From: Aristaeella hokkaidonensis
GTDB lineage: Bacteria; Bacillota; Clostridia; Christensenellales; Aristaeellaceae
Length of the DNA: 64,000 nucleotides
Direction of reading: 5' to 3'
Assembly: GCF_018128945.1 (NCBI RefSeq)
Contig: NZ_CP068393.1
Location: 2,108,001-2,172,000 of the forward strand
Shown here: piece after piece, positions 1-64,000 of the stretch
Position numbering within the stretch: position 1 is the stretch's first letter
Layout of the letters: each line of letters starts with the position of its first letter
Made by a program: the position numbers and the translations under genes
Notes under the pieces: generated by a model
Database searches by the model: none
The model's input: the letters and a program-made list of their open reading frames with translations, nothing else
What the model was told of the DNA's origin: nothing

Positions 1-117
1 TGCTTTCTTATTGTATTTTCCTTTGCTAAAACCGAAGCAAATCAACAATAGAATAACGATAAAGATAATCAATATGCCGATTGGAGACATTCCGCCACGC
101 TCCTGTTCGTCGTGCAT
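1..117 (-). CDS. Small single-pass membrane protein, partial (runs off the left edge)
   Basis: An open minus-strand frame of 39 codons starts at 117 and continues past position 1. It reads as a short charged N-terminus (MHDEQERGG) followed by a strongly hydrophobic stretch (about residues 14-28, PIGILIIFIVILLLICF) and a basic tail (SKGKYNKK), so it looks like a small membrane protein. A second Met at codon 10 is preceded by AGGAG at a suitable distance and may be the true start. No family is recognised. The frame is open to the edge, but with only 39 codons visible the call is tentative. Confidence 0.45.
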   Translation of the reverse strand, partial: MHDEQERGGMSPIGILIIFIVILLLICFGFSKGKYNKKA

Positions 118-458
118 TATAAAGCTATTTCTCAACAGAATATAATCGAAATCATCACATAAAACAACATGTTTCTACTTGTTTAGATGTTAATCACCTA
201 AAAGATTTGGATTTGATATGCATTCTTTACTTTTACATGAGATTATACTATTCTCAATCTACCATGTGTAGTATTTCAGCCATAATAAAAGCGGAACAGT
301 CATTCATTCGGAAGTATTTCTATTTTATACGAATTAATCTAGACCCAACCATTGGATGAAACCGATTGCTTTTTTTGATATTTGTATATATGTTTTTCCA
401 ACTGATTATAGTAAAATAAAATAAATGCTCGTTTGTTCTTTATGAAAGGATGATTTAT
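118..458. other. AT-rich intergenic stretch, no gene seen
   Basis: No convincing coding frame is visible. The segment separates the divergent small membrane ORF and the DUF4238-like gene, so promoters for both should lie here. A weak -10-like TATAGT at 407-412 with TTGTAT at 382-387 (19-nt spacer) is the best candidate for the rightward gene. Confidence 0.4.
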
Positions 459-1199
459 ATGGATATTTCTTCACATATCCAAATGCCCAGATGTGTCCTT
501 AAGCGTTTCGAAGATTCAAACCATAGATTGTTCTATTTCGATGTTCAAAAAGGCTTTATTGGAACAAATGGTCATGCAAAAACAATCAATACACAAGTAG
601 GATACTATTCACAAAGCACAGAAGAATTCCTCAAAAACAATATTGAAGACCCTTTATCCCAGTTATTGCTAAAACTGGATAAAATCGATTTTAATTCTGA
701 TATTTCTATACTACCCACATTAGATGTTAGTATATTATATCATTATATTTATTCTCTTATTTCTCGAAGTCCATCATTACTAAATATGTTTGATAGCAAT
801 TCACTTAATTCTTTAAATGACAGCAAACAATTCCAACATGACTTTATAGCAACAAAAGGATTTATTCATGCCAAAGAAAAACATTTGTTACGTGATTTCA
901 ACATCAATTATATGATTAACAAAAGCCCTAAGTCTTTTATTCTTCCAACATTAGGTATGTATTCATTCATAATGAAGAGAAAGCTAACTCTTATTGCCCC
1001 TCTTTCACCACAATTGGCAGTAGCTTTTATTAGAGATCGAAGAAATCCAAACACAAGAAATATTTACGACATTACTGATGAAAAAATAATATACTCGTTC
1101 AATTCTTATGCTTTTAAATATCAATGCAATGAAAAGAATGGTTATATCGTTTCACCCAATAAAGAAGCTCTAAACGAGCAAATCAATAATAAAGAATAA
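459..1199 (+). CDS. DUF4238-like protein, candidate partner of the SMC-like ATPase
   Basis: A 246-residue protein starting at the ATG at 459, which has AAAGG nine bases upstream; an in-frame ATG at 450 overlaps that ribosome site and is less likely. The opening HIQMPRCVLKRF, the central EEFLKNNIEDPLSQLL helix and a late IAPLSPQLAVAF segment resemble the DUF4238 family, whose members begin with a short His/Pro motif and carry a P-[IL]-S-P motif near the C-terminus. Function is unknown; such proteins are often found in defence neighbourhoods. No signal peptide or membrane segment is seen. The stop is only 34 bases before the next gene on the same strand, so the two are probably co-transcribed and may work together. 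Family assignment is by eye and moderate. Confidence 0.6.
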   Translation: MDISSHIQMPRCVLKRFEDSNHRLFYFDVQKGFIGTNGHAKTINTQVGYYSQSTEEFLKNNIEDPLSQLLLKLDKIDFNSDISILPTLDVSILYHYIYSLISRSPSLLNMFDSNSLNSLNDSKQFQHDFIATKGFIHAKEKHLLRDFNINYMINKSPKSFILPTLGMYSFIMKRKLTLIAPLSPQLAVAFIRDRRNPNTRNIYDITDEKIIYSFNSYAFKYQCNEKNGYIVSPNKEALNEQINNKE

Positions 1200-1233
1200 A
1201 CATCATCAATTCTATATATTTAGGAGGTAAAGC

Positions 1234-3864
1234 ATGTTTGAGTATGCTAAACACGAATTCAATAACTGGTTAACAAAACAATCATTTTTCAACTTTACGC
1301 CATACGAAAAAACAATCATTAACATTATTATTAAGCATTTTGAAGATATTGCTAAAGTTGGAACCCAACAAGGTGCTAGAGCAAAATTGTTAGCCCAATA
1401 CATTCATAATCTAAATTGTGTTACATTATGTGATGAACCCAAAGTTGAAGCATTTGATCAAACACCCCTTTTCCCTATAAAACTGACATCATTAACCGTA
1501 GAACAATTCCGAGGATTTAGCACACAAGTTGTTTTTAATTTTGATAAACAATATACTTTCTTTCATGGCGCAAATGGTTCTGGGAAAACAAGCTTTTGTG
1601 AAGCTCTTGAATATGGTGTGTTAGGAACAATAGAAGAAGCATCTGCTAGACATATACCACTTGATAAGTATATATTGCATGCAGGCTTAAAAAAAGTCAA
1701 AAAGCCTATTCTTAAATGTCTATATAATGATAATATCGAAAGAGATTTTTTGCCCAATTTAGCATTGTATAGATTCGCATTTGTTGAAAAGAATCGCATT
1801 GATGCCTTTTCTCACATTGGAGCAACAAGTGCTAAAGCACAGATTGATCGTATTGCTGCGTTGTTTGGATTGTCGGAATTTCAAGGTTTTATTTCCGGCT
1901 TTACCAATTCACTCGATAGTCGATATATTCAACTTAACTCTACAACTCCAAATAGTATTGTAGAGTTGAATAATGAGATCACTTTTCTTGATAATTCAAT
2001 TAAAACAGAAACAAATACCTTAACCACCATAAAAGCCAACCTTGTCCATCAACTTGAAGCTATTGGTAATCCTGATGTTAAAGATGCCAATTCTGCCAGA
2101 ACGTATTTATCAGATCCTGAAATTGGAAAAATATCCATATTATATAAAAAAGCCGAAAAAGAAAAAAAACCATATATTAGTTTGACTACAATAAGTGAAC
2201 TTAAACAACATACAAAACAATATTTAATATCCACTAAACTAATAATAGATAATCAAAGTATTATACTACAAGAAACTGAATCCGTGAATTTACTCGCTCT
2301 CTATAATTCCCTGGTCTCTTTACAATCCACATGGAAAGAAAACGAATGCCCTGCTTGTCATACCCCCCTTGACCAAGTCAAAACCAATCCATTTGAACAT
2401 GCAAAAGAATCCATCCAGAGCTTAAAGCAAATTGAAAAAGCAAAAAGTGAAATCGTAAGCAATGCAAAAAAAGCAAATCAATGCTTGAATAATATAAAAG
2501 AAAAAATAAATGATTATTTACTTTTATTTTCCGGCATGAATTTAACAACATTATTATCATGCATGGTAACGAATGAAGATTTTGCTCAACAAACAAATAT
2601 TGTCAAAGAGCTCAATACAACCATAGATACAATGAATCAAATCCTTTATTCAGATAACATGTCATCTACTATTGATGATTACAACTCTAAAGCAAAAGCC
2701 AATAATGAAAAATATAATGCTGAAATCAAGCAACTGCAAGATATTCTTAATTCCATAGATACAATTGATGCTGATATACGTGCCAAAGAAAAAAATATTA
2801 GTGAATGGAATAACAAATTAAAAACAAGCAAGAATGCACTGGAAGCATTAATCAAATCGTCTGAGCAAGAAAAGAAAGTAATTGAGTTTAATACAAATAT
2901 CGTTACTGCCTATAATGCGATTGTTAATAAACTTCAATTATATACTGACTCTTTACCTGCTGCAATAGCTCATAATTTATCTCAAAAAGTCATGGAGTAT
3001 TATAACGAAATGAACTATGGAGATGCAGAATTTGAATTATTAAGTCAACTTACTTTACCTATAACCTCTGATGATAAGATGATTATAAAAATGCAGGATG
3101 GTACAGAACAGGATGCCATGTTGTTATTGAGTGAAGGGCACGTGCGTATTTTAGGGCTCGCCATCCTATTAGCTAAAGCTGTACAAGAAAAGACCCCTTT
3201 CTTAATCTTTGATGATATTGTCAATTCAATAGATGATGATCATAGAGGAGGAGTCGCCAAACTATTAATGGAAAATGAAGACTTCAAAGATATGCAAATG
3301 ATCCTGACTTGCCATGGTGAATATTTCGTTTCTGTATTAGAAGAAAAAGTTCAAAACCCAAACAACATGGAAAGATATATGTTCTTGCCTGCCGATACAC
3401 TAGCTGAAAGAGGAATAGTAATTAAGTATCAGGATCCATATATTCCCTTGCTAACAGCTCGAGAAAAATTCAACAACAATGAATTAAAGGATTGTGCAGC
3501 AAAATGTCGTCAAGCAGTTGAATGTATAACAGGTTTGTTATGGAAAAAACTATCCCCCTACTGTAAAGATGGTTTCTCTGTAAAACTACGCAAAATGAAT
3601 TCATCTCCAGATTTATTCAATGCCCTAACTGCTTTAAAGGCTTTTGTTAGTAAACAGTGTCAAGGGTTGACAAGCATAAATAACGATCTGGATTTACTAA
3701 CAAAAGACAGTATGTGGAGATTATTAAACAAAGGAACGCATATTGATGACACTATTCCAGAATTTACAAGGCCCGATGTGTCAAACTTGCTAGAATTGAT
3801 TGAACATTTATCTTCAGAAATTAAAAGCATGAAAATAAAACCTTCAAACATCATTTCAAAATAG
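1234..3864 (+). CDS. SMC/RloC-like AAA ATPase with zinc hook and C-terminal HEPN-like domain
   Basis: An 876-residue ATPase with a textbook AGGAGG ribosome site. An N-terminal Walker A (GANGSGKT, residues 112-119) follows a RecF/SMC-type strand (LTSLTVEQFRGF). A long coiled coil is interrupted at residues 372-375 by CPAC, a Rad50/RloC-type zinc hook. An ABC signature-like LLSEGH lies at 631-636 and a Walker B FLIFDD at 656-661. Beyond the ATPase head the last ~130 residues form an all-alpha domain ending in RLLNKGTH (R829-H836), which fits the R-x4-6-H motif of HEPN ribonucleases. Known relatives such as RloC couple an SMC-like sensor to an RNase that is released during phage infection; a similar role here is inference. 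The gene directly follows the DUF4238-like gene. It could instead be a DNA-repair ATPase. Confidence 0.85.
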   Translation: MFEYAKHEFNNWLTKQSFFNFTPYEKTIINIIIKHFEDIAKVGTQQGARAKLLAQYIHNLNCVTLCDEPKVEAFDQTPLFPIKLTSLTVEQFRGFSTQVVFNFDKQYTFFHGANGSGKTSFCEALEYGVLGTIEEASARHIPLDKYILHAGLKKVKKPILKCLYNDNIERDFLPNLALYRFAFVEKNRIDAFSHIGATSAKAQIDRIAALFGLSEFQGFISGFTNSLDSRYIQLNSTTPNSIVELNNEITFLDNSIKTETNTLTTIKANLVHQLEAIGNPDVKDANSARTYLSDPEIGKISILYKKAEKEKKPYISLTTISELKQHTKQYLISTKLIIDNQSIILQETESVNLLALYNSLVSLQSTWKENECPACHTPLDQVKTNPFEHAKESIQSLKQIEKAKSEIVSNAKKANQCLNNIKEKINDYLLLFSGMNLTTLLSCMVTNEDFAQQTNIVKELNTTIDTMNQILYSDNMSSTIDDYNSKAKANNEKYNAEIKQLQDILNSIDTIDADIRAKEKNISEWNNKLKTSKNALEALIKSSEQEKKVIEFNTNIVTAYNAIVNKLQLYTDSLPAAIAHNLSQKVMEYYNEMNYGDAEFELLSQLTLPITSDDKMIIKMQDGTEQDAMLLLSEGHVRILGLAILLAKAVQEKTPFLIFDDIVNSIDDDHRGGVAKLLMENEDFKDMQMILTCHGEYFVSVLEEKVQNPNNMERYMFLPADTLAERGIVIKYQDPYIPLLTAREKFNNNELKDCAAKCRQAVECITGLLWKKLSPYCKDGFSVKLRKMNSSPDLFNALTALKAFVSKQCQGLTSINNDLDLLTKDSMWRLLNKGTHIDDTIPEFTRPDVSNLLELIEHLSSEIKSMKIKPSNIISK

Positions 3865-3981
3865 TATAGAGAAGCAACTAATACGATCAATATATCTTTA
3901 TCATAATTATTTTTTATTATAATATGGTATATGCCCAATCGACATACCCTTAAGAAATATAATGCACGGAGAGTGATCGTG

Positions 3982-4302
3982 ATGAAAAAGATCATATACA
4001 ATAAGCTAGTAAGAGATAAGATTCCAGAGATTATTGAACAGACAGGTAAATCATGTACATATTCCATACTCTCCGAAGAAGAGTATCTGAATATGCTGGA
4101 TGCCAAGTTAAATGAGGAATTAGCAGAATATCAGGAAGACAAATCCATGGAGGAGCTTGCTGATCTACTGGAAGTTATGAAAGCTGTAGCACTTGCACGA
4201 GGAAGTTCACTTGAAGAAGTCGAAGAAATACGACGTGCTAAAGCAAATAAGCGCGGTGGCTTTGAAAAGAAAATACTCCTTGAGGAAGTTATCGAATCTT
4301 AA
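3982..4302 (+). CDS. MazG-like nucleoside triphosphate / phosphoribosyl-ATP pyrophosphohydrolase-like protein
   Basis: A 106-residue all-alpha protein starting at the ATG at 3982, with GGAG ten bases upstream; longer versions from 3931 include low-quality sequence and a GTG directly precedes the ATG. The N-terminal NKLVRDKIPEII and the later EELAEYQ followed by EELADLLEVMKA match the compact MazG/PRA-PH-like family, in which the acidic EExxE and ExxD residues bind magnesium and the enzyme hydrolyses NTPs to NMP and pyrophosphate. In accessory islands such proteins can be nucleotide-pool house-cleaning enzymes or defence components. It stands alone between two unrelated genes with its own AT-rich upstream region (TATAAT-like sequence around 3917-3922). 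Confidence 0.75.
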   Translation: MKKIIYNKLVRDKIPEIIEQTGKSCTYSILSEEEYLNMLDAKLNEELAEYQEDKSMEELADLLEVMKAVALARGSSLEEVEEIRRAKANKRGGFEKKILLEEVIES

Positions 4303-4459
4303 TCAAAAATGTCTATGTAATCACAATCAATACATCTACTTTATCAATCATTAACTCATCTACTATTCTGCGCTTCATCACATTATATTATCTGCAATAA
4401 TAATATCTATTTTTTCATAGAAAAAGAAATAATTATACAGATAAAAGAAGGGTGATAAT

Positions 4460-5698
4460 ATGTGTTCCCATGGTATAGAAGATACAAGAATCATTGCTCA
4501 AATCAATAAAGAATACTCTATTCCTAAGGAACAACTTTATATCCATGATGACGAGTTATGTCCTTGTGGTTCTGGAAAACAATACATAGAATGTTGCAAA
4601 GGAAAACAAGACGCCCCATCAAAGGATTCTAATAAGCCAATTGAAATAAGAATTCTTGAACAATTACGTAAAGAATTAAAAAATTATCATTGTTGTCTTC
4701 ATCCAAATAAAGCAGAATGCAAAGGAAAAATAAAAGATGCCCACGCTCTACAAAACAATAAAATATTATCTTTGCTTAGCGGTCCAGATCATCATGTTAT
4801 GATACAAGACCATACAAAAGAGGTTAAATTACTTAACACACCAAATACATCCCCCATTCCTATAATTCCATTTAATAGAAAAGGAAAAAATCTTGCCACA
4901 GTTCAAAGCTGCTTCTGTGATTATCATGACACTATAGTTTTTAAACCAATAGAATCAGATGCACCATCCTTTGATTCCACAAGCAAAGAAATGGCATTTA
5001 TCTATGCCTATAAAGCCTTTATTTTTGAATATTCCAAGCAATTTTTTCTTATCGAGCAAATGAGGCGAAATTTTGCTATAAGACCTCAAACCTTTTCAAC
5101 CAAACAATTAGTTTCCGTATATCGTACTCAATGCATGCGAATAGAAGAGATGGATTCTGTCAAAAAACACTATGATACAGAATTATTGGCAGGAACACAT
5201 AATGGTATATACACTAAAACCATATGCATTCCATATAAAATTGGTATAGCTTGTTATGCATACGTAGGATTTGATTACGACCTAAATGGACAAAGAATAA
5301 AAAAAATTGATACAAACAATAAAATGCACAGATTGTCCATTACAATCCTACCCGAAGAGCAAAATTCATATATTATTATAAGTTGTTTGGAAAACGAAGA
5401 GATATATTACCGAGATTTCTTCCAACAAACGATGTCCTCATCCCTCGATAAAACCCTTTTTTTCTTTAATATGATGATTCCTTTATATTCTGAGAACTTG
5501 GTTTTGTCTGAACAATTATGGAAAAAGTTGGATACTCGTGGTCAAGTAGCTCTCACACACCTGGCAAATCTATCTGGCCCAGATCACTTAAAAATGTGTC
5601 ATACTATAGGTATGGCTCTTAGAAACATGGCAAAAAACAAACAATCTGATTATTCACAAAGAGGCACACTCAACCTCTTTATGAACCCTGATAACTAA
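4460..5698 (+). CDS. SEC-C motif zinc-binding protein of unknown function
   Basis: A 412-residue protein. An N-terminal SEC-C motif, CPCGSGKQYIECC at residues 34-46, is the zinc-binding tail first known from SecA. It is followed by a second metal-ligand-rich segment: C78-C79-x-H81-P, C87, D93-A-H95, then CFCDYHD at 151-157 ending in VFKPIE. The combined C..HP...C...AH...C..HD pattern recurs in uncharacterised proteins and looks like a zinc or nuclease-like fold, but no activity can be assigned. The remaining ~250 residues have no recognisable motif. An AGAAGGGTGATA ribosome site precedes the ATG. It sits in the defence-rich AT island between a MazG-like gene and a convergent HNH gene. Confidence 0.7.
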   Translation: MCSHGIEDTRIIAQINKEYSIPKEQLYIHDDELCPCGSGKQYIECCKGKQDAPSKDSNKPIEIRILEQLRKELKNYHCCLHPNKAECKGKIKDAHALQNNKILSLLSGPDHHVMIQDHTKEVKLLNTPNTSPIPIIPFNRKGKNLATVQSCFCDYHDTIVFKPIESDAPSFDSTSKEMAFIYAYKAFIFEYSKQFFLIEQMRRNFAIRPQTFSTKQLVSVYRTQCMRIEEMDSVKKHYDTELLAGTHNGIYTKTICIPYKIGIACYAYVGFDYDLNGQRIKKIDTNNKMHRLSITILPEEQNSYIIISCLENEEIYYRDFFQQTMSSSLDKTLFFFNMMIPLYSENLVLSEQLWKKLDTRGQVALTHLANLSGPDHLKMCHTIGMALRNMAKNKQSDYSQRGTLNLFMNPDN

Positions 5699-5786
5699 CA
5701 GACCTTTTTTGAGTATATCCACAATAGGTATAAATAAGCATCATCCATGAATGCATAAACGCTGATTAATCTCTTTATGCATATAT

Positions 5787-6824
5787 TTAAAAAGTCGCCA
5801 GAGCCTTCTCTGGAGTTGCCCATCGATGAACAAGATAATCTATTGCTCTCTGATCCACCATTCTTAGAAAAGCTGCCCGTTCAGTTTCAGTATTCCCTGT
5901 TTGTTGTATAATCGTTTCTCGAAGTGGATGGTGACTGCTTATCAAGAACTCATTTCGTCTATGAAGCCGCTCCAGATATCGCGTGGCAGGTACTAATGCG
6001 AATTTTCCCATTAATCCCCTGTTACAATCTGGACAAGCCAGCACCAAATTCCATACACCGTCAAGATTAATATCCGGCATAAATTGCTGCAATGTATGCG
6101 GGAAGAAATGATCCACATCACAAGTATTATCACTGTCATCTGAAACCGTTATATCATCAAAGCAATAGAAGCATTTCCCTTTCTGATATCCATTCAGAGC
6201 AGACCTGGCAGATGTCACATCTTTCCGTCTGAAACTTGGATCAACAAAAAACAATTGGGATTGTTCATCATACTTCACATTCAACAGATTCCTAGATACA
6301 CCCAGTTCCCAGGCCGTTTCCACCAGATTCCAACGAGACTCCGCTTCTTCTGTGAAATTCTCCGGATAAGGCGTTTCAAGCAGTTTATATACTTCGTCCG
6401 TCAGAATAATACGTTTGTATCCAGATTGATAATCCTTCTCATAAAAAGAAATAGGGATCTCCTTCTGCCCAACTACATGAAAGGCATCTATCACATTGTT
6501 GAATCCAAGAGAAACCGTTGTATCAATCATCGTATCATAAGAAATGCTGCCATCATTAAAATCTTTACATGCCTGAATAAAACGACTTGATTGACTAGTT
6601 GCTTGTTTTGGTGCTCTTGCCACATGTTCCCGCAAATGACGAGAATACGGCTCCGCCAATTCCCGTAACGAAATACTCGTCTTCCCTGTCTGTGCAATCT
6701 CAAGCAATGATTTTGCAAGGGCAAATTTATATGACGCGACATTCCTCCCGAAGAGGATAATGGATCTCCAATATGATTCCAGAGAAGGAAATTGCTCTTT
6801 GAATACTTCTACACCATCAGCCAT
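5787..6824 (-). CDS. HNH endonuclease, probable restriction-type nuclease
   Basis: A 345-residue protein with an HNH/treble-clef nuclease module near residues 218-270: CFYC (C218, C221), VDH (D238, H239), WNL (N259) and CPDCN (C264, C267, N268). The paired CxxC motifs hold a structural zinc and D/H-N are the expected metal-binding catalytic residues. The N-terminal ~200 residues are helical and may bind DNA or regulate the nuclease. The gene lies 43 bases downstream of a small XRE regulator on the same strand, the layout of a controller plus endonuclease, but no dedicated methyltransferase is adjacent; the nearest is hsdM 3.4 kb upstream. It could therefore be a modification-dependent or abortive nuclease. 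Confidence 0.85.
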   Translation of the reverse strand: MADGVEVFKEQFPSLESYWRSIILFGRNVASYKFALAKSLLEIAQTGKTSISLRELAEPYSRHLREHVARAPKQATSQSSRFIQACKDFNDGSISYDTMIDTTVSLGFNNVIDAFHVVGQKEIPISFYEKDYQSGYKRIILTDEVYKLLETPYPENFTEEAESRWNLVETAWELGVSRNLLNVKYDEQSQLFFVDPSFRRKDVTSARSALNGYQKGKCFYCFDDITVSDDSDNTCDVDHFFPHTLQQFMPDINLDGVWNLVLACPDCNRGLMGKFALVPATRYLERLHRRNEFLISSHHPLRETIIQQTGNTETERAAFLRMVDQRAIDYLVHRWATPEKALATF

Positions 6825-6867
6825 TATATACCTCCCTGCTTTATATGCAGAAAGTCAATTTGGATAC

Positions 6868-7077
6868 TCACTTTTCAATAAATAAAACATGCGTCTCCAC
6901 TTCCAACGCATCTGCTATTTTCTGAACATTGGATAAAGATATGCTTCGTTGAAAACGTTCAAGATCACTTATATAAGTCCTGTGGAGGCCACTCATCTCT
7001 GCCAGTTTCTCCTGAGATAAGCCCTTTTGTTCTCTGTAATATCTGACATTACTACCAAAAACACGAATGATATCCAT
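6868..7077 (-). CDS. XRE-family transcriptional regulator
   Basis: A 69-residue single helix-turn-helix protein (RVFGSNVRYYREQKG then SQEKLAEMSGLHRTYISDLER). The start at 7077 is chosen because AGAGGTG lies just upstream and the family normally begins right before the first helix; a longer frame to 7143 would add unrelated residues. Size and fold match restriction-modification controller (C) proteins and phage-type repressors. It is the first gene of a two-gene unit with the HNH nuclease, which it presumably represses or times. The terminator at 7159-7187 isolates it from the hsd operon upstream. Confidence 0.88.
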   Translation of the reverse strand: MDIIRVFGSNVRYYREQKGLSQEKLAEMSGLHRTYISDLERFQRSISLSNVQKIADALEVETHVLFIEK

Positions 7078-7158
7078 CTTGTCACCTCTTATACAAAAGT
7101 GTAGATTTGTGCATACAAAGAGTCTACAGACAATAAGTGACATATTGTGGCAATAAAA

Positions 7159-7187
7159 AAGGATCGATCCACTTGGAATCGATCCTT
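7159..7187 (-). terminator. Rho-independent terminator ending the hsd operon
   Basis: Perfect 10-bp stem (AAGGATCGAT with ATCGATCCTT) followed on the minus strand by TTTTTT. It lies downstream of the repeat-protein gene and upstream of the XRE gene, separating the restriction operon from the XRE/HNH unit. Confidence 0.85.
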
Positions 7188-7252
7188 ATAACTTTCTACG
7201 AAGCTTAAGTTCTCATGTTTTTGATATGCAAGATGTCGTTATTTAGGTATTT

Positions 7253-7969
7253 CTATTTGAGTTTTTTTGTCAATGCTTTCTCCAATGTCCATCCTCTAGA
7301 TATTCTTGATAAAAAAGTACTGTATTTAATACCATAGCTTTGACTCATATCCTTATACGTTGCGAAGCTATTTCCCATATGGTCATTCACTCGGTTTCTT
7401 CCTTTTTTCGTCAATGCTTCTTTTATTGTTAATCCCGCTTTTAGTTTGGCGCGAAATCCAGTCCGAGATATATTGTAAGCTCGACACATTTCTTTAACCG
7501 TATTATATCTATTTCCTTCATGGTCTATGATGTTCTTTTTTCCTGTCAGTGCTTCCTCAAGTGTCCATCCATGAAAGAGCCTTGCCCTAAAAGCATTGTA
7601 TTTAACTCCATATTTTTCGCACATCTCTGGTCGTGAAGAGAAATGGTTCCCTAAATGATCCAGTACTCCAGGCTTCTTCTTTCCTGTCAACGCCTCTTCT
7701 AGAGTCCATCCCTTTCTGAGTCTACTTTGGAATAGATCTTTCGAGATATTATAGGCATCACACATGGACCTCGGAGAATTGTATTCCTTTCCTTCATGAT
7801 CATAACATACATGTTTTTTTTCTCCAGTCAGAGCTTCCTCTTGCGTCCATCCACGTTTTATTCTATGGCAATATACATGGGGCTGAATACCATAATGCTG
7901 ACACATATCTTTCAACCGAGCATATTTATTGCCCAGATAATCTTCAACTTCGTGTATAGGATTATTCAT
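7253..7969 (-). CDS. Protein of five tandem ~45-residue HTH-like repeats, last gene of the hsd operon
   Basis: A 238-residue protein made almost entirely of five tandem repeats of 40-48 residues. The consensus is D-H-x-G-N-x-[FY]-x-[ST]-x-x-x-M-C-x-x-Y-[GN]-I, then a basic L-x-R-G-W-T-x-E-x-A-L-T-x-K-K. Each unit looks like a small helix-turn-helix similar to the modular DNA-binding repeats attached to HNH or homing endonucleases. No catalytic motif is present. The start at 7969 is preferred because GAGG lies seven bases upstream; earlier in-frame ATGs at 7993 and 7984 lack one. It begins ~30 bases after the Mrr-like gene and is followed by a strong terminator, so it belongs to the restriction operon. 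A role as DNA-binding accessory, inhibitor or specificity factor is inference. Confidence 0.7.
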   Translation of the reverse strand: MNNPIHEVEDYLGNKYARLKDMCQHYGIQPHVYCHRIKRGWTQEEALTGEKKHVCYDHEGKEYNSPRSMCDAYNISKDLFQSRLRKGWTLEEALTGKKKPGVLDHLGNHFSSRPEMCEKYGVKYNAFRARLFHGWTLEEALTGKKNIIDHEGNRYNTVKEMCRAYNISRTGFRAKLKAGLTIKEALTKKGRNRVNDHMGNSFATYKDMSQSYGIKYSTFLSRISRGWTLEKALTKKLK

Positions 7970-7999
7970 ATGAGTTCCTCGCATCGAATCCATACAAAT

Positions 8000-8995
8000 T
8001 CAATCATTATTACTTGAAACCGGAATATATACCTTCTTCAACGGAATGATCTTCTGATACTTTTCACTGAGCTGATCGTAATACTTCAAAATAAGATCTA
8101 CCAATTCGACGCCATTGATTCCACGAATTATCGGATTCGCTTTTAAAAACACCTGGGCATTTTTTGTATAATTCGACAGCGTAACAAACAAGCCATAATC
8201 TCCGGGCATCATTGCGCCTTTCAGAGATTGAATCGTGGTTTCCTTTATATCACTATCTTGGCTTTTTACCTGTACAGCAATACGAGGTGGCAATTCATCT
8301 TTATATGCAATAATATCAATTCCGCTATCTCCACCATGCTGAGATACACTTGTCCTATATCCCATTGCATTCAATAAATCTGCTATGAAATCTTCCAAAT
8401 CATACCCTTTTAATTTGCTGCTCAACTCTTTAAGAATAAAATCCCTTGTGCTCTGAATAATCTCCTCTGCCGTTGCACCTACAGTTGGATCTATTTTTTC
8501 AGATTTGTTCTTTTTCACAAAATCATTATCTAATGCTGCAATAAATTCATCTGCATAATTCTTCACAGTAAAGAAAGCTAATGCGGAACCTACCTCATAT
8601 AAAGCACCTTGTGAAAACGCAGTACGAGGCAACTTTTTGATCCACTTAATATTATGCTTTTGAGGATACACGTCTTCTGCCGAATCGTAAAAATATGAGC
8701 CTTGAACAATCCCGATATTGATCATCCGGTCAATCTTAGAAGGATAGACTACATAGTCTCCATCCTTCACTTCAAAACAAAATCGATAAAGCATTCCAGC
8801 GCAAGTCGGAATGCTACCCTTAGGATCATTAGGATAAGTCAAAGCATATTCCTTCTTGATCGCCTCACGATCCGCAGGAAAGCGCGAAATATCTCCGAAT
8901 TCCTTCCAACCTATCGCAATAACGCCTTCGTTCAAAAACAAATTGTCATCGTAAGTATGAATTCCCCAAAGCCATTTCTCATCTATATTACTCAT
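8000..8995 (-). CDS. Mrr-like restriction endonuclease with EVE-like N-terminal region
   Basis: A 331-residue protein. The N-terminal ~130 residues (WLWGIHTYDDNLF, GVIAIGW, GDYVVYPS, NIGIVQGSYFY) resemble the EVE/PUA-like module found before Mrr nucleases, which in other systems recognises modified bases. The C-terminal domain has the Mrr-type PD-(D/E)xK core: E201 in EDFIADLL, GGDSGID with D223 and D227, and QVK with K244. Such enzymes usually cut modified DNA. The gene starts nine bases after hsdS with GAGGTG upstream, so it is transcribed with a type I system whose own methylation would have to be tolerated. It may be a backup nuclease against phages that evade or modify DNA. Confidence 0.85.
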   Translation of the reverse strand: MSNIDEKWLWGIHTYDDNLFLNEGVIAIGWKEFGDISRFPADREAIKKEYALTYPNDPKGSIPTCAGMLYRFCFEVKDGDYVVYPSKIDRMINIGIVQGSYFYDSAEDVYPQKHNIKWIKKLPRTAFSQGALYEVGSALAFFTVKNYADEFIAALDNDFVKKNKSEKIDPTVGATAEEIIQSTRDFILKELSSKLKGYDLEDFIADLLNAMGYRTSVSQHGGDSGIDIIAYKDELPPRIAVQVKSQDSDIKETTIQSLKGAMMPGDYGLFVTLSNYTKNAQVFLKANPIIRGINGVELVDLILKYYDQLSEKYQKIIPLKKVYIPVSSNND

Positions 8996-9004
8996 AGCAG
9001 CACC

Positions 9005-10198
9005 TCATTCAGCAACAGAAACTTTAACCTGACCATTTATCAGCATCGGTAGCAGGAAATCACGGAGAGAAACGAGTTGCTGATTTTCCTCGATATTCAA
9101 CCTCCACGCCTCCATAAGCCATCGTGTTTTGCACTCATATTCTAAGCAAAGAGACTTTGGTGGAACCAACACTTTCACTTCTCTTAGAAACATGTAATGT
9201 CGTGCAAAACCAACATTTGGAAGACGACAATTTTTAATCAAATGATATAGCAACAGTGCTGGTATTCGTTCGTTTTTTGCTCTGATTATTTTGGTTCCGT
9301 CTGTTCCTTTTGCAAAAGGAAAGTTGATGAATTTAAAATGAGTTGTTACGTCACCAAAAACCACACAACCTGTTTCATTTGAAAATAGATACTGTTTATC
9401 ATCCGTATACCCAGTAATAAGGTTGCTCGCTTGGTCAATAATAGGGTATTCACCTTTTTCCTGATAATCAGGTGCCATTATTGCCTTAAGTTTCGGGGCA
9501 ACATCAACCAAATCATCAAACTTGTCGACTTCCCACCCTTCCGGAATCTCCCGCTTCAGTTCATTGTTCCACACCATCTTCCCGCCGGAGGATTTATAGG
9601 GTTTACCGTTCTCATCTGGAAAATCAAACTGGACAAACCAGTAGTCATAAAGCAGCTTCGTCATTGCTTCAAGATCAGCACAAATACCATTATTTTGATA
9701 AATCTTATCATTAAGGTTCCGCAAAAAACTCGCTATTTTTTTCTGTTCATTTAGATTTAACATTGGAATTAACATTTCTTCCGCTGACGTTACATTGAAA
9801 TGTTTTTGAATAGCGCCCACTTTTACATTTGACACCTGTGAGCGACCCCAAGAATTAATAAACGCACATAAGTAATAAGGATCTATTTTCTCCATATGAG
9901 GCCTAACGATTACCAAATCAGCACAATTACTGCCATCCAATTCTGGAGGAATCACAGCACAAGTACCAGGAACACCTGTTCTAACAATTACAACATCATT
10001 TGTTTTGAGCGCTGATTTATTCAACTTCATATGAAAATCAGACGGAATGTATTTTATATCATTCAAATCAAATCCAAAAGGTTTGATATTTAAAGAGCGA
10101 AGAAATAAAACTCCTTGAGATGAATACTCTTTCCCCATCGTTCCGACATAGCCTACCGTCAAGTCAGCTACATCAGAAAGCTTTCGCAACTCAATCAA
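9005..10198 (-). CDS. hsdS: Type I restriction specificity subunit HsdS
   Basis: A 397-residue protein with the standard two target-recognition domains separated by helical spacers: TRD1 about 1-150 (LSDVADLTVGY, AIQKHFNVTSAEEMLIPM), spacer (LNEQKKIASFLRNLNDKI), TRD2 about 210-360 (IPEGWEVDKFDDL, FATHF-type core) and a second spacer (LRDFLLPMLINGQVKV). It sets the recognition sequence of the HsdRMS complex. Translation starts at TTG at 10198, overlapping the hsdM stop (TTGA) with GGAGGG upstream, a tight translational coupling. No second hsdS or inverted copy for phase variation is seen nearby. Confidence 0.95.
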   Translation of the reverse strand: MIELRKLSDVADLTVGYVGTMGKEYSSQGVLFLRSLNIKPFGFDLNDIKYIPSDFHMKLNKSALKTNDVVIVRTGVPGTCAVIPPELDGSNCADLVIVRPHMEKIDPYYLCAFINSWGRSQVSNVKVGAIQKHFNVTSAEEMLIPMLNLNEQKKIASFLRNLNDKIYQNNGICADLEAMTKLLYDYWFVQFDFPDENGKPYKSSGGKMVWNNELKREIPEGWEVDKFDDLVDVAPKLKAIMAPDYQEKGEYPIIDQASNLITGYTDDKQYLFSNETGCVVFGDVTTHFKFINFPFAKGTDGTKIIRAKNERIPALLLYHLIKNCRLPNVGFARHYMFLREVKVLVPPKSLCLEYECKTRWLMEAWRLNIEENQQLVSLRDFLLPMLINGQVKVSVAE

Positions 10199-11814
10199 AA
10201 CTTCAGCCCTCCCATCTGTTCCAGGATCCTCTTTTCCAGCTCCGCGCCTTCGCGGAACCTCTCAGACAGCGAGGTCATATACCCATCCATCTGCTTTATG
10301 AACTCTTCTTCCGTTATATCCACATACTCAATCTTCACTTCAAAGTACTGACCAGCAGAGAAGGAACATCCCTTCTCTTTTAACGCATCATAAGATACCA
10401 ACACAGAGAAGTCATCTTTCATTTCCCGATTGATAAACGTCTCAATGATCTGATCAATCTCTTCCTGCCGCAATACCGTTTTCTGATTCTTTCCTTCTTT
10501 CACTATCTCGCCCAATTTAGATGCATCCATCAGAACAACATCATCATACTTGTTTGCTTTATCAACAAAAACTACTGACACATTCGTTCCAGTGTTAGCA
10601 AAAATATTGCTAGGCATGGAAACCACACCCATCAGCATTTTCTTCTCCACCAAATACTCCCTGATTTTTTTCTCGATACCATTCTTCGCGGTCAAGAATC
10701 CTGTCGGTACCACAATTGCACCTTTTCCCGTGCTTTTAATGGAATTGATAAAATGTTGTACAAAGCAGGTATATATAGCCATGCTTTCTTTCTTCTTACC
10801 TGGAACAGAAGGCACTCCTGCCCAAAACCGAGTCCCCATAGCTGCCAAGCTCTCCCGTGTTTCAGAAAAATCAAGCTTAAACGGCGGATTGCAAACAACG
10901 TAATCGAATTGACGTAAGTTTGTTCCATCATCACTCATATGATATGGATTCGTCAATGTATCCCCTTGAATCGCATGGTCCAATGACGACACCAATCCAT
11001 TTAGGATCAGATTCAACTTAAGCATCTTATTGCTCTTTTGTGAACGATCTTGTGCAAAAATCGTACACTTATCTTCACCCACCTGATGACCAATTGCCAT
11101 CAATAACGTACCAGTACCAGCTGCCGGGTCGTAGCACTCGATATTATGCAAATCAGTATCCTTACCCACCAGTAGTTTAGCCATGATGACAGCAATAAAA
11201 TGAGGTGTGTAATACTCTGCATATACACCACCACCATTGGTATTGTAATCCTTAATCAAATATTCAAAAACTGTTGCAAAGAAATCATAGCTTTCACCAA
11301 ATGCATCCTCAAAAGAGAATTTTGCCAACTTATCTACCAACGCTCTGGCAAATTGTGCTCGTTGAGAATCATCAGTTACATAATTTGTTAATTTTTCAAA
11401 CAACGGGATTTTTGTGTTGTTGGCTGTCTGTGTTGAAAAAATACTAATGTTTTTATCAGCTATGTCCACCATGGTGCTATCAAAAATCACATCAAAATCG
11501 CCTTTTTGCTGTTGATTCCAGAGGAAAGAAATCAAATGTTCTGGATTCAAGCGAAGCACATCCGGAGACAATGAATCCAGTAGATCCATTCTTTCATCCT
11601 CAGGCATTGCTGTATATGCCTCATCCCACTTCTTCGCAGATGCAATCACTGGGCTTATCTTTTTTAACTCATAGCCAAATTTATCATTCAAAAATTTATA
11701 CAAAAACACCTGAACAATAACTTTATATTCATTGCCATCATTACCAAGACCATAATTATGACAAATCGCTTTCAGATTATCGATCAGATCCATCGTTTGC
11801 TGTTTAATATCCAT
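10195..11814 (-). CDS. hsdM: Type I restriction DNA adenine methyltransferase HsdM
   Basis: A 539-residue N6-adenine methyltransferase. An N-terminal helical HsdM_N region (LKAICHNYGLGNDGNEYKV) is followed by the S-adenosylmethionine motif CYDPAAGTGTLL (about residue 230) and the catalytic NPPF (about residue 305). Length fits the family. It methylates the site chosen by HsdS and protects host DNA; with HsdR it forms the restriction complex. AAGGAG lies eight bases before the ATG. It is the second gene of the operon, 33 bases after hsdR, and overlaps hsdS. Confidence 0.97.
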   Translation of the reverse strand: MDIKQQTMDLIDNLKAICHNYGLGNDGNEYKVIVQVFLYKFLNDKFGYELKKISPVIASAKKWDEAYTAMPEDERMDLLDSLSPDVLRLNPEHLISFLWNQQQKGDFDVIFDSTMVDIADKNISIFSTQTANNTKIPLFEKLTNYVTDDSQRAQFARALVDKLAKFSFEDAFGESYDFFATVFEYLIKDYNTNGGGVYAEYYTPHFIAVIMAKLLVGKDTDLHNIECYDPAAGTGTLLMAIGHQVGEDKCTIFAQDRSQKSNKMLKLNLILNGLVSSLDHAIQGDTLTNPYHMSDDGTNLRQFDYVVCNPPFKLDFSETRESLAAMGTRFWAGVPSVPGKKKESMAIYTCFVQHFINSIKSTGKGAIVVPTGFLTAKNGIEKKIREYLVEKKMLMGVVSMPSNIFANTGTNVSVVFVDKANKYDDVVLMDASKLGEIVKEGKNQKTVLRQEEIDQIIETFINREMKDDFSVLVSYDALKEKGCSFSAGQYFEVKIEYVDITEEEFIKQMDGYMTSLSERFREGAELEKRILEQMGGLKF

Positions 11815-11847
11815 TATGATTTCTCCTTATACTTTGTTCTTCAATTA

Positions 11848-14800
11848 TCATGAAACCAAATACGTTTCATTATATTGATTTAAATACTGTTTCGTTATCC
11901 TACCTTGAATGAATGTCCGATCTTCCCTGGAGGATGCCATTCCCATTTGATCCATTTGACTTTTAATTTCTGTCATAACAGTCTGTTCGAAATACGCATC
12001 CTTTTTCAGGATATCATTTCGATCATATACTTTTTGATCCACGCTGTTTTTAATCTTCATCAAAGCCTGAACAATGGACTCATCATAGAGAGAAACAATC
12101 GGTTTTGTTCTCTCCACTTGTCTTCTCGCATTCTCCTCTCTGATCCGCTTATGAACCCGAACAAACTTCGCATCATGATTATAACGTCGCATAAGTGCAT
12201 TATTCTTTGTCTGAATATCTTCTAGTTTTCTTAACACTTCATCAAAGAATCTGGAATAATCATTATATTCATCTATATTTGCCGGCTGAAAACCATGCTC
12301 TTTGAACCGTTCCAAATATGCTTCCTTAAGTGTTATAAATACAGGATCCTCAGGATCCACATTTTCAGCGAACTTCCTGGTGACTGCCTGGAACTTGTTC
12401 TGTAGTTCCTCCCCTCCAGCAACAATTCTCAACTCTTCCTCACCGATTTTGCTAAAATTAAACTCAATATCCTGCATTGCTTCATTAAGCATGCCAGCAA
12501 TCTCGTCGCCACGCTCAATCGCTTCTCGCTGATTAACACTCTTAATGCGCAACTGCACATTTGAAATATAGTCCTTGATATTTTCAATTTGATAACCCGA
12601 GAATGAATCTATAAGTTCCTTATCACCAAAGGTTCTTATCATATTAAAGCAATCTCGGACTTCAACCAATGCTTTACGCAGATCCAGCAATTTCTGTTTA
12701 TCCTCAATCGTTGAGATCTCCGTATTAAAAACCTCAGCATTATCCAGAGAATAATCAAACAATATCTGTCGTGCTTCCTGGATTCTGTTTTTCAATGCAT
12801 TTCGATCTTCCAAAACCTGAGTGACAATACTTATTTCATTGCCATGGCCAACCTCATTTGGATCATTATATTTATTCAATTCGGCTAAATATGCAGCGTT
12901 TGTCTCCTCGAAATTCTGCTTTATATCTGCAAAATCTATAATATAACCATACCGCATATCTTTACCATATGGCCGATTTACCCGAGTAATAGCCTGCAGC
13001 AAATTATGATCCTTAAGCTTACGACCAAAGTACAACCGCTTTAGTCTTGGTGCATCAAACCCTGTCAAAAGCATGTTGAAAACAATCAGAATATCGATAG
13101 TATTATTGATCTTAAAATCATCGATTATTTGTCCACGGATTTCCTTATCGTCACTATCATAAAGAATCAAACCTGCTTTAAGATGACTAGGATTAGAAGC
13201 ATCCTGATTCAATTCCATCTGAATTCCATCAAAATGCGCGAATAGTTTTCTTGCCTGTTCGCTTGTCTCACAGATAATCATTCCACCCAACGAATTATCA
13301 CCACGTATTGTACGGAACTTATTCAGATCCGTAATAACATAACGCAATAGTTCATCTATATAATTATCATGCTCGATAATTTGAGCTTTCTTGATTTCTT
13401 TTTTCTGAACCAAAGTTTCCAGCGAATGATAAATCTGCTCCAATTTTTCACGATATGACGTTTCTATATCTTCCCTTATTATTTTCAACGTATACCCATC
13501 TTGAACTGATTTATCATAATAATACGTATGTATATAAGTACCAAAGACACGCCAAGATTCTCGTTCTTCTTTCAGCAAAGGAGTACCAGTTAATGCCAAC
13601 TTAACAGCATTTCTATCCGCATTTACTAGATTCATTAAAAACGAGCCTTCCGGCCGATATCCACGATGAGCTTCGTCGATAATCAAAATGCGCTGAAGAT
13701 TTGTGGCATAGGGCGGTAATGTGATCTTTTCATTATCCTCCTTAAAACGTTGTATATTGACAACAGTTATCTCATTTGCTCCAGTATTTCCTTCCAGTGA
13801 TTGATTCTCACGGAACTGGTTCATTAATTCATCTCTGGAATTGGCTGTTTTTACAATAAGACCTCTTGCCTCAAACTCTTCTCTTGCTTGTTTTAACAAA
13901 TCCAAGCGGTCAACAATGAAATAGAACTTTGCCACCTTTTTTGTTGAGGCATAATAATCCGTTAGTACATAGTTTAAATGATATGACAACGCAGTTTTCC
14001 CGCTACCCTGCGTATGCCATATTACGCCAGACGTTACACCTTGAGATATTTTTTCTCGGACTTTAAGTGCAGCAAACATCTGTTGATAACGCATAATATG
14101 TTTTTGATCAATGCGTTCAATCGTTCCATCCTCTTTTTCTCTGGTTTTATGATAATACGCAAATGCATATTTCAAAATAAAAAGAAGACGTTTAGGGCTA
14201 CACATTGATGTAAGGGCTCTATTTGTCGGAGTATTTATATTCAAATTAGTCTGATACTCCGATGCAGTGTGTATGACTTGACAGTTAAATTCCTCCAGTA
14301 TTTTTTTCTCCACTATCGGATCAATCGGAAGATACGGATAGTCATTATGATATGGTGCAACTGGGTGATTCAGTGGATTTTCCTCCCTGAAGCAATTAAA
14401 AGGAGCATATTTCTTTGATGCTGTACAATAGAAAACACCCTGCAATGGAACGATTCCACCCATAGCATCATATTCCATATTATTAGAGAAGATCATTAAT
14501 TGAGTAATATTAATAAATCGCCTGAATTTTTTATTGGGGAAACGTTGACGATTCATTCTCTCTGCTTCCGCAACCATTCCACCAATATTATTCGGCTTCT
14601 TCACTTCAATAAAAACCAATGGCAAGCCATTAATAAATAAGGTTATATCCGGGCGGAACTCATCCTCATCTCTTCGGCATGTGAATTCGCCTGTGAAACA
14701 AAAGCTATTCTTTTCTAAATGTTCAAAATCAATCAGCTTTACAGGGGAAACTGAATGTAAACGCTTATAAAAACTTTCACCTATATCGTCATTATCCAAT

Positions 14801-15027
14801 TCCTGACGTATTTGACGTAATACGCTCAACCCTTCACCCGAATGTTCAGGATTAAGTTCATCAAACTTGTTGCAAAATTCATTTATAAGAATATTGGTAT
14901 CTGGATCATATACCACTCCCGCCATATCCTCATATATTTTACCGAAGTAACGATACCCCAATCTAGTCAGATGCACCATTGCTGGCATCTGCACTCTTGT
15001 TGCTTCGTTATACTGACTATGCGGCAT
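11848..15027 (-). CDS. hsdR: Type I restriction endonuclease/translocase HsdR
   Basis: About 1059 residues from the ATG at 15027, chosen because GGAGG sits eight bases upstream; an ATG at 15042 is also in frame. The N-terminal PD-(D/E)xK nuclease core is visible as RPDITLFINGLPLVFIEVKK. It is followed by SF2 helicase motifs: Walker A HTQGSGKTA, LIIDEAHRG (motif II), LALTGTP (motif III), and TGFDAPRLKRLYFG with QAITRVNRPYGKD (motifs V-VI). A helical C-terminus docks on HsdM. The enzyme translocates DNA and cuts at distant sites. It is the first gene of the operon hsdR-hsdM-hsdS-mrr-repeat protein, with an AT-rich promoter-like region at 15060-15110. Confidence 0.96.
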   Translation of the reverse strand: MPHSQYNEATRVQMPAMVHLTRLGYRYFGKIYEDMAGVVYDPDTNILINEFCNKFDELNPEHSGEGLSVLRQIRQELDNDDIGESFYKRLHSVSPVKLIDFEHLEKNSFCFTGEFTCRRDEDEFRPDITLFINGLPLVFIEVKKPNNIGGMVAEAERMNRQRFPNKKFRRFINITQLMIFSNNMEYDAMGGIVPLQGVFYCTASKKYAPFNCFREENPLNHPVAPYHNDYPYLPIDPIVEKKILEEFNCQVIHTASEYQTNLNINTPTNRALTSMCSPKRLLFILKYAFAYYHKTREKEDGTIERIDQKHIMRYQQMFAALKVREKISQGVTSGVIWHTQGSGKTALSYHLNYVLTDYYASTKKVAKFYFIVDRLDLLKQAREEFEARGLIVKTANSRDELMNQFRENQSLEGNTGANEITVVNIQRFKEDNEKITLPPYATNLQRILIIDEAHRGYRPEGSFLMNLVNADRNAVKLALTGTPLLKEERESWRVFGTYIHTYYYDKSVQDGYTLKIIREDIETSYREKLEQIYHSLETLVQKKEIKKAQIIEHDNYIDELLRYVITDLNKFRTIRGDNSLGGMIICETSEQARKLFAHFDGIQMELNQDASNPSHLKAGLILYDSDDKEIRGQIIDDFKINNTIDILIVFNMLLTGFDAPRLKRLYFGRKLKDHNLLQAITRVNRPYGKDMRYGYIIDFADIKQNFEETNAAYLAELNKYNDPNEVGHGNEISIVTQVLEDRNALKNRIQEARQILFDYSLDNAEVFNTEISTIEDKQKLLDLRKALVEVRDCFNMIRTFGDKELIDSFSGYQIENIKDYISNVQLRIKSVNQREAIERGDEIAGMLNEAMQDIEFNFSKIGEEELRIVAGGEELQNKFQAVTRKFAENVDPEDPVFITLKEAYLERFKEHGFQPANIDEYNDYSRFFDEVLRKLEDIQTKNNALMRRYNHDAKFVRVHKRIREENARRQVERTKPIVSLYDESIVQALMKIKNSVDQKVYDRNDILKKDAYFEQTVMTEIKSQMDQMGMASSREDRTFIQGRITKQYLNQYNETYLVS

Positions 15028-15201
15028 CTCTCTAGCCTCCATTTTCTCACAATATATGGATATAGCACGAGTTTAATGTATATATAATATCAGCTAACTA
15101 TTACAGTGTCATCTTCTTTTCATACATATCACTATAATAATATACGGATCTATCAATCTTTATACCGTTATCAAACCCAATATCATATACAATATGTAAA
15201 A

Positions 15202-15753
15202 TCATCGTTTACTCCACAGAAGATAATCAATCTTTTTTACTGATGATAACCATGTATAATTCGGAAACCAACGATCAAACTCAGCTATATTCTCATACGC
15301 TTCATCTGTCTGCAAATAATTATCAAACCAATTCTCGATCCGGTAATAAATGACAACAGCATTTTTGATCCGTTCCTGTGAAGTTTTCCCTTTCAATTCT
15401 AGGCCAAGATTATGAAGGACATATTGATCCCAGATTGGTTTGTCTGGATCTATAGTTGCTATCATCTTGGAAGTAAAAGAAGCCTCCACGTTCCCGGTTT
15501 CAGCATATAATTTATTAATCACTTCCTCGAAAGAAAAATGATTCTTCTTTGCACATTCAAACAATCCATAAAAGCATTCACGCCATTCTGTATTTCTCCT
15601 AATTCTATAGAAAGCATTAAATGTCTTTTGAAACCCATAATCTTTTGATAAATCGATGGTCTTTACCGTATACATTATCAACTTATATTTGTCCAGAGCA
15701 AGACTACGAGCAAATTGTTCCTCTAGCAGCTTCCTTGCATCTATCCGGTCCAT
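15202..15753 (-). CDS. Hypothetical protein upstream of hsdR
   Basis: A 183-residue soluble protein beginning MDRIDARKLLEEQF, with AAGGTGG a short distance upstream. It is rich in aromatic and charged residues (FNAFYRIRRNTEWRECFYGLFE, DPDKPIWDQYVLHNLGL, FDRWFPNYTWLSSVKKIDYLLW) and predicted mostly helical. No domain is recognised. Similar small proteins with a DPxxPIWD...VLxxLGL pattern resemble those that manage DNA-base-flipping or glycosylase-like folds, but no catalytic residues can be pointed to. It shares strand and AT-rich composition with the hsd operon 160 bases downstream and could be co-transcribed. Confidence 0.65.
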   Translation of the reverse strand: MDRIDARKLLEEQFARSLALDKYKLIMYTVKTIDLSKDYGFQKTFNAFYRIRRNTEWRECFYGLFECAKKNHFSFEEVINKLYAETGNVEASFTSKMIATIDPDKPIWDQYVLHNLGLELKGKTSQERIKNAVVIYYRIENWFDNYLQTDEAYENIAEFDRWFPNYTWLSSVKKIDYLLWSKR

Positions 15754-15781
15754 TCTACATTACCACCTTCTGGCAACACAA

Positions 15782-15850
15782 TTAAATATACTTCTCCGCA
15801 CCCGGATTAATCTCTATCATTTTTTTACAAAACTCTGCCGTTTTCAACAT
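15782..15850 (-). CDS. Possible 22-residue ORF overlapping the end of the LRR gene
   Basis: ATG at 15850 overlaps the LRR stop codon (ATGTTGA) and reads MLKTAEFCKKMIEINPGAEKYI before TAA. The overlap would allow re-initiation. It may be a real small peptide or the out-of-frame remnant of a longer LRR C-terminus. No similarity is recognised. Confidence 0.2.
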   Translation of the reverse strand: MLKTAEFCKKMIEINPGAEKYI

Positions 15851-17058
15851 TTCCGGATCACATCTTCCCACGTCATATTCTCATCAACATACTCAACAGC
15901 TATCGCTTTCTCTTTTGCGTACTCATCTGCTTCAGATCCATGATAGGTGATAAACTTGATATTCTTCATTTGCGAGAAATCTTTCAAACAAGAGGAAGGT
16001 ACCCCGTGCGGAATCACCACTGTGGACAGGTGTGTACATGAATCAAACGCTCCTTTTATTTCCCTTATTGAATCAGATAACACAACTAATTCCAACTTGT
16101 TTTTTCGGTAAAAAGCCTGAAAGCTTATCGAATAGGTTCCCTCTCTAATAACAACCTTCTTCGAATCCCCGATAAAACTCATAAGTGCTCTGCCGACATA
16201 AACACACCCGCGCGCCGGACAATCAGCAAATTGTTCTGGACGAAAAGCGTTTGATCCAACTCTAAGCACTGAATCGGGAACTGTAACATTCCTAAGGCCA
16301 TAGCAGCCCCCAAAAGCCCACGATCCAATTTCTTCAAGTCCTTCGGGCAAGACAATACGTTTTAATCCAGTGTCACCATGAAATATATGACCAGCTATCC
16401 GTTTAACATTCTTTCCGAAATCAATCTCCTTGATTGTTGTAAAATAACCTAACGATCCTGCCGCTACTTCTCTGACACTATCAGGTATCTTGAGATGATC
16501 TGTATCCCCGCCACAATACCGGATAAAAGTATCACCAACAATCACAAAATCATCTGGATGATTCTTGATCCATTTTGAATCAGAGAATGTAAATCCACCA
16601 ACCTTCTTTATACTTTCCTTTGGTAACACAACATTTTCCAGTTCTCCACATTGCGAAAACGCGTACCAGTCAATCGTCTGTACACCCTCCTCAATATGCA
16701 GTGATTTCAGAGAAGATAACTCTTTAAACGCACTTTCTCCTATTACCTGAACATTGCCCGGAATTGTAAGTGTTTCCATCAAATGACAACCGCAAAAAGA
16801 CCCCCCTTCAATAAATTGAATGCCTTTCCCAAACTGTATAGTTTTAAGTGATTGACAATATCTAAATGAATACTTTTCTATGCCTAATACATCATCTGCA
16901 ATCTCAACACTTTTGAGATTATCAAACAGACAAAATGAACTGGCGGGAATCGATAACGGCCCCTTAATAAGGATATGTTCAGCCTCTTCAGAATCGATTA
17001 GCTTGCCGTTTAATACAGCATGTTCCCAATCAGGAAGTTGAATACTAGCTCTTTCCAT
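15844..17058 (-). CDS. BspA-like leucine-rich repeat protein (LRR_5)
   Basis: A 404-residue protein from the ATG at 17058 (GGGGGAG eight bases upstream). After a short N-terminus it consists of consecutive 22-24 residue BspA/Treponema-type leucine-rich repeats, recognisable by repeated units such as GIEKYSFRYCQSLKTIQFGKG, IPGNVQVIGESAFKELSSLKS and LPEGLEEIGSWAFGGCYGLRN. No signal peptide, sorting motif or transmembrane segment is evident, so unlike many BspA proteins it may act in the cytoplasm. LRR_5 proteins usually mediate protein binding. It follows the membrane protein gene and a short overlapping ORF on the same strand, and may be part of that operon. Confidence 0.88.
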   Translation of the reverse strand: MERASIQLPDWEHAVLNGKLIDSEEAEHILIKGPLSIPASSFCLFDNLKSVEIADDVLGIEKYSFRYCQSLKTIQFGKGIQFIEGGSFCGCHLMETLTIPGNVQVIGESAFKELSSLKSLHIEEGVQTIDWYAFSQCGELENVVLPKESIKKVGGFTFSDSKWIKNHPDDFVIVGDTFIRYCGGDTDHLKIPDSVREVAAGSLGYFTTIKEIDFGKNVKRIAGHIFHGDTGLKRIVLPEGLEEIGSWAFGGCYGLRNVTVPDSVLRVGSNAFRPEQFADCPARGCVYVGRALMSFIGDSKKVVIREGTYSISFQAFYRKNKLELVVLSDSIREIKGAFDSCTHLSTVVIPHGVPSSCLKDFSQMKNIKFITYHGSEADEYAKEKAIAVEYVDENMTWEDVIRKC

Positions 17059-17141
17059 TTTCTCCACTCCCCCAGCACGTCATCCAGTGCTTCTTCCAGA
17101 TACCCCGCATATGCTTCACTAGGAAGCGTACTCGTATACAT
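17010..17141 (-). CDS. Possible 43-residue ORF bridging the membrane-protein and LRR genes
   Basis: ATG at 17141 overlaps the stop region of the upstream gene (TGAAATG) and reads MYTSTLPSEAYAGYLEEALDDVLG, then WRKWKELVFNFLIGNMLY, before TAA at 17010. The N-terminal half has a protein-like acidic amphipathic character. It overlaps the LRR start by about 50 bases. It may be a translationally coupled small protein or the N-terminus of an older, longer LRR reading frame. Confidence 0.3.
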   Translation of the reverse strand: MYTSTLPSEAYAGYLEEALDDVLGEWRKWKELVFNFLIGNMLY

Positions 17142-17142
17142 T

Positions 17143-18987
17143 TCAAGATACTTTCTCTGCATATTCATTAAATGCATTCCAAACACTTACTGCGTACTTT
17201 TTTTCTGCATAATCAGTAATTTCAGTAAAGTGTAATTTCCCTAAATCTATTCCATATCCATGATCGATAATTACTTCATTAAAAGAACCGGATACAGCAT
17301 CACTCTTACATTCAAGGAAATCATTTCTGAACGCAGTAAAATGTATTTTTGCAGCTGTATCGTTTTGACCTATAATGATATTATTCCAGAAAAAAAGGGA
17401 TAATTGCGGGCAAATACTTATCGGTCCAATACGATTGTAACAGATTGCATCATAATTATAATATGTCCTCTTACCATAAAAACCACTAACTGTTTTAGGA
17501 TCTTCTCTATATTGACAAACAGACATTGTAGAAGATGAATTGAAGATCAAAAGATAATCATATCCCTCATAAGATGTGGCATATATTTTTTGTGATGTTC
17601 CTGTATATGTTTTCTTTCCAGAAATAAAAGCTATAGCATTGAATAAAACAACAATCAACACAGCTATAAGCAAAAATCTCCTTAATGAATTATCTTTGGA
17701 AGCTGCCTTTGTTGATCCAACCGATGTATTAGCCTTATTATCTTGATGGATAGACTTCTCATCATTCCTAACAAAATACTCTAGAGGCTCATCACTCAAT
17801 CCAGTCGTATTTGATTTGGCTATAGTTTTCTTAATTGGTTTATTCGGAAGTACATAATCAATATTATTATATGCAGAAACAGCTCGCTTTCTTTTGGCAA
17901 TAGTTGATTCCAACTCTTTTAGGTAATCATCAATACTATAAGTTTTGCCATGAGCCTTTTGATCCAAATGCAACATAAGCATTCTCATACTATCTGTGTA
18001 ATCGGTAAATAAAACCAAAGCATTTCGGATATCCCGCAGCTTATATACTGATTCGAATCCCAACGGTTCATTGCTTTTCGATTGTTGATTATCACTATTT
18101 ATGTACATCTTTATTGCAATCAATTGTGACCTTGCTTCTTTTGCTAGAGCTGCCCATTTATCTCCATAGTTCCCAAAATCAACAAAAGGATTTTCAACCT
18201 CAGCATATTTTTCATAATCTGTCTCTATCTCATGCATCCGCTTAATCAAATTATCAAACTTATTCTTAATTCCTTCCACACTTTGAACTGAGCCATAAGA
18301 TTCCTTATTAAGAGTTTTTTCAGCGTTTTGTACCAGTGGCTGTATAGGCTCGCAATGCACTGAGAGATTAGGCTTTTTACCTTCATGTTTCTGAACCGTT
18401 GTTGTTTTGATAGTTATAGATGCTTGCACACATTTCCCATCATAATTTGTTTTCAACACATATGTTTTTCCACTTTTGAATTCAATAGAAAAAGATGTCA
18501 AGCATCCTTTAATGGATTGTATATCATCGACATTAATCTCATAATATCTATCTGTTGGTTTTTTGCCTTCATACTCGTATCTTTCCCGAATAAAAAACCT
18601 ATTTCCATTTATCAAATCATAAGCATCGAACAGAGGTTCAATTAATCCCTTATTGCTAGAAACCATCACCCTGAACGGCGGATTAATTTCACAAAACGAC
18701 TTGATTAATTCATAGATATGATTTTTGATATCAGACTCACGATAATCGAAAGAATAATCTTTTTGAAATTGAACTCTATCCTGTCTCCACGCTTTCTCCA
18801 GATCGTATATGATTTGTTCATCATTTTTATTTTTTTCTTTATTTTGACGTGTCCCAACAATATATGAACTGATTTTGTCATCTGTTGTCCAATGCTGCTT
18901 TTCCATAAACTGTTTAACATAATGATTATATTCATCCGTCGGAATATATACGATAGTCTTTGCATGCTTTAAAGCAAACCAGCTCAT
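17143..18987 (-). CDS. Large single-pass membrane protein of unknown function
   Basis: A 614-residue protein; the ATG at 18987 is chosen for GGAG eight bases upstream. The long N-terminal part (about 1-430) is soluble and charged, with no known domain. It has a beta-rich stretch around RYYEINVDDIQSIKGCLTSFSI, reminiscent of a pleckstrin-like fold, and a helical segment at about 235-375. One hydrophobic segment at about 434-453 (FLLIAVLIVVLFNAIAF) follows a basic K/R-rich stretch. A C-terminal ~160-residue domain lies beyond the membrane. Topology by the positive-inside rule puts the N-terminal part in the cytoplasm. It is followed by a small ORF and the LRR gene on the same strand, so the three may form one unit. 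Function unknown. Confidence 0.7.
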   Translation of the reverse strand: MSWFALKHAKTIVYIPTDEYNHYVKQFMEKQHWTTDDKISSYIVGTRQNKEKNKNDEQIIYDLEKAWRQDRVQFQKDYSFDYRESDIKNHIYELIKSFCEINPPFRVMVSSNKGLIEPLFDAYDLINGNRFFIRERYEYEGKKPTDRYYEINVDDIQSIKGCLTSFSIEFKSGKTYVLKTNYDGKCVQASITIKTTTVQKHEGKKPNLSVHCEPIQPLVQNAEKTLNKESYGSVQSVEGIKNKFDNLIKRMHEIETDYEKYAEVENPFVDFGNYGDKWAALAKEARSQLIAIKMYINSDNQQSKSNEPLGFESVYKLRDIRNALVLFTDYTDSMRMLMLHLDQKAHGKTYSIDDYLKELESTIAKRKRAVSAYNNIDYVLPNKPIKKTIAKSNTTGLSDEPLEYFVRNDEKSIHQDNKANTSVGSTKAASKDNSLRRFLLIAVLIVVLFNAIAFISGKKTYTGTSQKIYATSYEGYDYLLIFNSSSTMSVCQYREDPKTVSGFYGKRTYYNYDAICYNRIGPISICPQLSLFFWNNIIIGQNDTAAKIHFTAFRNDFLECKSDAVSGSFNEVIIDHGYGIDLGKLHFTEITDYAEKKYAVSVWNAFNEYAEKVS

Positions 18988-19291
18988 TTTCAGCACTCCT
19001 TTTTGCTTATATTACAGCCTAGTTTTTCAATCATTTTCCCCTAGAATCCAGTCCCATTCCTAAACCTATAACAACAAGTCCCATACATATATTCCCAGTT
19101 GTATTTCTATGATATCCGCTTATTAAACAATCTTTTTCGTGACATTTATTTATAGAATTATATCATCCACCATACTTTCTCCACAACACAAAAACAACCT
19201 AAAGCCATTTTCGAAAAAAGGCCTCGGTATTACCAGAGCCTGCCCTCATCATTCATATTTCCTTCCATCCGAATGCAGGATCGGTTCAAAT
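18988..19291. other. Intergenic stretch, one probable terminator, no gene seen
   Basis: No supported coding frame. It contains the ribosome site of the membrane-protein gene at its left end and, at 19218-19245, a bulged hairpin (GGCAGGCTC...GAGGCC on the minus strand) followed by TTTTTTC that probably terminates the HD gene. Confidence 0.4.
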
Positions 19292-19864
19292 TTATGTTTT
19301 ACCGAACAGCGCCGTGTATAACTCTACGTATTCCCTGTATTCCGGTGTCTCGCGCAGAGTTTCATCCTCACCAAAGGCATTGGCCAGCTCGCCATAATAC
19401 ATGCCCTGCATTACCGGATTTTTTTCATTGAACTTCTGCCACAGTTTCTCACCGATAACCTTATAATCCCGGGTCATCGCTCGGATATTGGAAAGCTTGT
19501 CACCCAGAGCAAGCATCCTGATTTCCGTATCCGCCTTCCGGAGATGTTCTATGGTTTCTGTTTTCCGAATCAGCCAGGTTTCACCTTCAGGCCGGTCTTT
19601 CCGTTTGTCCTCACTTTCCGCTGCCACAAGGTCCGCTACACGCTGGCCGAAAGCTTCGACCAGTTCTTCTTTTGTTGTCTTTGTATCTTCCAGGGTATCG
19701 TGCAGAACAGCCGCCGCACGGAGTTCCTCGTCTTCCGTCATACGGGAGACGATCTCCATGGCTTCCATGACATGAGTGAAATAGGGAATTGAAGTCCCCT
19801 TCCTCACCTGTCCGGCATGCTTCACCATTGCGAATTCAATTGCGCGATCAAGTAGTGTTGCCAT
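19292..19864 (-). CDS. HD-domain hydrolase, SpoT/MESH1-like (possible small alarmone hydrolase)
   Basis: A 190-residue protein starting at 19864 with GGAGGGATC upstream. The motif order is that of RelA/SpoT hydrolase-type HD domains: YFTH (H31), HDTLEDT (H55, D56) and GDKLSNIRAM (D122). These residues bind the manganese used to remove pyrophosphate from (p)ppGpp in family members. There is no synthetase or TGS domain, so the protein would be hydrolase-only, as in small alarmone hydrolases. Base composition is more balanced than in the flanking defence genes. It appears monocistronic. Activity on ppGpp is inference from motif order. Confidence 0.82.
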   Translation of the reverse strand: MATLLDRAIEFAMVKHAGQVRKGTSIPYFTHVMEAMEIVSRMTEDEELRAAAVLHDTLEDTKTTKEELVEAFGQRVADLVAAESEDKRKDRPEGETWLIRKTETIEHLRKADTEIRMLALGDKLSNIRAMTRDYKVIGEKLWQKFNEKNPVMQGMYYGELANAFGEDETLRETPEYREYVELYTALFGKT

Positions 19865-19914
19865 CTGAACGATCCCTCCTTCTTTCCTTTCCGCAGTCCC
19901 CGGCCACGGCCATA

Positions 19915-20016
19915 TCATATAACAGAACGGGGATAATTTGGTCGCCGACCAGGCGACATCCAACACAGCACATGAAATTCCGATAGATTGGGAACCATTC
20001 TGTTGTTTTCATTCAT
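19915..20016 (-). CDS. Possible 33-residue ORF upstream of the HD gene
   Basis: ATG at 20016 has AAGGAG nine bases upstream and reads MNENNRMVPNLSEF followed by HVLCWMSPGRRPNYPRSVI and a stop at 19915. The good ribosome site suggests translation, perhaps as a leader peptide or as the remnant of a truncated gene. No similarity is recognised. Confidence 0.25.
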   Translation of the reverse strand: MNENNRMVPNLSEFHVLCWMSPGRRPNYPRSVI

Positions 20017-20164
20017 TTCCGTACTCTCCTTTCTGCCATGAAGAGCACGGAAAAGCCATCCTATCGTTCAAGCTTTGGCACCTTATTTTTCCCTATATGC
20101 TTTAATAAATAGTATCGTATGTTATAATCATTCCAGTTAGGACACTCTGAAAGGAAATGGCAAT

Positions 20165-21697
20165 ATGAAAAGGAAAAGCTTCTTTTTATCTGTTTCCCTT
20201 ATACTTATCCTATGCATTACAGCAGCATATGCAGAAGAATGGATCTGCTCAAACTGTGGCAAACCAAACACAGCCAATTTCTGTACAAACTGTGGTCAGG
20301 AGCATGATGTATGGATATGTCCTGGCTGTGGTGAAAAAAATGATGATTCTTTCTGCGGTAATTGTGGCACTCCAAAACCTATAGATCTTTCTTTCCTCTA
20401 TGGCACATGGAAATACGATTATGAAGATTATGACTCTTACGTCGTTTTTCACGAAGATAATACCATGCTGGTTTCCAACACTCATGGCGGTGTAGGTCAG
20501 GGAACATATACTGCTACCGCTAATCAAATTACCATGTCTGTTGATACTGATGACGAAACAACGACCCAATATAAATATATCGACGATAAAATATATCTCG
20601 ATAATAAACCTGTTCCACTTATCCGATCTAAAGAGGCCGCAAGGTTTTGTGTTTGCCTGGATACCGAAACCATGGATGACACTTTCCCTGTCGATACTGA
20701 ATTATTCTTTGAGTGTAAAGATTTTTCTGAACTCCAACGATTCGACATCGTTGCTGTTTACTATCCTGTACATCGCAAAAACATCCATGTGGATAGAATT
20801 GTCGGATTCCCTGGAGATACCATTGTCCTGCAGGATGGATACCTTTTTGTTAATGATGAGAAATATGATGAGCCATACATCAACAATGAATACCGAACGG
20901 GCGAATCGAATCAGTTCGGTCCCTATACCGTTCCTGAAGGCCAATTCTTCGTCCTGGACGACCATCGCAACAAAGCCTATGACAGCAGAAACATCGGCGC
21001 ACTCGACGCCGGCATGTTTGTTGGCGCTATGATTCCAAATCCTGATCTGGACATCTTTACCGGCCAGATCACTGGTTTTCATTGGGATAGGACGATTGAT
21101 GTCGAAAAATCCACAGATACACCCGGTTCTGGTTGGGTACTTCCTGATGGTGCGACGCTGACGGATCAAAGAGAAGAAATATATTCCTATGATAGTGTTT
21201 TTGATCACTATGAAGAGGCAGAAGTTCAACGTTCCACTCAGGTGTTTGATCACAATGAAATATATTATACTTATGAAGATAACAGCAATGGTACCTTCAC
21301 AGAAGTACCGCATGAACGTCCCGTCTACACTACAGAGTATTATACCGAAACAGTACAGCAACCAGTATATGTCGAAGTACCACATTATGAAACAAAGTAT
21401 TACTACACCACTAAGAGCTGGCAGTACGCACGCCAGATAACATCATCCGGAGATGACCAGAATCCTTACTGGCCCACAGATCCGATTTCATCAGATGAAA
21501 GGCAGGGAAAGCAATCGCAAATCAATACCCTGACCGTTTCAGATGGCGATATTACTCGAACCTACAGAGTTGATGAATCATATTGGACTTCTGTTAATCT
21601 CGGTGATACCGTTTATATTACATTCCAAAGGAACATCGCTGAGACTTATATCTCAGACAGTATAGGTAATTACTTGGCCCCGGCTTCATTACAATAA
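20165..21697 (+). CDS. Secreted zinc-ribbon protein with a degenerate signal-peptidase I (S26) domain
   Basis: A 510-residue protein. A signal peptide (residues 1-23, ending AYA-EE) is followed by two double-CxxC zinc ribbons at about 27-70 (CSNCG, CTNCG, CPGCG, CGNCG). A lipocalin-like beta region at 78-150 (LYGTWKYD) comes next, then an S26 fold at about 163-290: RFDIVAVY, RIVGFPGDTI, YLFVNDEKY, VPEGQFFVLDDHRNKAYDSRNIG. The catalytic Ser of the usual SM motif is Thr169 (ETM) and the catalytic Lys of the KR motif is Asp210 (VDR), so the dyad is lost. The C-terminal third is Tyr/Thr/Glu-rich with short repeats. The protein is probably extracytoplasmic and non-proteolytic, perhaps binding peptides. 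A monocistronic unit with AAGG upstream of ATG. Confidence 0.75.
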   Translation: MKRKSFFLSVSLILILCITAAYAEEWICSNCGKPNTANFCTNCGQEHDVWICPGCGEKNDDSFCGNCGTPKPIDLSFLYGTWKYDYEDYDSYVVFHEDNTMLVSNTHGGVGQGTYTATANQITMSVDTDDETTTQYKYIDDKIYLDNKPVPLIRSKEAARFCVCLDTETMDDTFPVDTELFFECKDFSELQRFDIVAVYYPVHRKNIHVDRIVGFPGDTIVLQDGYLFVNDEKYDEPYINNEYRTGESNQFGPYTVPEGQFFVLDDHRNKAYDSRNIGALDAGMFVGAMIPNPDLDIFTGQITGFHWDRTIDVEKSTDTPGSGWVLPDGATLTDQREEIYSYDSVFDHYEEAEVQRSTQVFDHNEIYYTYEDNSNGTFTEVPHERPVYTTEYYTETVQQPVYVEVPHYETKYYYTTKSWQYARQITSSGDDQNPYWPTDPISSDERQGKQSQINTLTVSDGDITRTYRVDESYWTSVNLGDTVYITFQRNIAETYISDSIGNYLAPASLQ

Positions 21698-21797
21698 TAA
21701 AAAACATTTAAACAGGAAACACAAAACCGTCCCCTGTCACTTCATTTTATTATGAGCAAAATTCCCTTTTGTTAAAGCACTTTATACGACTATCGTT

Positions 21798-22322
21798 TTA
21801 CCAATTGCACCCAGCTTTCACAAAATCATCCCAGCTACATCCATGTATTTTGTAACAGCAAAATTCTCGTAGACATCGACAAAAGTATAGCAAAAACGTT
21901 CTGTTTGATTTTGTATTCCCTTCAACATCTTCATAGAGATACCTTACATCTTGAAAATTATTATCTATGATCATAATAGCTTCATCAAAATATGATTTTG
22001 AACCAAATTCTTCAAAAATGTGCAAAAAGCTCTGTGCGGATACGGGATCAACCTGTTCGTATCTATCCCATAAGCTTTGGATATGATGTTTCATCTTTCG
22101 GACATCATCAATTGATTCACCCTGCAAAAGAAGTAGAGATTTTAGATATACCTCGCAACTGAAACATGATAGGACAATATCAGGTATTCCTAAAAATTGA
22201 GTCATATTAAAACCAGAACCCTTAATCTCTGTATGACAAAAGTATGTGCAATCCATGAATGCACAAGCATGTTTGAACATTCTCTTAGCCATAACTATTA
22301 TTTCTTGTTTTTGTTTAGACAT
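21798..22322 (-). CDS. HEPN-like protein, third gene of the DAC-peptidase-HEPN operon
   Basis: A 174-residue all-alpha protein starting at 22322 (GGAGGGGAAA upstream). The segment PDIVLSCFSCEVYLKSLLLLQG, then KMKHHIQSLWDRY, and later NFQDVRYLYE follows the pattern of HEPN-family proteins (a helix with E-x-Y-L-K, a histidine-containing helix, and F-x-x-[VW]-R-Y-x-[YW]-E). A strict R-x4-6-H catalytic motif is not evident, so it may be a non-catalytic HEPN or an RNase with diverged motif. Six of its cysteines are in the last third. It is the last gene of a three-gene minus-strand unit, 45 bases after the HExxH gene. Role as effector or RNA-binding partner is inference. Confidence 0.6.
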   Translation of the reverse strand: MSKQKQEIIVMAKRMFKHACAFMDCTYFCHTEIKGSGFNMTQFLGIPDIVLSCFSCEVYLKSLLLLQGESIDDVRKMKHHIQSLWDRYEQVDPVSAQSFLHIFEEFGSKSYFDEAIMIIDNNFQDVRYLYEDVEGNTKSNRTFLLYFCRCLREFCCYKIHGCSWDDFVKAGCNW

Positions 22323-22367
22323 TTTCCCCTCCACTTATTCTTAGATTGCACTCACAATCTATATGCC

Positions 22368-23324
22368 TTATCTATTATCAAGATACTTTATACGTATTCC
22401 ATATTCATCAGTAAAAAAATACACCCCAAACATTTTGTAGTATTTAAACACACATTCTTGAATGGATAATGGAATGATCACTTTGCAGGATGCACGCGCT
22501 GATTTATATAAATCATCAAATTCTCTGTTTATACATTCAATAACAACTTGTATATTTGTGTCTTTCAACTCATTATTGACATTCTTATTCGATACAACAT
22601 CCCCCAACAAATAGCATAAATACTTAAGGGATAGTTGTAGATACTCTTGAAAGCACTTAATGAATTCAACTGCTTTCAGTTCATTTCTTCTAAGCTTTTG
22701 CACTAGTTTTTCAACTTTTATTTCTATATCCACTATTATCTTCTTCAATGATTTATCATAAAAAGGAATACTAACTTCTGAAGCTCTCCTACATGCATAG
22801 TATTCCTCAAACATGATTTTAGCCAATCCTTCATGATATAAATCAAAAGAATTCTTTTTAGGAAACTCTATCTCCGTTATAATCTGGCTATTATACTCAA
22901 CATGTGATAATTCATGAATCAACAAATTTATAAGATGATCACGGTGTACAAACGCTTCCCTTTTCTGTTCTTCATTGTCTTGATATAGTCGATTCAAAGA
23001 ATCATTGTCCATCAAACCCAACATTTCATAAGCATCTAAAAAAACTGTTTGTTTATTAGTCTTTATATCACAAATTGTTTTACCAAAAACAATTCCAAAT
23101 TCATTCTCCGTAACTTCTTCAATTAATTCATGTTCATACTGATATACTTTTATACTTTCAGTCAAACGATCTGTAATGATTATCTCATTAAGACTATCAA
23201 TTGCAAGAACTTTAGCATACTCTTCTATAACAGCATTAACCGCTGTTTCATAGAATCGTTTCACACTATCCTCTTCGATTTTAAGTCGAGAAACAATATC
23301 CATAATACTCGTTTTTATTGTCAT
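22368..23324 (-). CDS. HExxH metallopeptidase-like protein, second gene of the DAC operon
   Basis: A 318-residue protein from the ATG at 23324, which follows AGGGAA; a longer frame would overlap the upstream gene. The central segment LINLLIHELSHVEY contains HExxH with H137, E138 and H141, and a downstream FEEYYACRRAS (glutamates near 173) supplies the typical third zinc ligand of gluzincin-type peptidases. The N-terminal ~100 residues look like a separate mixed alpha/beta domain and the C-terminal ~140 residues are helical. No signal peptide, so it is cytoplasmic. It sits 16 bases after the DAC-like gene, so co-expression is almost certain. A protease activated by the nucleotide made or sensed by the DAC-like protein is a reasonable but untested idea. 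Confidence 0.7.
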   Translation of the reverse strand: MTIKTSIMDIVSRLKIEEDSVKRFYETAVNAVIEEYAKVLAIDSLNEIIITDRLTESIKVYQYEHELIEEVTENEFGIVFGKTICDIKTNKQTVFLDAYEMLGLMDNDSLNRLYQDNEEQKREAFVHRDHLINLLIHELSHVEYNSQIITEIEFPKKNSFDLYHEGLAKIMFEEYYACRRASEVSIPFYDKSLKKIIVDIEIKVEKLVQKLRRNELKAVEFIKCFQEYLQLSLKYLCYLLGDVVSNKNVNNELKDTNIQVVIECINREFDDLYKSARASCKVIIPLSIQECVFKYYKMFGVYFFTDEYGIRIKYLDNR

Positions 23325-23340
23325 ACAAATAAGTTCCCTA

Positions 23341-24801
23341 TCATTTTTCTTTTGGGTCAAATGGATATACATCCACTGTGTCATCAGAAGAAACGATTAT
23401 AGCAACTGCTCTTATCTTATTATTGCTTTGTTTAGATGCCCAATAATCAATATAAGTAATAGCAGAATTGTATCGAGCTCCCCTTGCTATCGTTCCTTGA
23501 TTAACTGTCGCTCCATCAAGAATAGCTCCTATTGCATGGCAAATCCCGTCCGTATCAATAATCATCGCTCCATCTATCGCAGATAAAGAAAGAATTGTTT
23601 TTTCATCTACAGCAATCGGATCTATGCCGACTGCTCGATTTGCGTTTATTAATCTTTCGCACTCACTAGCTGCATGATCAGAAACAATAATGGTGGTTCC
23701 ATGAGATTGTTTCTTTGCCTGCTCGACAATTTCGAAGACCTTTTTTTCGTTATACTTCTTTATGCCCGCCAATTCAAACCCTTTTTTGATCCTTCGACCA
23801 AGAGACTGATTTGTTATATTTATCATAACTGAATCAAATGACATAATGGAACCATTTTTATCAGAAAATAAATCCCACTTCCCATAACCCCTGAATATGA
23901 CCCCTGTTCCGGAATACTTCCCCTTACTGTCAGGAACCGAATATACACCAACCACTTCCCCTTTTTCTGCTATGAGGATTGTATTCCGTCTATCACTCAA
24001 TTCAAGTAGCTTACGAATGACTCTAACGTTTGCCTTGTTAATTTCAATCGGATTGGTAAAACGGATCATGGCATCGCTTTGCATTACTGTTTGTGTCGCG
24101 ATACCCAGCCTGCCTTTATTTTGACTTTTTTCGTATGGCGCAGAAGAAAGCAAACATAAAGCTTCATACAATTCATCTTTTCGGGGATCTTTTTCCACGC
24201 CATAAAACCTGCTTGAAAGAAGACTTATGGCCGCATTTTTCATTACTGTTGCCGAACTGATTTTTTTTGCTTCTACATCTTCGATCGTGTTTAATTCTTT
24301 TTTCTTTATCCTAGACCGAGTAGTACGCATCAATGATTTAAATACATATTGGAAAACCTCTTTATTCGATATTCCTCCGTTATAGCCGATAGCAACTGCA
24401 TACGCTTTGTCGCCATTCTCAAATTGACCTATATATTCAACATTGCTTAGCATAGTACGTGGATCATATTCTGATTCTTTCTCTTCCCACATTCTGAAAA
24501 CCCTATTGATATCTTCTTTTCTTGCATCTTTCAAAAGAGGATAATTATCAGGATTTTGTCCTCCCGGTGAATAAATAAAATGAGGAGTTCCATCAGGAAA
24601 AACAAGATATTGGTTTACTTCACTGCCATTATTATATGAATAAACAACCAATCCGTCAGAACTGACAAAAGCAACATCCACTTTTATATATACATGTTCA
24701 GCTCGAACATATTGCATAACAATCTCAATAGCATTCGTCAAATATAGAACAGTACGTTCCTGAAACGATGAGCTGTCAAAGTGTTCTTGAATAATATCCA
24801 T
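23341..24801 (-). CDS. DisA_N/DAC-like (diadenylate cyclase fold) protein, first gene of a three-gene operon
   Basis: A 486-residue protein. The C-terminal ~120 residues match a diadenylate cyclase (DisA_N/DAC) domain: LSAIDGAMIIDTDG with the DGA motif at 410-412, then GTIARGARYNSAITYIDY (440-447) in the place of the family's G-x-R-H-R-x-A. The DGA motif is kept but RHR is changed to R-Y-N, so it may make a different nucleotide or only sense one. The N-terminal ~350 residues contain at least one further alpha/beta domain (VYIKVDVAFVSSDGLVVYSY) and a basic helix near residue 165. No membrane segment. It starts at 24801 with a purine-rich GGAGGATGAGGG upstream and leads an operon with an HExxH peptidase-like and a HEPN-like protein. 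Confidence 0.75.
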   Translation of the reverse strand: MDIIQEHFDSSSFQERTVLYLTNAIEIVMQYVRAEHVYIKVDVAFVSSDGLVVYSYNNGSEVNQYLVFPDGTPHFIYSPGGQNPDNYPLLKDARKEDINRVFRMWEEKESEYDPRTMLSNVEYIGQFENGDKAYAVAIGYNGGISNKEVFQYVFKSLMRTTRSRIKKKELNTIEDVEAKKISSATVMKNAAISLLSSRFYGVEKDPRKDELYEALCLLSSAPYEKSQNKGRLGIATQTVMQSDAMIRFTNPIEINKANVRVIRKLLELSDRRNTILIAEKGEVVGVYSVPDSKGKYSGTGVIFRGYGKWDLFSDKNGSIMSFDSVMINITNQSLGRRIKKGFELAGIKKYNEKKVFEIVEQAKKQSHGTTIIVSDHAASECERLINANRAVGIDPIAVDEKTILSLSAIDGAMIIDTDGICHAIGAILDGATVNQGTIARGARYNSAITYIDYWASKQSNNKIRAVAIIVSSDDTVDVYPFDPKEK

Positions 24802-24876
24802 TATCCCTCATCCTCCATGTATCATGTGCCAATAAATTGACTATATATCAATACTTTTCCAAGCATTATATGTAGA

Positions 24877-24906
24877 ATTATAACATTTCTATCATTCATA
24901 CCACAA
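24877..24906 (-). promoter_or_regulatory. Probable sigma-A promoter of the DAC operon
   Basis: On the minus strand TTGTGG (24906-24901) and a perfect TATAAT (24882-24877) are separated by 18 bases, about 75 bases upstream of the DAC-like start codon. Confidence 0.55.
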
Positions 24907-24967
24907 CAAAAACCAGCTAAAAACTCCCTTTCTTAATGATCACTCTCTTTTCTCTCTGCTCCCACTC

Positions 24968-25001
24968 CGCAAGAAATTCCCTCCCCGGATCGTTATATAA
25001 C
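24968..25001 (+). promoter_or_regulatory. Shared regulatory block, copy 1 (contains palindrome GTTATATAAC)
   Basis: CGCAAGAAA, a CTCC run, then GGATCGTTATATAAC, with the palindrome GTTATATAAC at 24992-25001, 55 bases before the lipoprotein start. The same block with identical internal spacing recurs at 27171-27204 upstream of the next secreted-protein gene. Confidence 0.5.
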
Positions 25002-25056
25002 CGGAATGAATCCCATCTTTTGTCCTGTCCCGGGTGGGACGGAAGGAGGAAACTGA

Positions 25057-27129
25057 ATGAGCAAACGGTTGATCGGCCTGGTGCTGGCCCTGGTATTGTT
25101 GGTTGGTTGTGTGCCTGTGTCTGCTGGTGGTTCCATGACGGTGCAGGAAATTGTGGACCAGGTGGTTATCCCGATGGCGCTGGAAAATGATCGAGGGGGC
25201 ACTGGGTTCAGCCGGTACTTCAGCTATGAAGATCTGGCGGAAATTGTGCGGGTGTTTGAGGAAAACGGGTTTGTTCTTCCGGAGAATGATGTTGTCATGC
25301 AGTTTGTGACAAGCGGCTACGGAGTCCCTGAAGGCCTTGTGGCTGAAAGGTACTGCCAGCAGTTCTTCGGGCCGTTCGGCACCTGGACGGATGAACAGCA
25401 GGGCTGGTATGACGACCTGGAAGTCAGGCTGGGGCATGCTGAAACCTTCGGCTCCCATGTGCCGGGGAAAGACAATATGACCCGGGAGGAAGCGGTTGCC
25501 TGGGCGCTGAAGAAGATCCGGGAGGAGTACGGGGAGGATCTGCCCCTGGAGGATCCGGACATCTGGCAGATAACAGCGATGTTCATCAAAGACGCCCCAT
25601 TTGGTTCTGATTCCCACCATGAGGATGAATGGTCTGTCTTCCTGACCCCGAAGAACCTGGAGCATGCGCGTTATGGTGCCACATTCGTCGACAGGGATCC
25701 CGAGAACAGTACCCAACTGTATTCCGCCTTCCTCGACCCGGAGGAACCCTTCACCCTTAATCAGCTGCGGAATATTTTCGACATCGTTTACGGGGTGAAA
25801 AAGAACTGGCCCCAGTCTGCCTGGCAGGCATACCATGAATGGCTGCAGAAGGTGGAGCTGAATCCGTCAGACTACGACTATACCGATTATCTGGCATTCC
25901 GGATGACCGGTTATCCCGAATCCAAAGCAGATGAGATCTCCCGGGAGGAGGCCATCCGGATCGCAAAGAAAGCCATGGCAAACGAGAGGGCGTCCTATAA
26001 CAGCGCCGTGCTGACAGAATACGAAGGCGAGCGCACCTGGCTGGTTTCCTTTCTGATCGAGTTTCCTTTTTTCTCTTCTGTTGATGAAGATGAGGAAAGC
26101 GGAGACTATGTGGTCAGCATTGACAGCGTAACCGGTGAAGTCCGCAGCCTGCGGATGGAGCGCTCTTACAACCCTTCCTTCTGCTATGCCCCGGAAAAGG
26201 TATACACGGAAATCCAGGAGATGCTGCCGAAGGAGGAGGACCTGCTCCCGCTGGCTGTGGAAGCCGTGCGAAAAAAGTATCCCGAGGCGGGAGACCCGCT
26301 GGATGAAGAGAACTACAGCTGGTTTTCCGGCCTGAGCGGCTATGGGTTTATCAAATTCACCGCCCGGAACCTGCAGCACAGCAATATCGAAGTACGGTTT
26401 AAACAGAACGGAAAGGTGGATAAAGTGACCATGGATCCACCCGTGGACGGAGACAACCTGTTCAGCCGGTTCTATGATCTTTACGGGCCCATGGGCAAAT
26501 GGGATCAGACCGTATGGGTGCAGCTGGAAAAGGACATGAAGGAGCTGGAGCCTAAAGAAATCCTGGGCAAGGTGATAAAGGCCACCCACTATCCGGAGGA
26601 ATCCTCCGTGAGCATCAAGCAGGAGAAGGCGCGGGAACTGGGACGTGAAACCACCGGTAAAAATATGACAGAAGTGAACAGCTGCGTACTGGTGGACGCG
26701 CAGCCCCATCCCGTGTGGATCATTGAGCTCCTGACGGAACATACCCTGTCCATCGTCGGGATTGACGCGGAAACCGGCGAAACCGTGCTTTCCATGCCGT
26801 GCAGGGCTGACTTCTCACCGCGGTACATATCCTTCTCCCTGCCGGAAATCTGGCGGAAGATCGAAATGGAGGAAAAGGGCCCGCGTTATATGGCCCCGGC
26901 GGCGATCATCGACAGGGTATTCCCGGCGGATGAGGAATGGCGGGGGTACGATCTCGGCGACGTGGATGTCACCTGGATGGATTATTGTTATATGAATGAG
27001 GGCACCGCGTGGAGGATGGAAGTGGACGGGCTGACCGTACGCTGCATCAGCCACAGAGAAGGTGTAAAGAGCTACGAGGTGGAGTTTGATCAGGAGGGAA
27101 ACGTGATCCGGTTTGAGGAGAAAGACTGA
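25057..27129 (+). CDS. Large secreted lipoprotein with PepSY-like repeats
   Basis: A 690-residue protein with AAGGAGG upstream of ATG. The N-terminus MSKRLIGLVLALVLLVGC is a lipoprotein signal ending in an LVGC lipobox (Cys18), so the mature protein should be anchored outside the membrane. The rest contains several PepSY-like units: an E-E-A-[IV]-x-[IA]-A helix (SREEAIRIAKKAM, TREEAVAWALKKI, KQEKARELG) followed by strands ending in V-x-I-D-x-x-T-G-E (VVSIDSVTGEV, IVGIDAETGET). PepSY domains are thought to bind or inhibit peptidases. No catalytic motif is seen. It is the first gene after the AT-to-GC composition change and is followed by three small secreted paralogs on the same strand. Confidence 0.75.
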   Translation: MSKRLIGLVLALVLLVGCVPVSAGGSMTVQEIVDQVVIPMALENDRGGTGFSRYFSYEDLAEIVRVFEENGFVLPENDVVMQFVTSGYGVPEGLVAERYCQQFFGPFGTWTDEQQGWYDDLEVRLGHAETFGSHVPGKDNMTREEAVAWALKKIREEYGEDLPLEDPDIWQITAMFIKDAPFGSDSHHEDEWSVFLTPKNLEHARYGATFVDRDPENSTQLYSAFLDPEEPFTLNQLRNIFDIVYGVKKNWPQSAWQAYHEWLQKVELNPSDYDYTDYLAFRMTGYPESKADEISREEAIRIAKKAMANERASYNSAVLTEYEGERTWLVSFLIEFPFFSSVDEDEESGDYVVSIDSVTGEVRSLRMERSYNPSFCYAPEKVYTEIQEMLPKEEDLLPLAVEAVRKKYPEAGDPLDEENYSWFSGLSGYGFIKFTARNLQHSNIEVRFKQNGKVDKVTMDPPVDGDNLFSRFYDLYGPMGKWDQTVWVQLEKDMKELEPKEILGKVIKATHYPEESSVSIKQEKARELGRETTGKNMTEVNSCVLVDAQPHPVWIIELLTEHTLSIVGIDAETGETVLSMPCRADFSPRYISFSLPEIWRKIEMEEKGPRYMAPAAIIDRVFPADEEWRGYDLGDVDVTWMDYCYMNEGTAWRMEVDGLTVRCISHREGVKSYEVEFDQEGNVIRFEEKD

Positions 27130-27170
27130 CAGAGCCTGACACCGTTATGGTTTTGCTGTCAACTTTCCTT

Positions 27171-27204
27171 CGCAAGAAAACACCTCCGCGGATCGTTATA
27201 TAAC
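27171..27204 (+). promoter_or_regulatory. Shared regulatory block, copy 2
   Basis: CGCAAGAAAA, CACCTCC, then GGATCGTTATATAAC, with the palindrome at 27195-27204 and the same 24-base offset from CGC to GTT as in the copy at 24968-25001. It lies 63 bases upstream of the first of three secreted paralogs. Confidence 0.5.
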
Positions 27205-27267
27205 TGAAGGCGCTGACGATTATCGCCGGCGCCTTCGTTTATACATACCCGGTAAGGAGGTTTTGAA

Positions 27268-27732
27268 ATGAAAAGAACATTTGCGTTTATCCTTTCCCTG
27301 ATGATGGCGCTCTCCGTCCTGGCGGTTGGCCTGGCGGATGAGGCTGCTGCCGGGGATGAAGCGGAATTTGTTGTTCCGAAGGTTGTCCCGGCGAAGGGAA
27401 TGGAGGATTTTACCGGTGAATGGTTCATCTGCCGTGTAGTATGTGAGGACGGTAAAGTCATCGGCCGGGAAGAGATGATTGCGGAGGATAATCTGCCGGA
27501 CAGCGGGGTGGATATCACCATCACCGAAGACAGGATCCTTTTGTTTGATATGGACGAGGACGACGGCGATCCCATCATAAAGCCGGAATATGTTCCGGAA
27601 GACGGAACACTGAAGCTTGTGAATGGAAGGGATGAGCCGCCTGTGCTCCGGATGAATGATAACGGAATGCTGTCCTGCTTTGTACAGCTGAGCGAGAAAG
27701 TACAGTATACTGTTTACTTTGCACGAAAGTGA
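27268..27732 (+). CDS. Secreted protein, paralog 1 of 3
   Basis: A 154-residue protein with an AAGGAGG ribosome site and a cleavable signal peptide (MKRTFAFILSLMMALSVLAVGLADE). The mature part contains PKVVPAKGMEDFTGEWFICRVV and a late LRMNDNGMLSCFVQ, a lipocalin-like small beta layout in which a GEW strand starts the domain, followed by ITEDRILLF and PEYVPEDGTLKLV. The same pattern is shared with the next two genes. Function unknown. The three genes are 70 and 15 bases apart and probably one transcript. Confidence 0.75.
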   Translation: MKRTFAFILSLMMALSVLAVGLADEAAAGDEAEFVVPKVVPAKGMEDFTGEWFICRVVCEDGKVIGREEMIAEDNLPDSGVDITITEDRILLFDMDEDDGDPIIKPEYVPEDGTLKLVNGRDEPPVLRMNDNGMLSCFVQLSEKVQYTVYFARK

Positions 27733-27801
27733 GGATGGCAGCCCGGTTTGGGCTGGATCCTGAATGGAAGCAATACCCGGAGAAGGAGGTTTTTTGATGG
27801 T

Positions 27802-28275
27802 ATGAAGAAAGTTACTGCATGGATGCTTTGCCTGTTCCTGGTTCTCTCGGTCCTGGCGGTAAGCCTGGCAGGTGAAGCAGAGGTCGCGGGTGAAGAGGAA
27901 TTTATCGTCCCGAATATTATCCCGGCAAAAGAAATTGAGGACTTTGTCGGCGAATGGAATTTCTGTTGGATGGTATACGAGGATGGCGCAGTCAATAAGC
28001 TGCCGGAGGCGCAGCCGGATGATCCGGCAAATATGATCATCTCTGAAGACAAAGTCCTGTTATATGCAGCCGGAGACAGCATCGGTTCCGTGAAGCCCGA
28101 ATTCATCCCGGAAGACGGATCCCTGAGGATGATCCGCGAAGATGGTACAACGACCACCAGCCTGCACCTGACAGACAACGGTATGATCGCGTTCACGATT
28201 CCCGCGTCATTCAGTGTTCCCGACGGATATACCATATACATGATACAGAAAGAACAGCAGAATGAATCTGTTTAA
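27802..28275 (+). CDS. Secreted protein, paralog 2 of 3
   Basis: A 157-residue protein from the ATG at 27802; GGAGG lies upstream at a slightly long 12-base distance, and an ATG at 27797 is out of frame and stops at once. It has a signal peptide (MKKVTAWMLCLFLVLSVLAVSLAGE) and the shared core PNIIPAKEIEDFVGEWNFCWMV, ISEDKVLLY, PEFIPEDGSLRM and LTDNGMIAF. It is diverged from its neighbours, pointing to an old tandem duplication. Function unknown. Confidence 0.75.
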   Translation: MKKVTAWMLCLFLVLSVLAVSLAGEAEVAGEEEFIVPNIIPAKEIEDFVGEWNFCWMVYEDGAVNKLPEAQPDDPANMIISEDKVLLYAAGDSIGSVKPEFIPEDGSLRMIREDGTTTTSLHLTDNGMIAFTIPASFSVPDGYTIYMIQKEQQNESV

Positions 28276-28289
28276 GGAGGTTTTTTGAA

Positions 28290-28766
28290 ATGAAGAGAGC
28301 GATTGCGTTTATCCTTTCCCTGATGATGGTGCTTTCCGTCCTGGCCACGGGCCTGGCGGGTGAGGTCAGCGCTGCGGAGGACCTGGCGTTTACCCTTCCG
28401 GAGATTATCCCGGCGAAGGGAATCGAGGACTTTATCGGCGAATGGGTGTTTTATCTGGTTGCAGCGAAGGATGGCAGAACAATGACCCGGGAGGAAATGC
28501 TGGCAACCGAACAAGTGGATGATAAGGCGAATGTGACCATCTCCGAAGACACATTGATTATATATGCCCCTTCCACAGGGGAACTTGCGCCCGTGAAGGT
28601 TGAATTCAATGCGGAAAACGGATCGTTGAAAGCGATCAACGAAGAGGCTGACAGCACTACTGTCATTTACCTGACTGATAACGGTATGCTGGTGTTCTTT
28701 GAGCCGGATGATGTGACCCGGGAAGGCGCAGTATACCTGACACGGATAGAGGAAGAAAACGGTTGA
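28290..28766 (+). CDS. Secreted protein, paralog 3 of 3
   Basis: A 158-residue protein with GGAGG upstream of ATG, 15 bases after paralog 2. It has a signal peptide (MKRAIAFILSLMMVLSVLATGLAGE) and the core PEIIPAKGIEDFIGEWVFYLV, ISEDTLIIY and LTDNGMLVFF. The signal peptide is nearly the same as that of paralog 1, suggesting a more recent copy between these two. It ends just before a terminator at 28811. Function unknown. Confidence 0.75.
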   Translation: MKRAIAFILSLMMVLSVLATGLAGEVSAAEDLAFTLPEIIPAKGIEDFIGEWVFYLVAAKDGRTMTREEMLATEQVDDKANVTISEDTLIIYAPSTGELAPVKVEFNAENGSLKAINEEADSTTVIYLTDNGMLVFFEPDDVTREGAVYLTRIEEENG

Positions 28767-28810
28767 CAGAGGGACGTATTTGTTGACAACTTTTCCCTTC
28801 AAATGAAAAC

Positions 28811-28844
28811 GGGGCCTGCCGGGTGGCAGGCTCCTTAGTTTTTT
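28811..28844 (+). terminator. Rho-independent terminator after the three secreted paralogs
   Basis: GGGCCTGCC pairs with GGCAGGCTCC around a short loop and is followed by TTAGTTTTTTG. It lies between convergent genes and could serve both strands. Confidence 0.75.
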
Positions 28845-28861
28845 GTTGATGGTGGTCCGGT

Positions 28862-29116
28862 TTACGCGTCCAGCAGGGCTACGTATTCCTCAATGGTGAT
28901 GGCGTCAATGTAGTCCCGGAGGGATTTGCCGTCGATCTTATACCGGCTTACCAGGTCATAGGTGTCGGAGTAGTGTTTTTCTGTATCCTGGTGTTTATTT
29001 TCCGAAATGGTGAGCCAGTCCTCCTCATCCCGGACAATCTGAAACTTTCTTCCGCTGATGGCGATGACCATTTTCCAGGCATCTTCAATTTTCCTGATGA
29101 ATTCTCCCTTGCTCAC
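28862..29116 (-). CDS. Small hypothetical protein
   Basis: An 84-residue charged protein (MSKGEFIRKIEDAWKMVIAI, then GRKFQIVRDEEDWLTISENK) with AAGGAAGATGAACC upstream of ATG at 29116. No domain, signal peptide or membrane segment is recognised; a short beta segment followed by helices (GKSLRDYIDAITIEEYVALL) is likely. It is convergent with the secreted paralogs and followed by a shared terminator. Confidence 0.6.
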   Translation of the reverse strand: MSKGEFIRKIEDAWKMVIAISGRKFQIVRDEEDWLTISENKHQDTEKHYSDTYDLVSRYKIDGKSLRDYIDAITIEEYVALLDA

Positions 29117-29248
29117 GGTTCATCTTCCTTTCCTTTGTACCTGAGGGTACAGATGAACCATAATCCTTTATGGTGAAAAGAACGTGAACACGCAGTGAAA
29201 GGTTCGTCATCGCTTTTAGCGATAACAATGAACAATGAACAATGGTGG

Positions 29249-29277
29249 AAAAGACCACTTCCGGCTGCGGAAGTGGT
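29249..29277. terminator. Hairpin in the gap between the EAL gene and the small hypothetical gene
   Basis: ACCACTTCCG and CGGAAGTGGT flank a short loop and TTTTG follows on the plus strand; it could terminate the EAL transcript coming from the right. The rest of the 29117-29403 gap holds short repeats (GAACAATGAACAATG and a copy of the GTCATTCTGA-type repeat) and no gene. Confidence 0.5.
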
Positions 29278-29340
29278 TTTGTTGAATGAATGCGGTCTTC
29301 GACCTTGGTCAGGATGACAACGTGAAGGTTGCTGGGCGGA

Positions 29341-29409
29341 ATGTGACAAAGGGACAGACCAACTGTCACATTCCACGAACGTGACAGTTGGTCTGTCCCT
29401 TTGTCACAT
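29341..29409. repeat. Long perfect palindrome of the GTGACAG family
   Basis: A 29-bp arm (29341-29369, beginning ATGTGACAAAGGGACAG) is repeated as its exact reverse complement at 29381-29409 around an 11-base loop. It overlaps the last codons of the EAL gene. Related, less perfect copies lie at 28763, 31425, 31461, 43731, 53155 and 56491. Confidence 0.9.
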
Positions 29410-31329
29410 ATTGTGTTCCCGGATAAAGCGGATAAAGTTCTCCTCCGCCAGGGGGCGGGAGAAGAGGAATCCCTGGAGGTAGTCGCTGTCGTTTTTACGG
29501 AGCATCTCTTCCATTTCCCTGGTTTCAACGCCTTCCACAACGGCTTTCTTGCCGATGCCGTGGACGGCGTTAAGGGAGGTTTTGAGCAGGGTCATGGCGG
29601 AAGGCTCTGTCATGGCCTTCCAGAGGATATCCCGGTCAAACTTGACCAGGTCCACGGGGTAGGTCAGGAGCGTGCCGATGGTGGCAAAGCCGGAGCCGTA
29701 ATCATCCAGGCTGAAGGCGACGCCTTCCGCCCGCATGCGCTCCATGAAGGAGACCATCTGTTCCTTTTCCTTCTGGGTGGTCTCGGCGGTTTCCGTGATC
29801 TCCAGGTTGATAGCGTCCGTGGAAAGGCCGTACATGCGCATCAGTTCCAGCAGGTCGTCCGCCAGGGCCGGATTGCGCAGCTGGCGGGGAGACAGGTTCA
29901 CCTGGATGCAGTTCAGGCCCAGGCTCCGGGTATCCCGGTCCCGGATCATGCGGCAGACTTCCTCAAACACATACAGGCCCACGGCGTCGATTCGTCCGTT
30001 TTTCTCCGCAACGCGGATCAGCTCCTCCGGGTTGATGAAAGATCCGTTGCCGTCCCGCAGGCGGATCAGGGCTTCCGCGCTGCGGTAGGTGCCGCTTTCC
30101 ACATCCAGGATCGGCTGGAAAAAGACCTTGAAGGCGCGGGTTTCCAGAGCCTTGTCAATCAGGTGAAGCATCCGCTGCTCGCCGCGCATGGATTCCAGGG
30201 CCATGTCCACGGCCTCGTCCGACAGGGCGGCGGTGCTGACGTTCTCCGTTTCAGTCAGGTAGTCCAGGAGGGCGTAACCGTCGGGGAAATGTTCGGTGAC
30301 GGTAATGGTGCGGATCATCGGGGAAATGCGGATGGTTTCCGTCTTTTCCTGCTGGGTGACGGCAAAAGGCGCAGCAAAGCATTCCTGCACCTTGTCCCGG
30401 GCGAACTGCTCCCACTCCGGGGAGGCGTCCGCCTCGATGACCGCGAAGCACTCGTTGGAAAGGACGTAGACCTTGCCGGGGAAAGCGCTGTCCATCCGCT
30501 CCGCCAGGAGAATGGTCAATTGGTCAATGATGGACGGGCGGGAGGCCACGGCGGAAGTGCGGATATAATCCATGTGCAGGGCCATGATCTGATACGGCGT
30601 CCGTCTTTTCTGCAGGCGGCGGATCGTGGTGGTGAACGCGTAGCGGTTATAGCACATGGTGGTCTGGAAGAGGTAATAGGCATGGTTTTCAAAGGCCACG
30701 AAGAGGAAGAACAGGCTCAGGGTGGTCATGAAATTGCCGATGACATAGTGCGGGAAGATGATCTGGAACACCTGCGCCACGAAATTGGCGACGGCATACC
30801 AGAAAACAGCGATCTTCTGGTAATGGTTGAACTTCTTCCGGCAGAAAGCGTAGAGAAGCAGGCCGCCCAGGATCTCCGCGTAGGAGATGGTATAAAGCAG
30901 CCAGTGAAGGCTGCCCCGGCAGTAGACCAGGTTTTCGTCAAAGTAGGCGATCCACTTTGAAGCGGGAGAAGTGAAGATCAGGAAAGTTTCCAGGAGATGG
31001 ACGGAAAAGAAGAAGATCCGGACAGGGTATTTGAGCTGCGGGATCTTGGTCAGGTTGTCGGCATACAGCAGGAAAACGCCGGCCAGCAGGTTGTAAAACC
31101 AGAGATAGGACAGGTTCACCAGGTCCCGGGTAAAGGGCGTAAACTGCTCCGGATAGGTAATGGTATGAACCGAAACAATATTGATCGCGGAGGCCAGCAG
31201 GTTGATCACGACCATGCAGAAAAAGAGCCGGTTGTGCGGCGTGTCGTAATTCCGTTTCAGGAAATACAGCGCGAAAAGCACCACAGTGCCCATCACTGCG
31301 GCAACACAAAATTCGCTGATATACTGCAT
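29404..31329 (-). CDS. Membrane c-di-GMP phosphodiesterase (EAL domain)
   Basis: A 641-residue protein with about seven or eight N-terminal transmembrane helices (residues ~10-235), a degenerate GGDEF-like middle region (~255-395) and a C-terminal EAL domain (~405-635). The catalytic set looks complete: EALIRL, VNLSPRQL (substrate Asn), LEITET, SLDDYGSG (two Asp), VKFDR (Lys), VVEGVE and LQGFLFSRP. It should hydrolyse cyclic di-GMP to pGpG at the membrane. AGGAGG lies 12 bases before the ATG. It is monocistronic and one of four c-di-GMP turnover genes in the window; a long palindrome overlaps its 3' end. Confidence 0.92.
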   Translation of the reverse strand: MQYISEFCVAAVMGTVVLFALYFLKRNYDTPHNRLFFCMVVINLLASAINIVSVHTITYPEQFTPFTRDLVNLSYLWFYNLLAGVFLLYADNLTKIPQLKYPVRIFFFSVHLLETFLIFTSPASKWIAYFDENLVYCRGSLHWLLYTISYAEILGGLLLYAFCRKKFNHYQKIAVFWYAVANFVAQVFQIIFPHYVIGNFMTTLSLFFLFVAFENHAYYLFQTTMCYNRYAFTTTIRRLQKRRTPYQIMALHMDYIRTSAVASRPSIIDQLTILLAERMDSAFPGKVYVLSNECFAVIEADASPEWEQFARDKVQECFAAPFAVTQQEKTETIRISPMIRTITVTEHFPDGYALLDYLTETENVSTAALSDEAVDMALESMRGEQRMLHLIDKALETRAFKVFFQPILDVESGTYRSAEALIRLRDGNGSFINPEELIRVAEKNGRIDAVGLYVFEEVCRMIRDRDTRSLGLNCIQVNLSPRQLRNPALADDLLELMRMYGLSTDAINLEITETAETTQKEKEQMVSFMERMRAEGVAFSLDDYGSGFATIGTLLTYPVDLVKFDRDILWKAMTEPSAMTLLKTSLNAVHGIGKKAVVEGVETREMEEMLRKNDSDYLQGFLFSRPLAEENFIRFIREHNM

Positions 31330-31424
31330 GAAACCCTGTTTCCTCCTGACAGATGAAAAGAATAATCGATATGAGTATTATCAATTCGATGGAAGGCGTT
31401 GTCAAGTGACAAGGTCCCTATATG

Positions 31425-31487
31425 TTGTCAGGGGGACGTATCTGTTGACAACTTTTCACCGTGACAGGGGGACGGTTCTGTTGTCAC
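31425..31487. repeat. Two tandem GTGACAG-family repeats
   Basis: TTGTCAGGGGGACGTATC...TTGACAA (31425-31451) and GTGACAGGGGGACGG...TTGTCAC (31461-31487) are near-identical imperfect palindromes in the gap between the EAL gene and trpB. No gene is seen in 31330-31610. Confidence 0.75.
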
Positions 31488-31570
31488 ACTTTTGAACATA
31501 TTATTTGAGATAGAAAGAGGAAATGGTACAACAGAAGCCGTCCCCTGGTCACTCGCCCGCGGTCAGCAAA

Positions 31571-31600
31571 AAGGAGCATGCGTTTGCATGCTCCTTATCT
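31571..31600 (-). terminator. Terminator of trpB
   Basis: AAGGAGCATGC pairs exactly with GCATGCTCCTT, and the minus strand continues TTTTTGC. It sits 15 bases after the trpB stop. Confidence 0.85.
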
Positions 31601-31610
31601 TTGTTGGTTA

Positions 31611-32981
31611 TCAGATCTTCGGCAGGCGGGCACGGAAGGCGGCCAGCTCGTCGTCGGTGGGAATGTAGTCGTCCATCTTGCCGTCATGGAACTTCTCGTA
31701 GGCCACCAGGTCGAAGTAGCCGGTGCCAGTGAGGCCGAAGAGGATGGTCTTCTCTTCGCCGGTTTCCTTGCACTTGAGGGCTTCGTCGATGGCCGCGCAG
31801 ATGGCGTGGCTGCTTTCCGGGGCGGGCAGGATGCCTTCGGTGCGGGCGAAGGTTTCGGCCGCTTCAAAGACCTTGGTCTGGGGCACGGAAACCGCGCGCA
31901 TCAGCTTGTCATCATACAGCTGGGACAGGATGGGGCTCATGCCGTGATACCGCAGGCCGCCGGCGTGGTTCGGAGCCGGGATGAAGTCGGAACCCAGGGT
32001 GTACATCTTCGCCAGCGGGCACACCATGCCGGTGTCGCAGAAGTCGTAGGCGTAGACGCCGCGGGTGAAGCTGGGGCAGGAGGCGGGCTCCACGGCGATG
32101 AAGTCGTAATCCGCTTCACCCCGGAGCTTCTCGCCCATGAAGGGAGCGATCAGGCCTCCCAGGTTGCTGCCGCCGCCGGCGCAGCCGATGATGGTATCCG
32201 GCTTGATGCCGTATTTATCCATGGCGATCTTGGTTTCCATACCGATGACGGACTGGTGCAGGAGCACCTGGTTCAGCACGCTGCCCAGCACGTAGCGGTA
32301 GCCGGGATTGCTCACGGCCACTTCAACGGCCTCGGAAATGGCGCAGCCCAGGGAACCGGTGGTGCCGGGATGCTCCGCCAGGATCTTCTGGCCCACCTGG
32401 GTGGTCATGGAGGGAGAAGGCGTCACGGAAGCGCCGTAGACCCGCATCACTTCGCGGCGGAAGGGTTTCTGCTCATAGGAAACCTTGACCATGTACACCT
32501 TGCAGTCCAGTTCGAAATACGCGCAGGCCATGGACAGGGCCGTGCCCCACTGGCCGGCGCCGGTCTCGGTGGTGACGCCCTTCAGGCCCTGCTTCTTGGC
32601 GTAGTAGGCCTGGGCGATGGCGGAATTCAGCTTATGGCTGCCGCTGGTGTTGTTGCCTTCGAATTTGTAGTAGATCTTCGCGGGGGTGCCCAGCTTCTTC
32701 TCCAGGCAGTAGGCCCGGACCAGGGGAGAGGGACGGTACATCTTGTAGAAGTCCAGGATCTCCTGGGGCACGGGATATTCACGGGTATCGTTGTCCAGTT
32801 CCTGCTGCACCAGCTCGTCGCAGAAAACGCCGGAAAGCTCAGCCGCGGTCATGGGCTGATGGGTGCCGGGATTCAGCAGGGGCGCGGGCTTGTTCTTCAT
32901 ATCGGCCCGCAGGTTGTACCAGTAAGTGGGCATCTCGGATTCGGTCAGGTAGATTTTGTAGGGAATTTCATTGTGTGCCAT
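31611..32981 (-). CDS. trpB: Tryptophan synthase beta chain, TrpB2-type, stand-alone
   Basis: A 456-residue PLP enzyme starting at 32981 (AAAGGAG nine bases upstream); a longer frame runs back into the T-box leader and is not used. The PLP lysine is in GSHKLNSA (K117), the phosphate-binding loop is CAGGGSNLGG, and the TETGAGQWG loop that carries the catalytic Glu is present. The extended N-terminus and length (about 455 rather than 400) fit the TrpB2 subgroup. It joins indole or carbanion equivalents with serine to make tryptophan. No trpA or other trp gene is nearby, so it may salvage indole. Expression is controlled by the upstream tryptophan T-box. Confidence 0.93.
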   Translation of the reverse strand: MAHNEIPYKIYLTESEMPTYWYNLRADMKNKPAPLLNPGTHQPMTAAELSGVFCDELVQQELDNDTREYPVPQEILDFYKMYRPSPLVRAYCLEKKLGTPAKIYYKFEGNNTSGSHKLNSAIAQAYYAKKQGLKGVTTETGAGQWGTALSMACAYFELDCKVYMVKVSYEQKPFRREVMRVYGASVTPSPSMTTQVGQKILAEHPGTTGSLGCAISEAVEVAVSNPGYRYVLGSVLNQVLLHQSVIGMETKIAMDKYGIKPDTIIGCAGGGSNLGGLIAPFMGEKLRGEADYDFIAVEPASCPSFTRGVYAYDFCDTGMVCPLAKMYTLGSDFIPAPNHAGGLRYHGMSPILSQLYDDKLMRAVSVPQTKVFEAAETFARTEGILPAPESSHAICAAIDEALKCKETGEEKTILFGLTGTGYFDLVAYEKFHDGKMDDYIPTDDELAAFRARLPKI

Positions 32982-33057
32982 GGTTGCAGTCTCCTTTCTG
33001 TCTGTCGGAATGTTAATGAGGCTTTGGGACTGCGGTCCGTTATTGCGATTGCAATCA

Positions 33058-33338
33058 AAAAGACCTGTCCCAGTTTTTTGCTGGGACAGGTCCTGATAAA
33101 TCATTCCCTGCGGTGCCACCCGGCTTGGCGCGTTTCCGCGCCCTCCTCACTGCGTACATTCATACGCGGACCTTTGATTACGGAGGGTCAGCTCCGTCTC
33201 ACATACTCGGGGAAATCCCTTTCTGTTCGCCCTCGGAAGTCCATTCCTTTCCGGCTCTCCTGCCGCGCTTCCACCCCCGGCGGCTCTCTGTAAGGAAAGA
33301 TTATGGAAAGTACTCACTCTTCTTCAACGGTTTATCAA
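33058..33338 (-). ncRNA. T-box leader, tryptophan-specific, controlling trpB
   Basis: Reading leftward, a stem I region contains GAATGGACTTCC, giving a specifier TGG (33243-33241) flanked by the usual GAA and A. The T-box core GGGTGGCACCGC is at 33121-33110. A terminator follows (GACCTGTCCCAG with CTGGGACAGGTC, 33092-33062, then TTTTTG). Uncharged tRNA-Trp would stabilise the antiterminator and allow trpB transcription. The leader ends ~75 bases before the trpB start. Confidence 0.95.
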
Positions 33339-33368
33339 AGCATAGCACAAGGAGAAAGCAATGTGCAA
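33339..33368 (-). promoter_or_regulatory. Probable promoter of the T-box/trpB transcript
   Basis: Minus-strand TTGCAC (33368-33363) and TATGCT (33344-33339) with an 18-base spacer lie directly upstream of the T-box leader. Confidence 0.6.
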
Positions 33369-33484
33369 GAGGATGGGTTGTACTTCTGGTGTATTCCGGA
33401 CAGGGGACGGTTCCTTGTCCGGATTTCCCCGGTGTCTGCTTAACTTGCATGTTATCTTGTATGGTATCTTGAATTGTTTCTCGT

Positions 33485-34477
33485 TTATTTCCTGATATAG
33501 CGCTGGTTCCGGCTGGTGGGTTTGTCCGGAACGCTCATGGTAATCAGTGATCTTTCCAGGGCAGGAAGCAGGTACATTTTCCGGAAGTTGTCCCGGGATT
33601 TCAATTGCAGCTTCTGCATGAGCTGGGCGCCTGTATAAGGCACATCATACTCCATGATATCCAGGAGGCGTTTCACGGCTTCAGGCAGATAGGCGTCTTC
33701 CCCGGAAACCTGCTCCAGGGTCCAGTCCAGGGTTCGGTTGATCTTATCCAGCATGAATTCAATAAACGCATCCGAACTGCCGGAGGAATGACAGACAGCG
33801 ATCGCGTCATAGTATTCCTGCTGGAATTTATGGATATGGTTCTCAATCGGCAGATACTGGAAAACGGGATGCCACTGCATCAGCAGCGCTGTCTGCCACA
33901 GGCGGGCCATCCGTCCGTTCCCGTCCTCAAAAGGATGGATAAAAACAAACTCATAATGAAAAACAGAAGAGAGGATCAGGGGATGCAGCGTCTTCCTCGC
34001 TTCCTTCATCCAGGCGAACAGTGATTCCATATGGTCAGGCACCAGTTCCGGAGGCGGCGCCATAAAGATGCACTTGTTTCCCCTGAAGACACCCTCATTA
34101 TGATCCCGAAATACGCCGGACTGCTGCACAGTCAGATATGTCATGATCCCATGAAGCCTTTTCAATTCCTTCAGCGAGAAAGGATCAAAATGGCCCAGCT
34201 GTTCATAGGCCTGGTATGCGTTCTTGACTTCCTGGATATCTTTGGCTGGGCCGATTACCGTCTTGCCATTAATGACGCTCCTGACCTCATCCAGCGAGAG
34301 GGAATTTGCCTCAATGGCCACAGAGGACCAGACAGAACGAATGCGGTTGTTCCTGCGCAGATGGGGCTTCGTTTCAAAAGAACGATAACCGCTGATCCTG
34401 CCAATCTTTTCAGCAATCTCCGCAACCTGCCCCAGCATCTGAACAGTGACCGTAAAAGGCGGTGCATAGCGTTCCAT
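33485..34477 (-). CDS. Fic-domain protein (AMP-transferase family) with C-terminal winged-helix-like region
   Basis: A 330-residue Fic protein. The catalytic loop HPFEDGNGRMAR (H181-R192) is complete and an upstream SSVAIEAN segment (residues 51-58) occupies the place of the auto-inhibitory [ST]xxxE[GN] helix, with Ala in place of Gly/Asn. A C-terminal ~70 residues (YTGAQLMQKLQLKSRDNFRK) look like a winged-helix module. Family members transfer AMP to target hydroxyls and are normally held off by the glutamate. No antitoxin gene is adjacent. Starts at 34477 with GCGAGGGGATAAT upstream. Confidence 0.92.
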   Translation of the reverse strand: MERYAPPFTVTVQMLGQVAEIAEKIGRISGYRSFETKPHLRRNNRIRSVWSSVAIEANSLSLDEVRSVINGKTVIGPAKDIQEVKNAYQAYEQLGHFDPFSLKELKRLHGIMTYLTVQQSGVFRDHNEGVFRGNKCIFMAPPPELVPDHMESLFAWMKEARKTLHPLILSSVFHYEFVFIHPFEDGNGRMARLWQTALLMQWHPVFQYLPIENHIHKFQQEYYDAIAVCHSSGSSDAFIEFMLDKINRTLDWTLEQVSGEDAYLPEAVKRLLDIMEYDVPYTGAQLMQKLQLKSRDNFRKMYLLPALERSLITMSVPDKPTSRNQRYIRK

Positions 34478-34574
34478 ATTATCCCCTCGCTTTCACAACC
34501 ATTATATGTGAATTGAAAGAACAGATCAATAACTTACATGTTATCTTGTATGGTTTCTTGTATGGCCGACGTGA

Positions 34575-34611
34575 AAAGTGGACACCGGGGACAGTCCCCA
34601 GTGTCCACTTT
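34575..34611. repeat. GTGGACAC-family palindrome
   Basis: AAAGTGGACACCGGGGAC / GTCCCCAGTGTCCACTTT, one mismatch, in the gap between the divergent fic and ImmA-like genes. Other copies: 39454, 40937, 40974, 41728, 45414. Confidence 0.85.
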
Positions 34612-34675
34612 ACTTTTAACTCCTATCTCCTCCCTGATTTTAACCAGATTTCCCATCTTGCTTTTTGTCCAAAAG

Positions 34676-34732
34676 CACAATATAATTGTGTTTGCAAAAG
34701 ATAATTGTGTTGTCAGCACATATTTATTGTGC
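34676..34732. promoter_or_regulatory. Cluster of inverted repeats upstream of the ImmA-like gene (candidate operator)
   Basis: A palindrome CACAATATAATTGTG (34676-34690), a second ATAATTGTGTT 19 bases on (34701), and GCACA-7-TGTGC (34716-34732) share the half-site TTGTG/CACAA. Position just before the start codon suggests autoregulation. Confidence 0.45.
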
Positions 34733-34762
34733 TTTTCTATCCGATGAAAGGAGTCTTGGATC

Positions 34763-36760
34763 ATGAATCAGGCGCTGAAGGAATATGCCGGCTGGGCAGA
34801 GGAAGAAGCCGCCGCTCCCGCGGAAGATCCGGTTGCGGAGCTGATGCGCGCGCGGAAGGACGAGGCGCAGTGCGCCCTGCGGACCTGGCTGGTGCCCGTG
34901 GCGGATGATATTGACCGCTGCATCCGGGAGAAGTATCTTTCCCGGATCCTGCAGGAGATGAACCTGCGGCTGGTCAACGGGGACCTGAGCCAGCTGCTGG
35001 GCATTCCCGTCGTGTCAGAGCGGATTGAGCCCCGGGAGATGGAAATGGGTTCCGTCACCTGCTGGCGCCTGAACCGGACGGACTTCCTGGCGGACGTTGA
35101 CCTGAGCGTCACCCTCACGGTGGAAAAGGAAAACCGGGATCTTCCCGTCTGCTTCCGTTTCTGCCTCTCCCTCTGGTTTACCACCGAGGATGGGTTCGCC
35201 TTTGAGGTGCAGGAGCTGCACCTGGCGGAGAACAAGCCGGACCGCAGCTTCTGGAAGCTGGACCGGTTCCTGGTCCCCGTGCTGCGGGAGGATGAGATCG
35301 AAGCCGGGGCCGACCGGCTGTGGGAAAACTGCCTGCCGGACAAGAGGGAGCCCCAGGAGCGGGAGGCCCGGACCCTGGCGGAGAAGCTGGGGCTGAACAT
35401 ACTGGAAATGCGTCTGCACTGCCAGAACCGGGTGCGCAGCATCCTCTTCTTCCGGGAGGGTTCCGTCCTGACCCAGGAGGAGAAAGCTCCCGGAGAGGAG
35501 GACTTCCCTTTCCCGGTTTCCCGCCCCGTCCCCGCCAATACGATCCTCATCAACACCGCCGCCCGGTCTGAATGCCGGGACCTGGATATCCTGCATGAGT
35601 GCATCCATTATGAATGGCACCTGCTCTTTTACCGGCTGCAGAAGCTGATGAGCACCAACCCGGCGGAGATCCGCTATCGTACCGTGCGCAACTCCATCGG
35701 CCGGCCTTCCTGCGATCCTCTCCGCTTTATGGAGCACCAGGCGAGGACCGGAAGCATCGCCCTGCTGCTGCCCCAGGGGCTGATCCGCCCCCGGGCCTGG
35801 CGCCTGTTCCAGCAGGCCAGCGCCTATCCCTCCGTCAACAATTACCAGAACCATCCCGGCTTCCGGTGGGACCGGGTCATCCGCAGCCTGGCAGAGGAAT
35901 ACCGGGTGCCCCGCACCACCCTGCGCCGCCGCCTGATCCAGCTGGGCCACCAGGCCGCCCGCGGCGCCGTCAACTATGTGGACGGGAAATACATCACGCC
36001 CTTCGCCTTCTCGGAGGATCACTCCGCGGACGGACAGGCCACGCTGGTCATCGGGCGGAAGGCGCTGGGAGACCTGTACCACCGCAGCGGGGAATTCCGC
36101 CAGCTCATGAGCCGGGGAGACTTCGTCTACGCGGACGGGCACGTCTGCGTCAATGATCCCCAGTTCATCCGGCCCACGGAGGAGGGCGCTTGCCTGACGC
36201 CCTGGGCCAACGCCCACGCCGACGCCTGCTGCCTGCGGTTTGAGAAGGTCTGGCTGCAGGAAAATGAGGAATCCGTCTGGCTCTTCGGCACATTGAACAG
36301 CAGCGAGGATTATATCCGGGAATATGACCGCTTCCTGGACAGGCGGCTGAGCCTCTCCGCCCGGGAGCGGCTTGCCCGGCGCAACCGGCTGATGGCCTCC
36401 ATGCCCGCCGCCTTCCCGGAGGCGCTGGTGTACCTGATGGAAAACCGGGATGAGGGCCGGGTGACCGTGGAGAAGCTGGCGGAGCTGGCCCACGTTTCCG
36501 ACCGGACCGTTCACCGGTACCGGAGCAGCCGGAACAGCGCCTACCATCCGGACGTGGTGGTGGCGCTGTGCATCGCCATGCACCTGCCGCCCTGGTTATC
36601 CCGCCTGATGCTTGACAAGGCCGGGTTCTCGGTGAAGAGCTACGGGCCCCGGGGATACTACGGGGAGATCCTGGACTGCTGCTTCATGGATACGATTGGA
36701 GAAGTGCAGGAGTATCTGAGAAGCGCAGGGTATCCGGAGCTGCGGCTGCAGGAAGAATAA
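34763..36760 (+). CDS. ImmA/IrrE-like zinc metallopeptidase with C-terminal helix-turn-helix
   Basis: A 665-residue protein with AAAGGAG upstream of ATG. The peptidase motif LHECIHYEWH (H278, E279, H282) follows ILINTAARSECRDLDI, the layout of ImmA/IrrE (COG2856) peptidases, which cleave repressors. The N-terminal ~250 residues are unassigned. Toward the C-terminus VTVEKLAELAHVSDRTVHRYR is a clear helix-turn-helix, followed by a helical tail (VVALCIAMHLPPWLSRLMLDKAGF) typical of regulators of this group in Clostridia. No membrane segment. It may sense stress and regulate its own promoter through the inverted repeats just upstream. It stands alone. Confidence 0.8.
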   Translation: MNQALKEYAGWAEEEAAAPAEDPVAELMRARKDEAQCALRTWLVPVADDIDRCIREKYLSRILQEMNLRLVNGDLSQLLGIPVVSERIEPREMEMGSVTCWRLNRTDFLADVDLSVTLTVEKENRDLPVCFRFCLSLWFTTEDGFAFEVQELHLAENKPDRSFWKLDRFLVPVLREDEIEAGADRLWENCLPDKREPQEREARTLAEKLGLNILEMRLHCQNRVRSILFFREGSVLTQEEKAPGEEDFPFPVSRPVPANTILINTAARSECRDLDILHECIHYEWHLLFYRLQKLMSTNPAEIRYRTVRNSIGRPSCDPLRFMEHQARTGSIALLLPQGLIRPRAWRLFQQASAYPSVNNYQNHPGFRWDRVIRSLAEEYRVPRTTLRRRLIQLGHQAARGAVNYVDGKYITPFAFSEDHSADGQATLVIGRKALGDLYHRSGEFRQLMSRGDFVYADGHVCVNDPQFIRPTEEGACLTPWANAHADACCLRFEKVWLQENEESVWLFGTLNSSEDYIREYDRFLDRRLSLSARERLARRNRLMASMPAAFPEALVYLMENRDEGRVTVEKLAELAHVSDRTVHRYRSSRNSAYHPDVVVALCIAMHLPPWLSRLMLDKAGFSVKSYGPRGYYGEILDCCFMDTIGEVQEYLRSAGYPELRLQEE

Positions 36761-37143
36761 AACCAATTCGGAATTCATAATTCATAATTGTTTTTCTTCA
36801 CCGCAGCACAGCGGATAATGTGACAGAGTGAAGAGTGTAGAGTGTAAAGTTGCGGCCGCGGAGGATCTTTCGACTCCGGCTTCGCCACCCCGGGGCTGCC
36901 GCCCGTTCTCCACTGAAATAGAGCCACTGGCTCTATTTCCGGGCGTTCCGAACCCCAAGATGACAAACTAAACAAAATGATAAACTCAAAACGTATAGGA
37001 TGTCATTCTGAGCAAGTGAGTGAAACGAACACGTCGAAGAATCTCACCTCCCGTTCACATTCAGGAACGCAAACGGTATGCCCAAACGCCTATTATCCGT
37101 TTGAGTCTATATAATTATGAATTGTGAATTGTGAATTATGAAT
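36761..37143. other. Gene-free stretch made of intergenic repeats
   Basis: No coding frame is supported. It contains AATTCATAATTCATAATTG-type AT repeats at both ends (36770-36792, 37110-37143), an AGAGTGTAGAGTGTAAAG motif, and GTCATTCTGA...GAAGAATCTC-type repeat material at about 36860-36965 and 37000-37070. Confidence 0.7.
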
Positions 37144-37174
37144 TAAGCGGACACTGCATTCACAGTGTCCGCTT
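37144..37174 (-). terminator. Terminator of the GGDEF sensor gene
   Basis: AAGCGGACACTG and CAGTGTCCGCTT form a perfect 12-bp stem immediately after the stop codon at 37178. The sequence resembles the GTGGACAC repeat family. Confidence 0.75.
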
Positions 37175-37177
37175 CTT

Positions 37178-38563
37178 TTATCTTTCGTTTTCCTTGATCT
37201 TCATGTCCTTTTCGTAGAAGCAGCAGCCCATGCGGCCGTTCTCCTTCACGTGGTAGAGGGCTGTGTCCGCGCGGCGGAACAGCTCCTGGGAATCTGCTTC
37301 CCCGTCGCCAATGGCAATACCCACGCTCATGCTGACCGAGGGCGAGCCGTCGGAGTCGTCCATCAGGGCGGCGTTGATCTGGTCCACCTTGCGCCGGATC
37401 AGTTCCTCCGGTTCATCCTTCAGGTTCACCATGAAGACCGTGAACTCGTCACCGCCGATGCGGCAGATATAGTCCACAGAGCGGAAGTTTTCCGTCAGCA
37501 CCCGGCCGACCTTCTTCAGGGCTTCGTCGCCGGTCTCATGGCCGGAAGTGTCGTTGATCTCCTTAAAGAAGTTCACGTCCAGGATCATCAGGGCCGTGGA
37601 GGAAAGATCCAGGCTTTCCCGGATCAGGTCATAGCCCGCCCGGTTATACACACCCGTCAGTTCGTCATGGGAGGCCTTGAAGCTCAGGCTCTCAATATTC
37701 TTCTTATAGGTGTGGTACATCTTGTTGTAGGTGTCTGCCAGGTACCGGAATTCCTGGGCGCCGGTGACCGGCAGCTGTTCATCCTTGCGGATGTGGTTCA
37801 CGGCCTTCAGCAAGGGCCGCACGCCCAGCCGGGTGGTCAGCCACAGGATCTTGAACACGCAGATGCTCTGGAGCAGGATCAGGGCGATCATCCACTTCAG
37901 GGAGGTGCCCGTCCTGGCTTCCATTTCCTCCCGGGTCTTCTGGGTGCTTCCGGTCAGGGTGTCCACGCACTCCTGCATATCCTCCCGGATCCGGCTCTTC
38001 TGCGCGTAATAATCCGCGTCATGGGTCAGCAGCTGTGCCTTGTTCGTTTTTTCCTCTCTGGACAGCGCCTTATCCTCTTCGGTCAGTTCCACCTTCTGCA
38101 GGGCAGCCGGGATATCCATATCCCCGGAGGCGTCCAGCATCAGGCGCATGGCATAGTGTTCCCGGTTCATCAGGTCCATGGATTCATTCATGGCCGATTG
38201 CAGCTGGGCCAGGGCCGGAGAATTGGGAGCGTTCTTGAACATGACCGCCAGGGCATGCTCCCGCCTGCGCTCTCCCTCCGCCTCCCGGAAATAGTTTTCC
38301 AGGTGCGTCCGGTCGCCGATAACGGTATATCGCTGGACCTCCTCCGTCAGGTAATCGGAGGCGTCCATCAGGTCATCCGCGGCGGCAGCCAGCTCGATAT
38401 AGTCTCCCGTCGCGTCGGACAGGGCGTCAAAAGCCCGCACCGTGCTGATGGTGGTATACAGCAGGATCGCCATGATGATCGCGGACAAAAAGAGCATAAG
38501 CCAGGAAAAGCGTCTCAGTGAAACGCCCCGCTCCACTCCTTTTTTGATTAACGACACGATCAT
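37178..38563 (-). CDS. Membrane diguanylate cyclase with extracytoplasmic sensor region
   Basis: A 461-residue protein. A first transmembrane helix at ~21-41 (FSWLMLFLSAIIMAILL), a helical extracytoplasmic sensor region to ~220, a second membrane helix (~225-245) and a short HAMP-like linker lead to a GGDEF domain (~300-455). The active site is complete: FDVNFFKEINDTSGHETGDEAL-type substrate loop and RIGGDEF. The inhibitory I-site R-S-V-D lies five residues before GGDEF, so product inhibition is expected. It makes c-di-GMP in response to an unknown external signal. Start ATG at 38563 follows AGGGGGTC. Divergent from the SIMPL gene. Confidence 0.92.
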   Translation of the reverse strand: MIVSLIKKGVERGVSLRRFSWLMLFLSAIIMAILLYTTISTVRAFDALSDATGDYIELAAAADDLMDASDYLTEEVQRYTVIGDRTHLENYFREAEGERRREHALAVMFKNAPNSPALAQLQSAMNESMDLMNREHYAMRLMLDASGDMDIPAALQKVELTEEDKALSREEKTNKAQLLTHDADYYAQKSRIREDMQECVDTLTGSTQKTREEMEARTGTSLKWMIALILLQSICVFKILWLTTRLGVRPLLKAVNHIRKDEQLPVTGAQEFRYLADTYNKMYHTYKKNIESLSFKASHDELTGVYNRAGYDLIRESLDLSSTALMILDVNFFKEINDTSGHETGDEALKKVGRVLTENFRSVDYICRIGGDEFTVFMVNLKDEPEELIRRKVDQINAALMDDSDGSPSVSMSVGIAIGDGEADSQELFRRADTALYHVKENGRMGCCFYEKDMKIKENER

Positions 38564-38726
38564 GACCCCCTGATATAGTTTTTTACAATTCGCCCAGACT
38601 ACACTTGCATTTTACCTTGTCACCGTGGTAGTGTCAATGTAGAAAAAAGCCGGAAAAATTTACGGAACTTTTTGATGATAACGATCGTCATACTTAGTGA
38701 AACCACTTTGAAGGAGGATTTCTTTT

Positions 38727-39434
38727 ATGCGTAAACTGACTGCAATCATCCTGGCCCTTGTGCTGGCCCTGTCCCTGTCCGCCGCCCTGGCGGATTCCAC
38801 CATCTCCGTCTCCGGCACCGGCGAGGTGCTGGTCCCCGCCGACGTGGCGGTTGTGTCCCTGGGCGTGAACGCCCGGAATGCCGAGGCGCCCCGTGCCCAG
38901 GCGGAAGCCAACGAGATCATCGCCCGGATCCGGGAAGCCCTGACGGCTGCCGGTTTTGCCGAGGATGATATCAACACCGGGTATATCAACCTCTACGGTA
39001 TATACGACTACAGCAGCTACGGTGGCAGCGAAAAAATCACCGGCTACAACGCCTCTTCCAGCCTGGCCGTCCGGGTCACGGACATGAGCCGCGTGGGCGA
39101 AGTGATTGACCTGGCCTTCGGCGCCGGTGCCAACATGCTGGACGGCGTTTCCTTCTCCGTGCAGGATGAAACCGCTGCCCGGGCGGATGCCCTGAGGATG
39201 GCTGTGGAAGACGCAAAGGCCAAGGCCGCCGTGCTGGCGGAAGCCGCCGGATTCACCAACCTGGAAATTGAAAACATCCAGGAAAACGGCGTGTACGCCT
39301 ATGACAGCGGCGCCAACAACTTCGCCGTGAAGGCCGCCGGAATGGCGGAATACGCAACCGACGCCGCCACCATCATCCACGCGGCAAAGATCAGCGTGAA
39401 CGCGAATATCATTATCACGTTTGAAGTGAAGTAA
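38727..39434 (+). CDS. SIMPL-domain (DUF541) secreted protein
   Basis: A 235-residue protein with AAGGAGG upstream. A signal peptide (MRKLTAIILALVLALSLSAALA) precedes a single SIMPL domain (STISVSGTGEVLVPADVAVVSLGV ... ALRMAVEDAKAKAAVLAEAAG). Family members (BP26, YggE) form periplasmic or surface oligomers linked to stress tolerance; no enzymatic role is known. It is monocistronic, divergent from the diguanylate cyclase, and followed by a GTGGACAC-family palindrome that probably terminates it. Confidence 0.9.
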   Translation: MRKLTAIILALVLALSLSAALADSTISVSGTGEVLVPADVAVVSLGVNARNAEAPRAQAEANEIIARIREALTAAGFAEDDINTGYINLYGIYDYSSYGGSEKITGYNASSSLAVRVTDMSRVGEVIDLAFGAGANMLDGVSFSVQDETAARADALRMAVEDAKAKAAVLAEAAGFTNLEIENIQENGVYAYDSGANNFAVKAAGMAEYATDAATIIHAAKISVNANIIITFEVK

Positions 39435-39453
39435 ATTGGCAATTCATCAATCA

Positions 39454-39490
39454 AAAATGGACACTGGGGACTGTCCCCAGTGTCCATTTT
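39454..39490 (+). repeat. GTGGACAC-family palindrome acting as probable terminator
   Basis: AAAATGGACACTGGGGAC and GTCCCCAGTGTCCATTTT are exact complements, 20 bases after the SIMPL stop, ending in TTTT. Confidence 0.85.
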
Positions 39491-39602
39491 CGAACGAAAC
39501 GAAGTGAAGTTGAGAAATCCCTTACTACCGACGAAGTCGGAAAATATATTAGGTTGAAATATACCTATAATTATAGTATTATATGTGCGGGAGGTATCAG
39601 CA

Positions 39603-39845
39603 ATGAATATCGATACAAATTCTATTGTGACTGCTACTGAAGCTAATCAGAACTTTTCCCGCGTAGCCAAACTGGCCGAGAAAAAAGGGAGAGTTGTCGT
39701 TTTCAAAAACAATCGTCCCAAACTGCTGATTATTGATCTGGATACCGAACCGCAAATTGAAATGACCGAAGATGAAAAACTGGAGTTTGTTGCCCGCAGG
39801 ATTCTAAAGGAACACAAAGCCGCTTTTGAAGAACTGGCAAAATAA
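39603..39845 (+). CDS. Phd/YefM-type antitoxin-like protein (no toxin partner seen)
   Basis: An 80-residue protein with GGGAGG upstream of the ATG at 39603. The N-terminal TATEANQNFSRVAKLAEKKGRVVVFKNNRPKLLII matches the DNA-binding half of Phd/YefM antitoxins; the C-terminal helix (DEKLEFVARRILKEHKAAFEEL) would wrap a toxin. No RelE, Doc or similar toxin follows; instead a radical SAM gene starts 33 bases later. It may be an orphan antitoxin or a stand-alone regulator. Confidence 0.82.
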   Translation: MNIDTNSIVTATEANQNFSRVAKLAEKKGRVVVFKNNRPKLLIIDLDTEPQIEMTEDEKLEFVARRILKEHKAAFEELAK

Positions 39846-39878
39846 AAAGAGAACTATCGTTTTTCCTGAAGGTGTACT

Positions 39879-40928
39879 ATGTCCATCAATTTTGATCTTT
39901 TGATTGCCGGGTGCAATACCCGCTGCAGGCACTGCTATGTGAACGGCGGCCCGGGGCCCATGATGCCCGCGGAGCTGGCGCTTTTATGCATTGAGAAGCT
40001 GGACACCCTGGCAGCCCTCCTGCCCTGTGAAACCAGCTTCACCATGGACAATGAACCCATGAACCATCCGGAGATTGAAACCATCATCCGGAGCGCTGCT
40101 TCGACCCAGCACATTCCCCACTACCACCACGGCATGACCAGCGGCATTGCCCTGCTGAACCGGAAAGACCGGGACGCCGTGCTGCAGGCCTATATGGAGT
40201 GCGGCTACCGTGACTTCGGCATCACCATCCACGGAAACGCCGCACACCACGATGAGATCGTCCGGCGGGAAGGCGCTTACCAGGCCTCGGTTGACGTTGC
40301 GGAATATATCAAGTCCCGCGGAGCAACAGTCGGCCTGTCCCTGATGTTCAACCGTTTCTTCCCGGAGGACGCGGATGGAACCGACAGCCTGATCACCAGG
40401 CTTCAGCCAAGCTGGATCTTTTTCGCCGTTCCCAATTTCACGCCCCATGTGCACATGGCGGAGTTTGAACCTTACCGCGGCACCCTGGAGATGCTCAATC
40501 AGCTTCGCCCGCAGCTGGAGCGCTGGCGCTGGCCGGAAGAAATGCGGCAGGAAGTCTGCACCCCCGGTATGCTCCGGGAGCGGATCGAAGGCGGGCTTGA
40601 GATCGCGGAGCTGTTCCGGCAGCCCCAGGACGAACTGTACCTGACTGTGCATCCGGACGGGAACCTGTATGTGGGAAACACCGGTGCGGAAACGGAATGC
40701 CTGGGCAATATGCGGACGCTGGATATCCGGGAGACGGCCCTGCGCATCAGCGAACTGCCGGGGAACCGGGACTATACCGCGTTCTATGACATTAACCGCC
40801 TGCCCGGCCGGGAAGAACTGCTCCGGGCGCTGGAGCTGCTGCCCCGGGACCTGGCGTACAGTGATACCGCCAGCGCCATTTACAGAATTCTGGCAGCGAT
40901 GGACGTTCCGACAAAGATCATCCGTTAA
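39879..40928 (+). CDS. Radical SAM protein of unknown substrate
   Basis: A 349-residue protein with the radical SAM cluster motif CNTRCRHC (C12, C16, C19) at the very N-terminus, followed by a TIM-barrel-like region (FTMDNEPMNHPEIETII, DFGITIHGNAAHHDEIVRREGAY, VGLSLMFNRF). A late VHPDGNLYVGNTGAE and CLGNMR segment resembles the auxiliary region of SPASM-like proteins but lacks a full cysteine set. Such enzymes use a 4Fe-4S cluster and S-adenosylmethionine for radical chemistry. It has a weak AAGG ribosome site and follows the Phd-like gene closely, so the two may be co-transcribed. Substrate unknown. Confidence 0.85.
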   Translation: MSINFDLLIAGCNTRCRHCYVNGGPGPMMPAELALLCIEKLDTLAALLPCETSFTMDNEPMNHPEIETIIRSAASTQHIPHYHHGMTSGIALLNRKDRDAVLQAYMECGYRDFGITIHGNAAHHDEIVRREGAYQASVDVAEYIKSRGATVGLSLMFNRFFPEDADGTDSLITRLQPSWIFFAVPNFTPHVHMAEFEPYRGTLEMLNQLRPQLERWRWPEEMRQEVCTPGMLRERIEGGLEIAELFRQPQDELYLTVHPDGNLYVGNTGAETECLGNMRTLDIRETALRISELPGNRDYTAFYDINRLPGREELLRALELLPRDLAYSDTASAIYRILAAMDVPTKIIR

Positions 40929-40936
40929 TTAATTGA

Positions 40937-41007
40937 AAGTGGACACTGGGGACTGTCCCGGGTGTCCAAAATAAAGTGGACACTGGGGACTGTCCCGGGT
41001 GTCCACC
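40937..41007. repeat. Two tandem GTGGACAC-family repeats
   Basis: AAAGTGGACACTGGGGAC followed by TGTCCCGGGTGTCCA occurs at 40937-40969 and again at 40974-41007, directly after the radical SAM stop. The two units differ only at the edges. Confidence 0.85.
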
Positions 41008-41039
41008 CGACATATATTCACAAGGAGGGAAAACAACCC

Positions 41040-41729
41040 ATGAAAAAAATCGTTCTTCTGGCGGATCTTCACGGCAACATGGTTGCCACCGAGGCAATGG
41101 AACGGGAACTGGACAAAATCCAGCCGGATGACATCTGGTTCCTCGGGGACGCCGTCGGCAAGGGACCGGAAAGCGACAAGACCTGCGACTGGGCCAGGAC
41201 GCATTGCAACCACTGGCTGGCGGGAAACTGGGACCGCGTCCTGCGCACCATTCCGGAACCCAACCTCTATTTCATCAACCAGATCGGCGAAGAGCGGCTT
41301 CAGTGGCTGGATTCCCTCCCCCTGGAGGATGAGCTGGAGATCAGCGGCATTCGCTTCCGCCTTGTTCACGGCCGCTTCCTGGATCCTATGTATGGCAGCG
41401 ATGACCCTGACGAAAAGCTGAGGGAAGGGTTCCGCTTCCATGACGGGCGGCCGGAAGCGAGCGGCATGATCTGCGCCGACAGCCACGCGCCCTATATCCG
41501 TCCGCTAATCGGCGGATACGCGATGAACACCGGCAGCATCGGCGTCAACCTCGGTGTTTCCAGGGCACACGCGCTGCTGCTGGAGGGAGAGGACGGCCCC
41601 GCGCCATTAAAGATTACCATCCTGTCTGTTCCCTATGACAACCGGAAGGCGGCAGCCATCGCTGAGCAGTATCCCGACCTTCCCCAGAGGGAACGCTACC
41701 TGAAAGAAATCACCAGATGGATCATGTAA
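41040..41729 (+). CDS. Calcineurin-like metallophosphoesterase
   Basis: A 229-residue protein from the ATG at 41040 with AAGGAGGG upstream; an upstream ATG at 40962 lies inside the repeat and is not used. Motifs of the metallophosphoesterase fold are visible: DLHGN (D9, H11), GDAVGKGP (D37), GNWD (N63) and LVHGR. Two positions deviate from the YfcE/ApaH pattern: Trp replaces His in GNHD and the usual GHTH is ADSHAPY, so metal coordination may be altered. Substrate unknown; relatives hydrolyse phosphodiesters or dinucleotides. A single-gene unit. Confidence 0.85.
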   Translation: MKKIVLLADLHGNMVATEAMERELDKIQPDDIWFLGDAVGKGPESDKTCDWARTHCNHWLAGNWDRVLRTIPEPNLYFINQIGEERLQWLDSLPLEDELEISGIRFRLVHGRFLDPMYGSDDPDEKLREGFRFHDGRPEASGMICADSHAPYIRPLIGGYAMNTGSIGVNLGVSRAHALLLEGEDGPAPLKITILSVPYDNRKAAAIAEQYPDLPQRERYLKEITRWIM

Positions 41730-41770
41730 AAAAGTGGACACTGGGGACAGTCCCCAGTGTCCACTTTTTT
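41728..41770. terminator. Bidirectional terminator built from a GTGGACAC-family palindrome
   Basis: AAAAAAGTGGACACTGGG...CCCAGTGTCCACTTTTTT is a perfect stem with A- and T-runs on both sides. It overlaps the stop codons of two convergent genes (41729 and 41769). Confidence 0.9.
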
Positions 41771-43082
41771 ATTCAAGTTTCAGCTCGATCGCCAGGTCTT
41801 CCCGTTCCACATCTTCTGAATCCGTGTGCTGAACCGGAACCAGCGTAACGGAGCTGATCGGTTTGTTGGTGTCATACTCCAATGTATACGTGATAGCCGA
41901 TCTTCCGAAACCATTATCGCCCTGGTGCAATGACGTATAAAGGGACTGCAGTTCAGCTTCGTCTGATTTCAGTTTAAATGTCCAGGGCAGATTGTCCAGA
42001 TTATATTCATACGCTTCATATGAATATTTGAAGGTCCTCGTGATCATGATGCAGAATCCGTCCGCGGTGGCTTCTGCCTTTGTGATTTCATATTTCTGTT
42101 CTTCCGGTTTCTTTTCTTCAGGAAGCACAAACTTGACAGGCGCCTCGACTTTCCGCACCTCCGCCTTATCGGCGACAAAGCTGAAGGTCGCCTGCTCTTC
42201 CAGGGTGAAAACGTCTTTGGTATACAGGTTCAGATAATAGGAGTCAAAATCGTCCTCAACGATTATCGCACCATCTTTCACATACGGATGCTCGATAATC
42301 TCTTCCATTCCATAGCCATATTCGTCCAGCATCAATTCGTGCCGGTCAAAGGCTTCATACTCTTTCTCCCTGAACGCCTGCCAGTCCGCATCCGTAAATC
42401 CTTCGCTGCCGAAGCCCGAATCCTCAAAGCTGATCGTCCAGTCTGTATGCAGGACATTGAAGGTGATCGTCCATTCCACGTCCTCGCTTACAGTGGTCGG
42501 ATTATAATCTTTGTCCCTCAGGGCTACTTCATAGACCATATCGCTCAGGTCATAATCCTCCCTGGGAATCAGCGGTTTCAGATCCGGTACCCAGAAGCCG
42601 CTCCTGTCAGCCCAGCCATCGACATTCATGATATCTGTTTCGAAGTTTTTATTCCCGCATACGGCTTTCACAACGGGGTACGCAAAGATCTTTTCCGCCC
42701 CCTCTTTCGGGGTAACGCTCATGGAAAACCTCAGTTTGTATCCGTCAAACACGGCTTCCCGGATTTCAGCGCTGAAGTACTTTCCTTCCCAGGTCTGTCC
42801 GATCGACACAATCCGATCCGTAAAGGCGGTGTTTTCAGCCTGTTCCGGATAATACCGGAGAAGTCCGAAACCGTTGGTCACCGCGGCGGCCACGGCGGTC
42901 ATCAATAACATAATGGCTAAGACTATCACTAAGCCCGCAGGCACTTTTTTTCTCATGGGTTCATTTTCCTTTCCCTGCGCACGGAAACGAACCTTCTGCG
43001 CCAGCCAGGGATCAGGCTTCGCAGCGGACGTCATCTGATCCACTGCCTGATGAACCTTCTGATGAAGATTGTTTCCACTCAT
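41769..43082 (-). CDS. Membrane-bound anti-sigma factor-like protein (DUF4179 type)
   Basis: A 437-residue protein. The N-terminal ~45 residues are cytoplasmic (LHQKVHQAVDQM, KPDPWLAQKVRFRAQ), followed by one transmembrane helix (about 48-69, GLVIVLAIMLLMTAVAAAV) and a large extracytoplasmic beta-rich domain with Ig-like strands. This is the layout of DUF4179/RsgI-like anti-sigma factors. The ATG at 43082 lies inside the sigma gene and has its own GGAGG eight bases upstream, so the two are translationally coupled with a 71-base overlap. It probably binds the ECF sigma factor until an envelope signal arrives. Confidence 0.82.
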   Translation of the reverse strand: MSGNNLHQKVHQAVDQMTSAAKPDPWLAQKVRFRAQGKENEPMRKKVPAGLVIVLAIMLLMTAVAAAVTNGFGLLRYYPEQAENTAFTDRIVSIGQTWEGKYFSAEIREAVFDGYKLRFSMSVTPKEGAEKIFAYPVVKAVCGNKNFETDIMNVDGWADRSGFWVPDLKPLIPREDYDLSDMVYEVALRDKDYNPTTVSEDVEWTITFNVLHTDWTISFEDSGFGSEGFTDADWQAFREKEYEAFDRHELMLDEYGYGMEEIIEHPYVKDGAIIVEDDFDSYYLNLYTKDVFTLEEQATFSFVADKAEVRKVEAPVKFVLPEEKKPEEQKYEITKAEATADGFCIMITRTFKYSYEAYEYNLDNLPWTFKLKSDEAELQSLYTSLHQGDNGFGRSAITYTLEYDTNKPISSVTLVPVQHTDSEDVEREDLAIELKLE

Positions 43083-43599
43083 CTTCCCAACCTCCTTTCA
43101 GCTCATTCCGGAGTATTTCCTGCGCATGTTTTAATCGTCTTGATACGGTTGAAGTTGAGGTATGCAGCGCTTCCGCAACCTCAGTCAGATTCATGTCCTG
43201 ATAATAGTAAAGGAGAATCACGTCTTTATACCGGACAGGCAGCTTCAGCAGCGCCTGGCCAAGTTCTTCCGCCTCTTCATCCTTTTCGTTTTCTTCAGCA
43301 GCCAGCTGGAGGTCGTCCGGATTCACGCTCATTTTCCGGTGGCGAAGCCAGGCGGAACGAAGCATGTCACGGCAGGTGTTGACCCCGATCTTCATGATCC
43401 AGGTTTTCATGCTGCAGCCTTCCCTGAACTGATCCATGTTCTTGTATACCTTCAGGAATGTATCCTGCACGGCATCCTCAGCCAGGGTCATGTCACGCAG
43501 ATACATAAAGCACAGGCGCTTCAGCGGCATCTGGTATTCCAGTACCAGGTTGTCAAACAATTCTTCCGTGTTGCAGGACGGGCCCTTTTCCGCAATCAT
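43012..43599 (-). CDS. ECF-type RNA polymerase sigma factor
   Basis: A 195-residue sigma-70 family protein. Region 2 is seen as FDNLVLEYQMPLKRLCFMYLRDMTLAEDAVQDTFLKVYKNMDQF and region 4 as LLKLPVRYKDVILLYYYQDMNLTEVAEALHTSTSTVSRRLKHAQEIL. A Ser/Gly/Asp-rich C-terminal tail of ~30 residues is encoded in the stretch shared with the anti-sigma gene and probably exists because of that overlap. GGAGG lies 11 bases before the ATG. It likely directs transcription of an envelope-stress regulon together with its cognate anti-sigma. Confidence 0.93.
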   Translation of the reverse strand: MIAEKGPSCNTEELFDNLVLEYQMPLKRLCFMYLRDMTLAEDAVQDTFLKVYKNMDQFREGCSMKTWIMKIGVNTCRDMLRSAWLRHRKMSVNPDDLQLAAEENEKDEEAEELGQALLKLPVRYKDVILLYYYQDMNLTEVAEALHTSTSTVSRRLKHAQEILRNELKGGWEDEWKQSSSEGSSGSGSDDVRCEA

Positions 43600-43908
43600 C
43601 CGGTGACCAACCTCCTTTCACATATACTGACGATGCCGGTTCGTGTTTTTTGCATAATTTCTGAAAAAGTTTTGTGTTGGATACAATCATAGCAAAAAAG
43701 AGCCAAGACGGCTACAAAAAAACGGCACAAGCAGTGACAGAGGGACAGACTTTCAGTCACATTCTTTTCAAGAACAGTGACAGACAGTCAGTCCCTGCAG
43801 TCACACTTCTGCCGCTTCTTCGTTGCGGGTGTTGTTGTTTAAGTAAATATCATTTTTAAGTCTTAAGTTTTAAGTCTTAAGTTTTCATTTGAAGAAGGAT
43901 TGTTATTC
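43600..43908. other. Gene-free stretch with palindromic and AT repeats
   Basis: Upstream of the sigma gene. It holds GTGACAG-family repeats at about 43731-43806 (GTGACAGAGGGACAG and GTGACAGACAGTCAG) and a TTAAGTCTTAAGTTTTAAG repeat at 43856-43885. No coding frame is supported. Confidence 0.65.
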
Positions 43909-45303
43909 TCAATCCTTCTTCTGCAGGTCTTCCATTACTTTCTTTTCATCATACGCCACCAGCAGCACCGCGCCCAGCACGCAGAACACCACCGCGGCCA
44001 CCGCCACGATCCGCAGGCCGATGGGAGACGCGGTCAGGTCGTTGCTGGTCAGGTCCTGCGTGGTGCCCAGCACTGCCAGGGAGGTGAACACCAGCATGGC
44101 CACGGACTGGCCGAACTTCATCGCAAAGGTGCGGGCAGCGAAGAACATGCCTTCCCGCTTTTCCCCGGTCAGCAGCGCGTCCTGCTCCGCCACATCCGCC
44201 ACGATGGCCTGGGGAATAATGCCCAGCAGCGCCATGGGGAAGGCGGCGATGATCACGATCAGCACGCCGGGGACGATTCCCGTCAGGCCCGGCACCACAC
44301 CGATCAGCGCGGTGACCAGGTAAGCCAGTGCCAGGCCGAGGAAGCCGATGATGACCAGCTTCTTCTTGCCCTGTTTAGCCACCAGCTTGGAAACGAACGG
44401 ATAGAAGCAAGCGGACAGCACAGTCATTGCGCCCAGGAATACCGTCGTGTAGAACTCATTCAGCTGCATGGAAACCTTCACGAAGAAGGGCAGGCCCGTC
44501 TGGAACAGCGTCAGGCCGATCCAGTAGGCCACGTCAGAGGCTGCAAAGCGGCGGAAGTTCCTGTTTTTGAAGGTGTTGGACAGGCTCTTCAGGGCGTTGC
44601 TTTCGCTGGGCTCCGCGTTCACAAAGTCCTTTTCCTTCAGCTTGAAGCAGGGCACCAGCATGCAGACGAGCGCCACCGCCGCCAGCACAATGAACAGGAT
44701 CCGATAGCTCCAGGCATAGCTGACAGCAGACTGGAGGAAGGAAGCGAACACAAAGGGCAGGTAGGCAATCAGCGTGCCGAAGAAGAAGGTCAGGGAGATC
44801 GCCGTGGAGATGTACATCCGGTCTTCCTGTGTTTTGCCGAACTCGGAGATCAGCGCGTTATACGGCGTACAGTACATGGTCATGAACAGGTAGAAGAGGA
44901 TCAGGAAAACAAAGATCCAAACGATGTTGATCGTGCTGATCGCTTCCACCGGTGCGAAGAACACCAGGATGGTGATCACCGCAAAGGGAATGGCCGCCCG
45001 CTGCATAAAGGGAATGCGCCGGCCCTTCGGGTTCCGGCTCCGGTCAGAGAGGGAGGCAATCCAGGGGTCCGTCACCGCGTCAAAGATCCGGCAAAAAAAG
45101 GTGATCAGGCCGAGCACCGTCAGCACGCCGAAGATCACCAGGCCCGTCGGCACATAGAACTTCGCGCCCACGTCCACCGAGCTCTGCGTCGGCAGGTAGA
45201 AGGTCACAAGCCAGGTGTTGATGATGCCGCTGAGGATGGACCAGCCCAGCTGGCCAACCGCAAAAATCCACATTTCCTTTTTTGTCAGACGTCTGGTTTT
45301 CAT
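43909..45303 (-). CDS. GPH-family (melibiose-type) sugar:cation symporter
   Basis: A 464-residue integral membrane protein with about 12 hydrophobic segments. The N-terminal FFCRIFDAVTDPWIASLSDRSRNPKGRR is the signature loop of the glycoside-pentoside-hexuronide symporters (MelB, UidB, XylP), containing the conserved D-x-x-x-D-P and the basic cluster after helix 2. It should import a glycoside or oligosaccharide with Na+ or H+. No glycosidase or regulator is adjacent, so the substrate cannot be inferred. CAGGAAG precedes the ATG. Confidence 0.92.
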   Translation of the reverse strand: MKTRRLTKKEMWIFAVGQLGWSILSGIINTWLVTFYLPTQSSVDVGAKFYVPTGLVIFGVLTVLGLITFFCRIFDAVTDPWIASLSDRSRNPKGRRIPFMQRAAIPFAVITILVFFAPVEAISTINIVWIFVFLILFYLFMTMYCTPYNALISEFGKTQEDRMYISTAISLTFFFGTLIAYLPFVFASFLQSAVSYAWSYRILFIVLAAVALVCMLVPCFKLKEKDFVNAEPSESNALKSLSNTFKNRNFRRFAASDVAYWIGLTLFQTGLPFFVKVSMQLNEFYTTVFLGAMTVLSACFYPFVSKLVAKQGKKKLVIIGFLGLALAYLVTALIGVVPGLTGIVPGVLIVIIAAFPMALLGIIPQAIVADVAEQDALLTGEKREGMFFAARTFAMKFGQSVAMLVFTSLAVLGTTQDLTSNDLTASPIGLRIVAVAAVVFCVLGAVLLVAYDEKKVMEDLQKKD

Positions 45304-45413
45304 ACTGTCTTCCTGCTTTCTATATGGTTTTGAACTGTTGGTAACAGTATAGCATAAAGACAGGACGACAGGGCGGGCACGGCATGAAAAATACTGGATA
45401 CAGGGAGAACCGC

Positions 45414-45452
45414 AAAAGTGGACACTGGGGACTGTCCCCAGTGTCCACTTTT
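45414..45452. repeat. GTGGACAC-family palindrome after a membrane-protein gene
   Basis: AAAAGTGGACACTGGGGAC and GTCCCCAGTGTCCACTTTT are exact complements. The palindrome touches the stop of the gene at 45451 and probably serves as its terminator. Confidence 0.88.
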
Positions 45453-46014
45453 ACTTATTCAGCAGGCTCCGGATGTTTTTCCGGAGTTCCCCGATCTTTT
45501 CCGTTTCCCCGTTCATCATTTCCAGGGTTCTGTGCTTGCGGATATACTCATCCGCGTCCTTGTATTTATCGCTCAGCTTATACTTCCGCCAGAGGATCCA
45601 GATGCTCACGGCATTCTTTTCCTTTTCCATTTCCTCCAGGAAGGAGCGGACAGACTCCCATCGCTCGTCATCCGGATCCTCCGTGGCCGCAAAGGCCTTC
45701 TCCTGGGCGGCAGCCAACGGATTCAGGTCCGCGCAGATTTCCTTCACGCCTGCCTCAACACTCGTCAGCCGGTCCGACAGATCACCGAAGACGTACAGGA
45801 GCAGGCCCGTGATCCAGCTGAAAACCGGGCCCATTATGAGAGCCGCAACACCCCAAATAATCGCACTGTACCCGGTGGCCTGGGTTTCGTAATAATCTGT
45901 CATCTCAATTCCCCTGATAATCATATAGACCCCATAGATGACCGAGAGAATAATCCCGGCCCAGCAGACGAACTTGGCCATCTTTTTCATTTTGCTTCCG
46001 ATGTTTGTAAACAT
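45451..46014 (-). CDS. Membrane protein of unknown function with two transmembrane helices
   Basis: A 187-residue protein from the ATG at 46014 (GGAAGG six bases upstream). Two transmembrane helices (about 14-33, FVCWAGIILSVIYGVYMII, and 47-71, IIWGVAALIMGPVFSWITGLLLYVF) are followed by a charged coiled-coil-like C-terminal region (DRLTSVEAGVKEICADL ... EEMEKEKNAV ... YIRKHRTLEMMNGETEKIGELRKN). No family is recognised. Orientation is opposite to the zinc-ribbon protein gene to the right; the intergenic region contains divergent promoters. Confidence 0.7.
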   Translation of the reverse strand: MFTNIGSKMKKMAKFVCWAGIILSVIYGVYMIIRGIEMTDYYETQATGYSAIIWGVAALIMGPVFSWITGLLLYVFGDLSDRLTSVEAGVKEICADLNPLAAAQEKAFAATEDPDDERWESVRSFLEEMEKEKNAVSIWILWRKYKLSDKYKDADEYIRKHRTLEMMNGETEKIGELRKNIRSLLNK

Positions 46015-46295
46015 GCCCAACCTTCCCTTTTTCAGTTATACCGGTCTCCCCCGGACAAAAGCTTCTCTGCCTATACAGCTGTTTCAACAGGCCAAAGGCC
46101 GCGGGTTTAAACTGTTTTTTGCTGTGTTTTTCATGCGCAGAACAGAAAAAAGCAGAACTGAGAAACGATTTCTTCTGCAAATAGGATACAAAATTATCCG
46201 TACATTTGCAACCTTTTCTCACTTTTGTTATAGTATTGTTAAATATGCAACGGCAGGAAACAACAACCTAAAACCATAACCCCGGAGGCATAACC

Positions 46296-46712
46296 ATGAA
46301 AAACACAAACCCTAAAAATGAAAAAATCGGCAGACTCATCGTGGCCGGTTTCGGCGTCCTCTGGACCACGGCTGCTTTCAGTATTACGGCAGGGTCCCCC
46401 TGGCCGGTAGCCAGGATCGTGTTACCGGCCTTTGGCATACTGTTTACCATCGGTGCTTTGCTGGGGCATAGTTCCGAAAGCAGCAACCCCGACGATGAAG
46501 CAGAAAACACCACCATGGAGTCTCCGGTGGAACAGTTTAATCCCAAAGAGATGGACGCCCCCGGACAAACAGGCAGGAAAGAGTCTCCGATTCAGGCACC
46601 GGCTCCGCAGCCCCGGCAGAAGAAATATGTGTTCTGCCCCTACTGCGGCACCGCACAGGAAGAGGATTACAAAATCTGCGAAAGCTGCGGTGCAGGAAGA
46701 AAAGAAAAGTAA
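46296..46712 (+). CDS. Small membrane protein with C-terminal zinc ribbon
   Basis: A 138-residue protein with GGAGG seven bases before the ATG. It has two hydrophobic helices (about 12-33 and 38-57), a proline-rich linker (APAPQPRQ) and a double-CxxC zinc ribbon at the end (CPYCG ... CESCG). This layout is common in Clostridia membrane proteins of unknown function. A terminator-like hairpin follows at 46717. Confidence 0.75.
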   Translation: MKNTNPKNEKIGRLIVAGFGVLWTTAAFSITAGSPWPVARIVLPAFGILFTIGALLGHSSESSNPDDEAENTTMESPVEQFNPKEMDAPGQTGRKESPIQAPAPQPRQKKYVFCPYCGTAQEEDYKICESCGAGRKEK

Positions 46713-46716
46713 AATG

Positions 46717-46753
46717 AAAGCGGACACTGAAGACATCTTCCGGTGTCCGCTTT
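46717..46753 (+). terminator. Terminator after the zinc-ribbon protein gene
   Basis: AAAGCGGACAC and GTGTCCGCTTT form an 11-bp stem four bases after the stop codon, followed by TTTGC. It is a diverged relative of the GTGGACAC palindromes. The remaining 46754-46998 has no gene. Confidence 0.75.
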
Positions 46754-46998
46754 GCTTATCTGACTTTCAAGCGTGTTTTTATGTCATTTTTTGTGACTGT
46801 TTGCTATACTTCTATGCCGTTTTTCCCGTTCATCTGTAACTCTTTCTCCCCGCTTCATTAAAGTGAAGTACGGAGAAAGAACGAAAGCAGATGAATGCAA
46901 TCCTTTTCAGTTGCACGGTTGTATGATATAATCTATGCAACTCAAAGGTGCATAAAGGATCGGCTTTTTGCAACCGTCTATTGTGGAGGATCGTCAGC

Positions 46999-48084
46999 AT
47001 GACCATGTTGAGAGATTATTTCGTCCAGAATTGGGCTCTCATCCTGGTTTCGCTTGCCTTTTTGGTGTCCCTGCGATCCACGGCCTTCATGGATAAAACC
47101 TTTGCCAAACGCATGACCCTGCTGATCTTCGAAGTGGTGTTCCTTTCCATTTCCGTGTATATCGAGTTCGCACTGGATGACCGGGGCATTGTCTGGAAAG
47201 GCCGGCCGTACCTGATGTTTATCCGGTACAGCGCCACCCCGTTCATCGACGCGCAGGTGCTCTATACTCTGGTGAAAAAGCTCCGGAAAACCATCTTTAT
47301 TCCCGCCATTGTCACAATGGCGATCTGCTTCATTTCCATCTTCACCGGCACCATCACCCGGATACTGCCGGACGGCACGATCCAGTACGGTCCCCTGAGG
47401 CTGCTGCCCTACCTTGTCCCGGGAATCTACGGCTCGCTCATCATTTATATCCTGTACAAGCGCAGCAGCAAGCAGTTCAATGATCTGATCCCCGTCTTCT
47501 TCTTCTCCTTCGCGATGGGCAGCGGGGTTTTCCTGCCCTTCATTTTCGGTCCCATCTTCTCCCATGTCTTCTGTGAGACCATCGCGATTGCGCTGTTTAC
47601 CTACTATCTTTTTTCCATCCAAGGCCTGACAACCAACGATTCGCTGACCAAAGTGCTGAACCGCCAGGCCTGCTATGCTGACATGGAGACCGAGCCGGAG
47701 AAAATAACGGGCATTGTTTCCATCGACATGAACGGCCTGAAGGTCATCAACGACACCCATGGCCATGCCGCCGGGGATGAAGCATTGGCCACCCTCGCGC
47801 TGTGTTTCACCCAGGCAGCCAAAGCCCACCAGTCCGTCTATCGTATCGGCGGGGACGAGTTCCTGATCATCTGCCGGAAATGTACCTTGGATGACGTTCT
47901 CCAGCTGGTCAGGCGCATCCGGAAGAACGTCTCCGAAACAAAATACAGCTGCGCAATCGGATACAGCTGCACAGAGGGCAGCCGGAAGTCCGTCAACGAA
48001 ATGATGAAGGAATCCGACGAAATGATGTACGTGGAAAAAGCCAGCTATTACAAAGTATTCGGCAAGGACAGGAGAAGAAACTGA
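46999..48084 (+). CDS. Membrane GGDEF protein, copy A of a tandem pair
   Basis: A 361-residue protein starting at 46999 (GGAGG nine bases upstream). Seven or so transmembrane helices in the first ~215 residues are followed by a GGDEF domain: SLTKVLNRQACYADM, VSIDMNGLKVINDTHGHAAGDEAL, YRIGGDEFLIIC. The substrate loop and GGDEF are intact, but the I-site position reads KAHQ rather than RxxD, so product inhibition is not expected. It is the first of two adjacent, clearly homologous genes of the same length with matching leader sequence. Confidence 0.9.
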   Translation: MTMLRDYFVQNWALILVSLAFLVSLRSTAFMDKTFAKRMTLLIFEVVFLSISVYIEFALDDRGIVWKGRPYLMFIRYSATPFIDAQVLYTLVKKLRKTIFIPAIVTMAICFISIFTGTITRILPDGTIQYGPLRLLPYLVPGIYGSLIIYILYKRSSKQFNDLIPVFFFSFAMGSGVFLPFIFGPIFSHVFCETIAIALFTYYLFSIQGLTTNDSLTKVLNRQACYADMETEPEKITGIVSIDMNGLKVINDTHGHAAGDEALATLALCFTQAAKAHQSVYRIGGDEFLIICRKCTLDDVLQLVRRIRKNVSETKYSCAIGYSCTEGSRKSVNEMMKESDEMMYVEKASYYKVFGKDRRRN

Positions 48085-48125
48085 GAACCGCAAAGCGGTT
48101 GTCAGTTGTGGGGGGGATCGTCAGC

Positions 48126-49211
48126 GTGTTAATGCTAAGGGATTATTTAGTCCAGAACTGGGCCCTGATCCTGGTGTCTCTGGCTTTTTTGATATCTCTT
48201 CGCACAACAGCCTTCCTGGATAAATCCTTTGCCCGCCGCATGTTTTTGCTGATCTTTGAAGTCCTGATCCTTTCCATTATTGTGTTTATCGAATTTGAGC
48301 AGAAAGACCTGGGGATCATATGGAAAGGCAGGCCTTACCTGATATTCATCCGGTACAGCGCAGGGTCTCTTCTTGAGGCACAGGTTCTTTATTCCCTGGT
48401 AAAGAAGTATCCGCGGATCATCTTTATCCCCGCTATCATTACAGCGGTGATCTGCTTCATCAGCATTTACACCGGCATCATCACCCGGGTGCTGCCGGAC
48501 GGCTCGATCCAGAACGGCCCACTGAGGCTGCTCCCTTTCATTGTTCCGGGAATCTATGGCTGTTTCATCGTTTATTTCCTGTACAAGCGCACCAACAAGC
48601 AGATCAACGATCTTTTTCCGGTAGCCTTCTTCTCCCTCGCGCTGGGCAGCATGGTGATCCTTCCCTTCTTCATCAGGCAGGCCTACTCCCAGATTTTCTG
48701 CAAGACCATCTCGATCGCACTGTTTGCCTACTACCTGTTTTCTATCCAGAACCTGACCAGAATAGATTCGCTGACCGGCGTCCTGAACCGCCAGGCCTGC
48801 TACGCTGAGCTGGAAACCGATCCGGAAGGAATTACCGCCCTTGTTTCCATCGACATGAACGGCCTGAAGGAAATCAACGACACCCACGGCCATGCTGCAG
48901 GAGATGAAGCGCTGACCACCCTGGCGCTGTGCTTCACCCAGGCAGCCAAAGCCCACCAGTCCGTCTACCGCATCGGCGGGGACGAGTTCCTGGTCATCTG
49001 CCGGCAGGGCAGCCCGGAAGAGGTTCTCCAGCTGGTTGAGCGGATCCGGAAGAACGTTGCCGCAACGAAATACAGCTGCTCCATCGGCTACAGCTGTGCC
49101 GGGGAAAGCCGGAAATCCGTCAGCGAGATGATGAAGGAATCCGATGAGATGATGTACGCCGAGAAAGCCCGGCACTATCAGGAGATTGGTGTAGACAGGA
49201 GAAGGAACTGA
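48126..49211 (+). CDS. Membrane GGDEF protein, copy B of a tandem pair
   Basis: A 361-residue paralog of the previous gene. The start is the GTG at 48126, chosen because MLMLRDYLVQNWALIL then aligns end to end with MTMLRDYFVQNWALIL and because the same GATCGTCAGC sequence precedes both start codons. The same transmembrane pattern is present, with GGDEF motifs VSIDMNGLKEINDTHGHAAGDEAL and YRIGGDEFLVIC, and again no I-site. The genes are 41 bases apart and end in similar CGCAAAGCGGTT hairpins, which suggests duplication of a whole unit. Confidence 0.9.
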   Translation: MLMLRDYLVQNWALILVSLAFLISLRTTAFLDKSFARRMFLLIFEVLILSIIVFIEFEQKDLGIIWKGRPYLIFIRYSAGSLLEAQVLYSLVKKYPRIIFIPAIITAVICFISIYTGIITRVLPDGSIQNGPLRLLPFIVPGIYGCFIVYFLYKRTNKQINDLFPVAFFSLALGSMVILPFFIRQAYSQIFCKTISIALFAYYLFSIQNLTRIDSLTGVLNRQACYAELETDPEGITALVSIDMNGLKEINDTHGHAAGDEALTTLALCFTQAAKAHQSVYRIGGDEFLVICRQGSPEEVLQLVERIRKNVAATKYSCSIGYSCAGESRKSVSEMMKESDEMMYAEKARHYQEIGVDRRRN

Positions 49212-49457
49212 GGACCGCAAAGCGGTTCTCAGTTCCAATTCATAATTCACAATTCATAATTCACAATTCATAATTCATAATTGGTGTGGATTCTTTGCTG
49301 AAGATGTTCCGTATATGCTGAAGATTTACATCCCCGGAGGAGATTTCTCCACTCCCTCCGGTCGGTCGAAATGACAATGTGGGCGCAGCGATTATACTCA
49401 TACACCTTGCGTCCGCAGTAAATCTAATTATGAATTATGAATTGTGAATTATGAATT
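49212..49457. repeat. Mosaic of intergenic repeats
   Basis: It contains a CGCAAAGCGGTT hairpin just after the second GGDEF gene, five alternating ATTCATAATTCACAATTC-type AT repeats at 49239-49282, GTCGAAATGACAATG-type repeat material at about 49325-49385 and another AT repeat at 49425-49455. No gene is seen. Confidence 0.7.
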
Positions 49458-49490
49458 TCAAAAGGCATAACGCTTTTGCGTTATGCCTTT
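49458..49490 (-). terminator. Terminator overlapping the end of the YidC-fusion gene
   Basis: AAAAGGCATAACGC and GCGTTATGCCTTTT form a perfect 14-bp stem; the stop codon TAA of the gene lies inside the stem. Confidence 0.85.
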
Positions 49491-51391
49491 TGATTTCTCG
49501 CTTGTACTGCTTTCTTAACCTGATCCAGGATATACCTTCCGCCGACTTCTCCGCTCTTTCCGAAGTTGGCGATGGTCTTTTCCCGGATCTCCCGGATCCG
49601 CTCGCCGTAGCTTTCATCTTCCAGCAGGGTACGGATCTTCTCCGCCAGGCCTTCCAGCGCCTCCGGCTTCACCCGGATGCCCACCTGGTCCCGCAGGGTC
49701 ATTTCCAGCGGCGGCACGGTAATTTTTTCATAGTCCGGGTTGTTGATCTTCGGCGGCGTATCCACAAAGACGCAGGGCCGCTCGGTCACCATCACAAACT
49801 CATAGGCTGTGCCGGACCAGTCGCTGATCACGATATCCGAATCGAAGATCGAGGTGTTCCCGGTAAAGTCCAGCTCGAAGAACAGGTCGCCGCCCTTATA
49901 ATCCTCATACCGCTTCACAATGGCGTTCATCCGGTCGCCGTAGCGCTTCACATACTCCGGATGGGGCCGCACCGTCACATCAAAGCCCTTGCCCAGCAGT
50001 TCCGACAGCATATCGTCGATGCAGCTGTCCAGGATATTGTCCGCCTGCCAGGAAGGGGCGATCAGCACCTTCGGCCGCTCCCGCTTTGTCCGAGGCGTAG
50101 CCTGGTACGCGTCATACAGCTTCTCCAGCTGGCCGTAGCCGCAGGCCACCAGCTCCTGCTCCGGATCGCCGAAGAGCTTCTCCGTCTGCCGGATCTCCTC
50201 AAACTGGAAGTCGCCTACGCACAGGATCGAGTCATAATGCCGCAGGGCGCCGGTGTGCAGCACCATATGGGTGCTCAGCGGATAATGGAACACATAGACG
50301 TACTTAATGTTCTTGCTGTAATAGCTCCGCTTGTACTGGTAGTTGCCCAGGTCGGACATGGTCATGATCATCACGTCCGCTTCCAGCTTCATAAACAGGG
50401 TAATCAGCTTTTTCTGGCCGATATAGTACGGGACGATCCGGTCCTGCTTTTTCGCGATGTCAAAGATCTGGTCGTTGGGATCGCTGGTCACATAGTGGAT
50501 GGTCAGCTTGCTGTTCTCCAGGATCCAGTTCATGATCCGCTCAAAATACTTATAAAAGCCGCTGCCCTCGGAGTAGAACACCAGGTGCTTGTTGCCCACG
50601 GAGAAGAAGCGCTTGTAGTCTTCCTTCTCCCGGTGCTTTTCCTCCCGGCTGCGCACGGTCTCGCTGCCGGTGTCGGTATAGGCGGCCAGTTCCTTCCGGG
50701 ACGCCTCCAGCTCCGCCCAGTCGATCTCCTTTTCCGGCGGCCGGAGCTTGTTCAGCAGCAGCTGCTGGGCAATGGTGAACAGGTTGCTCCAGATCCAGTA
50801 AAAGCCCACGCCGGCCGGCACCGTAAAGCCCAGCACCAGGCTGATGCCCACGGAAACCGCCATGGAGGAGAACTGAGCCGCTTTTCCCTGGCTTGCCTGC
50901 AGCGGGTTCAGCTTGTTCTGGCACAGGCTCAGGATCAGGGCCGCGAGACCGGCCAGCAGCGGAATCAGCAGATGAATGCCGCCTGCGGCGGTGGGCGTTG
51001 CGGACAGATCAAAACCTAAAAAGCGGGTATTCAGATCCGGCTGCCGGAGCCATACGTCCGGATGATAAATGATCTGGACCAGGCCGATCAGCAGCAATAC
51101 CTGAACCGCCACCGGGATCACGGTGGCGAAAGGGCTGTAATGTGCTTTTTTGTACAGCAGTGCCTGTTCATCGGCCACCTTATCCGGGTCGCCGAAATAC
51201 TTAACCTTCAGCCTGTTCACGGCCGGCTCCAGCCGGACCATCTTGATGCCGTTTGCATGCACCCAGAGGCTGACGGGCAGCAGAACCAGCTTTGTCAGGA
51301 GGGTGAACACAATCACAGCCAGGCCGTAATTACCGGTCAGGCTGTACGCAACCCTCATCAGCCACCCCAGCGGTGCGCAGATTATTTGCAT
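49481..51391 (-). CDS. Fusion of a YidC/Oxa1-like insertase domain with a TagB/TagF-like glycerophosphotransferase domain
   Basis: A 636-residue protein. Residues ~1-215 have the five-helix plan of YidC/Oxa1: LLTKLVLLPVSLWVHANGIKMVRLEPAVNRLKVKY with Lys34 at the place of the groove Arg, a PLxxAQ-like hydrophobic core and GVGFYWIWSNLFTIAQQLLL. After a charged linker (~216-260), residues ~265-630 resemble CDP-glycerol glycerophosphotransferases: YYSKNIKYVYVFHYPLS, CGYGQLEKLYDAY, APSWQADNIL, RPHPE (475-479) and DIVISDWSGTAYE (519-531). The latter motifs carry the catalytic and CDP-glycerol-binding residues in the TagF family. It may couple membrane insertion or anchoring to teichoic-acid-like polymer synthesis. 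It follows a small membrane-protein gene by 23 bases. Confidence 0.85.
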   Translation of the reverse strand: MQIICAPLGWLMRVAYSLTGNYGLAVIVFTLLTKLVLLPVSLWVHANGIKMVRLEPAVNRLKVKYFGDPDKVADEQALLYKKAHYSPFATVIPVAVQVLLLIGLVQIIYHPDVWLRQPDLNTRFLGFDLSATPTAAGGIHLLIPLLAGLAALILSLCQNKLNPLQASQGKAAQFSSMAVSVGISLVLGFTVPAGVGFYWIWSNLFTIAQQLLLNKLRPPEKEIDWAELEASRKELAAYTDTGSETVRSREEKHREKEDYKRFFSVGNKHLVFYSEGSGFYKYFERIMNWILENSKLTIHYVTSDPNDQIFDIAKKQDRIVPYYIGQKKLITLFMKLEADVMIMTMSDLGNYQYKRSYYSKNIKYVYVFHYPLSTHMVLHTGALRHYDSILCVGDFQFEEIRQTEKLFGDPEQELVACGYGQLEKLYDAYQATPRTKRERPKVLIAPSWQADNILDSCIDDMLSELLGKGFDVTVRPHPEYVKRYGDRMNAIVKRYEDYKGGDLFFELDFTGNTSIFDSDIVISDWSGTAYEFVMVTERPCVFVDTPPKINNPDYEKITVPPLEMTLRDQVGIRVKPEALEGLAEKIRTLLEDESYGERIREIREKTIANFGKSGEVGGRYILDQVKKAVQARNQKA

Positions 51392-51414
51392 ACTTCTTCT
51401 CTCTTACTCTGATA

Positions 51415-51666
51415 TCAAAGATCTTCCAGGTCGTCACTCTCGTCCTTCGAGACCTCTTCCCGTCCGACCGCCTTGTTGATCTTCTTCTTGGCCTTTCTCC
51501 AGTAAATGGAGAAGCCAGCAGCGATCGCCACCACCAGGCCGATACCCGCCTGGATAATAAAAGTGGTTGTGCTCGGATCAATGTACGCACTGGCCTGGGT
51601 GGGCGTCATCACCATGCAGAACACGCAGTACAGCGTCAGCAGGAATAAAGGAAGGCCTTTTTTCAT
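51415..51666 (-). CDS. Small exported membrane protein, operon partner of the YidC fusion
   Basis: An 83-residue protein from the ATG at 51666 (AAGGAG nine bases upstream; a longer frame to 51690 is less likely). A signal peptide-like N-terminus (LFLLTLYCVFCMVMTPTQASA) is followed by YIDPSTTTFIIQAGIGLVVAIAAGFSIYW, one transmembrane helix with a basic end (RKAKKKINK) and an acidic tail. Small YIDP[GS]T-starting proteins of this type often sit next to surface polysaccharide genes. It precedes the fusion gene by 23 bases, so a role in the same envelope pathway is likely. Confidence 0.75.
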   Translation of the reverse strand: MKKGLPLFLLTLYCVFCMVMTPTQASAYIDPSTTTFIIQAGIGLVVAIAAGFSIYWRKAKKKINKAVGREEVSKDESDDLEDL

Positions 51667-52234
51667 CGTCAATTTCTCCTTCGGGTTCATCTCGGAAACA
51701 ATAACCTTACATATTTTACACTTTTTTGTTGTTCTTTACCAATATTTTCTGTTTTTTTGTTTTCACCCTGCCAGACTTTGGCAGCCTCCGGACAGGGGAC
51801 GGTTTCCTGTTTAATTAATACTTAAAACTTAAAACTTAAAACTGAAAAATGGTGGAGGGATGACTCCGTCATCCTTTGAATGATCCCACACGTTAACATT
51901 GTCATTCTGACCAAGGCCGCATAGCGGCCGCGTGGAAGAATCTCCTCCCCCTTTCACATTTAGGGAACGCGATCGGAACATATCTGCCTGGAAATAGTCG
52001 TACCTCCTATCCGCAACCTCAATCGTCGCACTGCTCCCTTGGAGCAGTCGCATTGCTCGTTTCGGTTGACTCGTTCGGGTCACTTCCTGCTTCGCAGGAT
52101 AGCCCACTGGGCTACCGTTTCCCTCGCTCCCCTCCTACTTCCTACTTCCTATCTCCCACCTGATTTTTGCCAGTTTCTTTCAGGGTATTCTGCCTTTTCC
52201 TCCCTTACGCTGTCAGTGTAAAGGAGGAATCGCC
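51667..52234. other. Long gene-free stretch with several repeats
   Basis: It holds an AAACTTAAAACTTAAAACTG-type repeat at 51823-51846, a GTCATTCTGA...GAAGAATCTCC repeat at about 51896-51970, and a ~125-base repeat at 52009-52132 (listed separately). An AGGGGACGGTTTCCTG fragment of the GTGACAG family lies at 51792. No coding frame is supported. Confidence 0.7.
52009..52132 (+). repeat. ~125-bp intergenic repeat, copy 1
   Basis: It begins TATCCGCAACCTCAATCGTC, passes GCTCGTTTCGGTTGACTCG and ends near AGCCCACTGGGCTACCG. Copy 2 at 56552-56680 is in the same orientation; a partial inverted copy lies at 53061-53127. Confidence 0.8.
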
Positions 52235-52543
52235 ATGGATTACTACAATGCTGAACACTATCCCGACCGCACAGCCGCCGAGGCGATGCAGCATGTGATG
52301 TCCCACCGGGAGGAAGAAGTCTTCGTCCTCAGCGAGGAGGGCTGCCTCCAGCTGATCGAAGCCCTGGTCCGCCTGGCGGTGGAGGATTATCTCCGTGCCC
52401 ACCGGTGCCTGCCCTGCCGCTCTGCCCGGCAGCGGCTGCTGGAGATCGAAGCCTTTTTCCTGTCAGATCACTTCCACAGCCTCACCGGCCTGGACGGAAG
52501 CGCCATCCTGCGGATTGTCCGGAGGGAGGCGAAGAAGGAATGA
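52235..52543 (+). CDS. Hypothetical protein, first of a phage-like pair
   Basis: A 102-residue protein with AAAGGAGG upstream of ATG. It is acidic and helical (ECLQLIEALVRLAVEDYL, CRSARQRLLEIEAFFLSDHF, SAILRIVRREAKKE). No known domain. It overlaps the next gene by four bases (ATGA), and the pair resembles small genes placed before phage late-gene activators. Probably a remnant of an integrated element. Confidence 0.6.
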   Translation: MDYYNAEHYPDRTAAEAMQHVMSHREEEVFVLSEEGCLQLIEALVRLAVEDYLRAHRCLPCRSARQRLLEIEAFFLSDHFHSLTGLDGSAILRIVRREAKKE

Positions 52544-52968
52544 TCGCACCGGACGTTCTCCTGAAGCCCCGGCAAATCCGGCGGGAGATTGAACGCAAAC
52601 AGATGCGGATTGAAACCCTGCGCCGCTTCGCGGAGCACCTGACCTCCCCGCTCCGGGAGGTCAGGGTCAAAAGCACGCCCGATCCCACCCGCATGCAGGC
52701 ACTCCTCGCGGAAGCCGCGGATGAGGAAAAGCAGCTGCCCCTGCTGGAGGCGGAACTGGAGCAGGCGCTGGCAGCTGCCGCCATCATGGTTTCCACCCTG
52801 CCGGACATCCGGCTGATCGAGCTGATGGAGCTCCGCTACCTGGAAGGCCGGAGCTGGGAGGAGACCGCCTCCATCATCGGCTACAGCCCCAGCCAAACGT
52901 TTAAGCTTCATCGCGCAGCGATGTCGCTTCTTCCTCTGCCCGAGTCAGAGAAAGAAGCGAGGAGGTAG
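52540..52968 (+). CDS. ArpU/RinA-like (DUF1492) phage-type transcription regulator
   Basis: A 142-residue protein starting at 52540 within the preceding stop codon. An N-terminal coiled coil (RQIRREIERKQMRIETLRRFAEHL) is followed by IRLIELMELRYLEGRSWEETASIIGYSPSQTFKLHRAAMSLL, a sigma-70 region-4-like helix-turn-helix typical of ArpU/RinA-type phage late-transcription regulators. The gene ends in a repeat-rich region with no other phage genes, so it is an isolated remnant or a domesticated regulator. Confidence 0.7.
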   Translation: MIAPDVLLKPRQIRREIERKQMRIETLRRFAEHLTSPLREVRVKSTPDPTRMQALLAEAADEEKQLPLLEAELEQALAAAAIMVSTLPDIRLIELMELRYLEGRSWEETASIIGYSPSQTFKLHRAAMSLLPLPESEKEARR

Positions 52969-53324
52969 GAGGTAGGAAGTAGGAGGGAAGCGCCCCGGAG
53001 TCCTGTCGTGCGCGGTGCGCGAGGCGGGAATTCCGCCCGCGGTGCGCGCGCGAATCCTTACCGAAACGAGCGGCGAGCGCGCTCCAAGCGCGAGAAGCGA
53101 AGATTGAGGTTGCGGATAGGAGGTAGATTAGCCTCAACACAGCCGCGGCAGGAATGTGACTGAGGGACGGCCCTGTTGTCACTATTCTTGCAAAGAATGT
53201 GACCACAGGACTGTCCCTTCTGTCACTGTTCCTGCCGCTAAACAACCCTATTCTCATCTCCCCCTCTTTGGGCTATAATGAGCATGACAGAACAAACAAC
53301 CGACAACACAGAAAGGATTCGCCT
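52969..53324. other. Gene-free stretch with inverted repeat copies
   Basis: It contains a partial inverted copy of the 125-bp repeat at 53061-53127 and GTGACTGAGGGACGG/GTGACCACAGGACTG repeats of the GTGACAG family at 53155-53227. Very GC-rich CGCGCGG runs lie at 53015-53060. No gene is seen; the promoter of the reductase gene should be near the right end. Confidence 0.65.
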
Positions 53325-54449
53325 ATGACAGAGCCATTCAGACCCAATCCGCTTCGCCTGGCCTTCGGCCTGATGCGGCTGCCGAAGAATCCGAACGGCA
53401 GTATTGATATCCCCCAGGTCTGCGAAATGACAGATCATTTCATCGCCGCGGGCGGAACCTATTTCGACACCGCCTTTGTGTATGACGGCGGCGACAGTGA
53501 AAAAGCCTTCAAGGCCGCCGTGGCGGACCGTTATCCCCGGGAGGCCTATACCGTGGCCACCAAGCTCCACGCCGCCATCGGGGCCGTGGACGAGGCTAGC
53601 GCCAAGGCGGAGTTTGCCACCAGCCTGGAGCGCACCGGCGCCGGGTATTTCGATTATTACCTGCTCCACGCCCTGCAGCGCTCCATGTACAAAAAGTATG
53701 ATGAATACGGCCTGTGGGATTTCGTGAAGGAGCAGAAGGCCAAGGGCCTTATCCGCCACTGGGGCTTCTCCTTCCACGCGGATCCGGATCTGCTGGAGGA
53801 GCTGCTGGAAGCCCATCCGGACGCGGAATTCGTCCAGCTGCAGATCAACTACGCCGACTGGGAAAACCCGGGCGTCGCCTCCCGCAAAAACTGGGAGATC
53901 TGCCGGAAGCACGGCAAGCCCGTCATGATCATGGAACCGGTAAAGGGTGGCATCCTGGCCGACCCGATCCCGGAGGTGAAGGCCGTCTTTGACGGCAGCG
54001 GCGCGGATGTGTCCTACTCCAGCTGGGCCCTGCGCTTCGCCGCGGGGCTGGAAGGCGTCCATGCCGTGCTCAGCGGCATGAGCAATCTGGCCCAGATGGA
54101 CGACAACCTGAAGACCTTCAAGGACTTCCGTCCCCTGGATGAAAAGGAAATGGAGCTGATCCACCAGGCCCAGCAGGCGCTGGACGCGGACAAGTCCATT
54201 CCCTGTACCGCCTGCCACTACTGCACCAAGGGCTGTCCCATGGAAATCCCGATTCCGGAAATCTTCAACGTCATCAACCGCCGCAAGGGCAGTCCCGAGT
54301 TCCGCACCATCCGGGAATACGGCATCGTGACCGCCGGACGGGGCACCGCCGGGGACTGCGTCTCCTGCGGCCAGTGCGAACGGGCTTGTCCCCAGGGACT
54401 TCCCATCATTACGCTGCTGCGTAAATGCAAGGCGGAACTGGAGAAATAA
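53325..54449 (+). CDS. Aldo/keto reductase with C-terminal 4Fe-4S ferredoxin domain
   Basis: A 374-residue protein from the ATG at 53325. An aldo/keto reductase barrel spans residues ~5-290 (LAFGLMRLPKNPNGSIDI, GTYFDTAFVYDGGDSEKAF, TKLHAA, DYYLLHALQ, WGFSFHADPDLLEEL, IMEPVKGG). The final ~85 residues hold two cysteine clusters, CTACHYCTKGCP and CVSCGQCERACP, expected to bind two 4Fe-4S clusters. Such enzymes in anaerobes link NAD(P)H and ferredoxin-type electron transfer; the substrate is unknown. The stop is three bases before the rhomboid gene, so the two are coupled. Confidence 0.93.
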   Translation: MTEPFRPNPLRLAFGLMRLPKNPNGSIDIPQVCEMTDHFIAAGGTYFDTAFVYDGGDSEKAFKAAVADRYPREAYTVATKLHAAIGAVDEASAKAEFATSLERTGAGYFDYYLLHALQRSMYKKYDEYGLWDFVKEQKAKGLIRHWGFSFHADPDLLEELLEAHPDAEFVQLQINYADWENPGVASRKNWEICRKHGKPVMIMEPVKGGILADPIPEVKAVFDGSGADVSYSSWALRFAAGLEGVHAVLSGMSNLAQMDDNLKTFKDFRPLDEKEMELIHQAQQALDADKSIPCTACHYCTKGCPMEIPIPEIFNVINRRKGSPEFRTIREYGIVTAGRGTAGDCVSCGQCERACPQGLPIITLLRKCKAELEK

Positions 54450-54452
54450 CCG

Positions 54453-55040
54453 ATGAAAAAGAAACTGAGACTGTCCTTTAATGCCCCGGCTGTCCTGACC
54501 TTCACCGCCCTGTGCGTGATTGCGCAGCTGATCAGCATGCTGACCCACGGAGAGAGCAACCGCGTCCTATTCAGCGTGTACCGGGCTTCCCTCCTGGATC
54601 CCCTCACCTGGGTCCGGTGCTTTACTCACGTGCTGGGCCATGCCGGCTGGGAACACCTGCTGGGCAACATCATGTACATCCTGATCCTCGGCCCGATGAT
54701 TGAGGAGAAATATGGCACCGCCACCACGGCTTTCATCATGGCGGCCACCGCCCTGGTCATCGGCATCATCAACATGGTGTTCTTCCCCGGCGTCATGCTG
54801 CTGGGCGCCAGCGGCATCGTCTTCGCCTTTATCCTGATTGCTTCCATCACCATCCGGGAGGATAACACCATCCCGGTCACCTTCATCCTGGTGGCGGTGC
54901 TCTATCTCGGCCAGCAGATCTGGCAGGGTCTCTTCAGCCAGGACAACGTCTCCCAGATGGCGCACATCGTCGGCGGCGCAGTCGGCGCGGTGCTGGGATT
55001 CTTGCTTGGCAGAGCCAAGCAAAAACGCAGTCCCTATTAA
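54453..55040 (+). CDS. Rhomboid-family intramembrane serine protease
   Basis: A 195-residue membrane protein with six predicted transmembrane helices. HAGWEHLLGN (H63-N72) is the HxxxN-containing helix, GASG carries the catalytic Ser120, and AHIVGG carries His171. These are the rhomboid catalytic residues. It cleaves transmembrane substrates; none can be inferred here. It starts three bases after the reductase stop with GGAG inside the end of that gene. Its stop codon lies in the loop of a terminator hairpin. Confidence 0.9.
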   Translation: MKKKLRLSFNAPAVLTFTALCVIAQLISMLTHGESNRVLFSVYRASLLDPLTWVRCFTHVLGHAGWEHLLGNIMYILILGPMIEEKYGTATTAFIMAATALVIGIINMVFFPGVMLLGASGIVFAFILIASITIREDNTIPVTFILVAVLYLGQQIWQGLFSQDNVSQMAHIVGGAVGAVLGFLLGRAKQKRSPY

Positions 55041-55052
55041 GGAACTGCGTTT
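55023..55052 (+). terminator. Terminator overlapping the rhomboid stop codon
   Basis: AAACGCAGTCCC and GGAACTGCGTTT pair around TATTAA, which contains the stop codon; TTTC follows. Confidence 0.75.
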
Positions 55053-55208
55053 CTAATGAATACTTAAAACTTAAGACTTAAAACTTAAAAATGATACGGC
55101 TGCGGCCGTAAAGGAGATTCTTCGACTCCGCCTGCGGCTGCGCTCAGGATGACATTCCAGCTTGTTCTCGTCTTCATTATTTATATTTTACCAAACAATC
55201 AATTCAAA

Positions 55209-55236
55209 GAAACCAGCTCTATTCAGAGCTGGTTTC
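55209..55236 (-). terminator. Terminator of the thioesterase gene
   Basis: GAAACCAGCTC and GAGCTGGTTTC form a perfect 11-bp stem followed by TTTG on the minus strand, about 60 bases after the gene. The surrounding 55041-55295 holds TTAAGTTTTAAG-type repeats and a GAAGATTCTTCGACTCC-type repeat but no gene. Confidence 0.7.
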
Positions 55237-55295
55237 TTCCACCATTATTCATTTTTCAGTTTTAAGTTTTCAGTATTCATTATCGCTTGCGGCGT

Positions 55296-55739
55296 TTACC
55301 GCTGCAAGCGAATTCTTCTCCGCTCTTCCGCTGCGGCGTACTCCTGCTTTTCTTCCGTGGTTTCCGGAATAAACATGGGAATGGCCACGGGATGATCCTC
55401 TTCATCAATGGCGACAAACACCGCGTAGGCCCGGTTGATCAGTTCCCGGCTGCCGTCCAGGCGTTCCACCATGCTGTCCACCCGAACCTCCAGGGACGTG
55501 CGTCCTGTCCAGGTGACCACGGCCTCCTGCACCACCGTATCATTCAGGTAAGCGGGCTTCAGGAAGGTCAGGTTATCAATGCACACCGTGGTCACTGCCT
55601 GGCCGGTATACCGGCGGGCCGCCACGGCACCCACCACGTCGATCCACGCCATTATCTGTCCGCCGAAAAGCCTGGGCTTGGCATAGCCGTTGCAGTGCTG
55701 GGGCATCACGATCTGTACGGTAGTGGTTTTCTCTGCCAT
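55296..55739 (-). CDS. Hotdog-fold acyl-CoA thioesterase (YkhA type)
   Basis: A 147-residue protein from the ATG at 55739 with GGAGG eight bases upstream. The hotdog motif is clear: IVMPQHCNGYAKPRLFGGQIMAWIDVVGAVAARRY, then VDSMVERLDGS. The H-x-N-x-x-G-x-x-F-G-G pattern is that of the BFIT/YkhA cytosolic acyl-CoA hydrolases that release free fatty acids from CoA. A single-gene unit on the minus strand. Confidence 0.9.
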   Translation of the reverse strand: MAEKTTTVQIVMPQHCNGYAKPRLFGGQIMAWIDVVGAVAARRYTGQAVTTVCIDNLTFLKPAYLNDTVVQEAVVTWTGRTSLEVRVDSMVERLDGSRELINRAYAVFVAIDEEDHPVAIPMFIPETTEEKQEYAAAEERRRIRLQR

Positions 55740-55933
55740 GTTCCTGTCCTCCATCCAGTCCTTAAAATGCACAATAATTATTTACCCGAAAGCTGCCTCT
55801 TTTCCTTCAAGAAAAATCTTTTTGTTCGCTTTTCTTCACTTCCTGCTTTTCTTATAATGTTAGAGAAAGAACATTATCATTTTTAAGTTTTAAGTTTTCA
55901 GTCTTCAGTATTCATTTTATTCAAGAGGTTCTT

Positions 55934-56476
55934 ATGACCGACATCTACGCTGAGCGCTACCGCGGCCTGACCCAGGAGCAGCAGACCTGCTGCCTGACTG
56001 GGCACCGCAAAATCCCTCCGGGAGAGGAGCGGAAAATCATGGTCCGCGCCCGCAATATCCTGCTCCGGCTGATCCGGGATCACAACGTCCGGTATTTCGG
56101 AGTGGGCGGCGCGGTCGGCTTTGACATGCTCGCCGCGGAATACCTGCTGAACCTGAAAGCCCATGAGGAGCAGCAGATCAAAATCATCTCCGTCCTGCCC
56201 TATCCCGCCTGGCGGGAAAAGGAAGACTGGACGGATGAGCTCCGTGCCCGGGAGGAAAAGATCCTCCAGGCCTGCGACAAGGTGGTCTATGTCCGGCAGG
56301 AATATGAAAAAGGCGTATTCCTCCTGCGGGACCGGAAGCTGGTGGATGGTTCAGCCTACTGTGTCAGCTACTGCAACCAGCCCCAGACCGGCACCGCCTA
56401 TACGGTGAAATACGCCCTGAATCACGGGGTAAAAGTGTTCAACGCCAGCAGTTTCAACGTGATGACGCTGAAATAA
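55934..56476 (+). CDS. SLOG-family nucleotide-binding protein (YpsA/DUF1273 type)
   Basis: A 180-residue protein. The N-terminal CCLTGHRKIPPGEE and the following FGVGGAVGFDMLAAEYLL form the Rossmann-like nucleotide-binding loops of the SLOG superfamily; IKIISVLPYPAW and KGVFLLRDRKLVDGS complete the usual YpsA pattern. SLOG proteins are proposed to bind nucleotide-derived ligands, but the role of YpsA-type members is not settled. AAGAGG precedes the ATG. Single-gene unit. Confidence 0.85.
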   Translation: MTDIYAERYRGLTQEQQTCCLTGHRKIPPGEERKIMVRARNILLRLIRDHNVRYFGVGGAVGFDMLAAEYLLNLKAHEEQQIKIISVLPYPAWREKEDWTDELRAREEKILQACDKVVYVRQEYEKGVFLLRDRKLVDGSAYCVSYCNQPQTGTAYTVKYALNHGVKVFNASSFNVMTLK

Positions 56477-56551
56477 CAAGAAGCGGCAGGAGCGTGACTG
56501 CGGGGACTGAACCTCTGTCACTGTTCTTGAAAAGAATGTGACTGAGGGTCT

Positions 56552-56680
56552 GTATCCGCAACCTCAATCGTCACTGCTCGCGCTTGGAGCGCACTCGCCG
56601 CTCGTTTCGGTTGACTCGTTCGGATCGCTTCCTGCTTCGCAGGATAGCCCACTGGGCTACCGCTTCCCTCACTCCCCCCT
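56552..56680 (+). repeat. ~125-bp intergenic repeat, copy 2
   Basis: Same order of blocks as the copy at 52009-52132 (TATCCGCAACCTCAATCGTC ... TTCGGTTGACTCGTTCGGAT ... AGCCCACTGGGCTACCG) with scattered differences. It is preceded by GTGACTG-type repeats at 56491-56545. Confidence 0.8.
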
Positions 56681-56721
56681 GTAATGCTCCTGCCGCATTT
56701 CGTCTAGTAATACCAATCGAC

Positions 56722-56967
56722 TCACGGCCGGAAATCGTCCGGCGCCGGGCCTTCGTCATCCTTGTCCCGGCCGCTGCGGATCACCAGGATAATGCCGCCC
56801 ACACAGGCCACGGCAATAGCCAGGCGCTTCAGTCCTTCCCAGAAGATGGGGTAAAAGAACATGGTCACGGCGCAGTAAAACACGCCCGCGCCCAGGCCGA
56901 GAAGCAGGATAAAGCGGAGGATCAAACCCATCGCCCCGCCAAACACAGACAGTATATCCTTCAGCAT
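56722..56967 (-). CDS. Small membrane protein
   Basis: An 81-residue protein with GGGGGAAG upstream of the ATG at 56967. Two hydrophobic helices (LILRFILLLGLGAGVFYCAV and LAIAVACVGGIILVI) are separated by a short loop and followed by an acidic tail (GRDKDDEGPAPDDF). No family is recognised. Separated by a terminator from the secreted protein gene to the right. Confidence 0.65.
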   Translation of the reverse strand: MLKDILSVFGGAMGLILRFILLLGLGAGVFYCAVTMFFYPIFWEGLKRLAIAVACVGGIILVIRSGRDKDDEGPAPDDFRP

Positions 56968-57034
56968 TTGTTCTTCCCCCGGTATCCTTTGATTGCGAAG
57001 ACAATGTTATCATAAACATCCCAACCATACAACG

Positions 57035-57063
57035 AAAAGCCGCCGCAAACCGCGGCGGCTTTT
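57035..57063 (-). terminator. Terminator of the secreted protein gene
   Basis: AAAAGCCGCCGC and GCGGCGGCTTTT form a 12-bp stem about 20 bases after the stop codon, with TTTT on the minus strand. Confidence 0.88.
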
Positions 57064-57080
57064 CACATTCCCGGGCATTT

Positions 57081-58598
57081 TCAGCCGTTAGTGTCGAACT
57101 CGTTATATCCAACATAATCCGGGTTTTCCAGCAGTTCCGGGTCAGCGGGGACATATCCACCGCCGCCCTCTCCGCCGGTCAGGCCGAAACCTTCTCCGTC
57201 AAAGGACAGACCGTTGAGGCTGACGCGCCCATGATTCCCGACGCAGAGCAGCGCATATCCCGGTTCATCCCAGAACAGGTTCCACCGGGGTCTGTAGGCA
57301 ATCACCTTCCAGGTGCCGCTGATATTATAACTGTCCAGCTCTTTCCCCTTCAGGTCATGTACCCGATCCACCAGGTTCGAGGTAAAGGTGCCGTCCTCCG
57401 CAAAGCTGATCACATCCGGGCCGAAGGATCCACCCGCATCAAAAGACCAGGTACCGACCAGCTTCTTCATAACCTCCGGCTGTTCCTCGCCGGGATCCAT
57501 GATCTCCAGGTCCCGCAGGGGTACAAATCCCCAGACGATGGCTCCGCCGTCCGTGAACTTGCCTTTTTTACTGACTTCCGCCTCCACATAGGCATATCCC
57601 TTGTATGTTCCCAGGCAGGTGAAGCAGGTTTCCTTCGGTACCTCGAACTGCCTGAACTGGCTCACATCCGGATCGTCGGTCAGGTAGGTATCCGCAATCG
57701 CCCACACATCCACCTGGCAGAAATCATACAGGGGATCGTGCTCCTGCTGTTGTTTTTCCTCCCGTCCCAGTTCACGGCTCAGGACCCAGCCGACCCGCTG
57801 GGTACGCTCACTGACGTTGTACCGGATCAGGGTATAGGTCTCGCCGTCATTATTCCTCCAATCCATCAGGGACAGGCTTTCTCCCTTCAGGCCGACAGCG
57901 GCTTTGCCCTTGGCGGCACGCCAGGCGCTCTTGCCGAAAGGCGCGGCATACACCGGAGCCGTTCCCTTTTTGCCCGGATTGATCGGATAACCGGAAGACA
58001 GTTCGTGCGTGTCCCCCAGATAAGCGGTCAGCAGGTTGATCCGCCGGATCTCTGCTGTCGAACGGGGAAACAGGCGGATGTTGAATTCGGATAACGGATT
58101 CCAGCCATTGAAAACTACCCGGCCGTCCTTGTCTTCCGCGTAATAGCTGTAGCCCTTATCATCCCGCCAGACCCGGAAGTCCCCGATCTTCGCCTCCAGC
58201 AGGTCCAGATCTTCGTCCCCATTCCCGTCAGAGAAGCGGTAGACCTCAGCATCGCCATAGGAGAGGGTCAGAATCCCGTCCTTCATGGTAAGCTTCAGGC
58301 CCTTCGCCTTATCCTCCGGCTGGTAAACCGCCTTTGTGTACACATGAAGCTGTTCTTCACTGTCCGCAAAAAACAGCGCGCTATGGTACCGGGCGCTCAT
58401 CACGGCATAATCCCCGGCCTGGACTCCGCCTCCGGTAGTGGAATAATCATCCCAGGTGTGATCCGCCGAAACGGCGTTCAGCAGTCTGCCCTTACTCAGC
58501 CCCCAGCTGTTGGCGGAAGCGGAGGAGCAGGTAAAAACCAGTATGGCAAGCAGAAGCAGGACAGTGATCATGCGGCGGAAAAGAACGGTGCGAGGCAT
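57081..58598 (-). CDS. Secreted multidomain protein of unknown function
   Basis: A 505-residue protein with AAGGAG upstream of ATG and a signal peptide (residues 1-~29, LLLLAILVFTCSSASA). The middle has SH3-like or Ig-like strands (PVYAAPFGKSAWRAAKGKAAV, TYTLIRYNVSERTQRVGWV resembling a bacterial SH3), and the last ~120 residues contain VGTWSFDAGGSFGPDVISFAEDGTF, a lipocalin-like start also seen in the secreted protein at 20165. The C-terminus is Gly-rich then acidic. No catalytic motif. Probably surface-associated or extracellular. Confidence 0.7.
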   Translation of the reverse strand: MPRTVLFRRMITVLLLLAILVFTCSSASANSWGLSKGRLLNAVSADHTWDDYSTTGGGVQAGDYAVMSARYHSALFFADSEEQLHVYTKAVYQPEDKAKGLKLTMKDGILTLSYGDAEVYRFSDGNGDEDLDLLEAKIGDFRVWRDDKGYSYYAEDKDGRVVFNGWNPLSEFNIRLFPRSTAEIRRINLLTAYLGDTHELSSGYPINPGKKGTAPVYAAPFGKSAWRAAKGKAAVGLKGESLSLMDWRNNDGETYTLIRYNVSERTQRVGWVLSRELGREEKQQQEHDPLYDFCQVDVWAIADTYLTDDPDVSQFRQFEVPKETCFTCLGTYKGYAYVEAEVSKKGKFTDGGAIVWGFVPLRDLEIMDPGEEQPEVMKKLVGTWSFDAGGSFGPDVISFAEDGTFTSNLVDRVHDLKGKELDSYNISGTWKVIAYRPRWNLFWDEPGYALLCVGNHGRVSLNGLSFDGEGFGLTGGEGGGGYVPADPELLENPDYVGYNEFDTNG

Positions 58599-58866
58599 GG
58601 CGCAAATCTCCTTTTCAATTCATGTTCTGTCTTTTATCCATTATGTTCTCACTATAGAAACGAAAGCAAGGGATATTTTCCTGCAGGCAAGACAGAAGGA
58701 AAAAAAGGGAACGATCAGACCTGTTTCCATCGTTCCCATGTTCCTGCTGCTTGAAGCTTTACATCTCCGGAGGAGATTCCTCCACAACGGTCGGAATGAC
58801 AACGTGAGCGCTGCGATTTACTCACTACACCATATATCCGGAGTATATATAATTATGAATTATGAA

Positions 58867-59436
58867 TTATGAATTGATTCTCGCAATGATACTCTGCCCT
58901 TCGTTCTTCAGCCACTTCAGCGGCTGCTTGTAGTCCGGCAGGATCCGCGCCACCTCTGTCCAGAACCTGACGGAGTGGTTCAGTTCCTTCCGGTGGCACA
59001 GCTCATGCACAATCACATAATCCAGCACGTCCTCCGGGCAGAGCATCAGCAGGCAGTTGAAGTTCAGGTTTCCCTTTGCAGAGCAGCTGCCCCAGAGGCT
59101 CTTCTGTTTCCTGATCGCAATCCGCCCGTAGGTCACGCCGATCTCCCTGGCCCGTTCCGCCACCCGGGGCGGGATCACTTTTTTCGCCTGTTTCACCAGT
59201 GCGGCCAGTTCTTCCTCCGTCAGCTTCGGTTCCTGTGCCCGGGCTTTCACCTTCTGCAGCGTTTTCTCAATCCAGCTCCGCTTGCTTTCCAGTATCTTCC
59301 GGATTTCCGCCTCCGGCATGCGCAGCGGCGCGCGGACGGTGATTTCCCCCGTCCCATCAATCCGGATGCCCACAGACTTCCGCCTGCACCGGATCAGCTG
59401 CACATTCCATGTCTGATACACAAATTCACAATTCAT
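58867..59436 (-). CDS. YgjP-type metallopeptidase-like protein (M48-related, DUF45)
   Basis: A 189-residue protein. The zinc-binding motif VIVHELCHRKELNHS (H144, E145, H148, third His154) is preceded by KSLWGSCSAKGNLNFN, the family signature. Members are SprT/WLM-like peptidases of unclear substrate; in some genomes they accompany type I restriction. The ATG at 59436 lies inside an ATTCATAATTCACAATTC repeat, so the first residues (MNCEF) are repeat-derived; an internal GTG at codon 6 is an alternative. The upstream 58599-58866 region holds repeats and a GGAACGATC...GATCGTTCC-like hairpin but no gene. Confidence 0.88.
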   Translation of the reverse strand: MNCEFVYQTWNVQLIRCRRKSVGIRIDGTGEITVRAPLRMPEAEIRKILESKRSWIEKTLQKVKARAQEPKLTEEELAALVKQAKKVIPPRVAERAREIGVTYGRIAIRKQKSLWGSCSAKGNLNFNCLLMLCPEDVLDYVIVHELCHRKELNHSVRFWTEVARILPDYKQPLKWLKNEGQSIIARINS

Positions 59437-59606
59437 AATTCACAATTCATAATTAATGTAGTCTCTTTACTAAAGATGTTCCGATTACGTTCGAGAAGCT
59501 TTTTTCGACGGAGGAGATTCTTCGACGCGCTTCGCTTCCTCAGAATGACACCTTTACCCTATGAATAAACCATTACGCAAAGGTGTAAATCATTATACAT
59601 TATGAA

Positions 59607-60200
59607 TTATTTACAAACGCCGGTGATGAATATCTCCAGCCCGATCAGGATCAGGACAATCCCGCCGAAGATGGATGCCTTGCCGGCCAGCTTCATCCCG
59701 ACGGTCTTGCCCAGCTTAACCCCCGCGATACAGATCCCGAAAGTCACCACGCCGATGATCACCGATTCAACGAGTGCAAACACCAGGTTATATTCCGCAA
59801 TGGTAAAGCCCACGGACAGGGCATCAATGGAGGTGGCAATTCCCTGCACCAGCAGCGCCCCGCCGTGCAGCAGCTTGACCTCCTCATCGTCTCCGTCCTT
59901 TTCTTCCTTCCGGCCTTCCACAATCATCTTGATGCCGATAAACAGCAGCAGTGCCAGCGCAATCCAGGGAATAAAGGGCTGAAAGGCCTGGAAAGCTTCA
60001 GCAATGGAATGCACGCACAGCCAGCCCGTCAGGGGCATCGCCGTCTGGAACACCGCGAAGGTTCCGGCAATCAGCAGCATCCGCCTCACCGGCATTTTCG
60101 GCTCGTTCAGCCCGTTGGCAATGGAGACGGAAAACGCGTCCATCGCCAGGCCGACGCCGAACAGGATACTGTTGAGCACGAATAAGAAATTGAATTGCAT
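59607..60200 (-). CDS. mntP: Manganese efflux pump MntP
   Basis: A 197-residue membrane protein from the ATG at 60200 with GGGGGAAACGG upstream. Six helices include the two conserved acidic helices MDAFSVSIANGL and SIDALSVGF, the signature of MntP exporters. Charged loop KEEKDGDDEEVK. It exports Mn2+ to prevent toxicity. A yybP-ykoY riboswitch with a terminator precedes it, so expression should rise when Mn2+ is high. Confidence 0.95.
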   Translation of the reverse strand: MQFNFLFVLNSILFGVGLAMDAFSVSIANGLNEPKMPVRRMLLIAGTFAVFQTAMPLTGWLCVHSIAEAFQAFQPFIPWIALALLLFIGIKMIVEGRKEEKDGDDEEVKLLHGGALLVQGIATSIDALSVGFTIAEYNLVFALVESVIIGVVTFGICIAGVKLGKTVGMKLAGKASIFGGIVLILIGLEIFITGVCK

Positions 60201-60213
60201 TTCCGTTTCCCCC

Positions 60214-60252
60214 AATAAAACAGTCAGGTACGGCGAATCCATACCTGACTGT
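60214..60252 (-). terminator. Riboswitch-controlled terminator upstream of mntP
   Basis: ACAGTCAGGTA and TACCTGACTGT form an 11-bp stem followed by TTTATT on the minus strand, 14 bases before the mntP ATG region. It is the expression platform of the adjacent aptamer. Confidence 0.85.
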
Positions 60253-60287
60253 CTTCGAGACAACACATGTATAGCTTCGCAGTTATA

Positions 60288-60371
60288 CATGAGTCTCGCA
60301 TATTAAAGCAAGCCAGGCCTGAAGGCCAGTATGTTGACTTGCTGCGCATTCACGCTTGCTACTCCCTCATG
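60288..60371 (-). ncRNA. yybP-ykoY manganese riboswitch aptamer
   Basis: On the minus strand CATGAG-GGAGTAGC begins and TGCGAGACTCATG ends the aptamer, the two conserved loops (GGGAGTA and GCGAGAC) that bind Mn2+. P1 pairs CATGAG with CTCATG. A GCAAGC...GCTTGC stem encloses the rest. A competing hairpin CATGTATA/TATACATG (60266-60291) shares the 3' strand of P1 and would switch the terminator at 60214. Gap 60372-60509 holds a promoter region and no gene. Confidence 0.9.
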
Positions 60372-60509
60372 GGTCGTAACCCATTGTAGGAGCGGGATTT
60401 GCGGTTAGTCAATTCTAATGTTTGAAACGTTTATATGCAACGCAATATAATGCTTTTTTGTTTTTTGGATCAATTGATATTAGGCGTTTCTAACAATCGG
60501 TATTCATTC

Positions 60510-61085
60510 TCATTTTTCTCCCAGTTCCCGATCCCATTCCTGAAGGAACTGCTCCATGAAGGCGTGGCGTTCCTCCGCCAGCTCCTTTGCCTTTCCCGTG
60601 TTCATCAGGTCCTTCAGCAGAAGCAGTTTCTCATGGAAATGGCTGATGGAACCCTCCGGCGTCCGGCCGTGCTTCCCGCCGTAGGCAAAGGTCCGGGCAA
60701 TCCCGATCGCGCCGATGGCGTCCAGCCGGTCCGCATCCTGGATAATCTGTCCCTCCACGGTTCCGGGACGTTTCCCTTTGTTCTGACTGAAGGAAACCGC
60801 GTTGATGGCCTCGCAGATCCTGTCCGCAGTTTCCGGCTCCATGCCCTGCGCCTTCAGGAAGCGCCTGGCGTTGGCGTTATTCTCCGTATGGAACAGCTTA
60901 TGGTCGTCCGCGTCATGGAGCAGAGCGCCCAGCGCCACAATCTCCCTGTCCGCTCCCGGCTCCGTCTCCGCGATCAGCATGGCGTTGCGGTAAACCCGCA
61001 GGGCATGCTCCAGCCCGTGGCCGTCCGCGTTCTCCGCAAACAGTTCCCGGATATACTCTTTGGCCGCTTCAATCATCTGCTGCAT
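60510..61085 (-). CDS. HD-domain phosphohydrolase (YpgQ-like)
   Basis: A 191-residue protein; the ATG at 61085 follows GAGG at about ten bases, while an in-frame TTG at 61094 and ATG at 61076 are alternatives. The HD motif set is complete: GHGLEHALRV (H23, H27), LLHDADD (H57, D58), and IQDADRLDAIGAIGI (D117, D119). This matches the small YpgQ/YedJ group that hydrolyses nucleoside triphosphates or related phosphoesters with a divalent metal. Single gene, sharing a terminator region with the next gene. Confidence 0.9.
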   Translation of the reverse strand: MQQMIEAAKEYIRELFAENADGHGLEHALRVYRNAMLIAETEPGADREIVALGALLHDADDHKLFHTENNANARRFLKAQGMEPETADRICEAINAVSFSQNKGKRPGTVEGQIIQDADRLDAIGAIGIARTFAYGGKHGRTPEGSISHFHEKLLLLKDLMNTGKAKELAEERHAFMEQFLQEWDRELGEK

Positions 61086-61153
61086 TTCCCGCAATCCTCA
61101 CCGTTTTATGATTGTGTTCATCATATCATGGAACAGGAGGAACAACAAGAAAC

Positions 61154-61174
61154 CCGGGGAGGTGTCCTCCCCGG
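61154..61174 (-). terminator. Terminator of the large repeat protein gene
   Basis: CCGGGGAGG and CCTCCCCGG form a perfect 9-bp stem with a three-base loop; GTTTCTTGTT follows on the minus strand, right after the stop at 61183. Confidence 0.8.
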
Positions 61175-61182
61175 TTGCGGGA

Positions 61183-64000
61183 TTATTCCGTTGTTACTTC
61201 ACCCTCCGCCAGGACTTCCTCCAGCGGAATCCGGACTTCCCAGGTGTCTTCCAGAATTTCCTTGTTTTCCCAGACCTCCGCCGTTAATGTCAACTGTCCC
61301 AGATCATCCGGCTGTACATCCATCACAGATTCCATCCAGTCCGGGAATTCATCACCATTATCATTCCATCCCAAGGGCCAGACAACATCATTGGTAACAG
61401 AGTTGTAGACATTCACACCCGCTCCCGCATGCCCGGTGCCATCGCTTGTCCGGATCGGGTCTGCGGTAAAATGGATCTGTGTATGCAGCTGGTTATCAAT
61501 CCAGCCGATGCCTGTCAGTTTCACATTTTCCAGCAGGGAGATGTCCAGCGGCTGTGTATAATCCAGAATCTTCATTCCCTCACGTGCTGTTTTCGAAAAC
61601 GCGGGATGCAGTTCAGGCAGCTCAATACCTTCCTCATTTTTCCCATACTCTTTCAGGAACGGAATCAGGTCAATCTGTTTATACTGCTCGATGCAGACCT
61701 GCTTGATGCCCACTGTGAAAACGTCGTCTTCCGTCCGGAGCGGGTTCTTCGCCTCAATATGCTTTACATAAATCTGCCTGCGCCCTGTTTTACCGGCTCG
61801 TTGCAGAAGATATGTTTCTGTTTTCGGCTCCTTTCCTTCTGTGTCTTTCTCATATCCTCCTATGCAGTATCCTTCTTCAGGAGAACCATAGTTTCCTGTC
61901 GCATCTTCCAGGGTATAAACAGCCCATGCTTCATTTCCTTTCACCAGGGCGGAAGTGACTTCAAAACGGATTCCCTGCTTTTCGCAGCTGAGGTTCACCT
62001 GTTTGAGTTCCTTTGTAATGCCCGGCCACTTTTCCTCAATCTGCCTGTTGACCTCTTCCTCAATTACCAGGGGCTCCGCGGTTGCTGTCTGTTCTATTTC
62101 CGGTATAGCAGTATTCTCATCGGTTTTCGCCAGGATGAAAGCAATTGGGATCTCAATTTTCCAGGTTGTGTCTGAGATTTTCTTGTGGTGATAAATATCA
62201 GCCTTAAGCTCCAGGTGATTTATGTCATCCGGTGCAATCTCCCACACATATTCCGCGTATTTCTTCCATGCTGTCTCCCCATTACTGAAAACACCCCATG
62301 ATAATTCGTCATATGTGGGATTTCTGCTGTCTTTCTCCTCTGTGATGGCCAGTCTGGGCGTACCCATCCAGGACAGATAAGTTGTATTTCCTATCGTACA
62401 AGTTGTTTCATCCGGATTGTGGATCTGCACATGCAGCTTATTGTCAATCCAGCCGATCCCAGTCAGGGAAACCGGCCCGCACAGGGTTTCATCCAGCGGC
62501 TGCGTGTAATCCAGGATTGTCGGATATTTTGACAGATCCACATTGACGAAAGAGCCAGTTGACCAATCCAACGTCTCTGCCAAGGTATCTTCCGGTTTAT
62601 CTACCCCTTCCACAGTTTTCCCATACTTCTTCAGCAGAGGAAGCAGGTCAATCGTTGTAACTTCTTCTGTCATCAGACCGATAAGATTGACTACAAGCTT
62701 GCCGTCAGGTTGCACCGGTTCCGGTATATCATATACTTTCAGGAATGTGGCCTTGTGCTCTTCCGTTTCATCCCAGTCCAGTCTCATCGAATACAAACCC
62801 GTGCCGCCCAAATTGTCAAGATAGTAGGTATTCAGATTATCTTTGATCCGGTCACCTTCCAGATCCTGAAGAGAATAGACGACATACAGTTTCTGATCCT
62901 TGATCAGGGCATAGATGACTTCTGCGCGAATTCCTTGCTTTTCACAGCTCATATTGACCGGCTTCAGTTCTTCCCTGAGTCCGGGATACGCATACGCCAG
63001 GTATACTTCCTCTTTATTCGACAGAGTTCCCGGTTCCGCTGGTTTTTCTTCCTGAACAGCCGTTTCCTCACTGGTTTCACCCTGGATCATCTCCATCGGA
63101 ATCCCGACAGTCCAGTCGTCATCCAGAACCCCTTTGGAGATTGTCTCATTTGTGTACAGCTCCATACGATCCAGGTCTTCCGGTGTGCAGTTAAACACTG
63201 ATTCTTCCCATGAAGGCCCTTCGTATGTTTCCCGCCAGCTCATCGGGATGCTGTCCACATGTATTTCCTCATAAGCTTTATCTTTCACATTGCAATTGAC
63301 AGCCATCATATAGTTGTCATATGGAATATCCGGATACTCCTGCTGCATCAGCGCCCAGGACTTATTCTGGAACTGCACATGCAGTTGATTATCTATCCAG
63401 CCGATCGCCGACAGGAAGACATTCCCGTCCAGATGAATATCCAGGGATTCCTGATAATCCAGGGCTTTCAGTTTGTTTTCTATCGGTTTCCCGTCAAGAG
63501 TGGAACGAAGCGATTCCTTCGGCGGCGTCACGCCCTCCTCCGTTCTGCCGTATTCCTTCAGCATCGGAAGCAGGTCAATTTCTTTTCTCTCACTGAAGCT
63601 TAACTTCTTAATTCCAGCCCTGAGGGTACTGTTTTCAGTCGGAAGCACTTTGGACAGATCCATTCTGTACAGCCAGGTTGTTTTTCCTTCATCCCGGTTG
63701 ATATTCAGCCTTGCTTCATAACCGTCCCAGCCGTCGTCTTCATGTTCATATACAAACGTTGGATGGCATTCATAATCATTATATTTTGCATTAAGATCCT
63801 GTGTTGTCAGAAGAAAATACACATTGTTTCCCTTTCTGCAACCGGACACCACGTCCATCCGGATACCCTGCTTTTCAGTACTCAGGCCGATGGGGTGTAG
63901 ATCATCATAAGAAATGTCCTCGACATGCGCATCCATAACCTCCCGGAGTATTGCCTCCTCCGTCAGGAGTACCGGATTATCCGTGAAAGCTTCGGCAGCC
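61183..64000 (-). CDS. Large repeat protein, 5' end outside the window (partial)
   Basis: The minus-strand frame is open through 64000 with no stop and no good ribosome site at the internal ATG at 63936, so at least 939 residues belong to a longer protein whose start is beyond the right edge. It consists of three units of about 310 residues. Each begins with an [ST]-x-EKQGIR motif (near 63870, 62938 and 61980) and contains L-D-Y-[TQ]-[QE]-[PS]-L-D and L-x-[GA]-I-G-W-I-D-N-[QK]-L-H-[VT]-Q, followed by a C-terminal LEVxIPLE-type strand. The units are extracytoplasmic beta-rich domains similar in style to the DUF4179 anti-sigma ectodomain at 41769. Function unknown; a membrane-anchored sensor is plausible. 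Confidence 0.75.
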   Translation of the reverse strand, partial: AAEAFTDNPVLLTEEAILREVMDAHVEDISYDDLHPIGLSTEKQGIRMDVVSGCRKGNNVYFLLTTQDLNAKYNDYECHPTFVYEHEDDGWDGYEARLNINRDEGKTTWLYRMDLSKVLPTENSTLRAGIKKLSFSERKEIDLLPMLKEYGRTEEGVTPPKESLRSTLDGKPIENKLKALDYQESLDIHLDGNVFLSAIGWIDNQLHVQFQNKSWALMQQEYPDIPYDNYMMAVNCNVKDKAYEEIHVDSIPMSWRETYEGPSWEESVFNCTPEDLDRMELYTNETISKGVLDDDWTVGIPMEMIQGETSEETAVQEEKPAEPGTLSNKEEVYLAYAYPGLREELKPVNMSCEKQGIRAEVIYALIKDQKLYVVYSLQDLEGDRIKDNLNTYYLDNLGGTGLYSMRLDWDETEEHKATFLKVYDIPEPVQPDGKLVVNLIGLMTEEVTTIDLLPLLKKYGKTVEGVDKPEDTLAETLDWSTGSFVNVDLSKYPTILDYTQPLDETLCGPVSLTGIGWIDNKLHVQIHNPDETTCTIGNTTYLSWMGTPRLAITEEKDSRNPTYDELSWGVFSNGETAWKKYAEYVWEIAPDDINHLELKADIYHHKKISDTTWKIEIPIAFILAKTDENTAIPEIEQTATAEPLVIEEEVNRQIEEKWPGITKELKQVNLSCEKQGIRFEVTSALVKGNEAWAVYTLEDATGNYGSPEEGYCIGGYEKDTEGKEPKTETYLLQRAGKTGRRQIYVKHIEAKNPLRTEDDVFTVGIKQVCIEQYKQIDLIPFLKEYGKNEEGIELPELHPAFSKTAREGMKILDYTQPLDISLLENVKLTGIGWIDNQLHTQIHFTADPIRTSDGTGHAGAGVNVYNSVTNDVVWPLGWNDNGDEFPDWMESVMDVQPDDLGQLTLTAEVWENKEILEDTWEVRIPLEEVLAEGEVTTE

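Follow-up and report, generated by a model that had tools for sequence, protein, structure and literature searches.

A predicted DACNH–DAC protein encoded with a probable metalloprotease and a HEPN-like protein in an AT-rich island of Aristaeella hokkaidonensis

The locus described here raises the question of whether a protein with a diadenylate-cyclase-type (DAC) domain can make an immune signal alone, and whether the two genes that follow it would act as the output of such a signal. Defence by a DAC enzyme has been validated only inside the DS-2 system, where a CD-NTase is also present (as given in the available part of PMC13092281). Solo DACNH–DAC proteins from genomes that are CD-NTase-negative by model offer a direct test of whether the DAC alone suffices, and bear also on the identity of the product and on why the active site departs from the R-H-R motif.

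Layout and setting of the operon

Three minus-strand genes lie head to tail in the window (the whole stretch of DNA that was analysed, 64,000 nucleotides), separated by gaps of 16 and 45 bases, as the first-pass annotation had described. Gene 1 (23341–24801) encodes a DACNH–DAC protein of 486 residues, gene 2 (22368–23324) an HExxH protein of 318 residues and gene 3 (21798–22322) a protein of 174 residues; the starts are backed by relatives of similar length. The genes are presumably co-transcribed, and the gene 1 message probably also serves for the translation of genes 2 and 3. No promoter-like site upstream of gene 1 passed the promoter scan, and a terminator-like hairpin 3′ of gene 3 (21711–21738) stands at chance level (one found versus 1.5 expected).

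The operon occupies the right-hand end of a low-GC region that runs from the left end of the window to ~24.9 kb (GC 0.30–0.41 per kb, with 0.46 at 19–20 kb), to the right of which GC lies at 0.46–0.64 per kb; the operon itself has a GC of 0.30–0.37 versus 0.55 for the flank gene. The same AT-rich island carries, all on the minus strand, a type I restriction system (9005–15042, comprising HsdS at 9005–10198, HsdM at 10195–11814 and HsdR at 11848–15042), an Mrr-type nuclease (8000–8995, PADLOC PDC-S02) and an HD-domain gene (19292–19966, PF13328). The island also holds a gene that weakly resembles PtuB. The restriction and Mrr-type genes support the defence setting that had been proposed for the locus. 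Two further genes were noted here: one encoding a 510-residue protein that has a signal-peptidase S26 domain and is matched by zinc-ribbon models below their cut-offs (20165–21697, between the operon and the HD-domain gene), and an AT-rich one encoding a 617-residue protein for which neither Pfam nor PADLOC gives a match at E 0.001 (17143–18996).

The variable region is bordered by a plus-strand chromosomal gene (25057–27129, 690 residues, PepSY) with orthologues in the related genomes G023 (92%) and G001 (88%), and the DNA homology beside this gene ends at 24952 in G023 and at 24865 in G001, just short of the operon. At the corresponding spot G023 has DndC-like, DndD/PbeC-like, DndA/SspA-like, DpdE-like, DpdH-like and NsnA-like genes (the HD-domain gene is also found in this island, with 95% DNA identity over 19329–20069), and G001 has SIR2, ThsB-like TIR and DrmD-like genes; G001 also carries a DAC that shares 72% identity with gene 1. 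We infer that the spot beside the flank gene is a defence hotspot. The GC of gene 1 (0.372) differs from that of the G001 DAC (0.545), which suggests that the two arrived separately.

The DACNH–DAC protein and its R-Y-N motif

Pfam searches place two domains on gene 1 above their cut-offs, the diadenylate-cyclase-type domain that the first-pass annotation had recognized (PF02457, residues 359–473, 23383–23727, minus strand; 29.8 bits against a curated cut-off of 27, and 31.4 in a second search) and, N-terminal to it, a DACNH domain whose Pfam name is “probable sensor domain” (PF21750, residues 210–293, 23923–24174, minus strand; 49.5 bits against 27). The NCBIfam model DS2_3_antiphage (NF053872) matches gene 1 from residue 156 onward (198.2 bits, E 1.9e-58), far below the equivalog threshold of 630 bits, which is exceeded by an E. 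coli protein (818.8 bits) and a Citrobacter protein (803.8 bits). Judged by this profile homology, gene 1 is a distant relative of DS2_3, the DS-2 system cyclase, and we have good confidence in regarding it as a defence-linked DACNH–DAC. The available part of PMC13092281 gives DS-2 as a DefensePredictor system composed of a phospholipase, a cGAS and a DAC, in which mutating either of two predicted catalytic DAC residues (positions unspecified) abolished defence, and places CBASS beside 15 of 30 DAC homologues. The proposed link between this DAC family and phage defence thus stands by way of the distant DS2_3 homology and of the mutants in that part of the paper.

The DGA motif of the DAC domain (residues 410–412, 23566–23574, minus strand) is kept, and is invariant in a 22-row alignment, whereas at the position where CdaA has R-H-R gene 1 reads R443-Y444-N445 (23467–23475, minus strand), departing from the canonical CdaA/DisA-type motif. 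This change had been taken as a hint of a diverged, sensing form. A search gave 134 homologues, of which 120 were listed, counting the window's own cluster. Of those listed, 118 carry R-[YF]-N (R-Y-N in 113, R-F-N in five), 96 of them fitting the full pattern and 22 a looser pattern, with no such stretch found by these patterns in the two short proteins P0021 and P0058; among the 96 full-pattern homologues, 91 retain DGA. The E. coli DS2_3 protein, whose gene adjoins patatin-like and nucleotidyltransferase genes, itself reads SRGSRYNS, with DGT in place of DGA. Because R-[YF]-N is carried by 118 of the listed homologues and by this E. coli protein, R-Y-N is, on sequence grounds, a feature of the family, including the branch whose DAC is needed for defence, and the hint of divergence did not hold up. 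Decay or a private change was considered as the origin of the motif and is ruled out by the same count.

These observations also weigh on a reading considered by the first-pass annotation, in which a DAC domain that has lost catalysis would sense a nucleotide and so gate the protease. An Asn does replace the second Arg of R-H-R, while the one additional DAC protein of the host genome, which is CdaA-like, keeps DGA and GTRHR, and the DAC-domain score is barely above its cut-off; against this, both motifs recur across the family in the proportions given above, and R-Y-N is found in DS2_3, where predicted catalytic residues at unspecified positions are needed for defence (available part of PMC13092281), so that we consider a dead sensor improbable.

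DAC genes of the gene 1 type occur in three of 300 family genomes (the window's own counted, and one of the three lying on a contig fragment); for gene 2 and for gene 3 the figure is one of 300, the window's own genome in both cases. The neighbourhoods of 12 other DAC loci were read (from four of seven plasmid records, one of 18 E. coli genomes, both viral contigs, and genomes G679, G545, G707, G088 and G001), a set that includes two DS-2-like loci and leaves aside plasmid records H3, H5 and H6, the G255 contig fragment and a weak G644 match. The Citrobacter and E. coli DACs adjoin patatin and nucleotidyltransferase genes, and a Priestia locus has a CD-NTase ~0.7 kb away on the opposite strand. 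Prophage-like contigs carry two of the DACs: the first is flanked by portal-like and prohead-protease-like genes, and the second lies beside an integrase-like gene (names by eye). The closest placed relative, the G001 DAC, stands alone and ends ~490 bases from its contig end. In E. coli AR_0128 (L049, 2069–9746), the DS-2-like genes directly adjoin a second CBASS (phospholipase, DncV and an E2/UBC protein). The family also includes larger architectures: a 903-residue DACNH–DAC protein with C-terminal TPR repeats (G545, L025 6046–8757), and a 641-residue DACNH relative (P0027) whose C-terminal part holds a PF00717 S24/LexA-like peptidase domain, which links the family with proteolysis by fusion.

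Another explanation is that gene 1 regulates ordinary c-di-AMP physiology, such as osmolyte or potassium control, and happens to lie in a variable region. In Firmicutes c-di-AMP serves as a housekeeping messenger, and some solo DACNH–DACs stand among ordinary genes (that of G679 beside amino-acid-biosynthesis-like genes, names by eye). However, the host is already equipped with a CdaA-like protein whose motifs are canonical, relatives are carried on prophages and plasmids, and the sporadic presence, the AT-rich island, the restriction and Mrr neighbours and the DS-2 kinship all point elsewhere; we rate a purely physiological role as very improbable. The presence of a CdaA-like protein in the host further suggests that a defence signal from gene 1 ought to be distinct from plain c-di-AMP or confined to local use.

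The HExxH and HEPN-like proteins

Gene 2 contains the HELSH stretch (residues 137–141, 22902–22916, minus strand) and downstream Glu that the first-pass annotation had pointed out, the latter being Glu174 within EEYYACR (22803–22805, minus strand), and both prove to be conserved as a metalloprotease-type site: H137, E138, H141 and E174 are invariant in all ten aligned proteins and likewise present in a relative from phage vB_EcoM-613R3. These residues fit a zincin metal site, with HELSH as the putative metal-binding motif and Glu174 as the putative third ligand, and gene 2 is a probable zincin-type metalloprotease; its predicted model is weak and gave no structural match at E <= 0.001.

The close family of gene 2 numbers six proteins in a large database (the window's own and P0002–P0006), and a profile built from these six recognizes all five distant loci, on Brevibacillus and Peribacillus plasmids, in genomes G410 and G365 and in vB_EcoM-613R3 (E 1e-46 to 1e-5, the search set being small and made up of the loci read here). 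Both plasmid relatives hit PHROG 11743, a phage family whose function is unknown; the phage gene, found by using a plasmid relative, has HExxH followed by a downstream E-Y-x-A. It is located between portal gpQ and replication gpA, a position that is a P2 hotspot of antiphage systems (available part of PMC9122126), and is followed by a small gene and then by a gene of 313 residues (L050, 4849–5790) with one R-N-D-N-F-H stretch (R-x4-H). The operon thereby adds a little-known predicted protease family with one member in a phage defence hotspot.

The predicted fold of gene 3 is HEPN-like, in keeping with the HEPN-like helices first proposed, and we assign this fold less firmly than the gene 2 site. 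R75-x4-H80 is present in four of five relatives (the window protein and P0128–P0131, with Lys in P0130), R141-x4-H in P0129 alone (the window protein has Tyr), and the alignment holds no R-x4-6-H common to all five; an RNase role for gene 3 is accordingly no more than a possibility. Of the 174 residues 11 are Cys, eight of them invariant across the five close relatives, a pattern that may point to a function in metal binding or redox chemistry.

The annotation had treated the three genes as one candidate defence module, and the neighbourhood search that it had proposed for the three families gives no support to a recurring three-gene unit. No gene-2-like or gene-3-like gene stands beside the DAC in the 12 other DAC loci, and neither a DAC nor a gene-3-like gene beside the five gene-2-like genes, so that the DAC, HExxH and HEPN-like arrangement was not seen in the 17 related loci checked; with the exception of the G001 DAC these loci hold distant relatives, rather than the close relatives of gene 2 (five proteins) and gene 3 (four, P0128–P0131). 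Among them, L015 starts at its DAC and covers the downstream side only, L048 includes ~140 bases ahead of its gene, and L050 spans 3.5 kb either side. The contigs listed for the close relatives of genes 2 and 3 and for DAC relatives are mostly of unequal length, a hint that they are distinct, to which we give no weight since one cluster may comprise more than one contig. The three genes may form a small lineage-specific unit.

This separation lends weight to the possibility that two independent modules share the island, a solo DACNH–DAC on the one hand and an HExxH protease with a HEPN-like partner on the other, co-transcribed merely through tight packing. DAC relatives lack both partners in 12 of 12 loci and gene-2-like genes lack a DAC in five of five; moreover, the P2-like phage relative lies in its gpQ–gpA hotspot ahead of the small gene and the R-N-D-N-F-H gene, and the G410 relative adjoins a 215-residue gene and methyltransferases. 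Conversely, the 16- and 45-base spacing favours a joint unit, the sampled loci are, the G001 DAC aside, distant ones, and the protease–HEPN-like pair is itself not recovered: none of the five gene-2-like loci has a gene-3-like gene, PF18739 has no match in the phage record (the 313-residue gene included), and the 215-residue G410 protein has no sequence relation to gene 3. We regard two modules as possible, if somewhat less likely than not.

A possible mechanism and its relation to known systems

The best reading of the operon, in our view, is a CBASS-free variant of DS-2-type signalling joined to an accessory or effector pair, the pair being perhaps a second module. Gene 1 would encode a nucleotide cyclase for defence, gained by horizontal transfer and belonging to the DACNH–DAC clade that contains DS2_3, which acts without a CD-NTase; its N-terminal and DACNH parts would most likely respond to infection, whereupon the DAC domain would make c-di-AMP or a variant nucleotide. 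The output arm would consist of genes 2 and 3, with the gene 2 metalloprotease damaging a host or phage target and the HEPN-like gene 3 protein serving as its partner or regulator. The sequence itself documents the domains, the motifs, the island and the kinship with DS2_3; that the genes share a transcript, that gene 1 is catalytic and makes a signal, that phage activates it and that genes 2 and 3 respond to it are steps that we infer. The chain as a whole, from a defence cyclase through to an output by genes 2 and 3, falls a little short of probable. We favour it because both domains score above their cut-offs, because of the distant DS2_3 homology, the DS-2 mutants (available part of PMC13092281) and the same R-Y-N in the E. 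coli DS2_3 protein, and because of the defence island and hotspot, sporadic presence, low GC, prophage-like carriage and tight gaps. The initial interpretation is therefore retained as to the DAC, the defence setting, the gene 2 site and, less firmly, the gene 3 fold, and finds no support as to the diverged sensor and the recurring system. A broader proposal, that DACNH–DACs with R-[YF]-N make their own infection signal without a CD-NTase, and that here this signal drives a dedicated metalloprotease and its HEPN-like partner, we put forward as speculative and rather unlikely. Under this proposal, the departure from R-H-R might yield a nucleotide distinct from c-di-AMP, so that the signal would not clash with the housekeeping CdaA-like enzyme of the host.

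Membership of known systems was also considered. PF18144 finds no CD-NTase in the genome of the window (controls: five of 14 genomes, two over cut-off), and PDLC00823 finds none in six genomes bearing gene 1 relatives, the window's included (controls: six of 14), two models that a divergent CD-NTase could escape; genes 2 and 3 match neither a patatin nor a CD-NTase. The operon was accordingly rejected as a DS-2 member (198 bits versus 630, and no CD-NTase with the two models) and as a CBASS (no CD-NTase in the genome with the same models).

The two partner genes differ from their nearest known counterparts. The gene 3 family, unlike HEPN and MNT-HEPN proteins, has many conserved Cys and lacks a shared R-x4-6-H. 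The gene 2 profile recognizes the PHROG 11743 plasmid relatives and the vB_EcoM-613R3 protein, whereas these are only 18–24% identical to gene 2 and no DAC was found near them. CdaA has membrane helices and DisA has DNA-binding domains; gene 1 shares with both enzymes a Pfam DAC domain with DGA, but has R-Y-N for R-H-R and a DACNH domain in front. The idea of a cyclic-nucleotide signal driving effectors is common to CBASS, from which the operon differs in that its genome has no CD-NTase detectable by the two models. The closest likeness is to DS-2, with which gene 1 shares the DACNH–DAC core, the R-Y-N motif and a defence setting, although its neighbours are HExxH and HEPN-like genes rather than a phospholipase and a CD-NTase; by this analogy gene 1, while classed neither as DS-2 nor as CBASS, may work in part like the DS-2 cyclase.
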